A stretch of 64,000 nucleotides of DNA from Candidatus Sumerlaeota bacterium. GTDB taxonomy: Bacteria; Sumerlaeota; Sumerlaeia; MWCT01; JAUWMI01. The notes beneath the pieces are model-generated. The model had not been told where the DNA came from, made no database searches, and saw only the letters and a program-made list of their open reading frames with translations. The stretch spans positions 1-64,000 of the forward strand of contig JAUWMI010000018.1 of NCBI GenBank assembly GCA_030613245.1, given 5' to 3'. Positions 1-64,000 of the stretch are shown one piece after another. The position numbers and the translations under genes were made by a program. Numbering within the stretch: the first letter of the stretch is position 1; every line of letters starts with the position of its first letter.

Positions 1-1
1 G

Positions 2-2473
2 TACTATGCGTTCAAGGAAGGGGCGATGTCGCACGTCTATTCTTACTTTTCCGTAGCACTTTTTCTGTATCTTACGCTGCGTGAAAGACGACGTCCGTAC
101 TACCTGAACGTCTTTTACTACGGCCTGGCTGGGGGCCTGATGGTGCTGACGCGCTGGCAATGCGCAGTGTTTTTGGTTGTTCCCGCTGCGTATATTCTGC
201 CGCGACTCATTTCCCACCTGAAGCGACGCCGTTCTGTGTTTCTGGCCTACGAACTTCGCAAGCTGGGTTTCTTTCTTATTGGATTCTTCCTCGTTCTCTC
301 ACTCCAGATGGTCATCTGGTATGTGATTTACGGACAGATTCTCATTATTCCGCAGGGCGAAGAGTTTCTGCGATGGACACGTCCGCAATTCTTGAAAATT
401 CTCTTTTCAGGATGGAACGGTTTCTTTTCCAGCTCGCCCTTTCTACTTCTCAGTATCTTTGGGCTAGCGTATTTCTTAAAACGCCAGGCGCGCCTGGGGA
501 TCGGGCTGATCGCCGCGGTTCTCGCCATGACGTATGTCAATGCGGCAGTGAGTGACTGGTTCGCCGGCACTTCGTTCGGTGCACGCCGCTTCTGCGCGCT
601 GATTCCCATACTCACATTTGGCAGCGCTGCTGCGCTCAGCTGGCTCCACCGCAAGATTAAGACTTGGGGCATCGTGTCCGTACTCGTCCTGTTTACCATC
701 CTCAATGTTTTCCTCGCTATTCTCTTCTCCCGTGGAATCATGAAGTACTACTTCATTGGGCATCATAGCTATGAATGGTGGCTTCTTGTTCGCCATAGCG
801 TACTGCATCCGCTGACGATCTGGGGCGACTCAATCATGATCCAGTACCTCCAGCAGGGTCGGCATATTCTGTCGGCGCTTGGAATGGTAGGACTGGGCCT
901 GGCTGGAATACTGGGAGTAATGTTTGCGGCACGTATCCCATCCTGGCGGCTGGTGTTTCTCAACAAGCCAATTCTCCCGGCTATGGCGATTGGTGGAATT
1001 CTTTGCCTGAATATGTTTTTCCTGATACAGAATCCCCACACATACCCGGCCGGACAATACCTCCGCGACGCACTGGAAGCAAAGAAAGAGGGAAATAGTG
1101 CCAGAGCGCAGAGATTGCTCCAGCATGCTCAGGTGATGGATCCTCAAAGCATCTTGGTCAAATATGAGCTGAGTCTGCTAGCCAAGGAACAGAATTTGCC
1201 TGCCGTTTCCCACGCTATTCTCTCCCACGCCATTCTGTCAGAAGAAAAGCTTATCATCGGGGCAGTGTTGCTGGAAGGACTTTTGCCACCAGGGATCAAA
1301 ATGCAGGCAGTGCGGATGGCACGCGGCAAATACTACACGCATCCAGCGATATCCGGAAACATGATTTACCTCTACCTGTGGGCGAACATGTATGATGAGG
1401 CAAAGCAACGACTGCAGAAAAGCCACATTCTAAATCCTGAATACTCTTTCTTGCGGCATCGGCTGGTTGAAAAAGAGGAGGGGCCCGGCTCTGGCACAGG
1501 GTGTGCGCAGGCGGTGTTGCGATTCGATCCAACCAATCTCATGGCGCTGAACATGGTACGAGATTATGCAGTACAACAGAACAATCCTCAGCTCGTCGAG
1601 CGCTATAATTACCGTATTGAGCACATCCTAGACTCACGCCTTGCCCTACTTCGCCGCGTGGCTGACCGATACGGGGATGAGGGAGAACACTGGCGGCCGG
1701 AATACTTTCAGGCCGCTACGACACTGGCAGATCACCACATGCATCTTGGCAAGCTCGAGGACGCACAGAACATCCTGTCGCCTCTCAATGACTTGGCGGG
1801 GTTTAAACGAACTGCCCAGCGGAAGCTATTGCAAATTGAGTTTCGCAAGGTACGACAGGCGGGTGACGAAACTTCAGATCAAACCACAGTCGAGCAGTTG
1901 GTAGCCACGTATTCTGACGAGCCATACAGCTACGTTTATGCGGCGAAATTCTTCACAGAGGAAGGAAAACTTGAGCGGGCATTGAACCTGATCATGACTG
2001 CATGGCCCCAGGCTCTGAAAGTTCCTGAGTTTAACACGCTTTTTCGCAAAATCATGCTCGAGCCCACGCTGAGCAAGCAGCTCGTCGCAACGGCCTCGGC
2101 ACATGAAATATCCCACGCCAGCTTCTACCTGACCCTGGGCGACAAAATGCTCCTTCTGGGGAACTATCCTGAAGCGATTGGATATTATGAAAAAAGTTTG
2201 CGTCTGATACCGGAGCTAACGGACGCGTATTTCGGACTGGGTGTTGCCTTGTATCACGCGAATCGGCTGGACACAGCGGTAGACGCTCTTGAACAGGCCA
2301 GCCGTCTGGATCCGATGCAGGCACGCATCTATGTCTATCTGGGGAACTGCTACGAGGCACGTCAGGAGCGGGCCAAGGCTCAGGCCGCATACCTCCAGGC
2401 CTATATCTTAGACCCTACCAATGCACCGATTCGCGATAAGGCAAAAGAATTTGGGCTCGCTGACATACTATAA
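2..2473 (+). CDS. Membrane glycosyltransferase-like protein with C-terminal TPR repeats (5' end cut by window)
   Basis: The reading frame is open from base 2, ahead of the first ATG at 26, and the visible sequence begins inside a multi-membrane-segment domain, so the true start lies left of the window. The first ~340 residues hold about eight hydrophobic helices resembling the middle and end of GT-C (PMT/ArnT-like) transferases, which move sugars from lipid carriers at the membrane. The catalytic N-terminal loop is not visible. From about residue 345 to 815 the protein is a soluble helical-repeat region; the last three units (near residues 710-800, e.g. AYFGLGVALYHANRLDTAVD) are clear TPRs. 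The fusion suggests a membrane protein with a large partner-binding tail. The exact substrate cannot be read from the sequence. Confidence 0.75.
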   Translation, partial: YYAFKEGAMSHVYSYFSVALFLYLTLRERRRPYYLNVFYYGLAGGLMVLTRWQCAVFLVVPAAYILPRLISHLKRRRSVFLAYELRKLGFFLIGFFLVLSLQMVIWYVIYGQILIIPQGEEFLRWTRPQFLKILFSGWNGFFSSSPFLLLSIFGLAYFLKRQARLGIGLIAAVLAMTYVNAAVSDWFAGTSFGARRFCALIPILTFGSAAALSWLHRKIKTWGIVSVLVLFTILNVFLAILFSRGIMKYYFIGHHSYEWWLLVRHSVLHPLTIWGDSIMIQYLQQGRHILSALGMVGLGLAGILGVMFAARIPSWRLVFLNKPILPAMAIGGILCLNMFFLIQNPHTYPAGQYLRDALEAKKEGNSARAQRLLQHAQVMDPQSILVKYELSLLAKEQNLPAVSHAILSHAILSEEKLIIGAVLLEGLLPPGIKMQAVRMARGKYYTHPAISGNMIYLYLWANMYDEAKQRLQKSHILNPEYSFLRHRLVEKEEGPGSGTGCAQAVLRFDPTNLMALNMVRDYAVQQNNPQLVERYNYRIEHILDSRLALLRRVADRYGDEGEHWRPEYFQAATTLADHHMHLGKLEDAQNILSPLNDLAGFKRTAQRKLLQIEFRKVRQAGDETSDQTTVEQLVATYSDEPYSYVYAAKFFTEEGKLERALNLIMTAWPQALKVPEFNTLFRKIMLEPTLSKQLVATASAHEISHASFYLTLGDKMLLLGNYPEAIGYYEKSLRLIPELTDAYFGLGVALYHANRLDTAVDALEQASRLDPMQARIYVYLGNCYEARQERAKAQAAYLQAYILDPTNAPIRDKAKEFGLADIL

Positions 2474-2504
2474 CCAAACTCACCATTTATATCTTCTCCT
2501 ACCT

Positions 2505-2564
2505 CACAGGCAAGATGCCTGTGCCACTGTGATAGATTCTGGTGGCACGGGCATCCTGCCCGTG
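2505..2564. repeat. Dispersed double-hairpin repeat (RQDACAT/GTGILPV type)
   Basis: Two perfect hairpins lie side by side: CACAGGCA-AGA-TGCCTGTG (2505-2523) and CACGGGCA-TCC-TGCCCGTG (2546-2564). An outer inverted pair GTGCCAC (2521-2527) / GTGGCAC (2542-2548) links them. Translated in the + frame the element gives HRQDACAT and GTGILPV, strings I recall as recurring in spurious ORFs of many candidate-phylum, cyanobacterial and planctomycete genomes. It sits between the convergent ends of the genes ending at 2473 and 2650, so it could serve as a bidirectional transcription stop. Only one copy is seen in this window. Confidence 0.75.
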
Positions 2565-2649
2565 ATTTTGCGATCACTCTGCACTTTCATTCTGGCAAAG
2601 TATCAAATTAAATAGGTGATGGCGGTTGCGGTGTGTGAGCTCGGGCAAG

Positions 2650-4164
2650 TTAATGGCGACGAAAACTCGCTAGCAGCTCGCATGTCCTATCCTGCTGCTT
2701 GTTCGCCATGCGGGTTGGTACTGTATAGTTATTTGCCATTATGCAGAAAATCAAAAGTTCATTGTCCATCGTAGTCACGTATCCAGAGAGGCTGCGCGCC
2801 CGGCTAATAAATCCGGTCTTCGCGTGAACATTTGCCTCTGCCAATGTACCTTTCATGCGTCGTCTAATTGTCCCATCCACGCCGGCGATCGGGAGCGATT
2901 CGTAAAAGACCTCTCCGTATGGCTGGCGAATCATGTAATCAAGCAGGGCAATAGTATGACGCGGTTGAACCAGATCCCTGCGCGAGAGCCCTGATCCGTC
3001 CGCCATTTTGAACCCGTCAAGGTCTTCGGCGCCGATTGTGCGCAGGAATTCCACCACCACTTCAGCCCCTTTACGGAAACTTCCTTCATCCTTGAACCGA
3101 TACCCGAGGGTTCTCAGCAGGTGGTCAGCATAGAAATTCTGACTTGGCTTATTAATGATCACAATGAGCTCAGAGAGGGGAGGGGAGACATGGGTATGCA
3201 CTAGCGTAAAGTTGGCTGGAGAAAATCGCTCGGCCTTATCGGAATAGTCGTCAATATCCGTTGCGCGACCAAGAACCTCAATTTCCCCGTGCTCAAGCGC
3301 TTCCATGAATAGCGTAGTAGTATAGAGCGTGCCGTTATACACAGAGGCAAAGTGCGAATAAGGGGAGCCTTCCAATGGGATCGAGCCAAAAAATCTGACA
3401 TCATTGCTGGTCATTTCACGATGCAGATCGACCCGCCTGCGAGCGCTGGAACCAGTTGTCAGAACGTTGTTAATAATGGTCAAGTAGCTCGTGTCGGGAT
3501 CAATGGTGCATGTTGCCGGCGCAAAAACCGCCTCTCCCGGGGTTATGGTATAGCTATAGCAATTGTCGCTAATGGCAAGGCCGCTCGAGCCAGTAGCATA
3601 CCAATATGCAAGATCATCGTTTTCCCAGCTGCCCGCGACTGGCGAATCGTCGAAACAATCGTCGTCGCCAACAATATCGCCAGTGATCTGCGTAATTCCC
3701 AGATTGCGAAACGCTTGTACCCATTCATCCAGTATCTGCTCCGTAGTTATCTCCTTGCGATATCGGCCCGAGATTGAGGGGTCTCCTGAGCCAACAATAA
3801 TCACGTCGCCATTCAAGACGCCATCCGCATCAATCGTGCCCTGGTAGAAAATCGGGGTCTCATACCTGAAATCCGGACCGAGCAACGCCAGTGACGTTGC
3901 AGTGGTGTAGAGTTTCATGTTGGAGGCTGGCATAAACCCCTTTCCTTCGCGCAGCGAATAGAGCACATCTCCACTGTCAACTGATTGGATCTTCACGCCC
4001 CAATACGCATTTTCAAACTCCGGCGTGTGAAAGAGATAATCGAGCGTTTCGCGCAGCTCTTGCTCTGAACTTTTCCCCATAAATGGGATTGGTCCAATAG
4101 TAGCACAGCTGAGTAGAATAGCACACATGACAATAAGTACGGAAATGCGAAGCCGAGGGTTCAT
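2650..4164 (-). CDS. dacB: D-alanyl-D-alanine carboxypeptidase/endopeptidase, PBP4 family (peptidase S13), lipoprotein
   Basis: Predicted periplasmic enzyme that trims peptidoglycan stem peptides and cuts D-Ala cross-links. The three active-site motifs of the S13 family are present in order: SxxK in PASNMKLYTT, SxN in AISDN, and KTG in HAKTGFISRA. A DGSGLSR segment typical of the family lies before the KTG. The N-terminus MNPRLRISVLIVMCAILLSC is a lipoprotein signal ending in a lipobox Cys. I chose ATG at 4164 because AGGAGG sits 7 nt upstream of it; an upstream TTG at 4185 would include the ribosome site in the gene. At 504 residues it has the usual family length. It is preceded on the same strand by the FG-GAP gene, 371 nt away. 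Confidence 0.9.
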   Translation of the reverse strand: MNPRLRISVLIVMCAILLSCATIGPIPFMGKSSEQELRETLDYLFHTPEFENAYWGVKIQSVDSGDVLYSLREGKGFMPASNMKLYTTATSLALLGPDFRYETPIFYQGTIDADGVLNGDVIIVGSGDPSISGRYRKEITTEQILDEWVQAFRNLGITQITGDIVGDDDCFDDSPVAGSWENDDLAYWYATGSSGLAISDNCYSYTITPGEAVFAPATCTIDPDTSYLTIINNVLTTGSSARRRVDLHREMTSNDVRFFGSIPLEGSPYSHFASVYNGTLYTTTLFMEALEHGEIEVLGRATDIDDYSDKAERFSPANFTLVHTHVSPPLSELIVIINKPSQNFYADHLLRTLGYRFKDEGSFRKGAEVVVEFLRTIGAEDLDGFKMADGSGLSRRDLVQPRHTIALLDYMIRQPYGEVFYESLPIAGVDGTIRRRMKGTLAEANVHAKTGFISRARSLSGYVTTMDNELLIFCIMANNYTVPTRMANKQQDRTCELLASFRRH

Positions 4165-4483
4165 GGTATGTGCCTCCTTGCACAAATCGGTGTGATAAAA
4201 TCTACTTCTTCGCTTCAGGCTTCTCGTATGACATGGATTGCTCCAAGTGAGAATGGGCCCAGTGCAAAAATGCCATCGCGAGATAGCTCAAAGCAGTATG
4301 TCTCCAGACGATGAAAATGAAATTTCGAAAAGTCAACCCCAAATCAGTCTGATGATCTCTGCTTGACCTTCGCCTGGGTGAACATCGGAATACACTCTCT
4401 GGGAATTGTACTGATTTTCGTTTCAGGCAGAATGTACAAATTGCAGGAATCTCGCAAAGGGATACCTGCAATTTTTATGTCCA
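4165..4483. other. Spacer upstream of dacB, no gene supported
   Basis: The only open frame (minus strand, 4202-4471, 89 codons) has no recognisable family, no good ribosome site and a skewed Cys/Arg/Phe composition typical of chance frames, so I do not call it. The spacer ends in the palindrome at 4484-4513 and presumably holds the dacB promoter, but no clear -35/-10 pair was found. Confidence 0.5.
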
Positions 4484-4513
4484 GGTAGGGACAGATTATA
4501 ATCTGTCCCTACC
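4484..4513. repeat. Perfect 30-bp palindrome, copy 1 of 2
   Basis: GGTAGGGACAGATTA is followed directly by its exact reverse complement, giving 15 paired bases with no loop. It starts 22 bp beyond the stop codon (minus strand) of the FG-GAP gene. A 28-bp stretch including the core GGGACAGATT is repeated identically at 53441-53468, again beyond the 3' end of a minus-strand gene. The position suggests a terminator or mRNA 3'-end element of the REP type; the loopless symmetry would also suit a protein-binding site. Confidence 0.85.
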
Positions 4514-4535
4514 ATTATGCTGGCCGATGCTACGG

Positions 4536-7500
4536 CTAGGGTGCTATCGGAGGCGAAAGTGTCTCAATAGTTGCGCGATCTAGAATCAAGCTTCCAGTTG
4601 CCTCATCATCGGGTGAGAAGTTGAGCATGTCGAAAGAGACGACGAGTCCCTCGCCAACACAAGTTGCTGGCGGCAAGAAGTACATGCGGTCGTATATTGT
4701 GTTTGCGATGCTAGGAGAATTCGCGCCGTCGCCGATGCTTGCGATGCCGAAGGTGTGCGAGGCTTGAAAATTCCCAGCGTTGAACCGCAGCCGCATTTCC
4801 GGAACCAGCGCCGGGTTGGTCACGTCGGTACGCACTTCAAATGTACCTCGATACAGTTTGTTCACCTCAATCGTTATATCTGCCGGATGGCTTCCCCAGA
4901 AGCCAAACGTATTCGTATTGGTTGTTGAGCGCAGCTCAAGCGCACTGGAAGAATGAATATACTGCGGTGAAGTGAACACTATAGGTGCGCCACCCGTTGT
5001 CCAACCATCCTGGCTCGACTCAAAGGTGTAATCCTGAACGACTGTCGCAGGGGAGAGCGAACTCAGAGCAAAACGATCAACGGTAACGCTATCCAGGGCG
5101 AGTTCTGCCTGCGCCGCATCGTCGGGATTGAAGTTGAGAAGATCGAACGCCAGCATAGCGGCGGTATCATTCGCAGGCGGCACAAAGTAGAGGTCGTAGT
5201 CCGTGCCCGCCACGTCGGGAGACGCACCGCCATCACCTGCGCTTTCGATCGAAAGCACATCATACTGCTGGAGGTTCAAGGCATTTGCGCGGAGTCGTAT
5301 CTGGGGAACGACTGGTTGATCCGTTATATCGGTCGAGACCGTGAACCGGGCGCGATAGAGGTAGTCCGAGTCAGCGGCAATCGCATCCTGCGCGCTCTGC
5401 CAGTAGCCAAACGTATTCGTATTCGTTGATGAGGTCATCTTTAGGTAGTCAGCTTCCCAGAGGAAATCAGGAACCGTATAGATAATGGGCGCGCCACCGG
5501 AGGTCCAATCCTCCGTATCTGGTATAAAGTCGAAGACAATCTGCCAGGGCGTGGGTGAGGGGGTTGGTGTGGGAGTTGGAGTGGGCGTGGGTGTAGGACT
5601 AGAAGTCGGCGTAGGCGATGGAGTTGGGCTTGGCGTTGGTGTCGGCGTGGGCGTCGCCGTTGGTGTCGCGGTTGGCGTGGGCGTTGGGGTTGGAGGCGCT
5701 GCAGTACGGAAATCAGCCTCATTCCAGCCATTCCACGGCATGGTCAGCCAGCGCGTGTACTTCTGGTAAGGGGTGGTTGCAGGGTGGTATCGCAGGCGCA
5801 CTCGCCAGTGGTACGGGGTGTTTTGTGTTAGGGCGATGACCAGTTGGTTGATTTCCATCCCTGCTGTACCAGTATCGATCCACGACGCACTCAGTCCTGT
5901 GCTAAGGCCATCGAAGAGAGTTGTTAGACGTTTTACTTCCCACTGTAACTTAACCTTGCCTCGGCCGTAGGGAGTGCGTCCCAGTAAGGCAAGGCGGAAG
6001 GTCATTGTGCTGTCGGACTTACCCAATGGAGCGATAGGCACCGGGGTGTAGCTGCGTCGTTGGCGAGGATTGAGTGAAGGCTGGGCCCAATTGTATCCCC
6101 CATTTCCATAGTGCAAGCAAACCTGACCCTCGTTAGCCTGGCCATCAGCGTACTGATAGACTCCTACTATAACATCTGCATACCCGTCGCCGTCTACATC
6201 CCCTGCCGTGGAAACGGAGTAACCCAGGCGAGCACCTGCCTGGTCTGACTCGACAATACAGTGAGCTTCAGAACTCAGACCGGTGTTACCACCAAGGTAC
6301 ACATAAGCCCTTCCTTCGTCCACTTCGCCATTATTATAGTTATAAGCACCCACAATGACATCTGCATACCCATCACCGTTTACATCACCTGCCGTGGAGA
6401 CAGACGCACCAAAGTTAGTGTATCCTTGATTCCCTTCAGCACTCCACGATGGAGCGGGGCTCAGCCCCAGGACGCTGCTAAGGTAAACAAAGGCGGCCCC
6501 CTCTTTTATAATACCATTTTCATACTGACGAGCCCCAACGATGACGTCCGAAAGGCCGTCGCCATTCACATCTCCGGCAGTAGAAACAGAGCAGCCAAAG
6601 TAGGCCCCCGCCTGATCGGCCTCGGCGTTCCACGAAGACGTCTGGCTGAGCCCCGTGGGGCTCCCATAATAGACGAAAGCCTTGCCTTCGTCTTCTTCCC
6701 CATTGTCATACCAAAGCGCTCCAACAATAACATCAGAATAGCCATCGCGGTTCACATCGCCCGCGGTGGAGACGGAACCGCCAAATCTGCAATGCGCCTG
6801 GTTACCCTCCACACTCCAGGACGGTGTTAAGCTGAGCCCTGACGAACTACCATGGTACACAAACGCAGCACCTTCATTGGTTTGGTCATTGCTATAAAGC
6901 GACGCTCCGATAATGACATCGCCGTATCCATCACCATTCACATCTCCGGCTGTTGAGACTGAACAGCCAAAGTAGTCCGCCCCCGGCTTCGCAGTCCAAT
7001 CCGCCACGGTGCTAAGCCCCCCGGCGCTCCCGTGGTATACATAGGCCGTTTTATCGTAAAGTGCCCCGACAATAACGTCCCCGTAACCGTCGCCATTCAC
7101 ATCCCCTGCAGCGCCAACTGAGTAGCCGAATAGGGAGTATTCCCCGCTCCCTTCCGTGGTCCAATCAGGGGCTACTCGCGAAAGGCCCGCTGCGCTCCCG
7201 TAAAACGCACACGCCATACCCTTGTCTTGCTCGCCGCTGTCGTAATACGGATTTCCGATGATCACGTCCGCATATCCGTCGCCATTTACATCCCCGGCTG
7301 TACCCACACAATGCCCAAACTTTGCATCGGCCTGGTTTGACTCATAGTACCAACTGGGATTGCGACTAAGATCGTCCACCCCGCCATGGTATACGAACGC
7401 TGCCCCTGCATTTGTTCCACCATTATCGTAGTAGCGAGCCCCCACGATGATGTCCGAGTAGCCATCTCCATTCACATCTCCGGCCGTCGCCACGGAATAG

Positions 7501-9449
7501 CCAAACTCGGCGTCAGCCTGGTACTGAGGGCAGTGTTTGAGCGCATAGCGATACGTCTTGAGCCCGCTCGAGCCTCCCATGAACACATAGACCGCACCTC
7601 CGTTGGAGTAATGCGGCACTCCAACGGCAACGTCTGCATATCCGTCATGGTCCACATCACCCACAGTAGCCACGGAATAGCCCAGGTGGATGCCATCATA
7701 ATTGCTGTGGTAGGTAAAATCGGGCGTTGTTTCGAGTCCTGTGGCACTCCCATAATATGCGAAGACGACACCTTCGTCCGTATTATCAATCTCGTAATTT
7801 GGTGCTCCGACAACGACATCCGAATAGCCGTCACCATTCACATCTCCCGCAGTAGAAACGGAAAAGCCTAAATGCGCACCCTCCTGATTCGACTCGACTC
7901 CCCATGACGTATAGCCATACAACCCTGTGGCAGAGCCGAGGTATAAAAACGCTCCTCCCTCTCCTGTTGGGCCAAACGCTTCATGATCTGGGGCACCGAC
8001 GATTACGTCAGAATACCCGTCGCCGTTAACATCTCCAGCAGTGCAAACAGACCAGCCCAAATGCGCATTAGGCCTATTGCGTTCGCCAATCCACGAATAT
8101 GACGCGCTTAACCCTGTGGAACTCCCATAATACCCAAACACTGCTCCGTCGTCCGTCTGACCGGTGTCATAATAAGGCGCCCCAACGACTACGTCAGAAT
8201 ATCCATCGCCATTTACGTCCCCAGCCGTTGAAACAGAATAGCCGAATTTGGCACCTGTCTGATTGGATTCCGCGCTCCGGTTTGCAGTCAGACTCAGCCC
8301 ACCGGAAGAACCGTGATACACGAACGCCCCGCCCTCAGATGATTGTCCATTATAGTATTGAGGGCATCCGACAATGACGTCCGAATAGCCATCACCATTC
8401 ACATCGCCAGCCGTAGAAACTGACCAGCCGAAAAGGGAATTACCCAGATTTGACTCCGCAGTCCAGCTGGCCACCGTACTGAGTCCCGCAGCACCCCCCA
8501 TGTATACAAAAGCGCGCCCCTCATTAGTCTGTCCGTTGTCGTAAAACGGTGCGCCAATGATAACGTCCATATACCCATCACCATCCACATCGCCAGCAGT
8601 GGCTACAGAATAGCCAGCATTGCAAAACTGCTGAGCCCCTGTCATTGTCCAGCTAGGGTCGGTGGAAATACCGCTGCTCTGCACAACGCCGGTAAAGGTC
8701 GGGTCTACAACTAATGGGTAACTCGCACCATCGTCATTAATTGTCAGACGTAATTGGTCATCCAAAAAGCAGAGTTTGGCAGGCAATTCGCGACCACGAA
8801 CATCTACAACCCGAAGTCCGCCGTAGAGCAGCACGACATCTCTATCGTGCAGAAATTCCGCGCTCGCACGATCATCGAGTACCTGTGTGCGAAGATCGCC
8901 GCTAATTCGGGAAACGAGAATCAGTAACCCGCTACCTTCCGGCTTCTCGTCTATAACGAAGCTCTGCTTAATTCCAACGTCGCTATTCTCGTACGTCATT
9001 GTCAGAAGCGCATACCGATATTCGATGCAATTCCTTTCGACGGCCAACGTCGGTTCCCCGAACGACTTTATTGCTCCCTCGCGACCAAACCCCGTCAGCG
9101 TGTAGTTCCACACCCAATAAGGCGCAACATTCGTGCGCCTTACTACGCTCATCCCTTCCGGACAAAAATACGCTCTGAGGTTCTGGGCCCGGTTTGCCAT
9201 GTGATAGCCCGCTTTCCCACCAGGGATGACGCACTGCTCCTGCCAGGTTACTTCATATTGCATCTGGCGGATGTGTTGCTGTGCTTGCTGCCACCAGTCT
9301 GACTGCTTCAATGTGTCAACGTCAACTGACGTGGTCTGGTGACCATAAGTTGAAGGACAGAACAGCAGAGCCGGCGCAATGATCAATAAGAAGGCCAATA
9401 CCTGGCCAGTCCTGGAACGAATCGCACGCCAGACAGTACAACTTATCAT
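4536..9449 (-). CDS. Giant secreted FG-GAP (integrin-alpha-like) repeat protein with two C-terminal jelly-roll-like modules
   Basis: Predicted 1637-residue extracellular protein. In order: signal peptide (hydrophobic AFLLIIAPALLFC, residues ~19-31); a ~240-residue N-terminal region ending in YPLVVDP, like domains that precede FG-GAP/SBBP repeats; 14 FG-GAP repeats of ~61 residues, each with a calcium-binding loop such as GDVNGDGYSDVIVGA; a ~110-residue fibronectin-III-like domain; a Pro-Thr linker of about 45 residues; and two tandem ~155-residue modules sharing STNTNTFG and related to each other, resembling carbohydrate-binding jelly rolls. FG-GAP repeats form seven-bladed propellers, so 14 would fit two propellers. 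ATG at 9449 is chosen because AGGAGG lies 7 nt before it and the signal peptide follows. The ligand is unknown; adhesion or polysaccharide binding is inference. Confidence 0.85.
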   Translation of the reverse strand: MISCTVWRAIRSRTGQVLAFLLIIAPALLFCPSTYGHQTTSVDVDTLKQSDWWQQAQQHIRQMQYEVTWQEQCVIPGGKAGYHMANRAQNLRAYFCPEGMSVVRRTNVAPYWVWNYTLTGFGREGAIKSFGEPTLAVERNCIEYRYALLTMTYENSDVGIKQSFVIDEKPEGSGLLILVSRISGDLRTQVLDDRASAEFLHDRDVVLLYGGLRVVDVRGRELPAKLCFLDDQLRLTINDDGASYPLVVDPTFTGVVQSSGISTDPSWTMTGAQQFCNAGYSVATAGDVDGDGYMDVIIGAPFYDNGQTNEGRAFVYMGGAAGLSTVASWTAESNLGNSLFGWSVSTAGDVNGDGYSDVIVGCPQYYNGQSSEGGAFVYHGSSGGLSLTANRSAESNQTGAKFGYSVSTAGDVNGDGYSDVVVGAPYYDTGQTDDGAVFGYYGSSTGLSASYSWIGERNRPNAHLGWSVCTAGDVNGDGYSDVIVGAPDHEAFGPTGEGGAFLYLGSATGLYGYTSWGVESNQEGAHLGFSVSTAGDVNGDGYSDVVVGAPNYEIDNTDEGVVFAYYGSATGLETTPDFTYHSNYDGIHLGYSVATVGDVDHDGYADVAVGVPHYSNGGAVYVFMGGSSGLKTYRYALKHCPQYQADAEFGYSVATAGDVNGDGYSDIIVGARYYDNGGTNAGAAFVYHGGVDDLSRNPSWYYESNQADAKFGHCVGTAGDVNGDGYADVIIGNPYYDSGEQDKGMACAFYGSAAGLSRVAPDWTTEGSGEYSLFGYSVGAAGDVNGDGYGDVIVGALYDKTAYVYHGSAGGLSTVADWTAKPGADYFGCSVSTAGDVNGDGYGDVIIGASLYSNDQTNEGAAFVYHGSSSGLSLTPSWSVEGNQAHCRFGGSVSTAGDVNRDGYSDVIVGALWYDNGEEDEGKAFVYYGSPTGLSQTSSWNAEADQAGAYFGCSVSTAGDVNGDGLSDVIVGARQYENGIIKEGAAFVYLSSVLGLSPAPSWSAEGNQGYTNFGASVSTAGDVNGDGYADVIVGAYNYNNGEVDEGRAYVYLGGNTGLSSEAHCIVESDQAGARLGYSVSTAGDVDGDGYADVIVGVYQYADGQANEGQVCLHYGNGGYNWAQPSLNPRQRRSYTPVPIAPLGKSDSTMTFRLALLGRTPYGRGKVKLQWEVKRLTTLFDGLSTGLSASWIDTGTAGMEINQLVIALTQNTPYHWRVRLRYHPATTPYQKYTRWLTMPWNGWNEADFRTAAPPTPTPTPTATPTATPTPTPTPSPTPSPTPTSSPTPTPTPTPTPTPSPTPWQIVFDFIPDTEDWTSGGAPIIYTVPDFLWEADYLKMTSSTNTNTFGYWQSAQDAIAADSDYLYRARFTVSTDITDQPVVPQIRLRANALNLQQYDVLSIESAGDGGASPDVAGTDYDLYFVPPANDTAAMLAFDLLNFNPDDAAQAELALDSVTVDRFALSSLSPATVVQDYTFESSQDGWTTGGAPIVFTSPQYIHSSSALELRSTTNTNTFGFWGSHPADITIEVNKLYRGTFEVRTDVTNPALVPEMRLRFNAGNFQASHTFGIASIGDGANSPSIANTIYDRMYFLPPATCVGEGLVVSFDMLNFSPDDEATGSLILDRATIETLSPPIAP
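4566..5530 (-). repeat. Tandem duplication of C-terminal binding-like module
   Basis: Two copies of a ~155-residue module (5050-5530 and 4566-5045) within the FG-GAP protein. Both begin with a W-T-x-GGAPI stretch, followed by STNTNTFG, a conserved R-ar-F-V-x-TD stretch, a central SxGDG and a final LNFxPDD. The copies have diverged at the DNA level, so the duplication is not recent. Confidence 0.75.
5548..5700 (-). repeat. Low-complexity Pro-Thr-Pro linker coding repeat
   Basis: G- and T-rich 6-nt periodic DNA on the + strand encodes alternating Pro-Thr, Pro-Ser and Ala-Thr pairs in the minus-strand FG-GAP protein. Such linkers separate the propeller part from the C-terminal modules and are common in extracellular multi-domain proteins. 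Confidence 0.85.
6110..8640 (-). repeat. 14 tandem FG-GAP repeats (~183 bp each)
   Basis: The calcium-loop motif GDVNGDGYSD or a close variant occurs 14 times at a spacing near 61 codons. Variants include GDVDHDGYAD in repeat 6, GDVNRDGYSD in repeat 11 and GDVNGDGLSD in repeat 12; repeats 6 and 9 are shortened in the YDNGQTNEG stretch. Repeats 10-13 look most alike. The array spans codons for roughly residues 270-1110. Confidence 0.9.
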
Positions 9450-9564
9450 AATTATGCCTCCTCTGGGACTTGTGCCAGAAAACATAAAGAACAAAACCCG
9501 GCAACACTGCCCATTCCTGCGCGATTGGCCGGACAAATAAAAAAGCCGGGAGCCGACAACTCTC

Positions 9565-9593
9565 TGTATATGAGTCTATTTGTCTTTAACCAA
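9565..9593 (-). promoter_or_regulatory. Possible sigma70-type promoter of the FG-GAP gene
   Basis: On the minus strand TTGGTT and TATACA are separated by 17 nt, about 115 nt upstream of the chosen ATG at 9449. The long leader contains a short GC-rich inverted segment followed by a T run (minus strand, near 9540-9558). The match is moderate and untested. Confidence 0.3.
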
Positions 9594-9721
9594 ATATCAC
9601 CTGAAAATAATTGGCTCTTTCTCACAAAGGTTAGCAACATAATTGTGAGACATTGAGAAACTTCAGCATGTCCAGGGCTTCGAAGGTAACTGAACCATCA
9701 CGGTAGTTTGCCCCTAACGTT

Positions 9722-9770
9722 CCCCTCATCCAATCCCTCTCCCCTGAGGGGAGAGGAGCAAGGTGAGGGG
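9722..9770. repeat. Dispersed hairpin repeat (CTCTCCCC-TGA-GGGGAGAG type)
   Basis: A 9-bp perfect inner stem CCTCTCCCC / GGGGAGAGG with loop TGA is enclosed by an outer pair CCCCTCA (9722-9728) / TGAGGGG (9764-9770). The minus-strand translation gives HLAPLPSGERDW, a phrase I recall from spurious ORFs of a widespread bacterial repeat family. It lies upstream of the FG-GAP gene and of its likely promoter. Confidence 0.75.
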
Positions 9771-9958
9771 TCACCTTCATCGTGAAATGCCAACTCATTT
9801 GAAAAAGAGGCAAATGATTTTACTACTGAGAGACTTACTGTCAAACAAAATCTCTTTTCTACTCAGTCTCCATTAGGTTAGAAGTCGCTCAGGAAGAGTA
9901 GGGGCAATTCACGAATTGCCCTACATTTATACCTGTGGTGTTCTAAGATTATGCTCTC
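9771..9958. other. Repeat-bearing spacer between hypF and the FG-GAP gene
   Basis: No gene is supported here. The spacer contains the GTAGGGGCAATTC palindrome described separately and otherwise unremarkable AT-rich sequence. Confidence 0.5.
9898..9924. repeat. GTAGGGGCAATTC-type inverted repeat
   Basis: GTAGGGGCAATTC is followed after one base by CGAATTGCCCTAC. The arms pair apart from one unpaired G in the GGGG run. It begins 35 bp beyond the hypF stop codon (minus strand), the same relative position as the two GGGACAGATT palindromes. Elements of this shape recur between genes in several bacterial phyla. Confidence 0.7.
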
Positions 9959-12292
9959 TCATTGTAAATCCGTGCTTGCTTTGCCAGCTTCAAGCTTGGC
10001 TGAGGCAATCAGGAGCTGACCGACAGAAATGCAGCCATCATTTGGTGGGAGTTGATGATGGGTAAAAACCGTGAATCCTTCACGGAGAAGAAGCGCGACC
10101 GCAGAGCTCAGAAGCAAAACGTTCTGGAAACATCCGCCACTCAGCACGACTTTTTTCAGTCCATGCGAGCGCCGGCCTAGCACTGCACAGTCGCGAATCA
10201 TGCACACCATACTATTATGAAACTTCCTTGCGATCGCAGGCCGCGCGACGCCGCGCTCAATATCCAGGGCAAGGGTGCGAAAGAGCTCACGCACGTCAAT
10301 AATCGCCGGCTTCCTGCTTTCATCAATCGCAAAGGGATAGTGTGCGGTAGTGCGCGAGCGCATGGCCAGGTATTCGAGCTCGATGGCTGCCTGGCCTTCA
10401 TAGTTGATCGTTTCGCGCACACCCAGGATTGCACTCACGGCATCGAACAGGCGGCCCAGGCTGGAGATGAGCGGTGAGTACTGGCGCTGTGTAGCAATCC
10501 GTGCGAGTCGTTCCCATCCACGTTGCTTCAGTCGCTGACAAAACACCAGGGGACGTTCGATAAAATCAGGGCCGATTGCATATTCCAAGTAGACCGCTCC
10601 CATTCGCCATGGCTCCTTGATTGCCTGCGCCCCTCCAGGAAGCCTCACAGGTCTCAAATGAGCGATCCGCTCAAAATTGCCATACGTACAGATCAAGACT
10701 TCACCGCCCCATAGTGTGCCGTCGCTCCCAAGGCCGAGCCCATCCAGTGCAATGCCAATTACCGCCTCATCCAGGCCGTGTTCAGCCATGCAGCTGGCAA
10801 TATGGGCATGATGATGCTGGACGGCGATGGGCTGGAGAGCGGTCTGTGCGAGAGCGTATTTGGTGGACAGGTAGTCGGGATGAAGATCATATGCAATGTA
10901 GCGGGGCTTAAGCGCAAAGAGTTGCTGAAAATCCTCGATCCCTTGCTCAAAGGCTTCAAGGGTTTCATAATTTTCCAGATCCCCGAGATGGTGGCTTACA
11001 TAAGCGTAGTATCCTTTGCCAAAACAGAAGGTATTTTTTAATTCTGCGCCGCAGGCAAGTATATCGCCTACAGTGCGAAATAGGCGAATGGAGGTTGGGG
11101 CGTACCCGCGTGCGCGGCGAATCAGCGACTCTTTCCCGTCAAGAACTCGCACCACAGAGTCGTCGCATCGCCGTTGAATGGGACGATTGTGTGTGAGGTA
11201 GTAATCGGCAATCGGAGCAAGCACCGTTCGCGCATCTTCATCTCGAAAGGCGATTGGCTCCTGACTGTAGTTTCCACTCGTCATGACGAGAGCCACGAGA
11301 TCGGTGTCAAACAGAAGAACGTGAAGCGGGGTATAGGGGAGAATAACACCAAGATAGGGATTTTCTGGCGCCACAAGCGAAGCAACCTGTGGGGAGGTGC
11401 GTTTTTTCAGCAAAACAATGGGACTTCGATAGGATTGCAGGAGGGCAGCTTCCTCGGCTGAGACCACACAGAAGCGTCTTATGACCCCGAGGTCGCACAT
11501 CATAACGGCAAACGGCTTGTCTTCGCGATACTTGCGTTGGCGCAGAGTTTTGACAGCCATTTTGTCCAACGCGTTACACCCCAGGTGATAGCCTCCCAGG
11601 CCCTTGATCGCCACAACCTTTCCCTGCTTGAGCAGCGTGCGTACGTGGCCGAAAATATCGCGCACTGTCACTGCTTTCCCCTTAGCAGTCCATAGTGACA
11701 CCTGCGGCCCACATCGCGGGCAGGCATTTGGCTGCGCATGGTAGCGCCGATTGGCTGGATTATGGTATTCCCGCGCGCACTCAGGACACATCGTAAACTG
11801 CGCCATGGTTGTGTTGCAGCGATCGTACGGCACGCCCCTGATGATAGTAAAGCGTGGGCCGCAATTGGTGCAATTGATAAACGGATAGTGATATCGCCTG
11901 TCCGTGGGATTGAGCAACTCTGTGCGGCAGTCAGAACACAGCGCTAAATCCGGAGTCACCTGAATCAAAGGCAAAGCATCGTGCGAACTGGGTTGAATGG
12001 TGAATGCGCGGAATGACTGGAGCGGCAAAGACTCTGCCGTCATCTCGTCAATGCGGGCGATAGGTGGGGCATCGCATTGGATGCGATCAGTGAATTGCCG
12101 TATCGTTTGTGCATTGCCTTCAACTTCAACAATGACTCCTGTCTGTGTATTGCGCACCGACCCGGCAAGTCCTAATCCTGTCGCCAAGCGGTAAACGTAA
12201 GGGCGAAAGCCGATTCCCTGCACCTGTCCGGAAATTGTAATTCGGACACATGTCTTTTTGTTTGATCGCTCAGTTTTTCCTGTCTTACGCAT
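9959..12292 (-). CDS. hypF: Carbamoyltransferase HypF, [NiFe]-hydrogenase maturation
   Basis: Transfers the carbamoyl group of carbamoyl phosphate, through a carbamoyl-adenylate, to HypE for synthesis of the cyanide ligands of the hydrogenase iron. Domains in order: acylphosphatase (GQVQGIGFRPYVYRLA, from residue ~22); two zinc fingers (CSDC...CTNC and CPEC...CPRC, about residues 110-185); YrdC-like domain; and a Kae1-like C-terminal domain (HHHAHIASCMAEH, VVLSGGCFQN). ATG at 12292 (777 residues) has AGGA 6 nt upstream; a TTG at 12340 would add 16 non-conserved residues. It follows hypE on the same strand by 63 nt, so the two are probably cotranscribed. Confidence 0.96.
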   Translation of the reverse strand: MRKTGKTERSNKKTCVRITISGQVQGIGFRPYVYRLATGLGLAGSVRNTQTGVIVEVEGNAQTIRQFTDRIQCDAPPIARIDEMTAESLPLQSFRAFTIQPSSHDALPLIQVTPDLALCSDCRTELLNPTDRRYHYPFINCTNCGPRFTIIRGVPYDRCNTTMAQFTMCPECAREYHNPANRRYHAQPNACPRCGPQVSLWTAKGKAVTVRDIFGHVRTLLKQGKVVAIKGLGGYHLGCNALDKMAVKTLRQRKYREDKPFAVMMCDLGVIRRFCVVSAEEAALLQSYRSPIVLLKKRTSPQVASLVAPENPYLGVILPYTPLHVLLFDTDLVALVMTSGNYSQEPIAFRDEDARTVLAPIADYYLTHNRPIQRRCDDSVVRVLDGKESLIRRARGYAPTSIRLFRTVGDILACGAELKNTFCFGKGYYAYVSHHLGDLENYETLEAFEQGIEDFQQLFALKPRYIAYDLHPDYLSTKYALAQTALQPIAVQHHHAHIASCMAEHGLDEAVIGIALDGLGLGSDGTLWGGEVLICTYGNFERIAHLRPVRLPGGAQAIKEPWRMGAVYLEYAIGPDFIERPLVFCQRLKQRGWERLARIATQRQYSPLISSLGRLFDAVSAILGVRETINYEGQAAIELEYLAMRSRTTAHYPFAIDESRKPAIIDVRELFRTLALDIERGVARPAIARKFHNSMVCMIRDCAVLGRRSHGLKKVVLSGGCFQNVLLLSSAVALLLREGFTVFTHHQLPPNDGCISVGQLLIASAKLEAGKASTDLQ

Positions 12293-12355
12293 GAGAAATC
12301 CTGATGTTAACCACCGCACAGCAGTAGAATCCGAGCACAAAATTCGCGTGTCGGG

Positions 12356-13366
12356 CTAGCAGATGCGCGGGAACTGATCGCTGACAAGCATATCAACGAT
12401 CCGATGACCGCTGATTGAAGTTTCCATCACCACTTTCCCGGGAAACCGTTGAGTGACTTCTCCGATGATTGCGCTGCGTCGTCCGAGTGGGTGGCGTCGC
12501 ATGGTTCGAAGCACTGCCGCTGCGTCGTGTTCAGGCACAACAGCCACAATCTTTCCTTCATTTGCAATGTAGAGAGGGTCAAATCCTAATATCTCACAGA
12601 CCTGTTCCACAGCCGGATGAACAGGCAGCTGATTTTCGAAGAGAAGGATGCCAACTTCACGGTCGCGCACAAATTCGTTCAGCACTGTAGCAATGCCGCC
12701 GCGCGTTGGGTCACGCATGCATCTGACATTTGCAGCTGCGCGGCAAATCGCGGCACTCAGCCCGTGAAGAGCCGCACAGTCACTCTTCAGAGGCACGTCC
12801 AGATCGAATGCCCTGCGCGCGGCAAGAATTGCAATACCATGATCACCTACAGTCCCACTGACAAGCACCTTATCGCCCGGACGAATGCGCTTGGGCGAAA
12901 GCCGGCGCCTTGTATGACATACGCCGATGCCCGATGTATTAACGAACATCCGGTGCGCACTGCCCCGGTCAACAACCTTTGTATCCCCTGTGACGATTTG
13001 CACACCTGCGGCTGTTGCAGCCCTGGCCATGCTCTGGACTACCCGCTCCAGAGTCTTCATTGGCAGCCCCTCTTCGAGGATGAAGCCGCAAGAGAGATAG
13101 AGTGGCGTTGCTCCCATGACCGCCAGGTCGTTTACTGTGCCACACACCGCTAGTTTCCCGATATCGCCGCCCGGAAAGAAAAGCGGATCAACAACATAGG
13201 AGTCGGTGGTGAAGGCCAGGCGCCGGCGTTGCTGCATCAAGATTGCAGCGTCTTCAAGCGGATCAAGTATTGCATTTGTAAAATATCGGGCGAAGCATTG
13301 CCCTACGAGCTCCTGCGTAAGCAGGCCTCCATTACCGTGCGCCAGGAGAATCTGCTCAGTCTTCAT
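12356..13366 (-). CDS. hypE: HypE, carbamoyl dehydratase in hydrogenase maturation
   Basis: AIRS-family ATPase that dehydrates the HypF-delivered thiocarbamate on its C-terminal cysteine to a thiocyanate, the source of CN ligands. The C-terminal motif PRIC ends the protein exactly as in the family, with the acceptor Cys last. Other conserved parts are LLAHGNGG at the N-terminus, FTTDSYVVDPLFFPGG, VTGDTKVV and RDPTRGGIATVLNE. GGAGGG lies 4-5 nt before the ATG. It is the first gene of a hypE-hypF unit. At 336 residues it is full length. Confidence 0.97.
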   Translation of the reverse strand: MKTEQILLAHGNGGLLTQELVGQCFARYFTNAILDPLEDAAILMQQRRRLAFTTDSYVVDPLFFPGGDIGKLAVCGTVNDLAVMGATPLYLSCGFILEEGLPMKTLERVVQSMARAATAAGVQIVTGDTKVVDRGSAHRMFVNTSGIGVCHTRRRLSPKRIRPGDKVLVSGTVGDHGIAILAARRAFDLDVPLKSDCAALHGLSAAICRAAANVRCMRDPTRGGIATVLNEFVRDREVGILLFENQLPVHPAVEQVCEILGFDPLYIANEGKIVAVVPEHDAAAVLRTMRRHPLGRRSAIIGEVTQRFPGKVVMETSISGHRIVDMLVSDQFPRIC

Positions 13367-13687
13367 GACGCCCTCCTTCCATCCGAAAGCGGAATTCTCA
13401 CCCGAGAGTTTTTATGTTGCATATTATGTGCAAGTTCCTTATTAATAGGACATATATACTTTTTGGGCGATTCTTCAGGTTGCGGAATTTTCCGAATTGC
13501 CTTTGACATTTTATGCGATGCTTTGTGGTCGAGGATAAAAGGCTTTTCGCCAGGAAATAATTAGACTCTAAATTACAGCCCTAGATTGTTGAGGATGCAA
13601 GATCGTAAGTTTGATACTATATGTTATTAAGAAGGCGCCAAGGCGGTTGTCAATAAGTAAGAACACCAGAATAAAGGGACATATGAA
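13367..13687. other. Divergent spacer between hypE and the SpoIID-domain gene
   Basis: About 320 bp, AT-rich, with hypE leaving to the left and the SpoIID gene to the right, so it should hold promoters for both. A TTGACA occurs at 13503-13508 on the plus strand but no good -10 follows at proper spacing. No ORF with family resemblance was found. Confidence 0.5.
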
Positions 13688-15541
13688 ATGACAGAACATT
13701 TTTCGTACAGCACGCCACTCGGACCGCACATTCGCATTGGGATGATGCAAGGCCAACGGCTCATCTCCTTCGGCATTATAGGAGAGTACGACCTTTTTCG
13801 CGATACAGGAGAGAGGGTCTGTACTCTGAAGGAAAGCAAACAATACCTGACGACATATCTGCGTGATGCTAAGCCTGCGCGACTGGGCTATGCATTAGTC
13901 CTGGCGCGTACACCGCACGCTGAGGAGGCCCAGCAGCGACTGGCTGATTGTCAGGCCAACACCGAAATGCCTGATCTCCGCATTGTGCCCCTCGGCCATA
14001 CCTTTTCCAGCCAGCAAGGCAAGATCGTCAGTAGCACAGAATACTGTGTATGCACGCCCCCTTACGCGACACGCCGCGAAGCCGCCCAGGCCCGCTCGAG
14101 CCTCCCACGGCCCCAACAAATTGACATCCTTGAAAAGCGTCTTGCCCCACCCTCAGGTAGCGTGTATTTGATACTACCTGACGGCACTGAGGTAGAGGGA
14201 AGCAACTTTCTTCGCCTGGCGCCACATGGTCACGAAGAGGGGCGAATTATTTTGCACGATGTTATCGTTGGCGTACAGTTTCATTGGCGACACAAGGAGA
14301 ATCAGAAGTTGCGCGGTGCTCTGGAAATCCGCATCGATAATAAAGGCTTGCTAACGGCCATCAATGAGCTGCCCCTCGAAGCATATCTGTTCAGCGTCAA
14401 TTCTTCAGAAATGATGTCGGTCTGTCCACTTGAGCTACTGAAGGCGCAGACAGTCGCCGCGCGTAATACGCTACTGGCCACCATGGGCAAACATCATTAC
14501 GCCGACGATTTTCACCTTTGTGCAGACGACCACTGCCAGTGCTATCGCGGCTCGTCGCGCGAGACTCCTGCTTCGTATCGCGGAGGCCTGGAAACACTCG
14601 GCGATATTATCGTTCACGAGGATCAAGTTTGCGACGCGCGTTATTCAAAAATTTGCGGCGGGATCATGGAGGCATTCGAGAGCGTCTGGCATGGCAATCC
14701 AGTCCCATATATGGTAGTAGGTTTTGACGGGCCATCGGATTCGTCTGATCGCTCGCTGTTTCCGGCCGATACCGAGGAAAAGGCCAGGGCGCTGATCAAC
14801 GCCACTCCCGATGTCTACTGTAATACGACCAAGGGGGACGTACCTCCATACCTCCGCTATTCGGCCAAGTATTTCCGCTGGACCGTATCATACACCCGTG
14901 AGGAGCTTGAGGCACTCTTGAATCGCTTCCAGGAATATCAGGTTGGAGAGATTCGGGACCTGGTGCCCCTCAGCCGTGGTCAATCGGGGCGCATCGAATA
15001 TCTCAAAGTGACTGGCACAAAAGGTGAAGTTACTATCGGGAAGGAATTCGAAATCCGCAAAGTCCTGTCTGACACGTTTCTCTACAGTTCTTGCTTTGTG
15101 CCTGAGTTAATCCGTAAACCTGATGGAACTGTAGAGCGGATTGATCTGCGGGGCGGCGGATGGGGCCATGGCGCGGGGCTTTGCCAGATTGGCGCGGCCA
15201 TGATGGCCTGCCGCGGCAAAACGTGCGAGGAAATCCTGAATCATTACTATAAAAATACGGCACTGACCACTTTGCATGAGGAACAAATTGACAACCAGAA
15301 GTTTCTCACAGATTTACAAGGTAGGGATTTTCGGATCGGCGACAGATGCTTCGAGTTCTTTAACTGCTACGCAGTGGCTCAGTGTCCGATCTATCTCGAA
15401 GATAAGAAGATTATGTGTACACAGGAAGAGGACTCATTTGTGTTCGTCCAGGAGCAGGTTAAGCCAGATGATCTGGAGGCCTTGAATATCCAGTGTGAGT
15501 TTCTCTCCTTTCGCGGGACCAAAGCCTATCCCAGGAAATAG
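13688..15541 (+). CDS. SpoIID/LytB domain protein
   Basis: SpoIID proteins are lytic transglycosylases acting on glycan strands lacking stem peptides, and relatives of unknown role occur widely outside spore formers. The start IRIGMMQGQRLISFGIIGEY is typical of the family, the central LPLEAYLFSVNSSEM and LKAQTVAARNTLL match the SpoIID core, and RGGGWGHGAGLCQIGA is its hallmark. Two stretches in the first 150 residues (ALVLARTPHAEEAQQRL and TPPYATRREAAQA) look SPOR-like. No signal peptide or N-terminal membrane helix is visible from this ATG (AGGG ~8 nt upstream), which is odd for a wall enzyme. It lies between the two halves of the hyp set with no known functional link. Family certain, role unknown. 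Confidence 0.85.
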   Translation: MTEHFSYSTPLGPHIRIGMMQGQRLISFGIIGEYDLFRDTGERVCTLKESKQYLTTYLRDAKPARLGYALVLARTPHAEEAQQRLADCQANTEMPDLRIVPLGHTFSSQQGKIVSSTEYCVCTPPYATRREAAQARSSLPRPQQIDILEKRLAPPSGSVYLILPDGTEVEGSNFLRLAPHGHEEGRIILHDVIVGVQFHWRHKENQKLRGALEIRIDNKGLLTAINELPLEAYLFSVNSSEMMSVCPLELLKAQTVAARNTLLATMGKHHYADDFHLCADDHCQCYRGSSRETPASYRGGLETLGDIIVHEDQVCDARYSKICGGIMEAFESVWHGNPVPYMVVGFDGPSDSSDRSLFPADTEEKARALINATPDVYCNTTKGDVPPYLRYSAKYFRWTVSYTREELEALLNRFQEYQVGEIRDLVPLSRGQSGRIEYLKVTGTKGEVTIGKEFEIRKVLSDTFLYSSCFVPELIRKPDGTVERIDLRGGGWGHGAGLCQIGAAMMACRGKTCEEILNHYYKNTALTTLHEEQIDNQKFLTDLQGRDFRIGDRCFEFFNCYAVAQCPIYLEDKKIMCTQEEDSFVFVQEQVKPDDLEALNIQCEFLSFRGTKAYPRK

Positions 15542-15543
15542 GA

Positions 15544-15564
15544 GGTGCGGCGTTTCGCTGCACC
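15544..15564 (+). terminator. Hairpin directly after the SpoIID gene
   Basis: GGTGCGGCG-TTT-CGCTGCACC forms a 9-bp stem with one G-T wobble and a 3-base loop, beginning 3 bp after the stop codon. No T run follows, so it is at best an atypical terminator or a 3'-end stabilising hairpin. Confidence 0.35.
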
Positions 15565-16143
15565 GCAGATTCCGCATTGCCGCTTAAAATCACGTTCTGC
15601 TGCATTAATCTATGTGCATCTTCCAGATAAGAACTGTGCCCAGAGATCAGAAAGGAATGCCAGGCAAAAAAACAACCCCCGCCGAGCCGTAAAAATTTGC
15701 GGTATTTGAACCTCAAAATAATAAGTGGGTATCCGCACTAGCGCTTCTTGGATCCCAGACGAGTGGGCATGCATTCCACGCCAGGATATTTGGATTCCCT
15801 CTTGGAGGTGTTGGCTCAATACAATCAAATCTCTACCAACTAAGCAGGGGCAAAAATTTAAAGTTCAAAGAGCATATCTTATCACTGAAATTCAATTTGG
15901 ATCCAAACATAGAATGTCCTCCAATGCAAGGAAAAAATGCCTATGCCCACAAGTTTTCGTGCTAGCCCAATTAGCGGTGCATATGGAGGATAGCTATCCT
16001 GGTCAGCGCTGCATTCAGCTGACTACATGAGGCGCAATATTCTAAATAAGGGGCCGGTTTTCCCTCTTTACCCGAACCGGAAATTACACCTGCATTAAGA
16101 TTGAGTAAGAAGCCGCATTAATAAACTAAAGAAAGCAGAGCCT
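15565..16143. other. 580-bp spacer before hypC, no gene supported
   Basis: The longest frame (15725-16030, +) has no ribosome site, no recognisable family and a Trp/Cys-rich composition, so I reject it. A weak hairpin CCGGTT/AACCGG at 16054-16079 has a 14-base loop. The spacer presumably carries the hypCD promoter. It may be a decayed region. Confidence 0.5.
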
Positions 16144-16374
16144 ATGTGTTTAGGAATACCGGGAAAAGTCATAAACATTGAGGCAGAGCGCGGAGAAGTG
16201 CTGTTTGGCACGGTCAAACGAACTATTGATCTGCGTCTCGTTGACGACGTTAAAGTGGGCGAGTACGTTCTGGTCCATGCAGGATTCGCGATCAGCAAGC
16301 TCGATCCAGAAGAAGCTCGAAAAACGCTCGAATTGATTGCCGAAATTCAAAGTGCAAGCGACGAGACTCAATAA
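16144..16374 (+). CDS. hypC: HypC, hydrogenase maturation chaperone
   Basis: Small chaperone that with HypD carries the Fe(CN)2CO unit to the large subunit of [NiFe] hydrogenase. The N-terminal MCLGIPGKV with Cys at position 2 is diagnostic, as is the following OB-like fold (VLFGTVKR, VGEYVLVHAGFAISKL). At 76 residues it has the normal size. The stop overlaps the hypD start by one base (TAATG), implying translational coupling. Confidence 0.96.
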   Translation: MCLGIPGKVINIEAERGEVLFGTVKRTIDLRLVDDVKVGEYVLVHAGFAISKLDPEEARKTLELIAEIQSASDETQ

Positions 16375-17474
16375 TGAGGCAAGGTAAATATCTTAGCGAA
16401 TTCAAGCAAAAACGCTACACCTCAACTCTGGTGCGTGCAATCAAACAGGCTGCTGGCTCAATGCCGATAACCCTTATGGAAGTGTGCGGCACGCATACGG
16501 TTGCGATCTATCGCTACGGCATCAACACCTTGCTGCCGCCGTCGATCGAGATCCTTGCGGGCCCCGGCTGCCCGGTCTGCGTAACGCCGAATGAATTCAT
16601 TGATCGGGCAATTACATACAGTCAGAAAGAGCGCTTTATAATTGTCACGTTTGGCGACATGATGAAGGTGCCTGGTTCGCGATCCAGTCTGGTGAGGGAA
16701 AAAGGGCGCGGCGCAGACATTCGAATTGTATATTCCGCTCTGGAGGCTCTGGATATTGCTGCAGCGAGCTCTGGTCAGGAGGTGATCTTCCTGGCAATCG
16801 GGTTTGAGACGACGGCTCCCACCGTGGCAGCTGCTGTGCAGGAAGCAAAGAAGCGGCACCAGGGCAATTTCCATATCCTGTGCGAGCATAAAGTGTTGCC
16901 ACCGGCATTGCGGGCTATCGTGGAAGGCGGAGAACTAAGAATGCAGGGATTGATCTGTCCGGGCCACGTCAGTGTGGTCACGGGTTTAAGAATTTACGAA
17001 TTTTTAGCACACGACTATGGTATTCCCTGCGTAGTGGCTGGATTCGAACCTGTTGATATCCTGAAGGCGATCCATCTGCTTGTTTCAATGGTAATATCCG
17101 GGGAGGCACGCGTCGCTAATGAATACTCGCGGGTAGTGCTTACCGAGGGAAATCAGCGGGCTCAACAGCTCATGCAAGAGGTGTTTGAGCCGTGTGACGC
17201 AACATGGCGCGGCCTGGGGACTCTTCCATTGAGCGGCCTGAGGCTTCGGCCTGAATATGGAGAATTCGACGCCAATCGCGTTTTTCCTGTGACCATTGAC
17301 CCGCCTCGTGAACACCCCCAGTGTATCTGTGGCGATGTGTTGCGAGGGACAAAAAGGCCAACTGAATGTCCCCTGTTTCGGGGCGAATGCACGCCGGAAA
17401 CTCCAGTCGGGGCTTGCATGGTTTCGTCAGAAGGGAACTGCGCTGCCTATTATAAGTACAGGGTTGATAAATAG
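16374..17474 (+). CDS. hypD: HypD, Fe-S scaffold for Fe(CN)2CO assembly
   Basis: Iron-sulfur protein on which CN and CO are attached to iron before insertion into hydrogenase. Key motifs are MEVCGTHT, GPGCPVCVTP, FGDMMKVPGS, IGFETTAPT, CEHKVLPPA and GFEPVDIL. A C-terminal cluster-binding region has Cys spaced through CICGDVLRG, CPLFRGEC and GACMVSSEGNCAAYY. Full length at 366 residues. It overlaps hypC by one base. hypA and hypB are not in this window, and no hydrogenase subunit gene is nearby. Confidence 0.97.
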   Translation: MRQGKYLSEFKQKRYTSTLVRAIKQAAGSMPITLMEVCGTHTVAIYRYGINTLLPPSIEILAGPGCPVCVTPNEFIDRAITYSQKERFIIVTFGDMMKVPGSRSSLVREKGRGADIRIVYSALEALDIAAASSGQEVIFLAIGFETTAPTVAAAVQEAKKRHQGNFHILCEHKVLPPALRAIVEGGELRMQGLICPGHVSVVTGLRIYEFLAHDYGIPCVVAGFEPVDILKAIHLLVSMVISGEARVANEYSRVVLTEGNQRAQQLMQEVFEPCDATWRGLGTLPLSGLRLRPEYGEFDANRVFPVTIDPPREHPQCICGDVLRGTKRPTECPLFRGECTPETPVGACMVSSEGNCAAYYKYRVDK

Positions 17475-17551
17475 AGCGTTGCTGCTCCAGACCTCATACG
17501 GTACGTGAAGCCTGTGACAGGGTATTCGTATAGCGAATTCTCCATGTGCAA

Positions 17552-17575
17552 AGGCAAGGGATTTTTTCCTTGCCT
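17552..17575 (+). terminator. Hairpin AGGCAAGG/CCTTGCCT after hypD
   Basis: Perfect 8-bp arms (17552-17559 and 17568-17575) enclose a T-rich loop, about 80 bp after the hypD stop. There is no trailing T run, so termination is uncertain. Its right arm overlaps the -35 of a possible rpsB promoter. Confidence 0.35.
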
Positions 17576-17598
17576 GTGGCTTGTGCCTTTGTTATATA
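17570..17598 (+). promoter_or_regulatory. Possible sigma70-type promoter for the rpsB cluster
   Basis: TTGCCT and TATATA are separated by 17 nt, about 175 nt before the rpsB start. The long leader would allow autoregulation by S2, as known in other bacteria, but I cannot identify a specific S2-binding structure. Confidence 0.35.
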
Positions 17599-17771
17599 CC
17601 TTCAGCATTTCGTCACGCACGGTGCAGAAGTAAGGTTTTCTCACATCGGGTTTCTGCGTGCAATCACACACGCTGTCTGATGTCAGTGTGGTGCCAGAAT
17701 GTCGTGCCTGGTTGCACTGACAAACGAGGGCAGCGGAGGAACAAAAACTAATCTGAGGAGGCGTAGGTAGT

Positions 17772-18641
17772 ATGATTAATGTTACGATGAAGCAACTCTT
17801 AGAGGCTGGAGTCCATTTTGGCCATCAAAGCCGCCGGTGGAATCCCAAGATGGCCAAGTATATCTACACGGAGCGAAATGGCATTTATATCATAGACTTA
17901 AAGAAAACACTTCGCTGTTTACGGGAAGCATATAAGTTTGTTCGCGATAGCGTTGCGCTTGGCCATACCGTGCTCTTCGTTGGCACCAAGAAGCAGGGAC
18001 GCGACACCATTTACGAATCTGCCAAGGAATGTAATATGTTCTACGTGAACACCCGCTGGCTTGGGGGTATGATGACGAACTTCCGCACCATTCGGCAGAG
18101 CGTGTTACGGCTGATTGAACTAGAGAAGATGGAAGAGGATGGCACGATAAGCAATTACAGCAAGAAAGAGGCCAGCCGTTTCATGAAGGAGCGGGCGTCT
18201 TTGCAGAAAAATCTGTCTGGCGTAAAGAACATGGATAAGCTCCCGGGGCTTTTATTTGTCGTCGACCCGCATAAGGAACAGATCGCCGTGCTGGAGGCAC
18301 GGAAGCTGAAAATCCCAATAGTGGCAATCGTTGATACCAATTGCGATCCCGACCAGATAGACTACATAATTCCTGGCAACGACGACGCTATTCGAGCCAT
18401 TAAACTCATGTGCGGCCAAATGGTACAGGCGGTTACCGAGGGATTGATGGCAAAAGTTGAGAGCGAAGCTCCAGCGCCAGCCGAAGAGGTGGCACCAGGA
18501 GAAGGGGAAAAGCCTGATCAGGAAAATAAGTACACGGATCTGCCAATGGAGGCCAAGATTGAAGAGCCAATTGCCCCCACACAACCTCCCCCGTCTTCCA
18601 TAATAGCCCCAGATGAAAAGCCCACGAGCGAGCAAGTCTAG
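17772..18641 (+). CDS. rpsB: 30S ribosomal protein S2
   Basis: Component of the small ribosomal subunit, needed for S1 docking. The start [50 protein letters not shown] and the terminal [26 protein letters not shown] core are fully conserved. After residue ~225 there is an acidic, Pro- and Glu-rich tail of about 60 residues, which is common in some phyla. GAGGAGG sits about 9 nt before the ATG. It heads the rpsB-tsf-pyrH-frr cluster; tsf begins 76 nt downstream. Confidence 0.98.
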
Positions 18642-18717
18642 GCATCTGGTATCCGCAATCGCTGCTGTCATACACGGTGCGGCACAGCCAACATGCAAAA
18701 CGAAGAGGAGGACGTGA

Positions 18718-19353
18718 GTGAGTATCGAAGTCCCTGCTACACTTGTTAAAGAGTTACGAGAAAAAACCGGAGCTGGTGTACTGGAATGCAAGAGAGTTCT
18801 TACTGAGACTGGTGGTAATCTTGAGAAGGCAGTAGTGCTGCTCAGAGAGAAGGGAAAGGTTATTGCGGACAAGAAATCAAGCCGTACTGCCAAGGAAGGC
18901 CTTATTCATGCCTACATTCATCCGCCAGGCAAACTCGGCGTTCTGGTTGAGGTTAACTGTGAAACAGATTTCGTGGCCCGGACAGCAGAATTCGTGACCT
19001 TTGCGAAGGATCTTGCGATGCACGTTGCCGCGTATGCGCCTGTCTATATTCGGCGAGAGGACGTTCCATCCGAGGTGCTGGAGCATGAAAAGGCGATCTA
19101 CGCAGCTCAGGCTCGCAATGACGGTAAGCCAGAAAAGATCATTGACCGAATAGTGACAGGGAAGCTGGAGAAATTCTTCTCAGAAGTCTGTTTGCTGGAG
19201 CAGCCGTTTGCGAAGAACCCGGATGTGACAGTCCAGCATGTTTTGCAGGAGCTCATTGCTAAAACTGGCGAGAACGCAGTTATCCGCCGTTTTACCAGAT
19301 ATAAGGTTGGCGAGTCCATTGAGGCGCAGCGACCGACTGAGCAAACCGCGTGA
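18718..19353 (+). CDS. tsf: Elongation factor Ts
   Basis: Nucleotide exchange factor for EF-Tu. The UBA-like N-terminus [19 protein letters not shown] and the TDF motif within [13 protein letters not shown] that contacts EF-Tu are present. The protein is 211 residues, the short form seen in Thermus-like, chloroplast and many candidate-phylum EF-Ts, instead of the ~280 residues of E. coli. The start is GTG at 18718, placed by GAGGAGG 6 nt upstream. Follows rpsB as in most bacteria. Confidence 0.97.
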
Positions 19354-19385
19354 GCGGCTCGACTCGATGCTGTAAGAGCAGACGT

Positions 19386-20117
19386 ATGAAACAACAGCCG
19401 CGTTACAAGCGAGTAGTGATAAAACTCAGCGGAGAGATTCTGCGAGGAAATTCCGACTTTGGGATTGACCGCACAGTTATCAACTCGATCGCGGAACAGC
19501 TGCGTGAGATCACGGAGCTGGGCGTCCAAGTGGCAGTCGTAATCGGTGGAGGCAATATCTTCCGAGGGACCTCAGCCGATGCGGCTGGTATGAACCGAAC
19601 GGTAGCTGATTACATCGGAATGATCGCGACGATTATTAACTCGCTGACACTCCAGGATGCGCTGGAAAAAAAAGGCGTCATCACCCGCGTGCAATCGGCG
19701 ATTGAGATTAAAGAAGTGGCTGAGTCCTACATTCGTCGCCGTGCCATTCGGCATCTCGAAAAGGGACGGATCGTCATCTTTGCCGGTGGAACTGGCAATC
19801 CCTTCTTCACCACTGATACCGCAGCAGCCCTGCGAGCCAATGAGATTGAAGCAGAGGTGCTTCTCAAGGGGACGAAGGTCGATGGGGTCTACACTGCAGA
19901 TCCGGAGACTGATAAACAGGCCAAGCGTTACGATACTATCAGCTTTTCCGAAGTACTCGCCAAGAACCTCCGCGTGATGGATGCAACGGCCATTTCGCTC
20001 TGCCGCGAAAACAACTTGCCTATTGTTATCTTCAACGTCATGATCGAGGGCAACATCAAGCGTGTGGTTCTTGGGGAGCAAGTCGGAACACTGGTTACAG
20101 GAAAGCACAATGCTTAA
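19386..20117 (+). CDS. pyrH: UMP kinase
   Basis: Phosphorylates UMP to UDP in pyrimidine nucleotide synthesis; hexameric amino-acid-kinase fold. Motifs: [12 protein letters not shown] at the start, [47 protein letters not shown] and [18 protein letters not shown] at 19386 starts the protein at MKQQPRYKR as in relatives. An upstream GTG at 19350 overlapping the tsf stop is possible but would add residues not seen in the family. The gene overlaps frr by 8 bases. Confidence 0.97.
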
Positions 20118-20667
20118 GGAACAGTTTCGCGAATCTAAAGCCAACATGAACTCGGCAATTCAGGCCGTCGAGCACGAATTCAGCACAATCCGCACCGGGC
20201 GAGCGTCACTTGCCATCCTTGATAAAGTGGTGGTAGATGCCTACGGCTCACAATTGCCATTGAAACAGGTAAGTACACTCAGCACGCCTGATGCGCGAAG
20301 CATAATCATTCAGCCGTGGGATAAAAACGTTGCCCCGGCCATTGAGAAAGCTATTCTGGCTGCTAATCTAGGCTTGACACCCATTAATGACGGCAAGGTG
20401 ATCCGTATAAGTATTCCACCACTGACCGAAGAGCGGCGACTGGAGATGGTCAAGATCGCAAAGCACATGGCAGAAGAGGGACGCGTAAGTATCCGCAATA
20501 TACGACGCCATACAAAGGATGAGGTCAAGCGGATGGAAAAGGATCATAAAATCTCCGAGGATGAATGCTACAAGGCGCTTGATAAAATTCAGCAGATTAC
20601 GGATGATCATATCGAGAAGATCAATCAGTTGCTCAAAGCGAAAGAAGAAGAAATACTGGAAGTCTAG
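20110..20667 (+). CDS. frr: Ribosome recycling factor
   Basis: Splits the post-termination ribosome together with EF-G. The 185-residue protein has the family landmarks [10 protein letters not shown] near the start, [25 protein letters not shown] and [18 protein letters not shown]. The ATG at 20110 lies inside the last codons of pyrH (ATGCTTAAG), so translation is coupled. A frame-open extension upstream is excluded because it would run through pyrH. Confidence 0.97.
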
Positions 20668-20837
20668 AGGATTCATGAGACCTTCACACGCCTGCCTGTC
20701 GTTTTTCGACTTATGTACCAGTCATATATGGTCTACCTTGTAGAAGCGAGCGCAACTTGTGCAATGATGGCATGGACATTCGCACCGCTGGGCGCTTGCT
20801 TATATCCTGATTTATGTGTGCTCATAATGTTGTCACG

Positions 20838-21611
20838 ATGAGTAAACAGAAGCTACAGCCAGAACAGAACCGGCCGACGCTCGCGCAGCTGCAGGAACAG
20901 ATTGACCCAGCCCGGCTGCCTCGCCATGTGGCTATTATTATGGATGGCAATGGTCGCTGGGCAAAGCTGCACGGCTTCAAAGACCGTATTCACGGGCATC
21001 GCGCCGGAGTCAAAGCAGTCCGGCATGTGGTTACTGCATGCGGTGAGCTGGGGATTCGTGTCCTCACGCTATATGCCTTTTCGAAGGAGAATTGGAATCG
21101 GTCGAAGCGAGAGATTACGGCTCTGATGGCGCTCTTACGCCATTATCTGCGTGGTCAATTGCCTGAGCTGCAAAAGAAGAACGTACGGTTCGTGGCATCT
21201 GGATCTCTGGATGACCTTCCTCCAGCTACCCGCCGCGTTCTCGATGACATAATCGCCAAGACAGCAAAAAATACAGGCCTGGTACTCAACATGGCGCTGA
21301 GCTACGGGAGCCGCACGGAAATCGTTGACGCAACGAAAAAGATTCTTCGCGACTTTCAGGCCGCTCGCATCACCGAGCAGGATCTGACCCCTGAGCGCTT
21401 CGCCACTTACCTGTATCATCCTGAACTTGGAAATCCAGACCTGCTGATCAGGACCAGTGGAGAAATGCGTATTAGCAACTTTCTTCTCTGGCAAATTGCC
21501 TATACTGAAATATACGTAACAAAAACGCTGTGGCCAGATTTTCGCAAGGCGGACTTAATTGAAGCTCTAATCGCCTACCAGAAACGCGAGCGGCGATTTG
21601 GAAAGGTCTAA
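20838..21611 (+). CDS. uppS: Isoprenyl transferase (undecaprenyl diphosphate synthase)
   Basis: Makes the C55 lipid carrier for peptidoglycan and other wall polymers by cis-condensation of isopentenyl diphosphate. HVAIIMDGNGRWA carries the catalytic Asp. YAFSKENW, the lipid-tunnel region and NPDLLIRTSGEMRISNFLLW are conserved; the last usually reads RTSGExRxSNFLLWQ, so it is intact. ATG at 20838 is preferred; another at 20814 is possible and neither has a strong ribosome site. 170 nt separate it from frr, 15 nt from cdsA. Confidence 0.96.
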   Translation: MSKQKLQPEQNRPTLAQLQEQIDPARLPRHVAIIMDGNGRWAKLHGFKDRIHGHRAGVKAVRHVVTACGELGIRVLTLYAFSKENWNRSKREITALMALLRHYLRGQLPELQKKNVRFVASGSLDDLPPATRRVLDDIIAKTAKNTGLVLNMALSYGSRTEIVDATKKILRDFQAARITEQDLTPERFATYLYHPELGNPDLLIRTSGEMRISNFLLWQIAYTEIYVTKTLWPDFRKADLIEALIAYQKRERRFGKV

Positions 21612-21626
21612 GGAGGCCCTTAGGGC

Positions 21627-22466
21627 ATGACGCTGCGACGAATGTGCTCGGCATTCATTCTCATCGCACTCATCTTCGGCAGCTTGTTTGTCGTGCAGCT
21701 TAAATTGGTGCTGTATCTAATTGTATTTGCCATTGCGCTCTTTGGCACATACGAGTACTTCAGCTTGACCTCTCTGGCCAACTTCCGGCCTAAGTGGATA
21801 CCAGGCTTATTGTTCACTGTCGCGATTCTTGCCGATAGCATTCTGACGCGAGGCGTTCATCTTCCTTTCATCTTCGCAGCCGCACTCGCTATAGTGTTCA
21901 CCTTCCACCTGATTCAATATAGCTATACAAACGTGATTCAAACTACCGCCGTTACGATGTTTGGACCGTTGTACGTGGCATTGCCGCTTGGTCTGGGGAT
22001 GATGATCCTACGCTTCTCTCCGCTGGGAAAAGAGCTGATTGTTTTGATGGTGATTATCGTCTGGGCTACTGATTCGGGGGCATACTTCATCGGCCGCGAA
22101 TTGGGACGCACAAAGCTCGCCCTCCGCATGAGTCCAAAAAAAACGGTGGAAGGCGCGATCGGTGGTGCAGTAGCGGCAATCATTGCCGCAGTTCTGCTAA
22201 AGCATTTCGTTCCCGGGTTATTCGCCTTTCTCAGTTACTCCACGCTCCTCGTGCTTACGCTCAGCCTGACGATAGCGGCCCAGATAGGTGATCTTGCAGA
22301 GTCGAGCCTCAAGCGGGCCGCAGGAGCTAAGGATTCTGGCTATAGCTTTACAGGACACGGCGGTTTTCTCGATATCATTGACAGCTTGCTCTTCACGCTA
22401 CCCCTCCTCTATGGATACATTCTCATTTTTCACCCGTTCAGTCACCCACCGCAGATTTTTTTCTGA
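21627..22466 (+). CDS. cdsA: Phosphatidate cytidylyltransferase
   Basis: Membrane enzyme making CDP-diacylglycerol for phospholipid synthesis. There are about seven to eight hydrophobic helices. The C-terminal signature SSLKRAAGAKDSG...GHGGFLDIIDS matches the CDP-diglyceride synthetase pattern, except that the usual D-R-x-D is D-I-I-D, so the Arg is replaced by Ile. The two Asp and the Lys-Asp pair are intact. GGAGG lies about 10 nt before the ATG. The frr-uppS-cdsA order is widely conserved; dxr and rseP, which often follow, are absent here. Confidence 0.95.
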   Translation: MTLRRMCSAFILIALIFGSLFVVQLKLVLYLIVFAIALFGTYEYFSLTSLANFRPKWIPGLLFTVAILADSILTRGVHLPFIFAAALAIVFTFHLIQYSYTNVIQTTAVTMFGPLYVALPLGLGMMILRFSPLGKELIVLMVIIVWATDSGAYFIGRELGRTKLALRMSPKKTVEGAIGGAVAAIIAAVLLKHFVPGLFAFLSYSTLLVLTLSLTIAAQIGDLAESSLKRAAGAKDSGYSFTGHGGFLDIIDSLLFTLPLLYGYILIFHPFSHPPQIFF

Positions 22467-22677
22467 TTGCCTGGGAAGCTTGCACACTCTTTTTGGCTGG
22501 CCATTCCCCTGAGGAAAATCTATCCGAGCTGACGGCAAAGGGTCTTCAATCCATCATGCACTTCCCAGCCCGCGCCACAATCACAGTTTCTTACTGAAGT
22601 GTGGCAAACCTGAACCAATTTGAATGCTTTTATTCGCTCACCACCTAAATCCCCTCCTGTGAGCCTCTGGTTCGTCT

Positions 22678-23073
22678 TCATCCCGGCAGCAACTTGACGA
22701 AACAGCGCCGGTGCCGAGGGCCGTCGAACTCACAAAAATAGACTCCTTGCCATGTGCCGAGCTGCAACTTTTGGTTCTCAACGATAAGATAAAGCGAAGA
22801 GCCAACCAGGCTTGCCTTGATATGGGCATCAGAGTTGCCTTCGCTATGCCGGTACTGCCAATCGCGGGGTACAAGTTTATCCAGCGCGGCGATGATGTCT
22901 GTCACCACTGATGGATCAGCATTTTCATTAATCGTCACCGCGGCTGTCGTGTGGGGAACATACACCACGCAAACTCCGGTGCGAAACTTTTGCTCACTTA
23001 TCGAACGCGCAATCTGTGCCGTGATGTCAACAAATTCGACACGTGCGCGTGTTTTCACACTCAACTCGATCAT
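22678..23073 (-). CDS. YjbQ/UPF0047 family protein
   Basis: 131 residues, full length for the family. The motifs VYVPHTTAAVTINENADP (with a conserved His and the NE-AD acidic pair), W-x-Y-x-H-x-EGNSDAHIKAS and LGTWQGVYFCEFDGPR are diagnostic. Members form trimers with a metal-like site and have weak thiamine-phosphate synthase activity in vitro; the true role is unsettled. GGAGGTG is about 9 nt before the ATG. It is transcribed away from cstA, with a good promoter at 23129-23158. Confidence 0.93.
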   Translation of the reverse strand: MIELSVKTRARVEFVDITAQIARSISEQKFRTGVCVVYVPHTTAAVTINENADPSVVTDIIAALDKLVPRDWQYRHSEGNSDAHIKASLVGSSLYLIVENQKLQLGTWQGVYFCEFDGPRHRRCFVKLLPG

Positions 23074-23128
23074 CTAATCCACACCTCCCGACTGGAATAG
23101 CTGATGAAAAAGAGATTTCTCTAAACAA

Positions 23129-23158
23129 TATATAGATGGGAGGGGTAAAACTTGTCAA
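23129..23158 (-). promoter_or_regulatory. Likely sigma70-type promoter of the yjbQ-family gene
   Basis: Minus-strand TTGACA (perfect -35) and TATATA are separated by 18 nt, ending about 55 nt before the ATG at 23073. Confidence 0.5.
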
Positions 23159-23250
23159 AGAGAATCGGCATTAATGTCAACGCCAAATGTCAGCCTGTGT
23201 ATTTGGACGACCGCGCTGTCCAGACATACGAGTGCCGCTCAAGAATCTAC

Positions 23251-23278
23251 TTGAACTATTGGCAAAATCTCTTAATAT
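23251..23278 (+). promoter_or_regulatory. Likely sigma70-type promoter of cstA
   Basis: TTGAAC and TAATAT with a 16-nt spacer, about 78 nt before the chosen ATG at 23357. It is divergent from the yjbQ promoter with ~90 bp between the two -35 boxes, leaving room for a shared regulator, although no operator is evident. Confidence 0.4.
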
Positions 23279-23356
23279 AGCAATTACCCTTTGGCGTTTT
23301 TGCAAATCGTCAATGGTCGCGCTTCTTGCCTCGATGACACAGTCAGGGTGGTGGTA

Positions 23357-25126
23357 ATGAATATCATTTTTCTGTTTTTGATTGCGATTGGATTGTTTCT
23401 CATTGCCGGTCGAACGTATCCACGCTATATATCGCGCGTGTACGATGCGGACGATCGTCGGCCAACACCGGCTGTGGCGCTGCATGACGGCCGGGACTAC
23501 GTCGTGACAAAACCTTCGGTAGTCTTTGCTCACCACTATGCAACGATTGCGGGTGTTGCCCCAATTGTTGGCCCTATCCTTGCCCTGATCTACGGGTATC
23601 TACCTGCATGGTGCTGGGTTGTGTTTGGCGGTATTTTCTTTGGAGCTGTACACGATTTCACTGCACTCTTTACAAGTTTGCGGGAACGTGGAAAATCCAT
23701 TGCTGAGATCGCCCGCAAGTCTCTCGGCAACACCGGCTTCCTCCTCTTTATCCTGTTTCTATTGATCATGATTATTCTGGTAACGTCTGCATTTCTGAAA
23801 TTGGCCGCAATCTCATTAACCTCGATATATCCGCTGGAGGAATTGCAGCTCCCGGCAGATCAGACATTATTAAAGACTACGGTTGATGCGAAAGGAGTTG
23901 TTCAGGGCAAAATTGGCGGTATTGCTTCGAGCTCGGTGATTTTCATTACGTGCTGCGCTCCTCTGCTGGGCTTTCTAATCTATAAGCACCGGTTGAAGAC
24001 GCTTCAGGCATTTCTGATCGCCGCAGGTATCTGCATCGTCTCCGTCTTGCTGGGATTTCGCTATCCCATCTCGGTCAGCCAGAATGCGTGGATGGTCATC
24101 ATTAGCATTTATACCTTGTTTGCAGCAGGGATACCCATCTGGTTCATTTTGCAGCCGCGGGATTTTATCAACGTGCAGGTGCTTTATGGTGGCCTGGGCA
24201 TGCTGGCAGTTGCTGTGGTGGTAAACGGCTTTCAGGGTTTCCATTTTCAGATTCCGGCGATAAATATTGCAGAAGGCACAGCTACTTTAGGGGCCATGTG
24301 GCCAATTCTCTTTATAACCATCGGGTGTGGAGCAATTTCAGGATTTCACTCAATGGTTGCCAGTGGTACTACAGTGAAGCAAATCGCGAAGGAGAGCCAG
24401 ACTAAGATGGGCTATTACGCGATGCTGCTGGAGTCAACCCTCAGCGTGCTGGTGATCGTGACTGCTGCGTCTATGCTGTCAATGGATGAATACAAATCAA
24501 TCGTGCATCCTGGGGCAGGGGGGACTTCGAATCCTATTTTTGCCTTTTCTCTGGCTTGCGGCTTACTTCTGTGGAAGAGCATCGGGCTGCCCATTGCCAT
24601 TGGCAGTGTCCTGGGCATTCTTGTAGTTGAAGGATTCATTGTGACCACGCTGGACACGGCTGTGCGGATGAATCGCTACCTGTTTGAAGAGTTCTGGGAT
24701 ATTGTATTTCGCGGCAAGACGCCAAACATCCTTCGTCACTACTGGTTTAATTCAGCTCTATCAGCAGCGCTGATGTTTATCTTTGCCTACACTAATGCCA
24801 TTGGCAAGCTCTGGTTAATCTTTGGCACTGCAAACCAGCTGGTGGCTGCACTCGCACTCGTTGCCATCTCGCTATGGCTGCTGCATAAAGGAAAGAGCTT
24901 TCTCTTCACCTTGCTTCCAATGATCTTTATGGCCGTGACCACCCTGAATGCGCTGCGGATACTACTGGAACGATTCATCAAGAGCAAAAACTACCTACTA
25001 GCCACAACGGATATTCTGCTACTGGGTCTGGGAATTGGTGTCCTTATACTAGCGGTGCGAGCATTTTTCAAACGGCCTCTTGCTGAGCCCTCAGAATCTG
25101 AGGATATTACGGTTAGCATAAAATAG
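23357..25126 (+). CDS. cstA: Carbon starvation protein CstA family transporter
   Basis: Polytopic inner-membrane transporter; characterised relatives (CstA, BtsT) take up pyruvate or peptides under nutrient limitation. The family core is present: TKPSVVFAHHYATIAGVAPIVGP, GYLPAWCWVVFGGIFFGAVHDF, RGKSIAEIA, GFHSMVASGTTVKQ and FGTANQLVAALAL. I count about 15 hydrophobic segments in 589 residues. ATG at 23357 gives the expected MNIIFLFLIAIGLF start; an upstream in-frame ATG at 23291 would add a polar, unconserved piece. The deacylase gene begins 16 nt downstream, so an operon for D-amino-acid or peptide use is plausible. Confidence 0.93.
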   Translation: MNIIFLFLIAIGLFLIAGRTYPRYISRVYDADDRRPTPAVALHDGRDYVVTKPSVVFAHHYATIAGVAPIVGPILALIYGYLPAWCWVVFGGIFFGAVHDFTALFTSLRERGKSIAEIARKSLGNTGFLLFILFLLIMIILVTSAFLKLAAISLTSIYPLEELQLPADQTLLKTTVDAKGVVQGKIGGIASSSVIFITCCAPLLGFLIYKHRLKTLQAFLIAAGICIVSVLLGFRYPISVSQNAWMVIISIYTLFAAGIPIWFILQPRDFINVQVLYGGLGMLAVAVVVNGFQGFHFQIPAINIAEGTATLGAMWPILFITIGCGAISGFHSMVASGTTVKQIAKESQTKMGYYAMLLESTLSVLVIVTAASMLSMDEYKSIVHPGAGGTSNPIFAFSLACGLLLWKSIGLPIAIGSVLGILVVEGFIVTTLDTAVRMNRYLFEEFWDIVFRGKTPNILRHYWFNSALSAALMFIFAYTNAIGKLWLIFGTANQLVAALALVAISLWLLHKGKSFLFTLLPMIFMAVTTLNALRILLERFIKSKNYLLATTDILLLGLGIGVLILAVRAFFKRPLAEPSESEDITVSIK

Positions 25127-25142
25127 ATAAAGGATCGCTTTG

Positions 25143-26735
25143 ATGTTTGATCTTCTGATCAAGAACGGCACGATTCTGGACGGTTCGGGTTCACCGGCCA
25201 AGGCGGCTGACGTGGCGATTAAAGGCGATACAATTGTCGAAGTAAGCCAGCTAGGCTCGGTGGAAGCGCGTGAGACGCTGGACGCGACCAATCTGTTGAT
25301 CACGCCTGGATTTATTGACGCCCATTCTCACTCGGATATGAACCTGATCATCAACCCGAACGCCGAGAGCAAATTGCGCCAGGGCGTTACCACTGAAATC
25401 ATCGGCCAATGCGGATCTTCCGCCTTTCCCCTGCAAGGGCCGTACCGTACTCGAATCCAGGAAGATATGAAAAAATATAACCTGGACATAACATGGATAG
25501 ATATTGAGGGATATTGCGAGAATCTCCAGGCTGGCAGTCCTGCAGTGAATGTCGCACTGTTTGTCGGCCAAGGGTCAATTCGCGGATCTGTAGTCGGGTA
25601 TGAAAACACAAAACCGAATTCTGATCAGCTTAAACGCATGCAACTGGAAGTCGAGAAAGCCATGGACTGCGGCGCCTTGGGCCTGTCAACCGGCTTGATC
25701 TACTCACCAAGCTACTTTGCCGACACTGCGGAAATTGCCGCCCTTGCTCAGGCAGCCAGAAAGGCAAATGGGCTGTACGCTTCGCACATTCGTGGTGAAG
25801 GGGATACGTTGCTCGACGCCATTCAGGAGGCGATCCAGATTGGCCGCGAGGCCGGTGTTGGAGTTCAGGTGTCGCATCTCAAGGCATCGGCCCCTAGCAA
25901 TTGGGGGAAAGTACGCCAGGCTATCGAGCTGATTGAGCAAGCACGAGCCGAATCGCTGGACGTTCAATTCGACAAGTACCCGTATCTGGCAAGCAGTACC
26001 TCTTTGGATTCGCTGTTGCCAAAGTGGGCGCATGAGGGAGGCGCTGAGGCTACGTTGTCGCGCCTTACTGATCCGGCCATGCGCACGAAAATTGTCGACG
26101 CAGTAAGCGTGAATAACGAAGCAGAAAAAGGCTGGGATTCTATTCTTCTTGCTTTTTCCGGATGTGAGAAATACCAGAGCCAGGAAGGTGAAACACTGGC
26201 AGAGATTGCCCGCAAGATCGGGATAGAACCTTTTGACCTTTTCATTGACCTTCTGGTGTGCAGCCGATTGGCTACCGCAATCTGCGGCTTCTCGATGTGT
26301 CAGGAAGATACCGACCTGGCCATCATGCATTCCTGTGGGCTGGTTTGTAGCGACAGTTCAGCATGGGCCCCTTATGGGGTGTTATCGCATGGCAAGCCGC
26401 ATCCGCGTGCTTACGGTACGTTTCCCAAATTTTTTCGCGATTACGTGAAGGAACGGCCGCTGCTGGCACTGGAAGAGGCAGTCGCGAAAGTTACGTCGCG
26501 ATGCGCTGAGCGATTTGACCTGAAAAAACGCGGACGCATTCGTCCCGGCTATTTCGCAGACCTGGTTGTTCTTGATTGGAAACGCTTCTTCGATACCGCT
26601 ACCTATGCTAATCCTCATCAATATCCGACCGGCGTCGAAGGGGTTATTGTTAATGGGGTTGTCACACTGTGGCAGGGTTCGTTAACAGGTAAACGGTCCG
26701 GTCGAATCCTCGCGAAGAGTTCGAAGGCAGCATAG
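25143..26735 (+). CDS. N-acyl-D-amino-acid deacylase / amidohydrolase
   Basis: Metal-dependent amidohydrolase of the D-aminoacylase (DAN) group, releasing D-amino acids from N-acylated forms. The sequence has the HxH metal motif in GFIDAHSHSD, the QGVTTEIIGQCGSSAFPL block with the metal-bridging Cys, ASHIRGEGDTLLDA, QVSHLKAS and the late Asp in LVCSDSSAWAP. The N-terminal LLIKNGTILDGSG and the C-terminal GRIRPGYFADLVVLD are the small beta domain that flanks the barrel. The start is ATG 25143 with AAGGA 8 nt before. It follows cstA closely; import of peptides or acyl-amino acids followed by cleavage is a reasonable but unproved pairing. Confidence 0.88.
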   Translation: MFDLLIKNGTILDGSGSPAKAADVAIKGDTIVEVSQLGSVEARETLDATNLLITPGFIDAHSHSDMNLIINPNAESKLRQGVTTEIIGQCGSSAFPLQGPYRTRIQEDMKKYNLDITWIDIEGYCENLQAGSPAVNVALFVGQGSIRGSVVGYENTKPNSDQLKRMQLEVEKAMDCGALGLSTGLIYSPSYFADTAEIAALAQAARKANGLYASHIRGEGDTLLDAIQEAIQIGREAGVGVQVSHLKASAPSNWGKVRQAIELIEQARAESLDVQFDKYPYLASSTSLDSLLPKWAHEGGAEATLSRLTDPAMRTKIVDAVSVNNEAEKGWDSILLAFSGCEKYQSQEGETLAEIARKIGIEPFDLFIDLLVCSRLATAICGFSMCQEDTDLAIMHSCGLVCSDSSAWAPYGVLSHGKPHPRAYGTFPKFFRDYVKERPLLALEEAVAKVTSRCAERFDLKKRGRIRPGYFADLVVLDWKRFFDTATYANPHQYPTGVEGVIVNGVVTLWQGSLTGKRSGRILAKSSKAA

Positions 26736-26900
26736 CCGGGGCAACGTACCATCTTAATGTTAGACCGTTGATGTAAGCTGCCGGTCGTTTAAAGAGAAGT
26801 TAAAAATGGACAGAGACTGATGGGCTACACGGTCAGGTTGGTCAAATCGCCGCACAAGGTTAATAAAGATACTCCTTCGGCGCTTTAAAGCAGGGGAAAA

Positions 26901-28178
26901 ATGAACAATACCGTAGCACTGGTTCTGGCAGGAGGGAAAATTGACGGATATGGCGTGCTCACGCTGACACGCGCCAAAGCCGCCTTGCCATTTGGAGGCC
27001 TCTACAGAATCATTGACTTTGCTCTGAGCAATCTGAGCAATTCAAGCATTGAACGTATCGGGATTATCACACAATATCTGCCCTCATCGCTGATTGAGCA
27101 TGTCGGAGCTGGCTATGCATGGGATCTCCATGGCTATGGCCGTACCGTAAAGATCATGCCGCCTTTCATGGGCGTGGGAAAGACGGAATGGTACAAGGGC
27201 ACTGCCGACGCGGTGCTACATAACCTGAATTTTGTATACGACCTGAACCCCGACAATGTGCTCATCCTGTCGGGCGAACATGTGTACCAGATGAATTATC
27301 AAGACGTGATCCGGTTTCACCAGGAGCATGACGCCGATGCGACGCTGGTAGGGGTGCATCTGCCAGATGAACGCCTTTCGTTGCGGTTTGGCTATATGAA
27401 AGCTGATGCTGACCACCGCGTAACGTTTTTTAAAGAGAAACCTGCTGAATTCTTGTCAAATTTTGTCTCCGCGGGTATCTGTGTTTTCAAGAAGACGGCC
27501 CTGATCGAGAAGCTGCTGGAGGATTCAAATCGTCCAACCACACACAACCTGGCAGCTGACATCATTCAACCGATGGTAGCTGAGGGAAGAGTCTATGCTT
27601 ATACCTTTACCGGCTTCTGGGACTACCTGGAACATATTGGCGCATACTACGAGGCGAATATGTTAATGTGCCAGAGCGATTCCAAGCTTCAGCCGGGGCA
27701 GTGGGGGATTCTAACAAATCCCGAGGATCGGAATCTCGGGTTTCGCCCTTCCAGCCACATAACGTCATCGGCGACGGTCAGCGAGAGTGCTATTTCACCG
27801 GGTTGCTCTATTGCAGGAACAGTTATACGCTCGGTATTGTCGCCGGGAGTACAGGTTGAAAAGAGTGCTGTTGTTGAAGATTCGATTATCATGCACGATA
27901 CTACGGTGAATCGCGGGGCGCACCTTTGCCGGGTCATCTCTGACAAGGATGCCATCTTTGAACCAGACTGCGTAGTGGGAGGAAAAGAAGGATACCCCGA
28001 AGGCAATTCTGAGCTGCCCCAAAACCGTGCAGGACTCGTGGTAATCGGCAAAGGTGCAGTGATTGCAAGAAAAACGAAAATCGAGCCCGGATGCCAGGTC
28101 TATCCCCATGTTGATCTGCGCCAGAGCAGCCGACGCCATTTCCCCAGTGGCCATAATATTAAACTGACATCAACTTAA
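26901..28178 (+). CDS. ADP-glucose pyrophosphorylase paralogue with altered catalytic residues
   Basis: Clearly homologous to GlgC: RAKAALPFGGLYRIIDFALSN, GTADAVLHNL, FFKEKPAEF and a C-terminal left-handed helix region (SATVSESAISPGCSI, GVQVEKSAVVEDSII). Key catalytic positions differ. The phosphate loop normally LAGGxGxRL is LAGGKIDGYGVLT, lacking the Arg. RAKPA is RAKAA. The metal-binding Asp in SGDHxYxMDY is Glu (SGEHVYQMNY). In E. coli GlgC that Asp (142) is essential. I infer a non-catalytic or regulatory subunit pairing with the canonical GlgC encoded 70 nt downstream, like the plant large subunit or GlgD. AGGGGA precedes the ATG. Alternatively it uses another sugar nucleotide. Confidence 0.88.
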   Translation: MNNTVALVLAGGKIDGYGVLTLTRAKAALPFGGLYRIIDFALSNLSNSSIERIGIITQYLPSSLIEHVGAGYAWDLHGYGRTVKIMPPFMGVGKTEWYKGTADAVLHNLNFVYDLNPDNVLILSGEHVYQMNYQDVIRFHQEHDADATLVGVHLPDERLSLRFGYMKADADHRVTFFKEKPAEFLSNFVSAGICVFKKTALIEKLLEDSNRPTTHNLAADIIQPMVAEGRVYAYTFTGFWDYLEHIGAYYEANMLMCQSDSKLQPGQWGILTNPEDRNLGFRPSSHITSSATVSESAISPGCSIAGTVIRSVLSPGVQVEKSAVVEDSIIMHDTTVNRGAHLCRVISDKDAIFEPDCVVGGKEGYPEGNSELPQNRAGLVVIGKGAVIARKTKIEPGCQVYPHVDLRQSSRRHFPSGHNIKLTST

Positions 28179-28248
28179 TGATAAGACGCCTTACGATGAG
28201 CTCCACCAGAAGAAAGACAAAGCGGCATACAGCCCGGGAGGACTCGCT

Positions 28249-29532
28249 ATGCCAAACGTGGTAGCGATGATACTATCAGGGGGAGCCGGAAGCCGACTGT
28301 CAATTCTCGCGCAGCGGCGGGCAAAACCTGCAGTTCCATTTGGAGGCATCTACAGGATCATTGATTTTACAATCAGCAATGTCGCCTATTCTGCCATTCC
28401 CTACGTTGGAGTTCTAACACAGTATAAACCCTACTCGCTGATGGATCACATCGGTACAGGGGAGGCGTGGGGATTCATCGGTCGGCGGCGGTGTGCCAGA
28501 ATCCTTCCTCCCTACACGGGCGAAGAAGACTCTGACTGGTACGCAGGCACTGCTGATGCGATCTACCAGAACCTTTCGTTTCTCGCCCGATTTCGCGCGG
28601 ACATTGTTCTGGTTCTGTCTGGCGATCATGTCTACCACATGGATTACAACGATATGATCCGATTTCACCTCAAGAACCGCGCCGATCTGACAATCGCCAT
28701 GCAGGAAGTGCGCTCTTCAGAGAGTGTTCGGTTCGGAATGGCGGACGTTAATGAGCAAGGTCGGATTTGCCGCTTCTACGAGAAGCCCAAAGAATGCAAA
28801 ACGAACATCGCCTCACTAGGGATTTACGTGTTCACACGCGATATCCTTGTTAAGCGGCTTCGCGAAGACGCAGCCTCATCCTCGACCCATGATTTTGGCA
28901 AGAACATTATTCCTAAAATGATTGCGGAAGACCGCGTCTATTGCTATCTGTTCAATGACTACTGGCGTGACGTCGGCACGATTCAGGCCTATCGCGATTC
29001 CAATATGGAGATTCTTGATCCCGGTTCAGGAATTAATCTGGGCAAGTGGGGCGTGCGGACAAATAGCGCATTGCGCGAGCCGCACGAGCGAGGCCCTGCG
29101 AAAATCCTGTCCCGGGCTGCAGTGTCGAAGTCCATCGTGTCCACCGGCTGCATTATTGAAGGTGAAGTCACTCATAGCATCCTTTCTCCGGGCGTCAGGA
29201 TTCGCAAAGGTGCCAGGGTTCAGGACTCGATTCTTATGGACAACGTTGAAGTTGGTGAGGGTGCATTTCTTCAAAACACTATTCTCGACAAAAACGTCCG
29301 TGTCGAGGCCGGATGTGAAATCGGCACGGGCGAGGGGCGTAGCAATGCCGAATTCCCATCCTTGCTGAGCAGTGGTATTACCCTCATTGGAAAAGGCGTT
29401 ATAATTCCCGCGCAGACGCGCATTGGCAAGAATTGCCTGTTCTATCCAGAGTTGACTCCAGCCGATTTCCCAAGCCGCGAGATTCCTTCGGGAACAACCC
29501 TGTATAAACAGAGCATAGCGCAGAGTCTGTAG
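28249..29532 (+). CDS. glgC: Glucose-1-phosphate adenylyltransferase
   Basis: Makes ADP-glucose, the committed step of bacterial glycogen synthesis. All active-site blocks are canonical: MILSGGAGSRL, RRAKPAVPFGG, GTADAIYQNL, LSGDHVYHMDY (catalytic Asp), FYEKPKE and DVGTIQAYRDSNM. A C-terminal beta-helix (VSKSIVSTGCII, GVRIRKGARVQDSIL) carries the tetramer contacts. It lies 70 nt after a degenerate paralogue and 32 nt before radA. GGAGG is 7 nt before the ATG. No glgA, glgB or glgP is in the window. Confidence 0.94.
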   Translation: MPNVVAMILSGGAGSRLSILAQRRAKPAVPFGGIYRIIDFTISNVAYSAIPYVGVLTQYKPYSLMDHIGTGEAWGFIGRRRCARILPPYTGEEDSDWYAGTADAIYQNLSFLARFRADIVLVLSGDHVYHMDYNDMIRFHLKNRADLTIAMQEVRSSESVRFGMADVNEQGRICRFYEKPKECKTNIASLGIYVFTRDILVKRLREDAASSSTHDFGKNIIPKMIAEDRVYCYLFNDYWRDVGTIQAYRDSNMEILDPGSGINLGKWGVRTNSALREPHERGPAKILSRAAVSKSIVSTGCIIEGEVTHSILSPGVRIRKGARVQDSILMDNVEVGEGAFLQNTILDKNVRVEAGCEIGTGEGRSNAEFPSLLSSGITLIGKGVIIPAQTRIGKNCLFYPELTPADFPSREIPSGTTLYKQSIAQSL

Positions 29533-29564
29533 GGAAGATTCTCTGGCGAAGGAGCCGGAGGGCT

Positions 29565-30947
29565 ATGGCAAAGAAGAAAGTGGTGTTCGTCTGTCAGAAT
29601 TGTGGCCAGTCTAGCCCGCGCTGGGCTGGCAAATGTGCAAGCTGTGGTGAATGGAATAGCCTGGTTGAGGAAATTCAGGTTTCAGAGCGCCCAAGAGCCG
29701 GACGCGCCCTGTCGCCTGAAGGCCGCTCCACCAAGCCAATATCCATCCATGCCCTGCCGCAAACCCCGGAAAAGCGCATGCTCACTCATATCGGTGAGTT
29801 TGACCGAATAGTCGGCAATGGTGTTATTCCCGGCTCAGTGAGCCTAATTGGAGGAGAGCCGGGCATCGGCAAGTCAACACTTATGCTTCAGGTGGCCCAT
29901 AAACTTTGTTTGCAGGACGAGCAGGTGGTTCTGTACGTGACCGGCGAAGAGTCGGCGGAACAGCTGCGGCTGCGCGGCGAGCGGCTGGAGGCACTGCACG
30001 AGCGGCTCTACGTGCTGCCGGAGACGAATACCGATCTTATCATCGAACACATTTCGGCCCTGCGGCCGCAGGTTGTTGTCGTGGACTCCATCCAGACGAT
30101 CTATCTTCCGGAGCTGGAATCTGCGCCGGGAAGTGTGTCGCAAATTCGCGAGAGTGCGGCACGATTGCTTTATCTGGCCAAAGCCGAGCGCATGCCGCTC
30201 TTCTTCATTGGCCATGTGACAAAGACCGGCGTGGTTGCCGGGCCGCGGGTGCTGGAACATATGGTTGACACGGTTCTCTATTTCGAAGGCGCACGCCACC
30301 ATACTTACCGCATTCTTCGCGCCGTCAAGAATCGCTTTGGCTCTACAAATGAGATCGGCATATTTGAAATGACTGCCGCGGGTCTGAAGGAAGTCAAGAA
30401 CCCTTCGGAGATTTTTCTCCAGGAACGACCACCAGAAACCCCTGGCTCGGTAGTCTCCTCAGCCATGGAGGGCACCCGGCCATTGCTCGTCGAGATTCAG
30501 GCGCTGACCAGCTTTAACGGTGGGTTTGGCATTGCCCGGCGATCAACCAGCGGCGTGGATCATCGGCGTGTGTCGCTATTAATGGCGGTGCTGGAGAAGC
30601 GGGTCGGACTGCGATTGATAGATCAGGACGTCTTCGTTAACATCGCGGGCGGCATCAGAGTTGACGAGCCGGCAATTGACCTGGCAATTGTGCTGGCCAC
30701 GGTGAGCAGTTTTCGCAACCAGGCGGTTGATCCGCGACTCATCGCTATTGGCGAGGTCGGACTGGCCGGGGAAATTCGATCGGTCAGTCATCTGGAGCGG
30801 CGTATTCACGAGGCTACACGCCTTGGTTTTACAAAATGCCTCGTAGCGAAGAGCACTGTGACAAAGCGCCTCCGAGCAGCGAATGTCGAGTTCATCCGGG
30901 CCCGAAGCGTGACGCAGGCCCTGGATTTGCTCGGCTTCTCCGCATAA
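29565..30947 (+). CDS. radA: DNA repair protein RadA
   Basis: RecA-related helicase promoting branch migration in recombination. It has an N-terminal four-Cys zinc finger (CQNCGQ...CASCGEW), Walker A GGEPGIGKSTL, the RadA-specific KNRFG motif (VKNRFGSTNE) and a C-terminal Lon-protease-like domain (GGIRVDEPAIDLAIVLA, GEVGLAGEIRSV). Full length at 460 residues. GGAGG lies 5 nt before the ATG. Part of a close run with glgC and folD. Confidence 0.97.
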   Translation: MAKKKVVFVCQNCGQSSPRWAGKCASCGEWNSLVEEIQVSERPRAGRALSPEGRSTKPISIHALPQTPEKRMLTHIGEFDRIVGNGVIPGSVSLIGGEPGIGKSTLMLQVAHKLCLQDEQVVLYVTGEESAEQLRLRGERLEALHERLYVLPETNTDLIIEHISALRPQVVVVDSIQTIYLPELESAPGSVSQIRESAARLLYLAKAERMPLFFIGHVTKTGVVAGPRVLEHMVDTVLYFEGARHHTYRILRAVKNRFGSTNEIGIFEMTAAGLKEVKNPSEIFLQERPPETPGSVVSSAMEGTRPLLVEIQALTSFNGGFGIARRSTSGVDHRRVSLLMAVLEKRVGLRLIDQDVFVNIAGGIRVDEPAIDLAIVLATVSSFRNQAVDPRLIAIGEVGLAGEIRSVSHLERRIHEATRLGFTKCLVAKSTVTKRLRAANVEFIRARSVTQALDLLGFSA

Positions 30948-30982
30948 GCCATTGGGAAAACCGCTAGTGTGGGAGGAACTAA

Positions 30983-31885
30983 ATGGTAGTGAAAATCATT
31001 GACGGCAAGCAAATTGCAGAGGAGATCAAAAAAGAGGTTTCTGCAGCAGTACGTGATTTGCAGTCGAAGCACGGAATTGTCCCCGGGTTGGCCGCTGTAT
31101 TGGTGGGTGATAACCCAGCCTCACAAGTGTACGTTAACATGAAGCGGAAAGCATTCGACAAAGCAGGTATGTTTTCTCAAACTGTAAATCTCGAAGCCAG
31201 TGCGACGCGCGAGGAACTGCATGAAACAATTGATCGCTTAAATACTGATGCGCGTATTCACGGGATACTGGTGCAGCTGCCAATTCCAGAACACCTCGAT
31301 GAATTCGACATACTAAAACAAATCAAGCCTGAAAAGGATGTTGATGGTCTGCATCCCGAGAATATCGCCAGGCTAGCACACGGGCGAGAAGGCTTTATTC
31401 CGTGTACCCCGTACGGCGTGCAAGAATTGCTGGTGCGAAGCGGAGTTGAAATCGCCGGCACGCGAGCCGTGATCGTAGGGCGCAGCAATCTGGTGGGAAG
31501 ACCCATGGCGCAACTGCTGCTCCAGAAGGGAGCTCGCGGGGATGCAACGGTCTGCGTCTGCCATTCCCGAACCAGAAACCTCGCAGCAGTCTGTCGCGAG
31601 GCTGATATCCTGATCGTCGCAATGGGCAGAGCCAATTTTATCACCGCTGATATGGTGAAACCCGGTGCTGTGGTGATTGATGTGGGGATCAACCGCGTGG
31701 AAGACCCGACACATCCGAGGGGCTACCGTCTGGTGGGAGATGTAGACTTTGAGAAGGTTAAAGCCGTTGCCGGAGCCATTACGCCAGTCCCGGGTGGAGT
31801 GGGCCCGATGACCATTGCTATGCTGCTGCGAAATACGCTCGTCGCAGCACAGCAGGCATTGAGCAAACGTTGCCCTGGGTCGTAG
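30983..31885 (+). CDS. folD: Bifunctional methylenetetrahydrofolate dehydrogenase/cyclohydrolase
   Basis: Interconverts methylene-, methenyl- and formyl-tetrahydrofolate using NADP. Signature stretches: YVNMKRKAFDKAGM with the catalytic Tyr/Lys, GILVQLPIPEHLDE, PEKDVDGLHPEN, VIVGRSNLVGRPMAQLLL and PVPGGVGPMTIAMLL. 300 residues, full length. GGAGG is 6 nt before the ATG. The next gene downstream encodes a corrinoid activator, so a link to C1 metabolism is possible. Confidence 0.97.
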   Translation: MVVKIIDGKQIAEEIKKEVSAAVRDLQSKHGIVPGLAAVLVGDNPASQVYVNMKRKAFDKAGMFSQTVNLEASATREELHETIDRLNTDARIHGILVQLPIPEHLDEFDILKQIKPEKDVDGLHPENIARLAHGREGFIPCTPYGVQELLVRSGVEIAGTRAVIVGRSNLVGRPMAQLLLQKGARGDATVCVCHSRTRNLAAVCREADILIVAMGRANFITADMVKPGAVVIDVGINRVEDPTHPRGYRLVGDVDFEKVKAVAGAITPVPGGVGPMTIAMLLRNTLVAAQQALSKRCPGS

Positions 31886-32068
31886 GTGCTCGTGCAAAAT
31901 GCTCTTGTCTTGCCTGTTGAGAGTCGCGGCTTTGTGAGAAACCAGCTCGGCTGAGTGTGCTGTTCGTTGAATGAGTTTCGGAGAAGGCTATAATCTGTAA
32001 ACGGCAAAGCCCGGAGCGCACCAAATACAAAGTGGCCACTAAACTTCCAATTAAAAGAAGCCAATACT

Positions 32069-33907
32069 ATGACCGCTAAAATAACAATTCTTCCTGACAA
32101 TATCTCTATCCGAATCAAGCCAAACACACCTGTCAAGCCAGCCCTTGAAAAAGCGGGCATCGCTATTAACTATCCATGCGGCGGCAGAGGACGATGTGGG
32201 AAATGCCGCATACAGTTTGGCGTTTCAGCGCCGAAGCCTGCACCTGCCGAACAGACGCTTCTTTCAGCTCGCGACATAAAGAAGGGCTATAGGCTGGCAT
32301 GTTGCGCACAGATTGAACGCGCTGCGACAATCATAATCCCTCCTGAGGTGCGTCAGGCACCTGAAGGGCGTGTTTTGTCAACCCTAGGGAAACAAGTCGA
32401 AGTCGATCCTCTGGTCAGAAAAGTCTTTCTGGCCCTACAGCCCGCCTCAATTCAATGTCAACTCTCCGATTCAGATCTGGTTCATACCGCCCTGAGAGCC
32501 AAAGGGATTTCGCTTACAGATTGGACCAGCTCTGCGCTTCAGACACTTCCTGCTGTTCTACGCCAGAAAAACCATAGCATCACGGCAACGCTCGCAGGAA
32601 CGAGGTGCATTGCCGTTGAACCGGGTGACACCACAAAGCGGCTATTCGGCTGCGCAGTAGACATTGGCACAACCACAGTGGCTGCCCAGCTGCTTGACCT
32701 TAACACAGGAAAAGAGCTCGCGGCAACTGCGCTTCTTAATCCGCAAAGTGAACATGGCTTTGACGTTATCTCCCGCATACAGTACGCAGGCGAAGACCCA
32801 TCGCATCTGAAAGAGCTCCAGAAGAAGATCGTCACATGCATCAATCGCTGCATCAAAGCACTGTGTCAGCATGCTCGTGTGAAGCCGGAGGAGATTTTCC
32901 ACCTGGTTACAGCAGGCAATACGACTATGACACACCTGCTTCTGGGCGTTACACCTGAATTTATTGGCGTATCGCCTTACGTCCCTGCCTTTCGTGATGG
33001 CCATGAATTCAAACCCGCTGAGATCGGTATTCGCCTCCATCCCGAAGCCATTGGATATACGTTGCCGAACATTGGAGGATTCGTTGGAGGCGACACGGTA
33101 GCCGACATGCTTGTTGCTGCGATGGCCGAGGGTGATGCGCTGCGCTGCGTTATTGACATTGGCACCAATGGGGAGGTTGTCATTGGAAATAGGCAACGCC
33201 TGCTGGCAACGTCAGCAGCTGCAGGGCCTGCATTCGAAGGTGCGCAAATTTCCCATGGCATGCAGGCAGGACCAGGCGCTATAGATGGATGGACCTGCCA
33301 TCCCGAAGTCCGATTTACAACAATCGGTGATGCGCCAGCCGTAGGGATTTGCGGCAGCGGCCTGGTGGATATTGTTGCAGAACTCCTCAGTGCAGAAGTT
33401 ATAGACCCTAGCGGCCGATTACAGACTGCGCCCCACGCTACTTCACGCGTTCGGTCTCACGGTCTGGCCCGGCGCATAAAACGCTCCTCCCGTGGGCTCC
33501 AGGTGCTTGTAGCAAGTAAAACAGAGGGAGCGAAGCGGAATATCTATTTTACGCAAAACGACGTGCGCCAGCTCCAGCTGGCCAAAGGGGCAATCGCCAC
33601 TGCTATTGAATTACTCCTGAATGAATACGGCGCAACATCCGCAGACATTCAGACCCTTTACCTTGCCGGGGCGTTTGGCAATTACATTCGCAAGGATCAT
33701 GCGCAGCGCATCGCCCTGATACCAAAGCTGCCACTTGATCGTATTCAAGTCATTGGCGACGCGGCACTCGAAGGGGCCAAGTTCGTACTGCTCAATACAC
33801 ACTATCGCGAGACTGCAGAGCGGATCGCGCGGCAGACAGAGTTTGTCGAGCTCGCCGGCCGACCTGACTTTCAGGATACCTTTGCAGCCAATATGTCATT
33901 CCCATAA
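32069..33907 (+). CDS. RACo-type corrinoid-protein reductive activator (2Fe-2S + ASKHA ATPase, DUF4445)
   Basis: ATP-dependent activator that re-reduces cob(II)amide in corrinoid methyltransfer systems. The first ~90 residues form a plant-type [2Fe-2S] ferredoxin domain with Cys in YPCGGRGRCGKC and a later LACC. A middle domain leads to the actin-like ATPase, marked by FGCAVDIGTTTVAAQLLD (phosphate 1), TAGNTTMTHLLLG, VIDIGTNGEVVIGN (phosphate 2) and YLAGAFGNYI near the end. 612 residues is typical. No corrinoid protein or methyltransferase is encoded in the window, so its client must be elsewhere. 183 nt downstream of folD. Confidence 0.9.
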   Translation: MTAKITILPDNISIRIKPNTPVKPALEKAGIAINYPCGGRGRCGKCRIQFGVSAPKPAPAEQTLLSARDIKKGYRLACCAQIERAATIIIPPEVRQAPEGRVLSTLGKQVEVDPLVRKVFLALQPASIQCQLSDSDLVHTALRAKGISLTDWTSSALQTLPAVLRQKNHSITATLAGTRCIAVEPGDTTKRLFGCAVDIGTTTVAAQLLDLNTGKELAATALLNPQSEHGFDVISRIQYAGEDPSHLKELQKKIVTCINRCIKALCQHARVKPEEIFHLVTAGNTTMTHLLLGVTPEFIGVSPYVPAFRDGHEFKPAEIGIRLHPEAIGYTLPNIGGFVGGDTVADMLVAAMAEGDALRCVIDIGTNGEVVIGNRQRLLATSAAAGPAFEGAQISHGMQAGPGAIDGWTCHPEVRFTTIGDAPAVGICGSGLVDIVAELLSAEVIDPSGRLQTAPHATSRVRSHGLARRIKRSSRGLQVLVASKTEGAKRNIYFTQNDVRQLQLAKGAIATAIELLLNEYGATSADIQTLYLAGAFGNYIRKDHAQRIALIPKLPLDRIQVIGDAALEGAKFVLLNTHYRETAERIARQTEFVELAGRPDFQDTFAANMSFP

Positions 33908-34027
33908 CACCGATGAAATGGATAGACGGACTTTATGAGGTTGTCCGAGATCTCCATATGCAAGATTTTTTTCAACCACAATGACTTAAAAAGAAGAGTC
34001 AAGGATTAAGAAATTTTCATGTAAGAA

Positions 34028-35773
34028 TTGATAACTTTGAAAACGCAAGATAACCTCAAAACATCGACGTCTTTGTATCTATGGAAATGGCTGCGTTCCG
34101 GGGGATTTCTTCTTTTACTGATCGCGGTTGGTTCAATCATACTCAGGTTATCCATCATAAATCCCGTGGGTCGGGAACTCTGGCCAGGGCCTGATGCCCA
34201 TGAATACGTTGAGACTGCACGAAGATTGGCATATTTCGAAGGCTATGGCGGCATTAACCTCTCGGGAGTAATTTTCCCGTCGCGCTACCCGATTTTTTTT
34301 CCTCTCTTTCTTATACCCACTGTCTGGATATTTAACGGAGATGCAATGCAGTACTGCCAGAGCATGGCGGTATTGGGCGGTCTCTCTGTTCTGCTCACGG
34401 GGATATTCGCATGGTCTTTTGTGAGAAGAATCGAGGCAGCAGTATTGGCTGCTCTCTTTGTGGCGCTTTCTTCCTGCCATATTCTCTCCAGTCACTTTGT
34501 CATGAGCGATCTGGTGATGCTTGTGCTGTATCAGCTGCTCGTTCTTCTGGCATTTCATCATCGAGAGAGAGTGCCAGGATTTCTTGGCGTCCTGACCGCT
34601 GGTTTATTGGTCGGAGCACTTCTCGCCCTCCGCATCGCTTCGATGCCATTGGTGCTGGCTGGCGGGGCGTTCTATTTATTCTATCTCAGACGTCAGTGGA
34701 AACTCATTATCCTTTTCGCTGCAGGAGCTGTGTTTTTTCCACTAATTGAAGTCCTGAATCGCATAGTCTCATTCGGCACACTGTTTGCCACTGGTTACGA
34801 ATACTATGTCCCTTCATACCGAGCGGGTTCGGGATTCAAACCTTTTGACTTCGCATGGATACTAGAGAATGAAGGAGGAGAGCGTATTCCCAACGTTATC
34901 TATTTCGGTAAGATGCTTGTGGGGATTGATGACGCGCTTATTCATGCGCCTTGGGTTCTTGGTTTCTTCGCAATACTTGGTTCCGTACTTCTGCTAGTTC
35001 GACGGCCTTCATTTTCAAATGAGTATCTCTTTAAGGTACTATTCCTCATAGCTGGCCCTCTTGGTCTTGTAGTACTTCATATGGCATATTTCTGGCAGAG
35101 ACCCCGGATGATTCTTCTGATGGTGTTTGCTCTTGCGGTGCTCTTTGTAGTTTCTCTGGATTGGGTAGCAAGAAAGATAGCTAATCTTTTTCCCTTGCAA
35201 AACGCTACGCGCGAAAGAGTCAATCTAGGATTGTTCATTGTTCTTGGAATTACTTCACTGCTTTTGCCGGCGCAAGCTGCAATGCATGCTCGCCGTTTCC
35301 CCGTACCTCCGGAAGGTTTAACGAAAGAACTCCGTCAGCAGGTTCAGAAGATTGGTTCACCAGTGTTTGTCACTAACCTCGGTGTCCTGCGTTCCCGAAA
35401 CCTCTTGTTTCCCGGCAATGCAGCTGACCTTCCATTTATTCTCAGTGTCAGTGACTGTCTTTTTCACGATGAACACGTATATAGAAGCAATCGCCAGGAA
35501 CCTCTCTACCGACAAAAAAGCAATCCAAGGTTTGCTCCCGCGGTTGGGCGCTGGAGCTCTTCCGAGCACGGTGGCTCCGGCATTGTGGAACTAGAGCAAA
35601 GGTCGCTTCAGTTAATCCGGGATAAACTCAGGGGAAAGGAGGCATTGATCCTTCTTCGTCCTGATGAAAAAGCGAATGCTGTCATCGAAGTGTGGAAGGC
35701 TGATACTCGCTGGGAAGTAAAAAGCAAAGGCCACATAGGACCCTTCGAACACTGGAGCGCACGGGCACTGTAG
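34028..35773 (+). CDS. Polytopic membrane glycosyltransferase, GT-C/PMT-like
   Basis: 581 residues with about ten to eleven hydrophobic helices, then a ~200-residue soluble C-terminal part. After the first helix the loop GPDAHEYVETARRLAYFEGYG has an acidic residue where PMT/ArnT transferases keep the catalytic Asp/Glu, and SRYPIFFPLFL is typical of the family. It probably transfers a sugar from a lipid-phosphate donor to a protein or lipid on the outer face. The frame has no ATG before residue 100; the best start is TTG at 34028 (or TTG at 34037), with no strong ribosome site. It stands alone between raco and a permease gene. Confidence 0.7.
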   Translation: MITLKTQDNLKTSTSLYLWKWLRSGGFLLLLIAVGSIILRLSIINPVGRELWPGPDAHEYVETARRLAYFEGYGGINLSGVIFPSRYPIFFPLFLIPTVWIFNGDAMQYCQSMAVLGGLSVLLTGIFAWSFVRRIEAAVLAALFVALSSCHILSSHFVMSDLVMLVLYQLLVLLAFHHRERVPGFLGVLTAGLLVGALLALRIASMPLVLAGGAFYLFYLRRQWKLIILFAAGAVFFPLIEVLNRIVSFGTLFATGYEYYVPSYRAGSGFKPFDFAWILENEGGERIPNVIYFGKMLVGIDDALIHAPWVLGFFAILGSVLLLVRRPSFSNEYLFKVLFLIAGPLGLVVLHMAYFWQRPRMILLMVFALAVLFVVSLDWVARKIANLFPLQNATRERVNLGLFIVLGITSLLLPAQAAMHARRFPVPPEGLTKELRQQVQKIGSPVFVTNLGVLRSRNLLFPGNAADLPFILSVSDCLFHDEHVYRSNRQEPLYRQKSNPRFAPAVGRWSSSEHGGSGIVELEQRSLQLIRDKLRGKEALILLRPDEKANAVIEVWKADTRWEVKSKGHIGPFEHWSARAL

Positions 35774-36123
35774 TAAATAGATGACAATGAGGCTGTCAGC
35801 CAATTACATCTTTTTGATTTTGCTTGATTATTACAATGCCTGAGCTGCGATACTTGGCGAGTACAACACTGTTTCACATTGAGCGAAAAAGATAATATTG
35901 AGAACGTATCGGCCAGAATAGAGCATGCTTGTACGGTAGCAGCCGGAGGAGACAATCTCATTTTATCCACATGGTTATCAAGTAGGGGAGAAGAGGTGCC
36001 ACTTCGAGCACTAGTAGCTGTTAACGCAACTCTGGCAGTGCAATAATCTATTCTGCGGATGGCTCTGCAGCATAAAATCTTTCAATGTGAACGTTGTAAC
36101 GTTCTCTCGGCAGGCACATCACC
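35774..36123. other. 350-bp spacer, nothing recognised
   Basis: AT-rich sequence between the glycosyltransferase and the permease gene. A short direct repeat AACGTT occurs twice near 36090. No gene, hairpin with T run, or promoter with good spacing was found. Confidence 0.45.
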
Positions 36124-37410
36124 ATGAAAATACGCAATTATCTATACATCGTTCACCAAAATCTGGTGCGGAAACGGCTCCGAACGTTCCTAGCTGTTCT
36201 CAGTATGGCCGTCGCGGTGGGCATATTATGTATGAGCGCTGCCCTCGCGCTCGGTATTCAAATTCATATCCTGCAAAAAATTAATCGGGCCTTTCCTGAG
36301 CGGATTCTGATCGCCTCTCCACAAACTGCAGATATCAGCCTTGTCAGGGTTGATACAACGCAAATTACCGAAGAGACCATTACCAAGATTCGCGCAATGC
36401 CAGGCGTGGAATACGTGGCGCCACAGCTCACCATTACCTTTCCGACTCGTGCTGAAGGGAGCATTTTTGGCACTGTCATCAGCACCGATGTTGTAGTCAA
36501 CGGAGTTCCAAGAGAAATGGTGGCCGATGACCTGGCACCAGGGAAAGAATTTCGTTATGATGCAGATCTTACCCTTCCCATCCCTGTGCTGATTTCACAA
36601 TATTTCATTGACATATACAATGCAGGCTATGCTCGGAGCCAGAATCTACCGCAATTTAACCCGGCTGCTATAATTGGTCGAACGTTTGATCTAATCCTGG
36701 GAGAGTCAACCCTGGCGGAACTCAGCCCGGGTAGAAAAGTACAATCCGTAACCTGCGAAGTGGTCGGCTTCACACCGAACACCTATCTGCTGGGCCTGAT
36801 TATTCCCTTGGAATACGTAAAGACATTCAATCGCTGGTACCATGGGTTCGACACTACACAGTACACGCACGCACACGTCGCCCTTGCCTCGCTGAACGCC
36901 GCACCACAGGTTCGCCACAAGCTTGAATCCCTTGGATTACAGGTGGAATCGAACAAGGACATTCTCGATCGGTTCAGATTGATAGCCAACATTGTAACAG
37001 GGCTGATCGTGTTCTTTTCCGGCTGCGTCTTGCTGATTAGCCTGAATGCAATGGTGAATATGTTCACGCTAATTCTGATTGAGCGGCGGAGAGAAATCGG
37101 GCTGATGCGAACCGTTGGGGGTTCGCGCCGCGTCGTACTTGTAGTATATGGAGTAGAAGCGGCGCTGATCGGTGCAATCGGTGGAATTCTAGGCACAATG
37201 GTGAGCGCTGCACTTGCACGCCTGGCCAATAACCTCGTCCTCAAGGCCATGCCCCCACTGTACTACGTGCCTGATCAGATATTCGTCTTTCCAATACTCC
37301 TGGTAATCGCCGGGATTCTCTTTGCAGTGCTTCTGAGCATCGGAACAACTTATCCGCTGGTTCGCAGAGCAATTACCCAACCGCCAGCACGGCTCCTGAC
37401 TGCCGCCTGA
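36124..37410 (+). CDS. ABC transporter permease, FtsX/MacB type
   Basis: One N-terminal membrane helix (FLAVLSMAVAVGILCMSAAL, residues ~20-40), a ~240-residue extracytoplasmic MacB-like domain, then three helices with the FtsX signature between them (ERRREIGLMRTVGGSRRVVL). That four-helix layout is shared by MacB, LolC/E and FtsX, which do mechanical or lipoprotein/efflux work, not channel transport. No ATPase gene is adjacent; the only ATPase of the matching LolD/MacB class in the window is at 48762-49445 on the other strand. The ribosome site is weak. Confidence 0.88.
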   Translation: MKIRNYLYIVHQNLVRKRLRTFLAVLSMAVAVGILCMSAALALGIQIHILQKINRAFPERILIASPQTADISLVRVDTTQITEETITKIRAMPGVEYVAPQLTITFPTRAEGSIFGTVISTDVVVNGVPREMVADDLAPGKEFRYDADLTLPIPVLISQYFIDIYNAGYARSQNLPQFNPAAIIGRTFDLILGESTLAELSPGRKVQSVTCEVVGFTPNTYLLGLIIPLEYVKTFNRWYHGFDTTQYTHAHVALASLNAAPQVRHKLESLGLQVESNKDILDRFRLIANIVTGLIVFFSGCVLLISLNAMVNMFTLILIERRREIGLMRTVGGSRRVVLVVYGVEAALIGAIGGILGTMVSAALARLANNLVLKAMPPLYYVPDQIFVFPILLVIAGILFAVLLSIGTTYPLVRRAITQPPARLLTAA

Positions 37411-37586
37411 CGAACCAGAATCCCGCTCGCCCCCCCTTCCTAAGGTCACACGTCTCCCTGCGCTACACCCGTTACTATCGCAGCCTGCGTATGCTTCTCC
37501 GTGCGCTTGGTTCCCTCGGTTTCCGTACTTTTATTTGGATGCAAATGAGAGATTTTGCGCCCTGAAATCTAAAACTATGTGGGAGT

Positions 37587-38651
37587 CTATTGGGTGGTGT
37601 TCTCGGGAAAGAGAAGACGGTCGGCAAAACTCGGATCAATCTCAATAGCTTTCTCAAGGGTAATCCGGGCTAATCTGTCCTTGCCCAGCTTCTTGTAACA
37701 CCGCGCTAGATCAAAGTAGAGAAGAGCGCTGGATCTCTCAATCTCGTTTGCCGCTTTTAGAACATTCAATGCGTCCTTATACTGGCCCTGGTCAAACAAG
37801 ATCAGTGCCAGGCGATGCTTAAGGTTTGCGTCGCGTGGTGCATGATGCTGGGTGCGACGAAGGAGGTCAATAGCTGCCTGAGCCCTGTTTTGCCCCACGA
37901 GGTAATCGCCAAGCAACTTCACTGCTTTGACATTCGCCGGATCGAGCTGTACGCTCGTTTCGAGTGCCTGGACAACGCCCTGGATGTCGCCTTCCTTTTC
38001 GGCCAATCGTGCGCGAAGATAGAACGCATCGCTATTCTGCGGATCAACGGCCAGGAGTTGGCCTATCACCACTTTGGCCTCAGCCAGTACGTCGCTGGAA
38101 ATCAGTACAGTCGCCTTCTGCTCCAGAGCTGGCACAAAACGAGGATTCACTGCCAGCGCCTCGTCAAATTCCTGTAGTGCCTCCTCTGGATATCCGTTGG
38201 CAGCGCGATCCATTCCGGAATAAAGATGAAAGCCAGCCGCATCACCCTCCATAGAAGCCAGCTCTGCCAGCACGGCGTACAATTGAGTTTTCTCAGAGGC
38301 AAGCTCCAGGCTTTTCAGCAAAAGCTGCTTTGCCCGTGCTAGATCTGGATCACCCTTTAAGGAAGCATCAGCAGCAGGGCGCTGGGCAAGTGCCGCAAGC
38401 TTCTCTCGGCATCGCAGGACGTACTTCTTTGCCTCAAGTTCGAGAGCCTCAGCCAACCGGTACGGATTGGCATCGGAGTATTCGAGAGAATTAATGAGAC
38501 GGATGTCATAGGACTTAAGCAAGGAAATCGCCACTAGGGAAAGGAGAATAATTGCGCCCCAGAGTGGCAGAATCTTTTTCAGATCCGCTGTGAGGCGACC
38601 TGGTCGCCCGCTAACTTGGTTTGACAACTCTTGAGGAGGTTTCTGATTCAT
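37587..38651 (-). CDS. Membrane-anchored TPR protein
   Basis: 354 residues: a cytoplasmic start of about 30 residues, one membrane helix (LWGAIILLSLVAISLL), then a periplasmic or external solenoid of about six TPR-like units, e.g. ANGYPEEALQEFDEALAVNP, SDAFYLRARLAEKEGDIQG and YFDLARCYKKLGKDRLARIT. TPRs mediate protein-protein contact; no enzyme domain is seen. It lies 99 nt downstream of the C25 protease gene on the same strand and may be cotranscribed, perhaps helping its assembly or secretion. That link is inference. Confidence 0.8.
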   Translation of the reverse strand: MNQKPPQELSNQVSGRPGRLTADLKKILPLWGAIILLSLVAISLLKSYDIRLINSLEYSDANPYRLAEALELEAKKYVLRCREKLAALAQRPAADASLKGDPDLARAKQLLLKSLELASEKTQLYAVLAELASMEGDAAGFHLYSGMDRAANGYPEEALQEFDEALAVNPRFVPALEQKATVLISSDVLAEAKVVIGQLLAVDPQNSDAFYLRARLAEKEGDIQGVVQALETSVQLDPANVKAVKLLGDYLVGQNRAQAAIDLLRRTQHHAPRDANLKHRLALILFDQGQYKDALNVLKAANEIERSSALLYFDLARCYKKLGKDRLARITLEKAIEIDPSFADRLLFPENTTQ

Positions 38652-38750
38652 TATTGTATAGCCCTTGTGCTGGATAGAATATCAAGAATTCTTCGCGCAC
38701 AAATTAAATTTGCGTTGCTGACTTCCTGCGGCCATACTTACACTGCATGC

Positions 38751-41700
38751 CTAGTGGATTTCCATCTGAAAATCTCTTATTACAGGATGCCCCACTGGTG
38801 ACAATAGCAATTCCGCCTCCCATTGTACCAGCTGACCCTTAGGGAGCAGCTCCGCACTTTCCCTTTTTTCGTTTAACGGCAATTCCTCCCACGGTTGCCA
38901 GGAAACGCTCTTCTGCTTCATGGTGCCAAACCGGACACGGTAGCGCACCGCGGTTCCCAGTGGTCTGGTTTCGTCCGCTCGAAAAGCCAAGCCAGCACTC
39001 CGCTTCTTTATACGCCCCAGGTCAACGATTGGCGAGGTGAACTTCCCTTTGACTGGCACAAACTCAAAATGGTTGACAACCGTCCAGTAGTTGTCCTCCA
39101 CATCGTCAATCGTTACGTCAAAGTACCGGTCATGCACGTCATAGCGTCCCAAATAGTATTTCACTGTCTTCCACGGCAACTTCTCATCAGTGTAATTATG
39201 GAGCTGAAAATCTTTCTCATCCTCAATCTTAAGCCGTATTTTGGACGCCCGATACCCTTTGTAATTCCGATTGGTCTGCACGTAAATGTACACATCATAC
39301 ACACTGGTCTGATCCTCTTCGGGTAGTGGGATGCTAAGCGCGATCGGTTCCGCATTCTCGTAGGGAGAGGATTCCAACCACATGGTCGCGAAATACCACC
39401 TGTTGTCGTGCAGCGGATCTGCACCTGTGGCGGTCGGAACCTCATAGCGAGGTGCGTACTTGGGATCCACATCAATTAGGTGTCCGGAGGCATCCCGCAA
39501 GCTGGTAGGATAAATTTCCATGGCGGGATTGACCTGCACCATCTCTTTGCGACCCAAGAGGAAGAGAGTTCTGCAGCTATACTGCTCCTTACCCACCGGA
39601 TCAAGATCGTGCAAACCGCAGATGTAGTCAAATACGATGTCAATAGAATTGTCCCCGTAGTTCAGCTCGTCTATCTCTTTCTCCGAGTTTGCCGAAACGG
39701 AGAAAACGTTCTTGTATCTGTCAATCTTCCAAAGAACTGATCGGGTAATCTCCTCGTGCGCCTTTAAGAGTTTAATCTCAATGGGAGATTCGTATGGACG
39801 CTTGTGTTCATTGGGCGCCTGCTCCTCCATGATAACCTCAAAAGGGCCGAGATCGAGATCGCTGGTATTACGAATCGTATAGGAAATAGTAACCTCATCC
39901 CCGCGGCGAATGGTTTTGCTGGACGTCTGAACGTCCTGCAAGGTGATTTCAATGTTTCCCTGCTTTTTAATGTGCACCTTTCTCGAAGCCAGGTTGTTTG
40001 TGTAGTCGGCCTCTTTTATGGTCTTTGTGCTATTGGCAATCACATAGACCGTGTAATCTCCCGGCAGCCCAAACCGATCCCAGCGAATGGTCACCTCAGT
40101 TTCCTCGCCTGGCCCCAGGCGGTCAATATACACATTCGGCGCATGGTAAAAGCGTGAGACAACCTTGGCGCGATCCCATGGAACATCCTCAAATGCCTCG
40201 ACGAGGAAGTCCTCTGCAGCTCGGCTCCCAATGTTCCGCACTGTCGCCTTGATAAAAATTGTTTCCCCGTTTAAAAATTGATCGCTATGGAACTTGATTG
40301 ATTCGGGATCAACCGTTAGATCTGGCATCGCTAGCACGGCTACAAACGTCGGTACCTCCAGAATGGTAATATAATCATCTGTGCTCGCCTCATAGGCCTT
40401 AACAAAAAAGTTCAGGCTAAACCGCCCTTGAGGAAAGGGAATAATTGTTTGAAAGCGCAACTCCTGGCTGCTCTGCGGCTCGAGTCTCTTGATCTCCTCG
40501 ATTGCGCCCAGAGTGGTTCCATCGCCACGCTGTAGCTCACAATACACATTCTCCGCTGCCCGGTCGCCCAGATTGTAGAGCCGAACCACAAATTCCGGGA
40601 GCGAATCCGTGTAGAAAGGGTTTGGCAGCGGCGTGATTTCATCGGAATTCACCACCAGAACGGCCTGCTGTCTGGGTGCCCTAACTGGTAGAAACAAATG
40701 CTTGGTCACACCATTGCCCTCTTTAGCCTGTTTGCCTTGCCTGGCCTCAATAATGAGGTGGTGAACGCCTTGTGTGGGATTCCAACCTAGCGAAAATGTC
40801 TGCTTTTCTTTCGGATCGAGTGGAAATGTCTTTGCAAGAATCGGCTCTGTAAATTCAGGATTAGTGACGCGCAGCGAAACCTCGGGCAACGTAACTTTGC
40901 TATCATTCGTTACCGTAAACTCAAATGTCACTCTTTTATTTTGCTGAAAAAACGGTTCCGGAGATGGACTATAAGCCACGTCAAGCGCAAGCTTCGGCTT
41001 GACCACTTCAAAATCTGCCGTGGCCCGGGCATCGTATTCCTCCGGAAAGTTATAGGCATAGGCGAGTAGCGTATAGCGCCCTTCGGGAAATCCCGCAGAA
41101 AACTCATACTCGTATGACATGAGCCCATTAAATACACGCACCTTATCGGCCAGCACTGTGGCATCTTCTTCCGTGCCTCGTCGGATCATCACCTTCGCCT
41201 GACCCCAGAACGGAGTTTTCCACGCGCCCGTTATGTGGAGGGTTGTACTTGTTTCCTGGTTGACAACCGCAGGAGCAACTGCAAGCGAGAACGACTTTCT
41301 GGGTGAAGAAAGAGAGAGCCAGGGATCTCCGAGCAGCAAGAACTGGTCAATCACGTACTTGTTTCCTTTCTCAAGTGCGTAGCGCAATTTGGAATAGAGA
41401 GTCAACTCGCCCATTCCGCGCAACCCTAAGTCGAAAAAGCCCTCGTACAGCGTACGGATCAAAATCGCGTGGTCTGAAGGGCTAGCTCCTGTGGTTGGGC
41501 CATAAACGCCAATTGCCGCTCCCTCTTTGTGTTTAAGAAAACGCTCTGCCAGACTATATCGGATCGCATCCACAGGATAATCCAGCCACGCGGTGTCACA
41601 CGTCGAACAGGTAAGAAACATCGGAGCCGTGCGGTTATGCAGCCCTTCGATCTCCTTGAAGTGGAACAGGCGCTCGGCTGTCCAGATATTTGGACCGCCG

Positions 41701-44117
41701 TGGCCAAAGTAGTTCATGATCACCACGCCATCGTTAATCTGCTGAATCAGCGCCTCGGTTGCAGCTCGGCTTCGTTTGCGTTGCCAGAGGCGGTAGTAAT
41801 TACTGTAAGGGAAATTCTGCTGAAACAGCCGTATCGTCTCAGCAGAAATCGGAAACGCATCCTTAATCACATTGTTCACAATACGTGCAAATTCGGGCTC
41901 ATCGTCCGTCACGAAGAGATGCTGATTACCCCATTCTCCCACATTGCAACTTCGCTCATAGCTCAGGGTTTTTTCAATAATCCCCGTGAGCTCCTCGGCA
42001 GTATTTACCGAAAACCGACCAAGGAGGAGATCGGGCAGATCATCATCTCCGCTCACAGTGGCATATTGATTATCAGCCCGGACGCTTACAGTAGTATCGC
42101 CGAATCCCATAACGGGTACTAAGTCCTCCTGTGCATCTGCCGGTAATTCACTCAGCCGACCTACGTAGTCGCTACTTTCGCCTACCAGCAGAACATACGT
42201 CAGGCGTGGTGAAGCCCATAGGTAGTAGACATACCTGATGAACTCTCTTATCGCTTGGGCATCTTTATTCCCATAGTTGAACGCATTGTACATCTCGTCC
42301 ACGGTCGCTGTATATACGCGCAACCCCTGCTGGCGTCGTGCCTCAACAAATGGCTCGAGTGCCTCCAGAAATCGTGAATGTGTGATAATCAAATAGTCGG
42401 CCCGGTTACTCTGCTGGCAGATCTCAATAGGCGCGATACGCTGGATCGCAACTGGCAGCTTTGCTGACTCAGAACCAACCACCTCGTAACGCGACTCGCC
42501 TGTGATCTGATCAATCCACGTAATGCCTGCCTTTCCATCATGGTAACGGGAAGAGGGCTGATAGAGAATGGGGTTCTGAGAATCGGTAACATTAAAAACC
42601 AACGTCTCGCGGTGGCTAAATCCGGGAAGAAAAAGACGATACGCACTATCGCTCACCGGAGCTTTAACCGTCACTGAGAGCGCGTTCTTCTCGCTTTCCA
42701 GCTTGCGCACGTAGGTGACAGTGAATCCTTTAAAGACAATCTTGGGAGCCAGATCCTCATTCTCTGTGTCTGGCACATATATGGCCAAGCGGTTCACACC
42801 ATTTCGCAGATAGCGCACTGGCACTTTCTTCTCGTACTTGTAATTCTGCAGCGGCCTCCATTCGATTGAATCAAGAAGCGCGCCATTTAGATAGATGGCA
42901 CAATAGTTCGTCTTGAGTTGCTCTTTCCCTGCAAAATAACATGTGAGGTCAAATGTCTTTTCATCAAACGAGACGGCTTCTATCTCAAAAGGAAACTCTT
43001 TAAAATGCTCAACCGTAATTTCTTCCCAATACCACCTGCCGAGATAAAAGGGTTGAATGAGACGGTGATAGTAAAACTGCCGTTTGAATTGTTCAACAGT
43101 TGCCGTCCCTGTGGTAATCACCTCGGGGACCGTCGGCTGGATTTTGGAGGTCGATATTGGCTGAAGCCGCATTGGCGCAGGAGCGTTATCACTTGTTTCC
43201 ATTAATAACCAGTAGGCGTCCTGCGGCCGTTTGGTCTGATCAAACGGTAGGGCGTAAAAATAAATTCGATCATTGTAGGAAAACGTGTCGGTGAGTTCCG
43301 CCTCAACGACAATCGAGATCTCTTTTCCATCATGATAGAGTTTCAGACGTTCCGGGTTCAAAATGTCTGGCTCGATGCCTGCCTGCCGAAGCTCATAATA
43401 ACTAAGCTCGTATACGCCGGGTTGCTCGACCACAATCTTCAGCACCGGCCCGGATGTCAATGCGTCATTAACTTTGTCCGCCCACGCCCTGGCCACTGAC
43501 AATGCGGATAAACCTGTTGCGCTGTGGTCTGCAAAGCGTTCAAAGCAGTCGGCATTCAACACGACATGAGAAAGCATTTTCTCGGTCAGGAGATCGCGCT
43601 CAGCTCCTTCCGCTTCCTCTGGCAAATATGGAAACTTGAGTTTGAAGGTTAAACTTGTGAAGACGAGCAACGCAGGTTTCTTCCCCGCTGACCTTGATCG
43701 AATGATTGGCACGAGCTCCAGGCGAGCCAATTGCATATTGCGAAACTTGCCTACGTATTTATAGCGAATAAAATCACTCTGACTTGGCAACGGAAAGTCA
43801 GGCTGTGCCGTGCGATTGGTGAACGAACCTATCCGCTTGCTATCCTGATATACCTCAACCTCGTAGTCACCCAGCACGATCTTAGGCAGCTTCTCCGTCG
43901 GAACAGCAAGATAGTACCGGTCCACTATGGGTGTATAGAGGTAGGCTTCGTGGGCCTTGTTGTGATTCTTCAGGGAAATCTGCAGGCTGGCTGGCCCGAC
44001 CATTTCAGATGAAACCGCGACCCTGTTGAGGTACTGGTCAGCGCGCTCCTTAATCAAGGCCAGGGAACTCATTGCAAAAGACACACAAAAAACAGTCAGA
44101 CATACTTTGCGAAACAT
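38751..44117 (-). CDS. Secreted C25 (gingipain-like) cysteine protease with CARDB-type modules
   Basis: 1788 residues. A signal peptide (MFRKVCLTVFCVSFAMSSLA) is followed by a ~570-residue propeptide/beta-rich region and a peptidase C25 domain. YLIITHSRFLEALEPFVEAR marks its start, FGHGGPN (~residue 805) supplies His, and FLTCSTCDTAW (~835) supplies Cys. After it come beta-sandwich modules, at least two of them CARDB-like (e.g. ~1264-1382, VRNIGSRAAEDFLVEAFEDV, EADYTNNLASRKVHI), and a ~300-residue end region. ATG at 44117 has AGGAGA 6 nt before; an in-frame start at 44177 would spoil the signal peptide. No type IX C-terminal sorting domain is apparent. Expected role: extracellular proteolysis; substrate unknown. 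Confidence 0.87.
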   Translation of the reverse strand: MFRKVCLTVFCVSFAMSSLALIKERADQYLNRVAVSSEMVGPASLQISLKNHNKAHEAYLYTPIVDRYYLAVPTEKLPKIVLGDYEVEVYQDSKRIGSFTNRTAQPDFPLPSQSDFIRYKYVGKFRNMQLARLELVPIIRSRSAGKKPALLVFTSLTFKLKFPYLPEEAEGAERDLLTEKMLSHVVLNADCFERFADHSATGLSALSVARAWADKVNDALTSGPVLKIVVEQPGVYELSYYELRQAGIEPDILNPERLKLYHDGKEISIVVEAELTDTFSYNDRIYFYALPFDQTKRPQDAYWLLMETSDNAPAPMRLQPISTSKIQPTVPEVITTGTATVEQFKRQFYYHRLIQPFYLGRWYWEEITVEHFKEFPFEIEAVSFDEKTFDLTCYFAGKEQLKTNYCAIYLNGALLDSIEWRPLQNYKYEKKVPVRYLRNGVNRLAIYVPDTENEDLAPKIVFKGFTVTYVRKLESEKNALSVTVKAPVSDSAYRLFLPGFSHRETLVFNVTDSQNPILYQPSSRYHDGKAGITWIDQITGESRYEVVGSESAKLPVAIQRIAPIEICQQSNRADYLIITHSRFLEALEPFVEARRQQGLRVYTATVDEMYNAFNYGNKDAQAIREFIRYVYYLWASPRLTYVLLVGESSDYVGRLSELPADAQEDLVPVMGFGDTTVSVRADNQYATVSGDDDLPDLLLGRFSVNTAEELTGIIEKTLSYERSCNVGEWGNQHLFVTDDEPEFARIVNNVIKDAFPISAETIRLFQQNFPYSNYYRLWQRKRSRAATEALIQQINDGVVIMNYFGHGGPNIWTAERLFHFKEIEGLHNRTAPMFLTCSTCDTAWLDYPVDAIRYSLAERFLKHKEGAAIGVYGPTTGASPSDHAILIRTLYEGFFDLGLRGMGELTLYSKLRYALEKGNKYVIDQFLLLGDPWLSLSSPRKSFSLAVAPAVVNQETSTTLHITGAWKTPFWGQAKVMIRRGTEEDATVLADKVRVFNGLMSYEYEFSAGFPEGRYTLLAYAYNFPEEYDARATADFEVVKPKLALDVAYSPSPEPFFQQNKRVTFEFTVTNDSKVTLPEVSLRVTNPEFTEPILAKTFPLDPKEKQTFSLGWNPTQGVHHLIIEARQGKQAKEGNGVTKHLFLPVRAPRQQAVLVVNSDEITPLPNPFYTDSLPEFVVRLYNLGDRAAENVYCELQRGDGTTLGAIEEIKRLEPQSSQELRFQTIIPFPQGRFSLNFFVKAYEASTDDYITILEVPTFVAVLAMPDLTVDPESIKFHSDQFLNGETIFIKATVRNIGSRAAEDFLVEAFEDVPWDRAKVVSRFYHAPNVYIDRLGPGEETEVTIRWDRFGLPGDYTVYVIANSTKTIKEADYTNNLASRKVHIKKQGNIEITLQDVQTSSKTIRRGDEVTISYTIRNTSDLDLGPFEVIMEEQAPNEHKRPYESPIEIKLLKAHEEITRSVLWKIDRYKNVFSVSANSEKEIDELNYGDNSIDIVFDYICGLHDLDPVGKEQYSCRTLFLLGRKEMVQVNPAMEIYPTSLRDASGHLIDVDPKYAPRYEVPTATGADPLHDNRWYFATMWLESSPYENAEPIALSIPLPEEDQTSVYDVYIYVQTNRNYKGYRASKIRLKIEDEKDFQLHNYTDEKLPWKTVKYYLGRYDVHDRYFDVTIDDVEDNYWTVVNHFEFVPVKGKFTSPIVDLGRIKKRSAGLAFRADETRPLGTAVRYRVRFGTMKQKSVSWQPWEELPLNEKRESAELLPKGQLVQWEAELLLSPVGHPVIRDFQMEIH

Positions 44118-44191
44118 CTTTCTCTCCTGGTTGGTGGCTGAGGACAAGAGATCTTCTTCTAATTTGCGCCTCTCCAATAGACATTACGAGA

Positions 44192-44220
44192 ATAATAATA
44201 CAATTTGGCGATCTTGTCAA
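44192..44220 (-). promoter_or_regulatory. Strong sigma70-type promoter of the C25 protease gene
   Basis: Minus-strand TTGACA (consensus) and TATTAT are separated by exactly 17 nt, ending 75 nt upstream of the ATG at 44117. Confidence 0.6.
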
Positions 44221-44589
44221 GAATGTTGATGGCTTACACCAGAAGGAATCGAGAGAAGCTCATTGTCGTCTTCCCGCCAGACAGGCCGCAAGAGGAAGTT
44301 TAGTCGGTGGCTAGCGGAGCGCTGGAGCACTATCTTCGCTTGGGCCCAATAGCTAAAGATCGTAAGGATAGTGCACATGCGTTGCCCGGTGGCTGCCAAA
44401 TAAAAGCTTGCCTTTTGGATGATGTTTCAGTAGGCAAATGACTGAAGAAGACTAAGAGCACCTAGCAAAAAGAACTGTCAAACCATGACGGCATTACGCG
44501 AATGCGCCCTAGGCGCATTAGAACTTCATTTTGAATAGTGTCTCTAAGCAGTGCATGAGATTTCAAGCCAGGAAAAGGACAACACAAGT
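44221..44589. other. Divergent spacer between protease and aldehyde dehydrogenase genes
   Basis: No gene is supported. Small frames here have no ribosome site. A short GCGCCCTAGGCGC-like palindrome (around 44504-44516) lies ~75 nt before the aldehyde dehydrogenase start and could be a regulator site, but this is weak. Confidence 0.4.
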
Positions 44590-46011
44590 ATGAAGATTGA
44601 TGAAGGAAAGATTAGATCCGTCGTGGAAGAAGTGGTGACGAATCTGCTCAGCCGGCAGCCCCATACGCCACTCCAGGCGACGCCTATCGGCGTGTTTGAG
44701 ACCATAGAAGAAGCGATTGATGCGGCAGAAACCGCGCAGAAAGCCCTGGTTGCTATGACCATCGAAACCCGCAAGCAGATAATCCAGGCTCTGCGTGATT
44801 CCGGACTTCGCGATGCTGAAGAGTATGCGCACAAAACCGTTAAAGAAACCGGTATGGGAAAGGTCGCTGACAAGATTACCAAGTTCAAAATTGTGTGCAG
44901 CAAGACGCCGGGAGTGGAAGACCTCATCACTCAGTCCTGGTCTGGAGATCGTGGTCTCACTATTGTTGAACAGGCTCCTTACGGCATTATCGGGGCCATT
45001 ACACCCTCAACGCATCCGGTGCCGACACTCTTGAACAACGCAATCAGCATCATCGCTGCAGGAAATGCTGTGGTGTTCAACGCGCATCCCGTATCAAAGC
45101 GCGTTTTTGCGGAGGCAACTCAGCGTTTGAACAAAGCTGTGACAGAAGTAGGCGGCCCGCCAAATTTAATAACTACCATTGTGGAACCGAGCATCGAAAC
45201 CGGACAGATGCTGTTCAAGCATCCCAAGATTCGTCTCTTGCTGGTCACTGGAGGCCCGGGGGTTGTCAGGGCAGCAATGGCATCGTCAAAAAAAGTCATC
45301 GCCGCAGGGCCGGGCAATCCACCCGTGGTTGTAGATGAAACAGCGGACATTGCCAAGGCAGCCCGGGATATTATTGACGGTGCATCCTTTGACAACAATA
45401 TTGTCTGCATTTCCGAAAAAGAGGTGTTCGTCGTGGAGAGCGTGGCTGACGCACTGAAAGGTGCAATGCTCGAGCGGGGATGCTACGAGCTCAGCCCGTA
45501 CCAGATCGAAGCACTTACGAAAGTTGCATTCATAACGGAAGGTGGAGCAGGATGTGCGACGCGCACTATGAATCGTGAGCTGGTTGGCCGCGATCCCGTA
45601 GTGCTAGCGCAGGCTATTGGTCTGAATATTTATCCAGCCATTCGTCTGCTTATCGGCGAAACTGCGTTCACCCATCCTTTTGTTCAGGAAGAGCAGCTCA
45701 TGCCATTTCTTCCCATTGTCCGATGTCGCGACGTTGATGAGGCCATCAACTTCGCCTTGCAGGCCGAACATGGCTACGGCCACACGGCTGTCATTCATTC
45801 AAAGAACATAGAGAATATGAGCCGGATGGCCCACGCGGTGAACACCACGATCTTTGTCAAGAACGGCCCATCCTATGCAGGTCTCGGTGTTGGTGGGGAA
45901 GGCTATACCTCATTCTCCATTGCATCGCCAACAGGGGAGGGCCTGACCTCCGCTAGAACGTTTAGTCGCCAGCGCCGATGCACCCTGGTAGACTATTTCC
46001 GAATTACCTGA
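44590..46011 (+). CDS. CoA-acylating aldehyde dehydrogenase, microcompartment (PduP/EutE-like) type
   Basis: Oxidises an aldehyde to acyl-CoA with NAD. The catalytic Cys is in FDNNIVCISEK, preceded by HPVPTLLNNAISIIAAGNA, VTGGPGVVRAA and AAGPGNPPVVVDETAD, all typical of BMC-linked enzymes. The first ~20 residues (MKIDEGKIRSVVEEVVTNLL) form an amphipathic helix followed by a Pro-rich linker, the layout of an encapsulation peptide that targets enzymes into bacterial microcompartments. That start is ATG 44590; AAGGA lies ~11 nt upstream. An ATG at 44551 would add an unrelated 13 residues. An aldolase gene follows 255 nt downstream. No shell protein gene is in the window. Confidence 0.9.
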   Translation: MKIDEGKIRSVVEEVVTNLLSRQPHTPLQATPIGVFETIEEAIDAAETAQKALVAMTIETRKQIIQALRDSGLRDAEEYAHKTVKETGMGKVADKITKFKIVCSKTPGVEDLITQSWSGDRGLTIVEQAPYGIIGAITPSTHPVPTLLNNAISIIAAGNAVVFNAHPVSKRVFAEATQRLNKAVTEVGGPPNLITTIVEPSIETGQMLFKHPKIRLLLVTGGPGVVRAAMASSKKVIAAGPGNPPVVVDETADIAKAARDIIDGASFDNNIVCISEKEVFVVESVADALKGAMLERGCYELSPYQIEALTKVAFITEGGAGCATRTMNRELVGRDPVVLAQAIGLNIYPAIRLLIGETAFTHPFVQEEQLMPFLPIVRCRDVDEAINFALQAEHGYGHTAVIHSKNIENMSRMAHAVNTTIFVKNGPSYAGLGVGGEGYTSFSIASPTGEGLTSARTFSRQRRCTLVDYFRIT

Positions 46012-46266
46012 GGAGCGAAGCGACGAAGGATCTTACTCCTATAATAACTGATGATATGAGAAATAGATTAGGATATGTATATGTTCTTACAAACAAAAAT
46101 AATCGTGTTTTAAAGGCGATCCCTTGCTTCGCTTTGGATGAGGGGTCGGAGGTAAAACTCCCCGACCCCTCAATTATCTAGTAAATGATCCGAAAGCCGA
46201 TAAAGCTACCAGGCCAACGTGCAGTGCCCGGTACTTTCTGGGTCCGGGGACGTTCTGGAGAACAAC
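46011..46266. repeat. Dispersed-repeat-like insert between dehydrogenase and aldolase genes
   Basis: Starts with AGGAGCGAAGCGACGAAGG, whose translation gives RSEATKD, a phrase I recall from repeat-derived ORFs in other genomes; AGGAG and CTCCT form its ends (46011-46015, 46036-46040). Next is a GIY-YIG-like coding fragment, then a hairpin AGGGGTCGG/CCGACCCCT (46141-46149 / 46162-46170). The hairpin could end transcription or fold the 3' end of the dehydrogenase message, separating it from the aldolase gene. Confidence 0.6.
46056..46121 (+). pseudogene. Fragment of a GIY-YIG endonuclease-like gene
   Basis: The frame reads MRNRLGYVYVLTNKNNRVLK, matching the first strand of the small YhbQ-type GIY-YIG nucleases (consensus YYVYILTNKNNTVLYTGVT). 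Homology stops right after NRVLK, before the YTG (second half of the GIY-YIG motif) and before the catalytic Arg and Glu. It is therefore a remnant of about 20 codons embedded in repeat sequence. The short length limits certainty. Confidence 0.55.
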
Positions 46267-46950
46267 ATGTCTACATATTTTGAGCTGAAAGCACAGATTT
46301 GCGAGATTGGACGACGAGTTTATGCGCGCAACTATGTGGCCAGCAACGCCGGGAATATTTCTTACAAGCTCTCCGAGGATGAAATTCTGACCACACCCAC
46401 AGGAGTGAGTAAAGGCTACATGGATCCCGGTATGATTGTGCTTGTTGATCGCAAGGGGAAACGCCGCTATGGTGAACGGGAGCCGTCGTCGGAAATCAAA
46501 ATGCACGTGAGCATCTATGCACACCGACCCGACGTGCGAGCAGTGGTTCACGCACATCCTCCCACAGCAACCGGCTTTGCCGTCGCCGGGATTCCCCTGG
46601 CTCACTGTGTGCTGCCCGAGGTCGTGTTGTCACTGGGTGGCGTTCCGCTCGCCCCCTACGGCACGCCGTCAACCGAAGAACTTCCCCAGCAGCTCATCCC
46701 TTTGCTCGAAAAAGCCGATGCGTTTCTGTTGGCCAATCACGGAGTAGTGACGCTCGGTAAAGACTTGCTTCAGGCTTACTATCGCATGGAGATGGTTGAG
46801 CATTTCGCCCTGATATTACTGACCGCGAAGCAGCTGGGCAAAATCAATTTTCTGACTAAGGAGAACATTGAGAAACTGAAGGAGATACGCGAAGCCGCGG
46901 GAATAAAAGGCAAGCAGTTCGACTGTTCGCTTTGCAAACTCTGCTTCTGA
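46267..46950 (+). CDS. Class II aldolase (L-fuculose/L-rhamnulose-1-phosphate aldolase-like)
   Basis: Zinc-dependent aldolase splitting a deoxyketose 1-phosphate to dihydroxyacetone phosphate and lactaldehyde; the aldehyde would suit the neighbouring CoA-acylating dehydrogenase. The catalytic Glu is in EPSSEIKMH, the metal His pair in VVHAHPPTATG and a third His in LANHGVVTLG. Family starts (NYVASNAGNISYKL, TPTGVSKGYM) are intact. ATG 46267 has GGAG 7 nt upstream and fits the family. The last ten residues contain CSLCKLC, three Cys spaced CxxCxxC, absent from E. coli FucA. The aldolase-plus-dehydrogenase pair is the enzyme core of fucose/rhamnose (PVM-type) microcompartments. Confidence 0.88.
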   Translation: MSTYFELKAQICEIGRRVYARNYVASNAGNISYKLSEDEILTTPTGVSKGYMDPGMIVLVDRKGKRRYGEREPSSEIKMHVSIYAHRPDVRAVVHAHPPTATGFAVAGIPLAHCVLPEVVLSLGGVPLAPYGTPSTEELPQQLIPLLEKADAFLLANHGVVTLGKDLLQAYYRMEMVEHFALILLTAKQLGKINFLTKENIEKLKEIREAAGIKGKQFDCSLCKLCF

Positions 46951-46966
46951 GCCGATGGGAAGAAAA

Positions 46967-47410
46967 TCAGTAGATTGTTGGCTTTTTCAATCGGCTGGCG
47001 ACGGATGCTTTTTGATGGTAGGCTACAGCGATGCTCGTGTATCCGGGCAGAAGCAATGGCTCTTCGAAGTAACACCCAAGCCCCAGGGTCATTGCACTAA
47101 TTAGCAAGGACAGAGCAATTGCCACGCTCAGACTTTCAATGCGAAAATCCGGAACAATGTATGTCGCTCCGTAGATCAACACCCCATTCAGGATAACATT
47201 CAGAATAAAAAGCGCGAGCCGTGTGTCGGGTAATTCAAACTGCGCGGCAATCTCCTTGAGAAACACATTCGCCGGCGCAATAATGAGCGCGACAGTCAGG
47301 GCAGCGGTTAAGCCGCGCATCTGAACACGTTTGCCAAAAAGAAACGAAAATATATAGATGCCAACCGCTGTCACGATCCATTTAATGGCAATTTCTTGCA
47401 CTAGTTGCAT
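46967..47410 (-). CDS. Phage-holin-4-like small membrane protein
   Basis: 147 residues with four hydrophobic helices (around IAIKWIVTAVGIYIFSFLF, LTAALTVALIIAPANVFL, LALFILNVILNGVLIYGATY and LSVAIALSLLISAMTLGLG). This matches the layout of the phage_holin_4_2 / YvlD family, in which a conserved Asn-Phe/Val and a V-P-x-F before the last helix recur (here IVPDFRIESL). Members are chromosomal, not phage genes, with no proved function. Convergent with the aldolase gene, 16 nt between stops. Confidence 0.65.
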   Translation of the reverse strand: MQLVQEIAIKWIVTAVGIYIFSFLFGKRVQMRGLTAALTVALIIAPANVFLKEIAAQFELPDTRLALFILNVILNGVLIYGATYIVPDFRIESLSVAIALSLLISAMTLGLGCYFEEPLLLPGYTSIAVAYHQKASVASRLKKPTIY

Positions 47411-47551
47411 GCTGTTTCAGCCTTCGTCAAACATGACACCTGCCGAGTATTTACACGCACGCACCGCACCCGATTAATACTGATGTCTTCCCTATGCAGG
47501 AATAGCCTGCATCCTTTGTCTTGCCGACAGTCTCCTGCTGGTACGAAGAAT

Positions 47552-48709
47552 TCACTGGTGCGTCTGGGTTGTGTGAACAATCCGATGCAGCGTTTCTGCT
47601 GCCCGGCGAGCTTCCTCCAGCGTATTATCCTTTCCGAAACTCACACGAATAGACCTCTTAGCTCGCTCGCCATCCTGGTACATTGCGTTAATAACGTATG
47701 ATGCCTCGACCACTCCAGAGCTGCAGGCTGAGCCAGTTGAGACTACAATACCTTCAAGATCGAGAGCGATCAGCAAATCTGCGCCTAACACCTCTTGGAA
47801 GCTCAGATTCATAATTCCGGGAACACGATTCTCGGGCAACCCATTGAGCTCATACTTGCACCCGAGTTGCTGTAATGTTTCGAGAAACTTGTTTTCTAAC
47901 TCCTGCAGGTGGGCTAATCGGTTTTCGCGTTCCTCCACGCCGAGTTGCACAGCGTGCGCAAAACCTACAATTGCGGCGACATTCTCCGTGCCCGCACGCC
48001 GCCATTGTTCTTGCGGACCGCCGTGCAGAAGCGCCTGGAGCGGGGTTTCACGCTTTACGTATAGTGCGCCAATACCCTTGGGGCCATAAATTTTGTGTGC
48101 TGAAAGCGTGCAGAGATCAAGGCCCATGGTCCGTACATTTAGCGGAAGCTTAAGGAAGCTCTGCACCGCGTCTGAATGAACGTTGCATCGGTGGGCACGA
48201 GCAATCTCTACGATCTCTTCAATTGGTTGAATCATGCCTGTCTCATTGTTACAGTGCATAATGGAAATCAGACGAGTACGTGTACTTACCGCGGCTTCAA
48301 TAACTGCCGGAGAAACCAGACCGCTCTGCTCAACACTAATACAGCTGGCAATTACATCACGCCGCGTCTCACTCCAGTACCTGCATACGTTGAGAACGCT
48401 TGGATGTTCAATTGCAGAGGTAATAACGTGGCCTGGCGATCCACCCTGTGCCTCGAGGAATCCTGTAATGGCCAGATTGTTCGCCTCTGTTCCGGACGAA
48501 GTGAACACAATCTCCTCCGGCAGCGCTGAGATCACCTCGGCCAATATCTCGCGGGCCTTCTCAACCGCGGCTCGTGCCTCGCGCCCAAAGCGATGCACAC
48601 TTGAGGGATTGCCAAAATACCTATCCAGGTATGGCGCCATGGCCTCGCGAACACGTGGATCAATCGCAGTGGTTGCTGCATGATCCAAATAGATGCTTCT
48701 GTGATTCAT
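47552..48709 (-). CDS. Cysteine desulfurase (NifS/IscS family)
   Basis: PLP enzyme taking sulfur from cysteine for Fe-S clusters or thiolated cofactors. Conserved: YLDHAATTAIDPRV, FGNPSSVHRFGREAR, FTSSGTEANNLAI, the Schiff-base Lys in LSAHKIYGPKGIGALY, and the sulfur-carrying Cys in STGSACSSG, on the short loop plus SSG pattern of group I enzymes. 385 residues. No iscU or nifU is adjacent. It lies 52 nt downstream of the ABC ATPase gene on the same strand. Confidence 0.95.
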   Translation of the reverse strand: MNHRSIYLDHAATTAIDPRVREAMAPYLDRYFGNPSSVHRFGREARAAVEKAREILAEVISALPEEIVFTSSGTEANNLAITGFLEAQGGSPGHVITSAIEHPSVLNVCRYWSETRRDVIASCISVEQSGLVSPAVIEAAVSTRTRLISIMHCNNETGMIQPIEEIVEIARAHRCNVHSDAVQSFLKLPLNVRTMGLDLCTLSAHKIYGPKGIGALYVKRETPLQALLHGGPQEQWRRAGTENVAAIVGFAHAVQLGVEERENRLAHLQELENKFLETLQQLGCKYELNGLPENRVPGIMNLSFQEVLGADLLIALDLEGIVVSTGSACSSGVVEASYVINAMYQDGERAKRSIRVSFGKDNTLEEARRAAETLHRIVHTTQTHQ

Positions 48710-48761
48710 TTTCCGCGCTTTCGGGATACAGAAGATCGTGCAGAAATCGCCACCCGTGCCG

Positions 48762-49445
48762 TCACACCAAACGCCCCGCGTCCAGTTTCAACATTTGCGT
48801 CGCTGCGGAAAAGACAGAACGATCGTGTGTCACCAGCACGATCGTCTTGCCCCGTGTCTTGTTGATCTGAACCAAAAGCTGCATGATGTCGTTGCCAGTG
48901 ATCTCATCGAGATTTCCCGTTGGCTCATCAGCCAGGAGAATAGCAGGATCGTTCACAATAGCCCGTGCAATTGCGACTCGCTGGCTTTGCCCACCGGAGA
49001 GTACCTCAGCCTTCGCATCGGCTTTCTCGCGAAGACCTACTTTCGCTAATGCCTCGAAAGCTTTTTCACACGCCTCGGCAGGCGAATAATTAGCCAGAAT
49101 TAGCGGAAGCAGAACGTTCTCAAGCGCCGTCAACTGGGGCTGAAGATGAAACGTTTGAAATACGAAACCGATCGTGCCATTGCGCAATCGCGACAATTCA
49201 TCGTCCGATAGCTCGTTGAGATTTTTCCCGCTGACAAAAACCGTTCCTGAGGATGGGAAGTCGAGTCCGGCAATAAGATTGAGAAGTGTGGTCTTACCTG
49301 CTCCAGATTTTCCAGTAACGATAACAAAATCGCCTGGAGCAATCTGCAGATTAATGTCGCATATGGCAGGGAACTGCCCGGTGTCCTTTCCAAAAATCTT
49401 CTTTACACCGCGCAGTTCAACAATGTGAGGAAACGTAGAGAGCAA
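48762..49445 (-). CDS. ABC transporter ATP-binding protein, LolD/MacB type
   Basis: 227 residues, one nucleotide-binding domain. Walker [20 protein letters not shown]-loop [20 protein letters not shown], signature [15 protein letters not shown] and Walker [13 protein letters not shown] are intact; DEPTGNLD is typical of the LolD/MacB/FtsE branch. The only start available is TTG at 49445 (GGAG 9 nt before), since an in-frame stop lies 33 nt upstream. No permease gene is adjacent; the likely class of partner is encoded at 36124-37410. Confidence 0.92.
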
Positions 49446-49559
49446 TGACGCGAGCTCCGGCGAAAGCGAAAATAATCACCCCAGTCTCAAGGATCTCTCT
49501 TCACTGCCTCTGCAGCTTCGCTTTCTCGCTCGTATGGTTTGAAGGAAGAACTGTGGGCC

Positions 49560-49817
49560 TTATTCCCAGACGAAATACACATCACCGGCTTTGGGCTCAT
49601 GGCCGAAAATAATGTTCAGATCCGGCTGCGAAACCAGCCAATGAATGGGCCGAAGCAACGCGTATTCCGCCGCAATGCCTAACGGGTAAACCAGATAGCA
49701 AGCATAGCGGAGCGGATGGTCGGAGTTCGTCCGATCATAGCTGTGACCGTAACCGAGCGACGAGAACAGAAAGATCATCAGCATCAGCAGAACAGCAGCA
49801 ACAATTTTTCGTTTCAT
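49560..49817 (-). CDS. Small conserved signal-peptide protein
   Basis: 85 residues: signal peptide or membrane helix (IVAAVLLMLMIFLFSSLGYG), then a conserved-looking stretch YPLGIAAEYALLRPIHWLVS followed by FGHEP. I recall short proteins with this RPIHWLVSQP...FGH pattern in several candidate-phylum and deltaproteobacterial genomes, all uncharacterised. GGAGG is 9 nt before the ATG and a near-consensus promoter lies at 49852-49880, so expression is likely. Function unknown; the product is probably periplasmic or membrane-attached. Confidence 0.75.
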   Translation of the reverse strand: MKRKIVAAVLLMLMIFLFSSLGYGHSYDRTNSDHPLRYACYLVYPLGIAAEYALLRPIHWLVSQPDLNIIFGHEPKAGDVYFVWE

Positions 49818-49851
49818 CGGGACTTTCCTCCTTCGAAAAACTTTAATTAGT

Positions 49852-49880
49852 TGTATACATCACAATTTGATTACTGTCAA
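49852..49880 (-). promoter_or_regulatory. Near-consensus sigma70-type promoter of the small gene
   Basis: Minus-strand TTGACA and TATACA are separated by exactly 17 nt, ending 35 nt upstream of the ATG at 49817. It may also drive the ABC ATPase and cysteine desulfurase genes further along the strand (gaps 114 and 52 nt). Confidence 0.6.
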
Positions 49881-50165
49881 GTGCAAAACAAGGCACTTAC
49901 TGCAAAAACCGGACGCTTCTTGCATCTATACAGATTCTCGAATCCACGATGGGCCCGAAAACGCGAAGGATGTCAATAGGGGAGAGGAGTGCGATTGGTG
50001 CAAAATAGCATCATTAAAAATGCCTGAAGCGCTGTAATTTTCCCTTGCACTTTTACCCGCAGGTTGAGTACTTATAGTCTGTCTGGTGCGCTGACAGGTA
50101 TGACGAGAACGCCGGATGCGACTATACGCGAGCCTGCACGAGCAGAAAAGCGTGAGGAGCGTTAC
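49881..50165. other. Spacer upstream of the zinc-ribbon gene
   Basis: Divergent spacer. An in-frame extension of the downstream gene to 50064 exists but lacks a ribosome site and conserved residues. A TATAGT at 50072-50077 lacks a -35 at proper spacing. Nothing else was recognised. Confidence 0.45.
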
Positions 50166-50711
50166 ATGACAAAGATATGTCCATATTGTTGCGAATTGGT
50201 TCCGGACGAAGCGATCAAGTGTAAGAACTGCCAGAGCCTCCTGAAGAGTTCCAAGCAGTGCCCACAGTGTGCGGAAGTTGTACGCGAGGCGGCCAGAATC
50301 TGTCGCTACTGTCGCTATGAATTTGTGCCTGTCTCGGAAAAGCGCGACGAGGCGCAGCTGATGGCCGGCCGCGAGCCACTCGAATACACAATTGCAGCCA
50401 CGCCGCTGGGCGCCATGATCTGCGAGTCTTCAATTACCGCGCTCTTTTTCCCGCCACAAGTCACGATCACCCACGAGGCGATCCATTTCAAAAAATGGGG
50501 CCTCTTAGGACTCCGCACCTATAGCCAGAAGATTTCACCTTCCAAGATTGCATCGGTACGCTACATCAGCGGCGTGATCTGGGGAACGTTGGTAATTGAA
50601 ACTTACGGTGGAGGCATCCCTGATCTTGTTGTTCGAGGGCTGGACAAAAGCGAAGCACGCGAGGCTGTGAAAGTCATCGAGCAATTTGTGATGCCAAAAG
50701 CCGAAAAATAG
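50166..50711 (+). CDS. Double zinc-ribbon plus PH-like domain protein
   Basis: 181 residues. The first ~50 hold two rubredoxin-like zinc ribbons (CPYCCELVPDEAIKCKNC and CPQCAEVVREAARICRYC). The remaining ~115 residues (FPPQVTITHEAIHFKKWGLL, KISPSKIASVRY, LVIETYGGGIPDLVVRGL) look like a bacterial PH/bPH2-type beta barrel. GAGGAG 6 nt upstream fixes the ATG at 50166. No catalytic motif; probably a cytoplasmic adaptor. It precedes the serine hydrolase gene by 95 nt. Confidence 0.75.
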   Translation: MTKICPYCCELVPDEAIKCKNCQSLLKSSKQCPQCAEVVREAARICRYCRYEFVPVSEKRDEAQLMAGREPLEYTIAATPLGAMICESSITALFFPPQVTITHEAIHFKKWGLLGLRTYSQKISPSKIASVRYISGVIWGTLVIETYGGGIPDLVVRGLDKSEAREAVKVIEQFVMPKAEK

Positions 50712-50806
50712 ACGAAGAACCTGGACTTTCCGTATTGCGCAGCGGGACATACAAAAGCGCAACAATAACATATGCCCGATTTTCATTCCACACTAAGGAG
50801 AAGGCT

Positions 50807-52057
50807 ATGACGAAACCATGGAATCGCGTTGGAATTGGTCTTGCTGGAATTTCTCTCATTGTATTGCTTGCCTGTGGTGTTCTCGCTCCGCTGCGGCCGA
50901 CCGAGTCGCGCATAGTTGGCATTGATACAGCCCAACTTGCCAAGGTTGATACGCTGATCATGCGCGATATCGAAGAGGGAAAAATGCCGGGTGCCGTGCT
51001 GATCGTTGGACGCAACGGTCAGATTGTGAAACGCCAGGTTTATGGCCATCTCCAACTGGTGCCGAAAAAACAAGCGATGCCCATGGAAGCAATCTTTGAC
51101 CTCGCCTCGGTCTCCAAGGTGGTTGGAACAGCGACCGCTACCATGTTGCTGATTGAAGATGGGAAACTGCGCCTGGACGATCCAGTAGCCCGCTATCTGC
51201 CCGACTTTGGCCAGCAGGACAAAGGCGACGTCACAATCTTTCACTTGCTGACCCATTCGTCTGGCCTGAAGCCTTACGCCAGCGTGAATAACATTAAGGA
51301 AGAACGGCAGGAAAGCGAATCCAAGGCCGACGCCTTAATTCGTCATATCTGCCAACTCCCCAAAACGTACGAGACTGGAAAGAAATACAAGTATAGCTGT
51401 CTTAATTTCCTGACGCTGGCTCGCGTGAATGAAACTGCAGCTGGAGAGAGCCAGAACGATCTGCTGCAGCGCCGTGTCTATGGGCCGCTGGGTATGAAAG
51501 ATACAGGCTACATACTGACTGAGCAACAAAAGCAGCGTACTGCACCTACAATTGAAGTCAACGGCGTGTTTTTTCAAGGCCAGGTGCACGATCCGCTGGC
51601 GAATTACTATGGCTCAGGCGACCATTGCCCTGGCAATGCCGGACTCTACTCATCTGCGCCGGATCTGGCGATCTATGCGCAGATGATCCTCAATGGCGGC
51701 GTATATAACGGCACGCGGGTATTTAAAGCAGAAACCATTGACCTGATGACACAAATCCACTCGCCACCTGGAGTCAGCTTTCGCCGTGGCCTCGGTTGGG
51801 GAATTTACTGGGGATCGCCTTACGCCTCTGAGCTAAACCATACGCCCGAGCACTATATCCTTGGCCACCTTGGCTATACTGGCACCTATATCTGGCTCGA
51901 CAAACGTACCAAGGCCTTCATGGTTTTCCTGACCAATCGGGTTCATCCCGAAGAAAAACAGACAATTGGCGAGTGGCTCAAGGAGGTACTGTACGACGTT
52001 GTGGATACGGTACGCCATAGCATCCATGAATATAAAGACACCCCATGGCGTAGCTAA
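50807..52057 (+). CDS. Serine hydrolase of the beta-lactamase class C / PBP-like family
   Basis: 416 residues. The N-terminal helix ISLIVLLACG may be a lipoprotein signal. Catalytic SxxK lies in FDLASVSKVVGTATATM; the Tyr of the second motif is in YKYSCLNFL, where the usual third residue Asn is Cys; and HLGYTGTYIWLD stands in for the KTG box as HxG. This group includes esterases, D-aminopeptidases and wall peptidases, so the substrate cannot be told. AAGGAG lies 7 nt before the ATG at 50807. Convergent with the DUF819 gene. Confidence 0.88.
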   Translation: MTKPWNRVGIGLAGISLIVLLACGVLAPLRPTESRIVGIDTAQLAKVDTLIMRDIEEGKMPGAVLIVGRNGQIVKRQVYGHLQLVPKKQAMPMEAIFDLASVSKVVGTATATMLLIEDGKLRLDDPVARYLPDFGQQDKGDVTIFHLLTHSSGLKPYASVNNIKEERQESESKADALIRHICQLPKTYETGKKYKYSCLNFLTLARVNETAAGESQNDLLQRRVYGPLGMKDTGYILTEQQKQRTAPTIEVNGVFFQGQVHDPLANYYGSGDHCPGNAGLYSSAPDLAIYAQMILNGGVYNGTRVFKAETIDLMTQIHSPPGVSFRRGLGWGIYWGSPYASELNHTPEHYILGHLGYTGTYIWLDKRTKAFMVFLTNRVHPEEKQTIGEWLKEVLYDVVDTVRHSIHEYKDTPWRS

Positions 52058-52203
52058 CACCAATATTGAGATTTCATTTGCCAACAAACAGCAAGAGGCG
52101 ACATCTTAGCACTAACCTGCCCCATGCCGCAGATCCCGGGAAGCTCTGGTGGATAGGTACCTTTCCACTGCCGACACCATAATCCTGAAAAGCCCTCATA
52201 TCA

Positions 52204-53388
52204 TTAAGACGCTATCATTGCGCAGATCTGCGCTACAATCAGCCCGAGTGGTGTGCCCAGAAACGCTCCAAACACTGCCAGCAGAAGCCCAAATGGCGCC
52301 ATGGAGGGCTGATATGCTGCTGCTACTACAGGGGCGGATGCTGTGCCTCCCATATTAGCCATACTTCCTGTCGCAAGCAGAAACAGGGGTGCGCGAAAAA
52401 GCCGCGTCGCCACTGAAATAAAGATTATGTGTATGCTTATCCACACTAGCCCCACGAGAAAGAACACTGGCACTTCCGTTACTGCAGTAAGGTCTGCCTG
52501 AGCACCAATTGAGGCAAGGAGCAGGTACAGACCCGTATAGCCGAGCGCGCTCGCCCCGCAATACTCAATCTTTCGTGCCGGCGTAAATGATAGCAATAAA
52601 CTCAATCCAGTAATAATCAGAATGCCCCACGTATACGTATTCACCACTCTGCCCAACGGCGGTAACTGCCTGCCTAGCACCATGCATATTGTGCTAACTG
52701 CAAACGCAAATCCCAGCATCAGCGTCATGTCTTTAACAGTTATGGGGCGCCGTTTTGCTGCGATTGCTTCGAGCTCAAGATTAATCTCCTCTATGGCAGA
52801 ACTGTCGGCTTTGTTCCATTGGTCTATCTTATCTTGATAAGCGGAGAACGCGATGAGGATGCCCAGCCACGAATAGCAGATGACCGTGTCTACAACGATG
52901 AGCGGCCCAAGAATGCTTGCTGGTGCATTCACGCTTTCCGCAATAGCTAGAAAGTTGGTGCTCCCTCCGATCCAGCTTCCTGACAGCGCCCCAATGCCAG
53001 TCCAGGTATCTGGAGGAAGCCATTGGTGAAATATCGCAAATCCAACGACCCCGCCGAGCATGACACCCAGCGTTCCGCAGAGCATTACAAGAATGGCCTT
53101 CGGCCCCAGTCTGAGGAGGAAGCGTACATCCGTAGGCACCAGTAACATTACCAGTACTGCGGGAAGAAGCATTTTCCGCATCCATCCATACAAAGGGTTC
53201 TCTGCCGGTGTAATCCCCAACGTCGTGCCAATCATAGGAATAAAGTAAGTCCAGATCAGGGGAGGAAAGAACCTGAAAAATTTCGATAGTGCCTTTGTCT
53301 CGCTCAGCCAGAAAATCATAGCCACAACGCCACTGAAGTAGACAAAGATCGTCCACGTGTCTGTCAGCAACGGCTCGTGAAACAGCAT
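52204..53388 (-). CDS. DUF819 family membrane protein
   Basis: Polytopic protein with about ten to eleven helices. Family stretches: FRFFPPLIWTYFIPMIGTTL, GVVGFAIFHQWLPPDTWTG, GIGALSGSWIGGSTNFLAI, an intervening polar loop rich in Glu and Lys (~residues 205-240), and GSMANMGGTASAPVVAAAYQ near the C-terminus. The two GGS/GGT-N or -A stretches in pseudo-symmetric halves recall secondary transporters; substrate unknown (YjcL-like). Two ATGs occur together; AGGAGG is 2 nt from the first and 5 nt from the second, so 53388 is the better start. Alone on its strand after the palindrome at 53441. Confidence 0.9.
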   Translation of the reverse strand: MLFHEPLLTDTWTIFVYFSGVVAMIFWLSETKALSKFFRFFPPLIWTYFIPMIGTTLGITPAENPLYGWMRKMLLPAVLVMLLVPTDVRFLLRLGPKAILVMLCGTLGVMLGGVVGFAIFHQWLPPDTWTGIGALSGSWIGGSTNFLAIAESVNAPASILGPLIVVDTVICYSWLGILIAFSAYQDKIDQWNKADSSAIEEINLELEAIAAKRRPITVKDMTLMLGFAFAVSTICMVLGRQLPPLGRVVNTYTWGILIITGLSLLLSFTPARKIEYCGASALGYTGLYLLLASIGAQADLTAVTEVPVFFLVGLVWISIHIIFISVATRLFRAPLFLLATGSMANMGGTASAPVVAAAYQPSMAPFGLLLAVFGAFLGTPLGLIVAQICAMIAS

Positions 53389-53440
53389 CATCTCCTCCTC
53401 GGTTTAAGTGTCGGTTGCTATCAGATGCAGTTTAATCGCA

Positions 53441-53468
53441 GGGACAGATTATAATCTGTCCCTACCAT
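53441..53468. repeat. GGGACAGATT palindrome, copy 2 of 2
   Basis: GGGACAGATTA followed by its exact reverse complement (53441-53462), then TACCAT. The 28 bp match copy 1 at 4488-4515 exactly; on the left the copies differ (GCA instead of GTA), so the outer arms here are imperfect. It lies ~96 bp past the stop of the transglycosylase gene and ~50 bp before the DUF819 start, both on the minus strand. Confidence 0.85.
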
Positions 53469-53563
53469 AAAAAGAGACGTAGTCAAACAGCGGAGGCGCA
53501 GGCAAACATTAATGATCCCGCAGAAGAAAGCCCCCAACGCTAATGCGTACCGGCCACATTCCG

Positions 53564-54895
53564 CTACATGCGAAATTCGTCAAAGTACTTGGGAAGGAAA
53601 TCTTTCTTTAACCATCGAAAATAATGGCATCCTATCTCAATGTTTTTCTCCGGATCAAAGACCTCAGTCTCATAATCCCAATCCACGTCCAGCCGCTTAA
53701 TCGTATCTTCCCAGTCTTCAGGCACAACCTGCATCAAACCACGGGCAGTATTGGTGACGTCACGAGGATTAAAGTTTGACTCTTGCTTAATGACCGCCTT
53801 AATGAACGCTGGGTCATGCCCGTACTTGCGGGCGTATTTATGAATGAGATGGTCGTAGGGAGTTGAACCTAGATCCTGTTTCATGTACCCAAGCACTTTG
53901 GGCACATAGTTGCGCGTTTCGCGATAAGGTACATTGCCGCGATAGACAAGGACCTCGCGCGGTCCAGCATTATACGCCTGCAACAGAATCGAAAGCGCGC
54001 GCTGACTGGCCGAGACAGACGCTATTATTGGAGGCTCGACGCGTGCCATGCGCTCGTACATGCGCGCACGTGTCACCTCACGTTCTAACCGATTCTGATC
54101 ATACTCGGGAAGCCTAAAAGCGGTCAGATTTGGCAGCTGAAGCACTGAGGCGCTTGAGAGCTTCTGCAAGGTGTCCTTGGCCACAGGATTCGTCGGATCC
54201 GATGCCAGGGCTAGCTGAAATTCGCGCTCGGCTTTCTGCTTACTTCGATAATGTTGCAGCTCGTATTTGGCCATCACAAGGTGAGCATTAGTGGACCCGG
54301 GATTCAAATCCAGTGCCTTTTGCAGAAATTCCGTTGCCTGGGTATAGTCAATGCGATCCATAGCAATCTCCGCCCGATAGCAGTAGACCTCTGACAACTT
54401 GATCTTGATCTCCTGGCTGTACTTGCCCTCAGGAAACTGCTCCAGAAGACTCGTGTAGAGATTTGTCGCATCGCCATAATTATTCTCCGCAAATGCCTCG
54501 TCAGCTGGTGCAATCTGCTTTTGAAACTCCAGCTGGCGCACCCTGGAAATCCTGCGCTGAATATCTGCCTTGTCTGGCGACAACGAAAGCGCCTCTTCAT
54601 AACATTCTACCGCCTTGCCGTAAATCCCAGCTGAGGACAGACGATCCCCGAGAGTAAGTAGATTGGTCAAGCGGTCAACCTTCTTGACACTCTGCACCTT
54701 CGCCTTTGATATATTCAGACTCATGCTGCCCACAAGGACCGTGTAGTCATACTCAGTTTCCTCAATAATTTGACCTGAGATGGTCTGGCCATTTGTGAGA
54801 AGAAGTTCATCCCCATGCACAGAAAGGCCCAAACATGCAAATAGAAGAAAGAGAAAAGTGTTTGTGAGGAAGGCTACTTGCCGCCTGTGCTGCAT
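53564..54895 (-). CDS. TPR-containing lytic transglycosylase with apparently circularly permuted SLT domain
   Basis: 443 residues. Signal peptide (FLTNTFLFLLFACLGLSVHG), a short Sm-like start (LLLTNGQTISGQIIEETEYD), then TPR units to ~residue 250. The SLT (Slt70/GH23) domain follows in unusual order. The block that normally ends it, LLQAYNAGPREVLVYRGN and YRETRNYVPKVLGYM, comes first (~303-334). The block that normally begins it, KYGHDPAFIKAVIKQESNFNP with the catalytic Glu (~371), RGLMQVVPEDW and FDPEKNIEIGCHYFRWL, comes last. The protein stops ~70 residues after the Glu, just where AYNAGP is expected in normal enzymes, and no AYNAGP is encoded in any frame beyond the stop. All motifs are intact, so an active, permuted fold is likely. 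Confidence 0.85.
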   Translation of the reverse strand: MQHRRQVAFLTNTFLFLLFACLGLSVHGDELLLTNGQTISGQIIEETEYDYTVLVGSMSLNISKAKVQSVKKVDRLTNLLTLGDRLSSAGIYGKAVECYEEALSLSPDKADIQRRISRVRQLEFQKQIAPADEAFAENNYGDATNLYTSLLEQFPEGKYSQEIKIKLSEVYCYRAEIAMDRIDYTQATEFLQKALDLNPGSTNAHLVMAKYELQHYRSKQKAEREFQLALASDPTNPVAKDTLQKLSSASVLQLPNLTAFRLPEYDQNRLEREVTRARMYERMARVEPPIIASVSASQRALSILLQAYNAGPREVLVYRGNVPYRETRNYVPKVLGYMKQDLGSTPYDHLIHKYARKYGHDPAFIKAVIKQESNFNPRDVTNTARGLMQVVPEDWEDTIKRLDVDWDYETEVFDPEKNIEIGCHYFRWLKKDFLPKYFDEFRM

Positions 54896-55050
54896 TTGTC
54901 ACTCCATGTTTCGGCTATTCCCTCATGGGGAGATCCAAGATATTAAGACATGAGTAAAGTGACTCTATACGCAATTGAGTATCATTTTCGCAAGGATAAA
55001 TTCGCGCATCTTAGTGCAACTTGAAGAAGGCACAGTTTTCTCTAAGAACC

Positions 55051-57432
55051 TTATTGAACAGGGGCCCCCGGCTGTGCTTTATGTGCCACCCTGATAGTCT
55101 TCTGCCATGAGGTCACTATAAGGACGATCCCAAGCAACTTGAGCAATGCCAGGCACGTGAAACTGTCAATGATTCCCAGCGCCGGAACTAAGACGACCCC
55201 GGTGATCAGTGCGCCAAATGCGGCACCCAGATGATCTGCACAATCAATTACGCCTGCGGAAAAGCCGATCCTTTCCTTGCAGAGAATAAACAATTTTCCA
55301 ATAAGTGGAAACTCCGCACCTGTCAGAATGCCTGCGCCTACCACACAGACATAAAACAACACCTCAACAAGACCCCAGCGCATTAAGGCAGTTTCTGGAT
55401 TCGTCACTACCGGAATAAAAAGAATTAGCGCGAGCAGGAAACCCAGCATCGCCCCCTCGATACTGAGTAGCGCGCGCATACTTCCCCTGAGTGTTTGCGG
55501 CAGAACACGCGTGATCACAAAACTACCCAGCGCCAATCCAACCATAAACAGCGCCACAATAACCCCAATTTTCTGGTATATATAGCCGAAAAGGTTCTGA
55601 AAAAGATCAATCATAATTATCTCCGTCGCCATGCCGAAAAATCCCGTAGCCGCAATCAGAAAAGTAGCGTTAAACTTCACGACCGCCTCTGCTGGAGGCT
55701 GGCGAATCGCCAGATACGCCAGCCGCAGAATCGCAAACGCAGCAATAGCTACCAGTATGTAGTGCAGCCGCAGATTCATGATCGCCTGAAAAAACCAGTT
55801 TGACTTGATGCCGGAAAACCGAGCCCACATTACCAGATTGAAAAAGTACGTTATTGGATTCAGATCCGTATTGATCGGAACGTAAGGCAATGCTGATCTG
55901 ACAGCATTGCGTGTCAAGCTCACCTGAGATGGTTGCAGCAAGCTGTAAAAATGATATTGGGAGAAATACTCGGTTGAAATGCCGTGCGACAAAAATCGCT
56001 GGCTCAACTCTTCAATATCGGTTGTGACGATTCCTTCCCGGGGCGAGGCAAAGAGATAAGCAATAGTGCCTGGAGTTACGATGACGTCGCCAAACACGCT
56101 CGTCAGCGTTTTATACAATGATCCCACGTAGTTCGTGACTTCTCGGCCAAAGTAATTCACGGCCGAGGTAATGGACGTGCTGACTACGCCACGGTCGCTC
56201 AAGATGGCATGCACTTCTTGAAAGAATTCCCGTGTATAGAACCGATTAATCCCCGCTGTGGACGGCTCTGGCAGGCTGAGGATCACCACATCGTAGCGAT
56301 CCTGTTCATTACGAATCTCGGCTCGTCGCATCTTCACAAACAGGCGGCCGTCCATATGGTGAATCTTCACCCGCGGATCCTCTAATGCACGCCTGTCCGG
56401 TAAAGGCAGGTAATCGCGCATAAGCGAAAATATCTTCTCATCCATCTCAACGTAGTCTATTCGCTCCAGCGGGTAGAGCAGGAAATGTTTAACTAACTCC
56501 TCGTCTCCACTGCCAATCAGAAGCACGCGGCGGGGGTCCGGATGTTCTGTCATGATGAAGTGAACTTTGCTCGCTGCGCTGTAGTCGTCAGGGAATGAAC
56601 TGATAAATTCTCCGTTGCTCAATAAACTATATTGCCCCGCCTGATATGCCAGGCTCAGGTGCTGGTATTTGCTGCTTACTGAAGCCACATAGCGAATGCC
56701 CGGGCCCATGGCTTTCCATCGTAGATGCTCAGCCCAGCGCTCCACTCCTTTGTGCAACCCCGTTGCGAGAAACACCAAAAATATACCCGAAACAAAGATC
56801 GAAAAAACCAGTGTCCTGCGCAGGACAGTGCGTTCCACAAATCCGGCAATGCACACACAACTCAGACCGACCAGCAATCCCATGAGTATCACCGTAGTGT
56901 ATGCGTACAGATGCACGACGAAAACAAAAGAGAATACAATACCGCCCGCGATACCGCCCACTGCCTCGAGGTAATAGACTGTTCCGATACTTTCGGCATC
57001 GCCAGCCGCGCACTGCTTAAAGTACCGGCAAAAGAGCGGGAACGTAATGCCTGTGATCACACTGAATGGCAAAACATGGGTCAGCGCTACAGCGAAGAAT
57101 GGAAACAGTGGAATGTATTGGCTCGCAGGAATCTGAAGCGTTGTCCGGATGCTTCGGATTAATGCAATTTCAACAGGTACTACCAAACACTGAATCAGCA
57201 GCAGGCAGATAATGGCCGCAAGCAGATTGTGGAGCCGATCCGCGAGCTGCGCCACCAGAAGCGCTCCAAGCGTAATCCCCAGAAACCAGCAGAAAAAGAT
57301 GAGACCCAGGAAGAGCTCATTGCCGTTAGCCACCACCAGAAACTCGCGCAGAAAAATGATCTGCGTGATGGTCGCAAATGCTCCGAAGAGGATTATCGCT
57401 TGACTGAGGATGAATCGTCGTCTAATAGTCAT
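55051..57432 (-). CDS. Polytopic membrane protein with central spermidine-synthase-like domain
   Basis: 793 residues: seven or so N-terminal helices (MFS-like), a Rossmann domain of ~250 residues, then about six C-terminal helices. The middle has the SpeE-like QHLSLAYQAGQYSLLSNGE, VLLIGSGDEELVKHFLLYP, IDYVEMDEKIFSL and VKIHHMDGRLFVK, i.e. a nucleotide-cosubstrate-binding site. The catalytic Asp of true polyamine synthases (DSTDP) is replaced: YDVVILSLPEPSTAGINRFY. That pattern is usual for this family of fused proteins, so spermidine synthesis is unlikely; the function is unknown. ATG 57432 is preferred over TTG 57438; no strong ribosome site. Confidence 0.85.
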   Translation of the reverse strand: MTIRRRFILSQAIILFGAFATITQIIFLREFLVVANGNELFLGLIFFCWFLGITLGALLVAQLADRLHNLLAAIICLLLIQCLVVPVEIALIRSIRTTLQIPASQYIPLFPFFAVALTHVLPFSVITGITFPLFCRYFKQCAAGDAESIGTVYYLEAVGGIAGGIVFSFVFVVHLYAYTTVILMGLLVGLSCVCIAGFVERTVLRRTLVFSIFVSGIFLVFLATGLHKGVERWAEHLRWKAMGPGIRYVASVSSKYQHLSLAYQAGQYSLLSNGEFISSFPDDYSAASKVHFIMTEHPDPRRVLLIGSGDEELVKHFLLYPLERIDYVEMDEKIFSLMRDYLPLPDRRALEDPRVKIHHMDGRLFVKMRRAEIRNEQDRYDVVILSLPEPSTAGINRFYTREFFQEVHAILSDRGVVSTSITSAVNYFGREVTNYVGSLYKTLTSVFGDVIVTPGTIAYLFASPREGIVTTDIEELSQRFLSHGISTEYFSQYHFYSLLQPSQVSLTRNAVRSALPYVPINTDLNPITYFFNLVMWARFSGIKSNWFFQAIMNLRLHYILVAIAAFAILRLAYLAIRQPPAEAVVKFNATFLIAATGFFGMATEIIMIDLFQNLFGYIYQKIGVIVALFMVGLALGSFVITRVLPQTLRGSMRALLSIEGAMLGFLLALILFIPVVTNPETALMRWGLVEVLFYVCVVGAGILTGAEFPLIGKLFILCKERIGFSAGVIDCADHLGAAFGALITGVVLVPALGIIDSFTCLALLKLLGIVLIVTSWQKTIRVAHKAQPGAPVQ

Positions 57433-57582
57433 GTGCAATCAGCATAAATATAGAATGTTAAGGGCGCACAGTCTTATGCCACCAACATATACTGTCCAGC
57501 ACAGCAGTCGTCATGCAGCACAAACCAGCCGGATTCATATAATTATGTGCGCTAATCCTATTCCAATATCCAGAGGATGCAA

Positions 57583-58389
57583 ATGAAAAAAACGGCCGGA
57601 CTCGTTCTCCTGATACTTTCTCTCAGCGTTTTGCTGTGCTGTCTGATTCCGTTTTCTTCCCAGCCGCCACCTCCGCAATCGCTCACTGTTATGACCTACA
57701 ATATTCACATCGGTAAAGGGATAGATTCGGTTTTGTCGCTGGAGCGAATCGCGAACGTGATCAACCAGTTTCAGCCAGATCTTGTCGCACTGCAAGAGGT
57801 AGACCGATTCACAGCGCGTTCGGGGCGCGTGGATCAAATCGCTCTCCTTGCTCAACTCACGCACCTTCGACCGTTCTATGCAAAAATGCTTCCCTATCAG
57901 GGCGGTGAATATGGAATTGCCATTCTCAGTCGGCTCCCGGTACAAGGGGAATTTCGCCATTTCTATGCGCCGCTGCCAGACCGCGAGCAACGCGGCTTGC
58001 TCGGCGTAGAGGTTGAGTACAACGCACAGCCTCTCTGGTTCATCACCACACACCTTGGCACTATGAAGAGCGGAGAAGAACAGGCACAGCAGGTGGCAGA
58101 ACTGCTCGAGGTCTGCTCACGCTTGCGCGGCCATAGTATCATTTGTGGAGACTTCAATGTGACGCCTGGCCATGAGGCCATTGAGCAGATGCGCCGGCAG
58201 TTCTCAGATTCCTGGGTCACTTGCGGCGCTACCCACGGTTATACATTCCCGACAAATGCACCACTCCGCCGTATTGACTATATCTTCTGTCACGCCGATG
58301 CACCCTTAACTTGCCAAAAAACTCTGGTCAACCACTCTCTTGCCTCTGATCATCTCGCCGTGATTGCGACATTCATGGTAGGACGCTAA
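57583..58389 (+). CDS. Endonuclease/exonuclease/phosphatase family lipoprotein
   Basis: 268 residues. A lipoprotein-like signal (AGLVLLILSLSVLLCC) precedes the EEP fold. Active-site parts: MTYNIHIGKG, PDLVALQEVDR (metal Glu), TTHLGT, IICGDFNVTPGH (Asp/Asn pair), RIDYIFC and LASDHLAVIA (Asp-His). The fold covers nucleases, sphingomyelinases and phosphoinositide phosphatases; export suggests an extracellular phosphodiesterase. Two ATGs lie 6 nt apart; AGAGG fits the second (57583). Divergent from the spermidine-synthase-like gene. Confidence 0.87.
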   Translation: MKKTAGLVLLILSLSVLLCCLIPFSSQPPPPQSLTVMTYNIHIGKGIDSVLSLERIANVINQFQPDLVALQEVDRFTARSGRVDQIALLAQLTHLRPFYAKMLPYQGGEYGIAILSRLPVQGEFRHFYAPLPDREQRGLLGVEVEYNAQPLWFITTHLGTMKSGEEQAQQVAELLEVCSRLRGHSIICGDFNVTPGHEAIEQMRRQFSDSWVTCGATHGYTFPTNAPLRRIDYIFCHADAPLTCQKTLVNHSLASDHLAVIATFMVGR

Positions 58390-58483
58390 AACGGATAGCC
58401 AAGAAGAAAGCGCACACAAGCAAACTTCGCTGCGCCCGAACAGGTGAGTAATACGCTGCGATACTGTGACGAATCGAGGGCCT

Positions 58484-58876
58484 CTATGAAGGCTGCCTTT
58501 CCGCATCATCAATAGCAATTTTCACTTTTGATACGAGATCCTGATACTCGAAAGGCTTCACAATATAATAGTCAATGCCCTTGTTCAGGGCCTCACGAAT
58601 TTTATCTTTGCTTGACATTCCAGTAAGGATAACTATAGGGATTCGTGCTGTTTTTTCATTCTCCCTCAATTGCTGTAATACTTCAAACCCATCCATCTCC
58701 GGCATCATAATATCCAGTATAATCAAATCCGGAGAGGCATCTTCTGCCAGTGCGAGGCCATCGTATCCATTATTAGCAGTAGTCACGTCGTAACCTTCTT
58801 CATGAAGGGCGCTCTTTATAATGAGCAGGATATCATTCTCATCATCAATAACCAGAACTTTCTTTTTTGCTTCCAT
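58484..58876 (-). CDS. Single-domain response regulator
   Basis: 130 residues, receiver domain only. Acidic pocket VIDDEND, phosphoacceptor Asp in LIILDIMMPEMDG, Thr in VILTGMSS and Lys in VKPFEYQDL are all present. No output domain, so it acts by protein contact or phosphotransfer. GGAGGAAGGGTC lies before the ATG, and the gene starts 39 nt after the transketolase C-terminal subunit stop, same strand. No histidine kinase is encoded in the window. Confidence 0.93.
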   Translation of the reverse strand: MEAKKKVLVIDDENDILLIIKSALHEEGYDVTTANNGYDGLALAEDASPDLIILDIMMPEMDGFEVLQQLRENEKTARIPIVILTGMSSKDKIREALNKGIDYYIVKPFEYQDLVSKVKIAIDDAERQPS

Positions 58877-58915
58877 GACCCTTCCTCCTCTGGCGGCCTT
58901 CTTCCTTTCAGTTGA

Positions 58916-59851
58916 TCATAAAATCTCTTTGATCACCCTGATTACATTGGGAACGCTCAATCCGTAGCGTTCAAACAACTCGGTGTAGCTGCCTGACTGG
59001 GCAAACGTATCCTGCAAGCCAATCATGCGCATGGGCATCCGATGAGGAAATGTGACGAGTACTTCCGCCACCGCAGAGCCGAGCCCGCCAATCACATTAT
59101 GTTCTTCAATAGTGACGATAGCCCGCGTCTCATTGCTGGCAGCCAGAATTGCGTCACGGTCAATAGGCTTAACTGACGACATATTAATAACCCGGACGCT
59201 AATCTGTTCCTCGGCAAGCCGTGCCGCAGCTTCAAGCGCAAGAACAACTGTCGCTCCCATGGCGATAAGCGCGACCTCCGTTCCTTCGCGTAGCTGAGAG
59301 GCCTTGCCGGCGTGGAAGACATAGGTGTCGTCGTAAATTACAGGAACCTTAGCCCGGCCTAGCCGCACGTACGCCGGCTTCTGGTCCTGCGCAATTGTCC
59401 GAATAATGGCCTTTGTCTCCACCGCGTCAGCTGGCACGAAAACGCGCATGTTGGGAATGGCCCGCATAATCGCCACATCCTCGCAGGCCTGATGCGACAC
59501 CCCATCTTCACCAACCGAAATCCCTGCATGAGTGGCAACTACCTTCACGTTGTAGCGAGAATAGCAGATCGAATTCCGCACCTGTTCCCATGCGCGGCCA
59601 GATGCAAATATTGCAAAAGAACTGGCAAATACCGTCTTGCCCGAAACAGCAAGGCCACAGGCCGTATCTATCATATTTTGCTCAGCTATGCCCATGTTGA
59701 AAAAGCGATCGGGGAAGCGCTTGGCAAACTTGATTGTACGTGTGGATTTTGACAAGTCGGCATCAAGCACCACAATCTCCTCATGCTGCTCCCCAAGCTC
59801 GACCAGCACTTCACCATAGGCATCCCGTGTTGCAATCTTGTCAGCCGTCAT
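58916..59851 (-). CDS. Transketolase, C-terminal subunit
   Basis: 311 residues carrying the pyrimidine-binding and C-terminal domains. The catalytic Glu that activates thiamine diphosphate lies in NMGIAEQNMID; other blocks are FASSFAIFASGRAWEQVRN, THAGISVGEDGVSHQ and IEEHNVIGGLGSAVAEVL. Partner of the N-terminal subunit encoded 122 nt upstream. Together they make the split transketolase of archaea and many anaerobes, linking pentoses to glycolysis. GGAG is 7-8 nt before the ATG. Confidence 0.94.
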   Translation of the reverse strand: MTADKIATRDAYGEVLVELGEQHEEIVVLDADLSKSTRTIKFAKRFPDRFFNMGIAEQNMIDTACGLAVSGKTVFASSFAIFASGRAWEQVRNSICYSRYNVKVVATHAGISVGEDGVSHQACEDVAIMRAIPNMRVFVPADAVETKAIIRTIAQDQKPAYVRLGRAKVPVIYDDTYVFHAGKASQLREGTEVALIAMGATVVLALEAAARLAEEQISVRVINMSSVKPIDRDAILAASNETRAIVTIEEHNVIGGLGSAVAEVLVTFPHRMPMRMIGLQDTFAQSGSYTELFERYGLSVPNVIRVIKEIL

Positions 59852-59973
59852 CAGACTTCTCCATTGCCAGCATGAACGTTCATTCGATAGAACAAAACAA
59901 CACCATTTGCAACATCAATATGCCGTAATACCTCAGAATCTGACTCTTGCCAAGCTCCCACAATTACTCGTCC

Positions 59974-60816
59974 TCACGGTTGGCTTGATTCGATTTCCCG
60001 GAGCGCCCGGACCAGTTGCTCTTCCGTTGGAGCTACACCATGGAAATCCACTACATTTTCCATAAAGGAAACGCCTTTGCCTTTCACTGTCTCAGCGACG
60101 ATCATGGTAGGTTTTCCAACAACTTTCCTTGCGGCACGGTAAGCGGCAAGAATTTGGTCGAAGTTGTGTCCGTCAATCTGAATGGTGTGCCACCCGAACG
60201 CTTGCCATTTCTCCACTACCGGCATCACCTTCATGACTTCATCATTTGGCCCATCAATCTGGAGTCCATTGTGATCCAGAATTGCACACACGCGGTCTAA
60301 CCGGTAGTGAGCCGCAGCCATTGTAGCTTCCCAAACCTCACCCTCCTGAATTTCGCCATCACCCAGTAAACAGAACACATGGTGGTTCCGTTTATTGAGA
60401 CGCGCGGCCAGAGCGATTCCATTGGCCATCGCAAGCCCGTGTCCCAGACTTCCCGTCGAGACTTCAATGCCGGTTGTCGCCCGGGAATATGGATGTCCTT
60501 GCAAAATGCTGCCGAGTTTTCGCAATGTATCCAGCTCCGCAAGTGGAAAGTATCCCGCAAACGCCAGGGCCGCATAGACAGTTGGGCAGCCGTGGCCTTT
60601 TGAGATTATGAAGCGGTCCCGGTCTTCCCAGCTTGGGTTACGGGGATCATGTCGTAACTCGGAGAAGTAAAGCCCAGAGATCAACTCGACGCATGAAAGC
60701 GAGCCGCCGCTATGACCAGACCCAGCGCGATGGAGCATTTTCAGTATGGCAACGCGCATCTGTTTGGCGATTTCTTTTAATTCCGCTACACTATTTTGCA
60801 GTTTGAATTGCTTCAT
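59974..60816 (-). CDS. Transketolase, N-terminal subunit
   Basis: 280 residues, the diphosphate-binding half. GHSGGSLSCVELISGLYF, RDRFIISKGHGCPTVYAAL, VSTGSLGHGLAMANG and the metal/ThDP motif LLGDGEIQEGEVWEATMAA...DHNGLQIDG are intact. The first gene of a likely three-gene unit with the C-terminal subunit and a response regulator. No strong ribosome site is seen; the ATG at 60816 gives the usual N-terminal helix. Confidence 0.94.
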   Translation of the reverse strand: MKQFKLQNSVAELKEIAKQMRVAILKMLHRAGSGHSGGSLSCVELISGLYFSELRHDPRNPSWEDRDRFIISKGHGCPTVYAALAFAGYFPLAELDTLRKLGSILQGHPYSRATTGIEVSTGSLGHGLAMANGIALAARLNKRNHHVFCLLGDGEIQEGEVWEATMAAAHYRLDRVCAILDHNGLQIDGPNDEVMKVMPVVEKWQAFGWHTIQIDGHNFDQILAAYRAARKVVGKPTMIVAETVKGKGVSFMENVVDFHGVAPTEEQLVRALREIESSQP

Positions 60817-61118
60817 GTTAGGGTCTGCTTTTCTTGGACTCGCTCAGCTCCTTATGTCTAACATCTGGCCTCAACTTTGCCCCACAAATGAAAAGGGGAG
60901 AACCTATCGTGCAAGCTACGCTCCGCTAGAAATGCTGGTAAATTATGGAATAAATACAGCCGGTGTCAAGGATATTAATGCCAGGCAAAAATGATGCCAC
61001 CATGGCATACGTTGCAGCGCCAGTGCTGCCAGATGCTAGCAGTGCATATATGACAATAAATTTTTCGTTACTTTATCTTACACCTTTAATTTAGCTAAAG
61101 TTACCACTATGTTTCTGC
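60817..61118. other. Divergent spacer left of the MshEN-like gene
   Basis: AT-rich, no gene supported; it should include the transketolase promoter on the minus strand, which I could not pinpoint. Confidence 0.45.
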
Positions 61119-61147
61119 TTGACATGCCTCAGTCGCAATGTTAATTT
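61119..61147 (+). promoter_or_regulatory. Strong sigma70-type promoter of the MshEN-like gene
   Basis: Consensus TTGACA and TAATTT separated by 17 nt, with ~100 nt of leader before the ATG at 61247. The leader contains AAAAGG/CCTTTT arms (around 61169-61186). It may also serve mrdA downstream. Confidence 0.55.
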
Positions 61148-61246
61148 TTCGTCCTGTTTTCCTTTTGTAAAAGGAGAAAACCTTTTCAGAACCGCTTCTG
61201 TGCTTGCGATGGAGAACGCTGTTATCCAGATTAAAAGGAAACAAAG

Positions 61247-61975
61247 ATGACCCCAAACAGAGTGCTCAGAAGTGTGGGAGAAATCTTGCTTCGCGAGGGG
61301 ATTATCAACAATGCGCAACTTGACGAAGCCCTGAAAAAGCAGCGTGAAAGCGACATGCCCTTGGGACGAATTCTGGTGGAGATGGGTGTGATTACAGAAA
61401 GTGTAAAAATGGGCTTCTTAAAACGACAACTTGGCTACGATCTCGTCTCCCTTGCCGGCGTGGAAATAGCACCGTTGACGCTCACCTTGCTCCCTCGCCA
61501 CATTGCCACCAAACACCATTTGGTTCCTATTCGCATGGAACGCGACGGGCTGGTTGTCGCAATGGAAGACCCCTCGGACCTCATTCTTCTTGATAATCTC
61601 AAGACACTGGTAGGTATGCGCATCAAACCAGCGATCGCCAGCACCAGTGATATTGAAGAGGCCTTGAAGCAATATCCTCCAGAAAAAGGTGCGGCAGCTG
61701 TTGCGGTGGTTCGACCGCGATCCACGTTGTATCGGTTGGTGCACTATACGGCCTTTCCAATACTCTGCTTTTTACCCCTTGCGATCATTATATATGTCCT
61801 CTACACGAATCCCGATATCCAGAACAGGCTTGCTAAGCTCAGCGCGTTCGATATCTTTCTTTACACCCTGCTCGGGTGGGGCCTTTGGGCAGTAATCCTG
61901 TACGAAATCAACGGTTTGATTTTCGAAGAGCCAACCAGTCCAAAAGAGCCAGGGGAAAAGGAGGGAGAAGAGTAG
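61247..61975 (+). CDS. Membrane-anchored MshEN (GspE N-terminal)-like protein without ATPase
   Basis: 242 residues. The first ~145 match the N-terminal domain of type II secretion/pilus ATPases (GspE_N/MshEN): GEILLREGIINNAQLDEALKKQ and GRILVEMGVITESVKMGFLK, then the second subdomain VPIRMERDGLVVAMEDPSDL. In MshE each such repeat begins R-L-G and binds cyclic di-GMP; here the Arg positions are Ser and Pro, so binding is doubtful. The ATPase domain is absent; instead two membrane helices follow (AFPILCFLPLAIIIYVLY and IFLYTLLGWGLWAVILYEI) and an acidic tail. AAGGA precedes the ATG. 87 nt upstream of mrdA, same strand. Confidence 0.8.
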   Translation: MTPNRVLRSVGEILLREGIINNAQLDEALKKQRESDMPLGRILVEMGVITESVKMGFLKRQLGYDLVSLAGVEIAPLTLTLLPRHIATKHHLVPIRMERDGLVVAMEDPSDLILLDNLKTLVGMRIKPAIASTSDIEEALKQYPPEKGAAAVAVVRPRSTLYRLVHYTAFPILCFLPLAIIIYVLYTNPDIQNRLAKLSAFDIFLYTLLGWGLWAVILYEINGLIFEEPTSPKEPGEKEGEE

Positions 61976-62062
61976 CCCCCAGAGTGGGCATGTCGTGTGC
62001 CTTCGCTTGTCTCGCCACCGGGCGGCAGTTCGCCAACGCCACTTTCCTAAAGTTGTTCCTTC

Positions 62063-63889
62063 ATGCTGAAAGAAAAGACCAAGCCAAGTGAATATCTGTT
62101 CTTACATCGACGCTTCAAAATACTAATCCTCCTATTAGCAGCGAGCTTCGTGGTACTTGCCCTGCGCCTCTTTCCAATAACCCTGATCCAGGGCAAATAT
62201 TACCGTGAACTTTCTGAGAATAATTTTCTGGTTCCGCAACGGCTTGAGGCACCGCGAGGAACCATTTTTGATCGGAATCATCTGACCATTGCAGTCAGTC
62301 GCGTCACGTTCTCCGTATATGTGAGCCCTTTCAAGCTAGAGCTGCAAGCGATTCATGAGACTCTGACCCGACTGTCGGCACTCTTGAACCGCGACGTTAT
62401 CAGCTTAGAAGATCGCCTGGGACGTTTAATATCAAAATGGCAGAAGGTGCTTCTGGCGAAGAATCTTTCTCTGGCAGAGATCACTCCCATACTGGAGGAA
62501 CAGTATAATTTACCCGGACTGATCGTTGAGGAGAGTTTCAAGCGCTACTATCCTGCTGGGCCAGCGACCTGTCATATATCAGGACACCTGGGCATGATTC
62601 CCAAATCGCTTGTCTCCCAGTTTCTTGACCAGAACTACGATCCCAAAGATCTTGTCGGCATTGTCAATATCGAGCGGATTTATGAATCGAGTTTGCATGG
62701 ACGGGCTGGCAAGGAAATTGTGCGGCGAGACGCCCGCGGACGAAAACGGGATGCCTATGTCAGCCACCCCCCCGAGTCCGGCAATAACGTCTTCCTGACC
62801 CTGGATCTCAAGCTCCAGAAGTATGCGTATCAGCAATTGCAAGGTCGTTCCGGCGTAATTATTGCAATGGATCCGTCTAATGGAGCGATTCTGGCTATGG
62901 TCAGTACTCCAGGTTTTGATCCAAATGACCCTGGATCGTTTTCCGAAGAGGGCAGCTGCTTCCTGAATAAGGCAATCCAGGAACATTACCCCCCAGGCTC
63001 AACCTTCAAAATGATCACCTGTCTGGCTGCGCTCCGCTCTGGTATCAGCCCCGAGAAGAAATTCCATTGCAATGGCAAGTTCTATCTGCCCCAGTGGAAT
63101 AAGCCGTTCACCTGCTTTCAGACCGGTGGACACGGCTGGGTGAATATACAGGAGGCTATTAAATATTCCTGCAACATATATTTTTACCAACTGGCTGATG
63201 CAGTTGGTGCAAAGCGCCTGGTTGATTGTGCGTTCCAGCTGGGCCTTGGCAGCCTAACTGGTGTTGACCTGTCTGGAGAAGTGAGGGGGTATCTGCCCTT
63301 GAATCTGGCCGCCGGATTGCCCCCAGGCGAGGTGATTCTGTTGGGTATTGGTCAAGGCCGCATTGCCACAACTCCTCTTCAGATTCTCAATGCCTTTTGC
63401 GCGTTTGCCAATGGCGGACGGCTCTGGACCCCTCATCTCCTGGATCGCATTGAATCACCTGGCGGCGAGGTTATGATCTTCACCGATCCCAAGTATCACG
63501 AGATTCACCTGAGCAACTCGGCTCGCAGCACTATACTGGAAGGGCTCGTGGCAGCAGTGAACGAAGAAGGGGGAACTGCCTACAAGGCGGGATTTCTCCG
63601 CGACTGGAAAGTAGCGGGGAAAACCGGAACAGCCCAGCGTGACCTAGAGGCTACAGATGCGTGGTTCGTGGGCTTTGCACCCTATGACGACCCAAAGCTT
63701 GCAGTCCTGGTACTCGTTGAGAAAGGTGGGCATGGCGGAGCCGTAGCAGCCCCGCTTGCTAAGAATATTTTTGGGTACTATTTTACAAACTGGAAGGAGA
63801 ATCCTCAGGAGGATGCACCGAACGTCTTAAGCTCGTCCACAGCAGGGAAACCTCAACATGCTATGGCTATGAACGGGGAAGATTTTTAA
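62063..63889 (+). CDS. mrdA: Penicillin-binding protein 2 (class B transpeptidase)
   Basis: Cross-links peptidoglycan during side-wall growth with RodA. One N-terminal membrane helix (FKILILLLAASFVVLALRLF), a dimerisation/pedestal region with RGTIFDRNH, then the transpeptidase: SxxK in PPGSTFKMITCL, SxN in KYSCNIYFY and KTG in VAGKTGTAQRD. 608 residues, normal. No ribosome site is evident before the ATG; translation may depend on the upstream gene. No rodA or mreBCD in the window. Its last 23 bases overlap the 3' end of an opposite-strand HU gene. Confidence 0.95.
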   Translation: MLKEKTKPSEYLFLHRRFKILILLLAASFVVLALRLFPITLIQGKYYRELSENNFLVPQRLEAPRGTIFDRNHLTIAVSRVTFSVYVSPFKLELQAIHETLTRLSALLNRDVISLEDRLGRLISKWQKVLLAKNLSLAEITPILEEQYNLPGLIVEESFKRYYPAGPATCHISGHLGMIPKSLVSQFLDQNYDPKDLVGIVNIERIYESSLHGRAGKEIVRRDARGRKRDAYVSHPPESGNNVFLTLDLKLQKYAYQQLQGRSGVIIAMDPSNGAILAMVSTPGFDPNDPGSFSEEGSCFLNKAIQEHYPPGSTFKMITCLAALRSGISPEKKFHCNGKFYLPQWNKPFTCFQTGGHGWVNIQEAIKYSCNIYFYQLADAVGAKRLVDCAFQLGLGSLTGVDLSGEVRGYLPLNLAAGLPPGEVILLGIGQGRIATTPLQILNAFCAFANGGRLWTPHLLDRIESPGGEVMIFTDPKYHEIHLSNSARSTILEGLVAAVNEEGGTAYKAGFLRDWKVAGKTGTAQRDLEATDAWFVGFAPYDDPKLAVLVLVEKGGHGGAVAAPLAKNIFGYYFTNWKENPQEDAPNVLSSSTAGKPQHAMAMNGEDF

Positions 63890-64000
63890 TTTCCTTGCCT
63901 GACTTAAATGTAACAACCTTCCTTGGTGGAATTGGATACTCTTTTTTGTTCTTGGGATTCCTGCCAATTCGCTCCTTACGCTCCTTAACTTGAAAAACGC
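63867..64000 (-). CDS. HU/IHF family DNA-binding protein, C-terminal part (cut by window edge)
   Basis: Reading the minus strand from the window end gives a continuous frame ending at TAG (63867-63869). It contains KERKERIGRNPKNKKEYPIP, then PRKVVTFKSGKEIK. GRNP with the following basic strand and the F-x-x-GKxxK end are the DNA-binding arm and C-terminal helix of HU-type nucleoid proteins. The start lies beyond the window. The last few residues (NLPRS) extend past the usual HU end. It overlaps mrdA tail-to-tail by 23 bp. Confidence 0.88.
   Translation of the reverse strand, partial: VFQVKERKERIGRNPKNKKEYPIPPRKVVTFKSGKEIKNLPRS

What the first reader, a model, noticed from the sequence alone, without database searches (positions are those of the whole stretch)
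26901..28178. Degenerate GlgC paralogue next to a canonical GlgC
Seen: the first of two tandem ADP-glucose pyrophosphorylases lacks the GxGxRL Arg, has RAKAA for RAKPA and Glu for the catalytic Asp in SGDH; the second has all consensus residues. Known: the Asp (E. coli 142) is needed for catalysis, and hetero-oligomeric enzymes with a non-catalytic subunit exist in plants and Firmicutes (GlgC/GlgD). Inference: this is an independent catalytic/regulatory subunit pair.
Basis: partly seen in the sequence, partly recalled or inferred. Interest (0 to 1): 0.6.

Follow-up and report, generated by a model that had tools for sequence, protein, structure and literature searches.

The report
Catalytically dead partner of glycogen enzyme
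Next to a normal copy of the enzyme that makes ADP-glucose for glycogen, this bacterium carries a second copy whose catalytic residues are gone but which evolution has preserved across its phylum and in other bacterial families, so it is probably a regulatory subunit of the working copy and not a second enzyme.

Summary
P1 (26901-28178) is 41% identical to the canonical GlgC, P2 (28249-29532). P1 lacks Arg32 (E. coli numbering) and the Pro of RAKPA and has Glu for Asp142. All 19 P1 orthologues compared from the same phylum (Sumerlaeota/BRC1) lack Arg32, Pro43 and Asp276, and 17 have Glu142. Lys42, Lys195, Arg40, Arg52, Gln74 and Trp113 are kept. P1 is under purifying selection and co-occurs with P2, including in six genomes where the two genes are apart. 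Nine further partners from eight families outside the phylum share the Asp276-to-Tyr change and group with P1. AU tests reject grouping P1 with GlgD and reject a phylum-specific duplication from P2. The best reading is an ancient non-catalytic subunit lineage that assembles with canonical GlgC, working like GlgD or plant large subunits but not belonging to either. Assembly, effectors and activity are untested. Other, separate degenerate GlgC lineages also turned up. Novelty: a new variant of a known kind.

The parts
26901..28178 (+). P1: degenerate GlgC paralogue, proposed non-catalytic (regulatory) subunit, 425 aa
   Evidence: GlgC models 304-337 bits (below curated cut-offs), GlgD model 200.7 bits (below cut-off 236.6)
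26931..26951 (+). P1 G-rich loop GGKIDGY (residues 11-17): Arg32 equivalent is Gly16, Leu33 equivalent is Tyr17
   Evidence: Arg lost in 19/19 orthologues
26970..26984 (+). P1 RAKAA (residues 24-28): Arg40 and Lys42 kept, Pro43 replaced by Ala
27276..27278 (+). P1 Glu126 in place of catalytic Asp142
   Evidence: Glu in 17/19 orthologues
27435..27443 (+). P1 EKP (residues 179-181): Lys195 equivalent kept
   Evidence: kept in 18/19 orthologues
27618..27626 (+).
   Evidence: Tyr in 17/19 orthologues and in 9/9 related partners outside the phylum
28249..29532 (+). P2: canonical GlgC, proposed catalytic subunit, 427 aa, with Arg16, Lys26, Asp126, Lys179, Asp241
   Evidence: the only other GlgC-type gene found in this genome
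28179..28248 (+). 70-base gap between P1 and P2; no promoter or terminator signal above chance

Best explanation
P1 is a non-catalytic subunit of ADP-glucose pyrophosphorylase that co-assembles with the catalytic P2, most likely as a mixed tetramer like GlgC/GlgD or plant S/L, and modulates its activity. Shown by sequence: P1 has lost both aspartates that hold the catalytic Mg2+ and the Arg of the nucleotide loop, so it should be unable to make ADP-glucose. It keeps the whole two-domain chain, the N-domain arginines of the allosteric phosphate site (Arg40, Arg52), the relay residues Gln74 and Trp113, and Lys195 of the Glc-1P pocket. Inferred: P1 occupies half of the subunit positions, contributes allosteric clefts and perhaps binds Glc-1P or an effector without turnover, and so tunes P2, which supplies ADP-glucose to the GlgA found elsewhere in the genome. 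The lineage probably arose once by an old duplication, is marked by Asp276-to-Tyr, and is shared by several bacterial families.
For: Loss of Arg32, Pro43 and Asp276 in 19/19 and Asp142-to-Glu in 17/19 orthologues, with Lys42 19/19 and Lys195 18/19 kept. Arg40, Arg52, Gln74 and Trp113 kept in 19/19. Asp142 and Asp276 chelate Mg2+ and Arg32 is critical for catalysis (PMC5474683). Arg41/Arg53 of potato SS, which align with P1 Arg24/Arg36, bind the allosteric sulfate (PMC6218581). Co-occurrence of P1-type and P2-type in 40 genomes: 18 both, 3 and 2 alone, 17 neither (p 3e-6; by family 9/1/0/5, p 0.002), including six genomes where the genes are apart. In tandem pairs the partner precedes the catalytic gene on the same strand. 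dN/dS 0.06-0.10 for P1-type against 0.04-0.07 for P2-type. Nine partners in eight families outside the phylum group with it, one clade not rejected (p 0.195), all with Tyr276, a column left out of the tree. GlgA is present at C15.
Against: No protein data. No complex could be modelled, and the single-chain AlphaFold model was poor (pLDDT 46.5 from 4 sequences). One 94% complete genome (G029) has P1-type without P2-type, and two have P2-type without P1-type. Two orthologues keep Asp142. Grouping with the outside partners has only moderate support (SH-aLRT 84 in the quick tree; 88/67 and similar in the careful tree).
Confidence: 0.74

Rival explanations
1. P1 is a stand-alone pseudoenzyme: it forms its own homotetramer that binds a sugar phosphate or nucleotide and acts as a sensor or on another partner, not inside the P2 tetramer.
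For: Substrate-site Lys195 and Lys42 are kept; in six genomes the two genes are not adjacent; one nearly complete genome has P1-type but no P2-type (G029).
Against: Tight co-occurrence with P2-type, tandem order in 11 genomes of the phylum and in other families, and precedents of mixed tetramers in the same fold.
Confidence: 0.13
2. P1 is an active nucleotidyltransferase with another substrate or metal arrangement, Glu126 replacing Asp142.
For: Asp-to-Glu is conservative; Lys42 and Lys195 are kept; low dN/dS.
Against: Asp276 is Tyr in 17/19 and lost in 19/19, Arg32 lost in 19/19, DFG motif lost. Asp142 and Asp276 together hold the metal (PMC5474683). I know of no active member of the superfamily with both changed (own knowledge).
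Confidence: 0.07
3. P1 is a GlgD protein (Firmicutes-type regulatory subunit) that diverged or was transferred.
For: Same kind of degeneration; GlgD model matches at 200.7 bits.
Against: Scores lower than with GlgC models (304-337) and under the GlgD cut-off, as does canonical P2 (210.7); a true GlgD scores 406 with GlgD and 158-179 with GlgC models. AU rejects a P1+GlgD clade (p 0.001, 0.002). Gene order is opposite to GlgC-GlgD. GlgD loses Lys42, Lys195, Gln74 and Trp113, which P1 keeps.
Confidence: 0.02
4. P1 is a decaying duplicate of P2 (pseudogene in progress) or a MAG artefact.
For: Active-site residues are lost.
Against: Intact 425-aa frame; the same losses in 19 genomes; dN/dS 0.06-0.10; duplication older than the phylum.
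Confidence: 0.01

Closest known systems
GlgC/GlgD ADP-glucose pyrophosphorylase of Firmicutes (TIGR02092 GlgD)
   Same: Tandem pair of a canonical GlgC and a paralogue without catalytic residues; GlgD lacks activity and modulates GlgC (PMC9093745).
   Different: P1 is not in the GlgD clade (AU rejected), falls below the GlgD model cut-off, comes before and not after glgC, and keeps Lys42, Lys195, Gln74 and Trp113, which GlgD loses.
Plant large (L) and small (S) subunits of ADP-glucose pyrophosphorylase
   Same: Duplicate subunits, one degenerate at equivalents of Arg32/Lys42 in some plants (own knowledge of the potato L subunit); mixed tetramer.
   Different: Plant subunits group with cyanobacterial-type GlgC in a starred clade far from P1; the plant L chain in the tree (9xuk_B) keeps Arg, Asp142 and Asp276.
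Canonical long GlgC (P2 type; NF003670/TIGR02091)
   Same: P1 is nearest to these in sequence (41% to P2) and by profile.
   Different: P1 lacks Arg32, Pro43, Asp142 and Asp276 and scores far below the curated cut-offs of these models.
Homotetrameric GlgC of E. coli and A. tumefaciens
   Same: Same two domains; allosteric Arg40/Arg52 and relay Gln74/Trp113 kept.
   Different: Catalytic residues lost in P1; two genes where these have one.

Membership tests
Catalytic GlgC (EC 2.7.7.27) | Arg of GxGxRL (E. coli Arg32) | tested here: not met
   Gly16 in P1; lost in 19/19 orthologues
Catalytic GlgC (EC 2.7.7.27) | Metal-binding Asp142 | tested here: not met
   Glu126; Glu in 17/19
Catalytic GlgC (EC 2.7.7.27) | Metal-binding Asp276 | tested here: not met
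   Tyr242; lost in 19/19
Catalytic GlgC (EC 2.7.7.27) | Glc-1P Lys195 | tested here: met
   Lys180; 18/19
Catalytic GlgC (EC 2.7.7.27) | Score over the curated cut-off of TIGR02091 or NF003670 | tested here: not met
   304.1 against 424.9 and 337.3 against 470; P2 is also slightly below (402.4, 432.7), so the cut-off alone is not decisive
GlgD | Score over TIGR02092 cut-off and above GlgC models | tested here: not met
   200.7 against 236.6; true GlgD 406.5
GlgD | Placement in the GlgD clade | tested here: not met
   AU p 0.001 and 0.00191 against
GlgD | No catalytic activity, modulates GlgC in a mixed tetramer | not testable with these tools
   Loss of residues shown; assembly and kinetics need the bench
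Plant L subunit | Placement with plant S/L and cyanobacterial GlgC | tested here: not met
   Plant chains in a separate starred clade
Hetero-oligomeric ADP-Glc PPase (by mechanism) | Co-occurrence with a catalytic partner | tested here: met
   18 both, 3 and 2 alone, 17 neither, p 3e-6; near-obligate, with exceptions
Hetero-oligomeric ADP-Glc PPase (by mechanism) | Physical mixed tetramer with altered kinetics | not testable with these tools
   No complex modelling available; single-chain model poor

The most novel reading that the evidence does not exclude
P1 belongs to an unrecognised, widespread lineage of non-catalytic ADP-glucose pyrophosphorylase subunits, apart from GlgD and plant L. 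It arose once, is marked by Asp276-to-Tyr with Lys195 kept, and is found in Sumerlaeota and at least eight families of other phyla. It makes glycogen control in many uncultured bacteria hetero-oligomeric and could sense Glc-1P directly.
Probability: 0.5. Interest if true: 0.62.

Novelty: new variant of a known kind. Interest (0 to 1): 0.5.

Why it matters
ADP-glucose pyrophosphorylase is the control point of bacterial glycogen. Mixed tetramers with a dead subunit are described for Firmicutes (GlgD) and plants; reviews treat other bacterial enzymes mostly as homotetramers. If P1 is such a subunit, the trick evolved or persisted in more lineages than thought. Genes annotated as plain glucose-1-phosphate adenylyltransferase in many genomes would then be inactive subunits. 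The Pro of RAKP plus Asp276 gives a simple diagnostic for re-annotation and for choosing which protein to assay.

Tried and rejected
The AU tests on the full 126-row tree did not finish, so a 60-row set was used. A grand test of all degenerate copies as one clade did not finish. GlgD, plant L, pseudogene and phylum-specific duplication were considered and rejected as above. Promoter and terminator scan: nothing above shuffles. GlgB of the GH13 TIGR01515 type was not found in this genome, so the branching step was not identified. dN/dS for one pair was saturated. Plasmid records gave no named organism carrying a P1-type partner. Literature searches found no description of a non-GlgD, non-plant inactive GlgC subunit; the library is open-access only, so this is weak evidence of absence.

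Full report
What is there. Two ORFs lie in tandem on the + strand: P1 26901-28178 (425 aa) and P2 28249-29532 (427 aa), 70 bp apart; radA follows 32 bp after P2 and an amidohydrolase-like ORF ends 165 bp before P1. P1 and P2 are 41% identical end to end. Both match NTP_transferase and the left-handed beta-helix region of GlgC. In this genome no other gene of GlgC type was found: the remaining NTP_transferase matches align only weakly with P1. A glycogen synthase GlgA is present at C15 (594.6 bits).

The observation. Aligned to E. coli GlgC the numbers are Arg32 to Gly16, Pro43 to Ala27 and Asp142 to Glu126. Two more losses were not listed: Asp276 to Tyr242 in the WRDVGT motif, and DFG 239-241 to NLA. 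In the E. coli enzyme Asp142 and Asp276 chelate Mg2+ and Arg32 is critical for catalysis (PMC5474683). Asp-to-Glu alone would be a weak argument; losing Asp276 as well is a strong one. P2 has every consensus residue.

The phylum. Related genomes came from the genome search; one is a named BRC1 (Sumerlaeota) MAG, L009. P1-type copies occur in 21 of 40 genomes of the phylum and P2-type in 20: 18 both, 3 P1-type only, 2 P2-type only, 17 neither (Fisher p 3e-6; counted by family 9, 1, 0, 5, p 0.002). Relatedness makes these p-values optimistic, and the family count is the safer one. The genes are tandem, partner first, same strand, in 11 genomes, and unlinked in six (G005, G007, G016, G020, G021, G031; for some of these the two genes are on different contigs of a draft), where both are still kept. 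The 19 longest P1-type sequences all lack Arg32, Pro43 and Asp276; 17 have Glu at 142; all keep Lys42 and 18 keep Lys195. They also keep Arg40, Arg52, Gln74 and Trp113 without exception. Arg41/Arg53 of the potato small subunit, equivalent to Arg40/Arg52, bind the sulfate of the allosteric site (PMC6218581), and W113 is tied to activation in E. coli (PMC5474683). dN/dS between near relatives is 0.06-0.10 for P1-type and 0.04-0.07 for P2-type. So P1 is neither decaying nor an artefact.

Beyond the phylum. A search of 386 genomes across the domain found further pairs. Nine degenerate partners in eight families outside the phylum (G083, G115, G136, G137, G181, G228, G274, G275, G318) fall with P1 and P2 types in a clade supported 100/100. 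All nine have Tyr for Asp276, although the motif columns were removed before the tree was built. Holding P1-type and these nine together is not rejected (p 0.195). A duplication inside the phylum is rejected (p 0.01). So one ancient origin is the simplest reading, but the support for the inner branches is moderate and I do not claim it as proven.

Not GlgD, not plant L. P1 scores 200.7 with the GlgD model, under its cut-off of 236.6 and far under its own GlgC scores; a real GlgD scores 406.5. AU tests reject P1-type with GlgD (p 0.001) and P1-type plus the nine partners with GlgD (p 0.0019). GlgD lies after glgC in all nine pairs read here; P1 lies before. Plant S and L chains sit with cyanobacterial-type GlgC.

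Mechanism. Shown: inability of P1 to hold the catalytic metal is expected from sequence; conservation and co-occurrence tie P1 to P2; allosteric-site and relay residues are kept. Inferred: a mixed tetramer with P2, and modulation by P1. The kept Lys195 and Lys42 allow the further guess that P1 binds Glc-1P without turnover. Precedents are the GlgC/GlgD enzymes, where GlgD is inactive but changes kinetics (PMC9093745), and heterotetramers noted in bacteria generally (PMC11046441).

Limits. No complex was modelled. The literature library is open-access only. Other degenerate partners (L101, L103-L105, L107, L109, L113, L118; L110, L114, L115; L111, L112, L116) lie elsewhere in the tree, so loss of function in one GlgC copy probably happened several times.

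Noticed in passing
L107, L109, L110, L114, L115, L101, L103-L105, L113, L118 (genomes outside the phylum): Further tandem or nearby GlgC pairs whose second copy lacks the Pro of RAKP and often Arg32 but keeps Asp276; they do not group with P1 in the tree and look like separate degenerate lineages.
   Followed up: partly
L111, L112, L116: Short (about 370 aa) degenerate GlgC partners (RASAA, SGDH, WRN/WSN) that precede the catalytic gene and join the GlgD clade at 99; GlgD-like proteins with more catalytic residues left than Firmicutes GlgD.
   Followed up: partly
L072:1941-3062: GlgD of Agathobacter rectalis keeps a GxxxR-like loop, SGD and EKP, far less degenerate than Lactobacillus GlgD; an intermediate worth assaying.
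   Followed up: no
L054:2980-4257: Single GlgC on a plasmid of Candidatus Chlorohelix has Leu in place of Lys42 (SALPSLPFAG) with all other catalytic residues kept.
   Followed up: no
L075 (Pseudomonas fluorescens plasmid pZL222): Carries a Firmicutes-like glgBCDAP cluster; transfer or mislabelled/contaminated record.
   Followed up: no
L016 (G029): P1-type gene in a 94% complete genome where no P2-type was found, only a cyanobacterial-type GlgC; either an assembly gap or a change of partner.
   Followed up: no
own genome G000: GlgA is present but no GH13 branching enzyme of the TIGR01515 type was found; branching may use another family (GH57 not searched).
   Followed up: no
window 38751-44177 (-) and 4536-9536 (-): Two very long ORFs (1808 and 1666 aa) not examined.
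   Followed up: no
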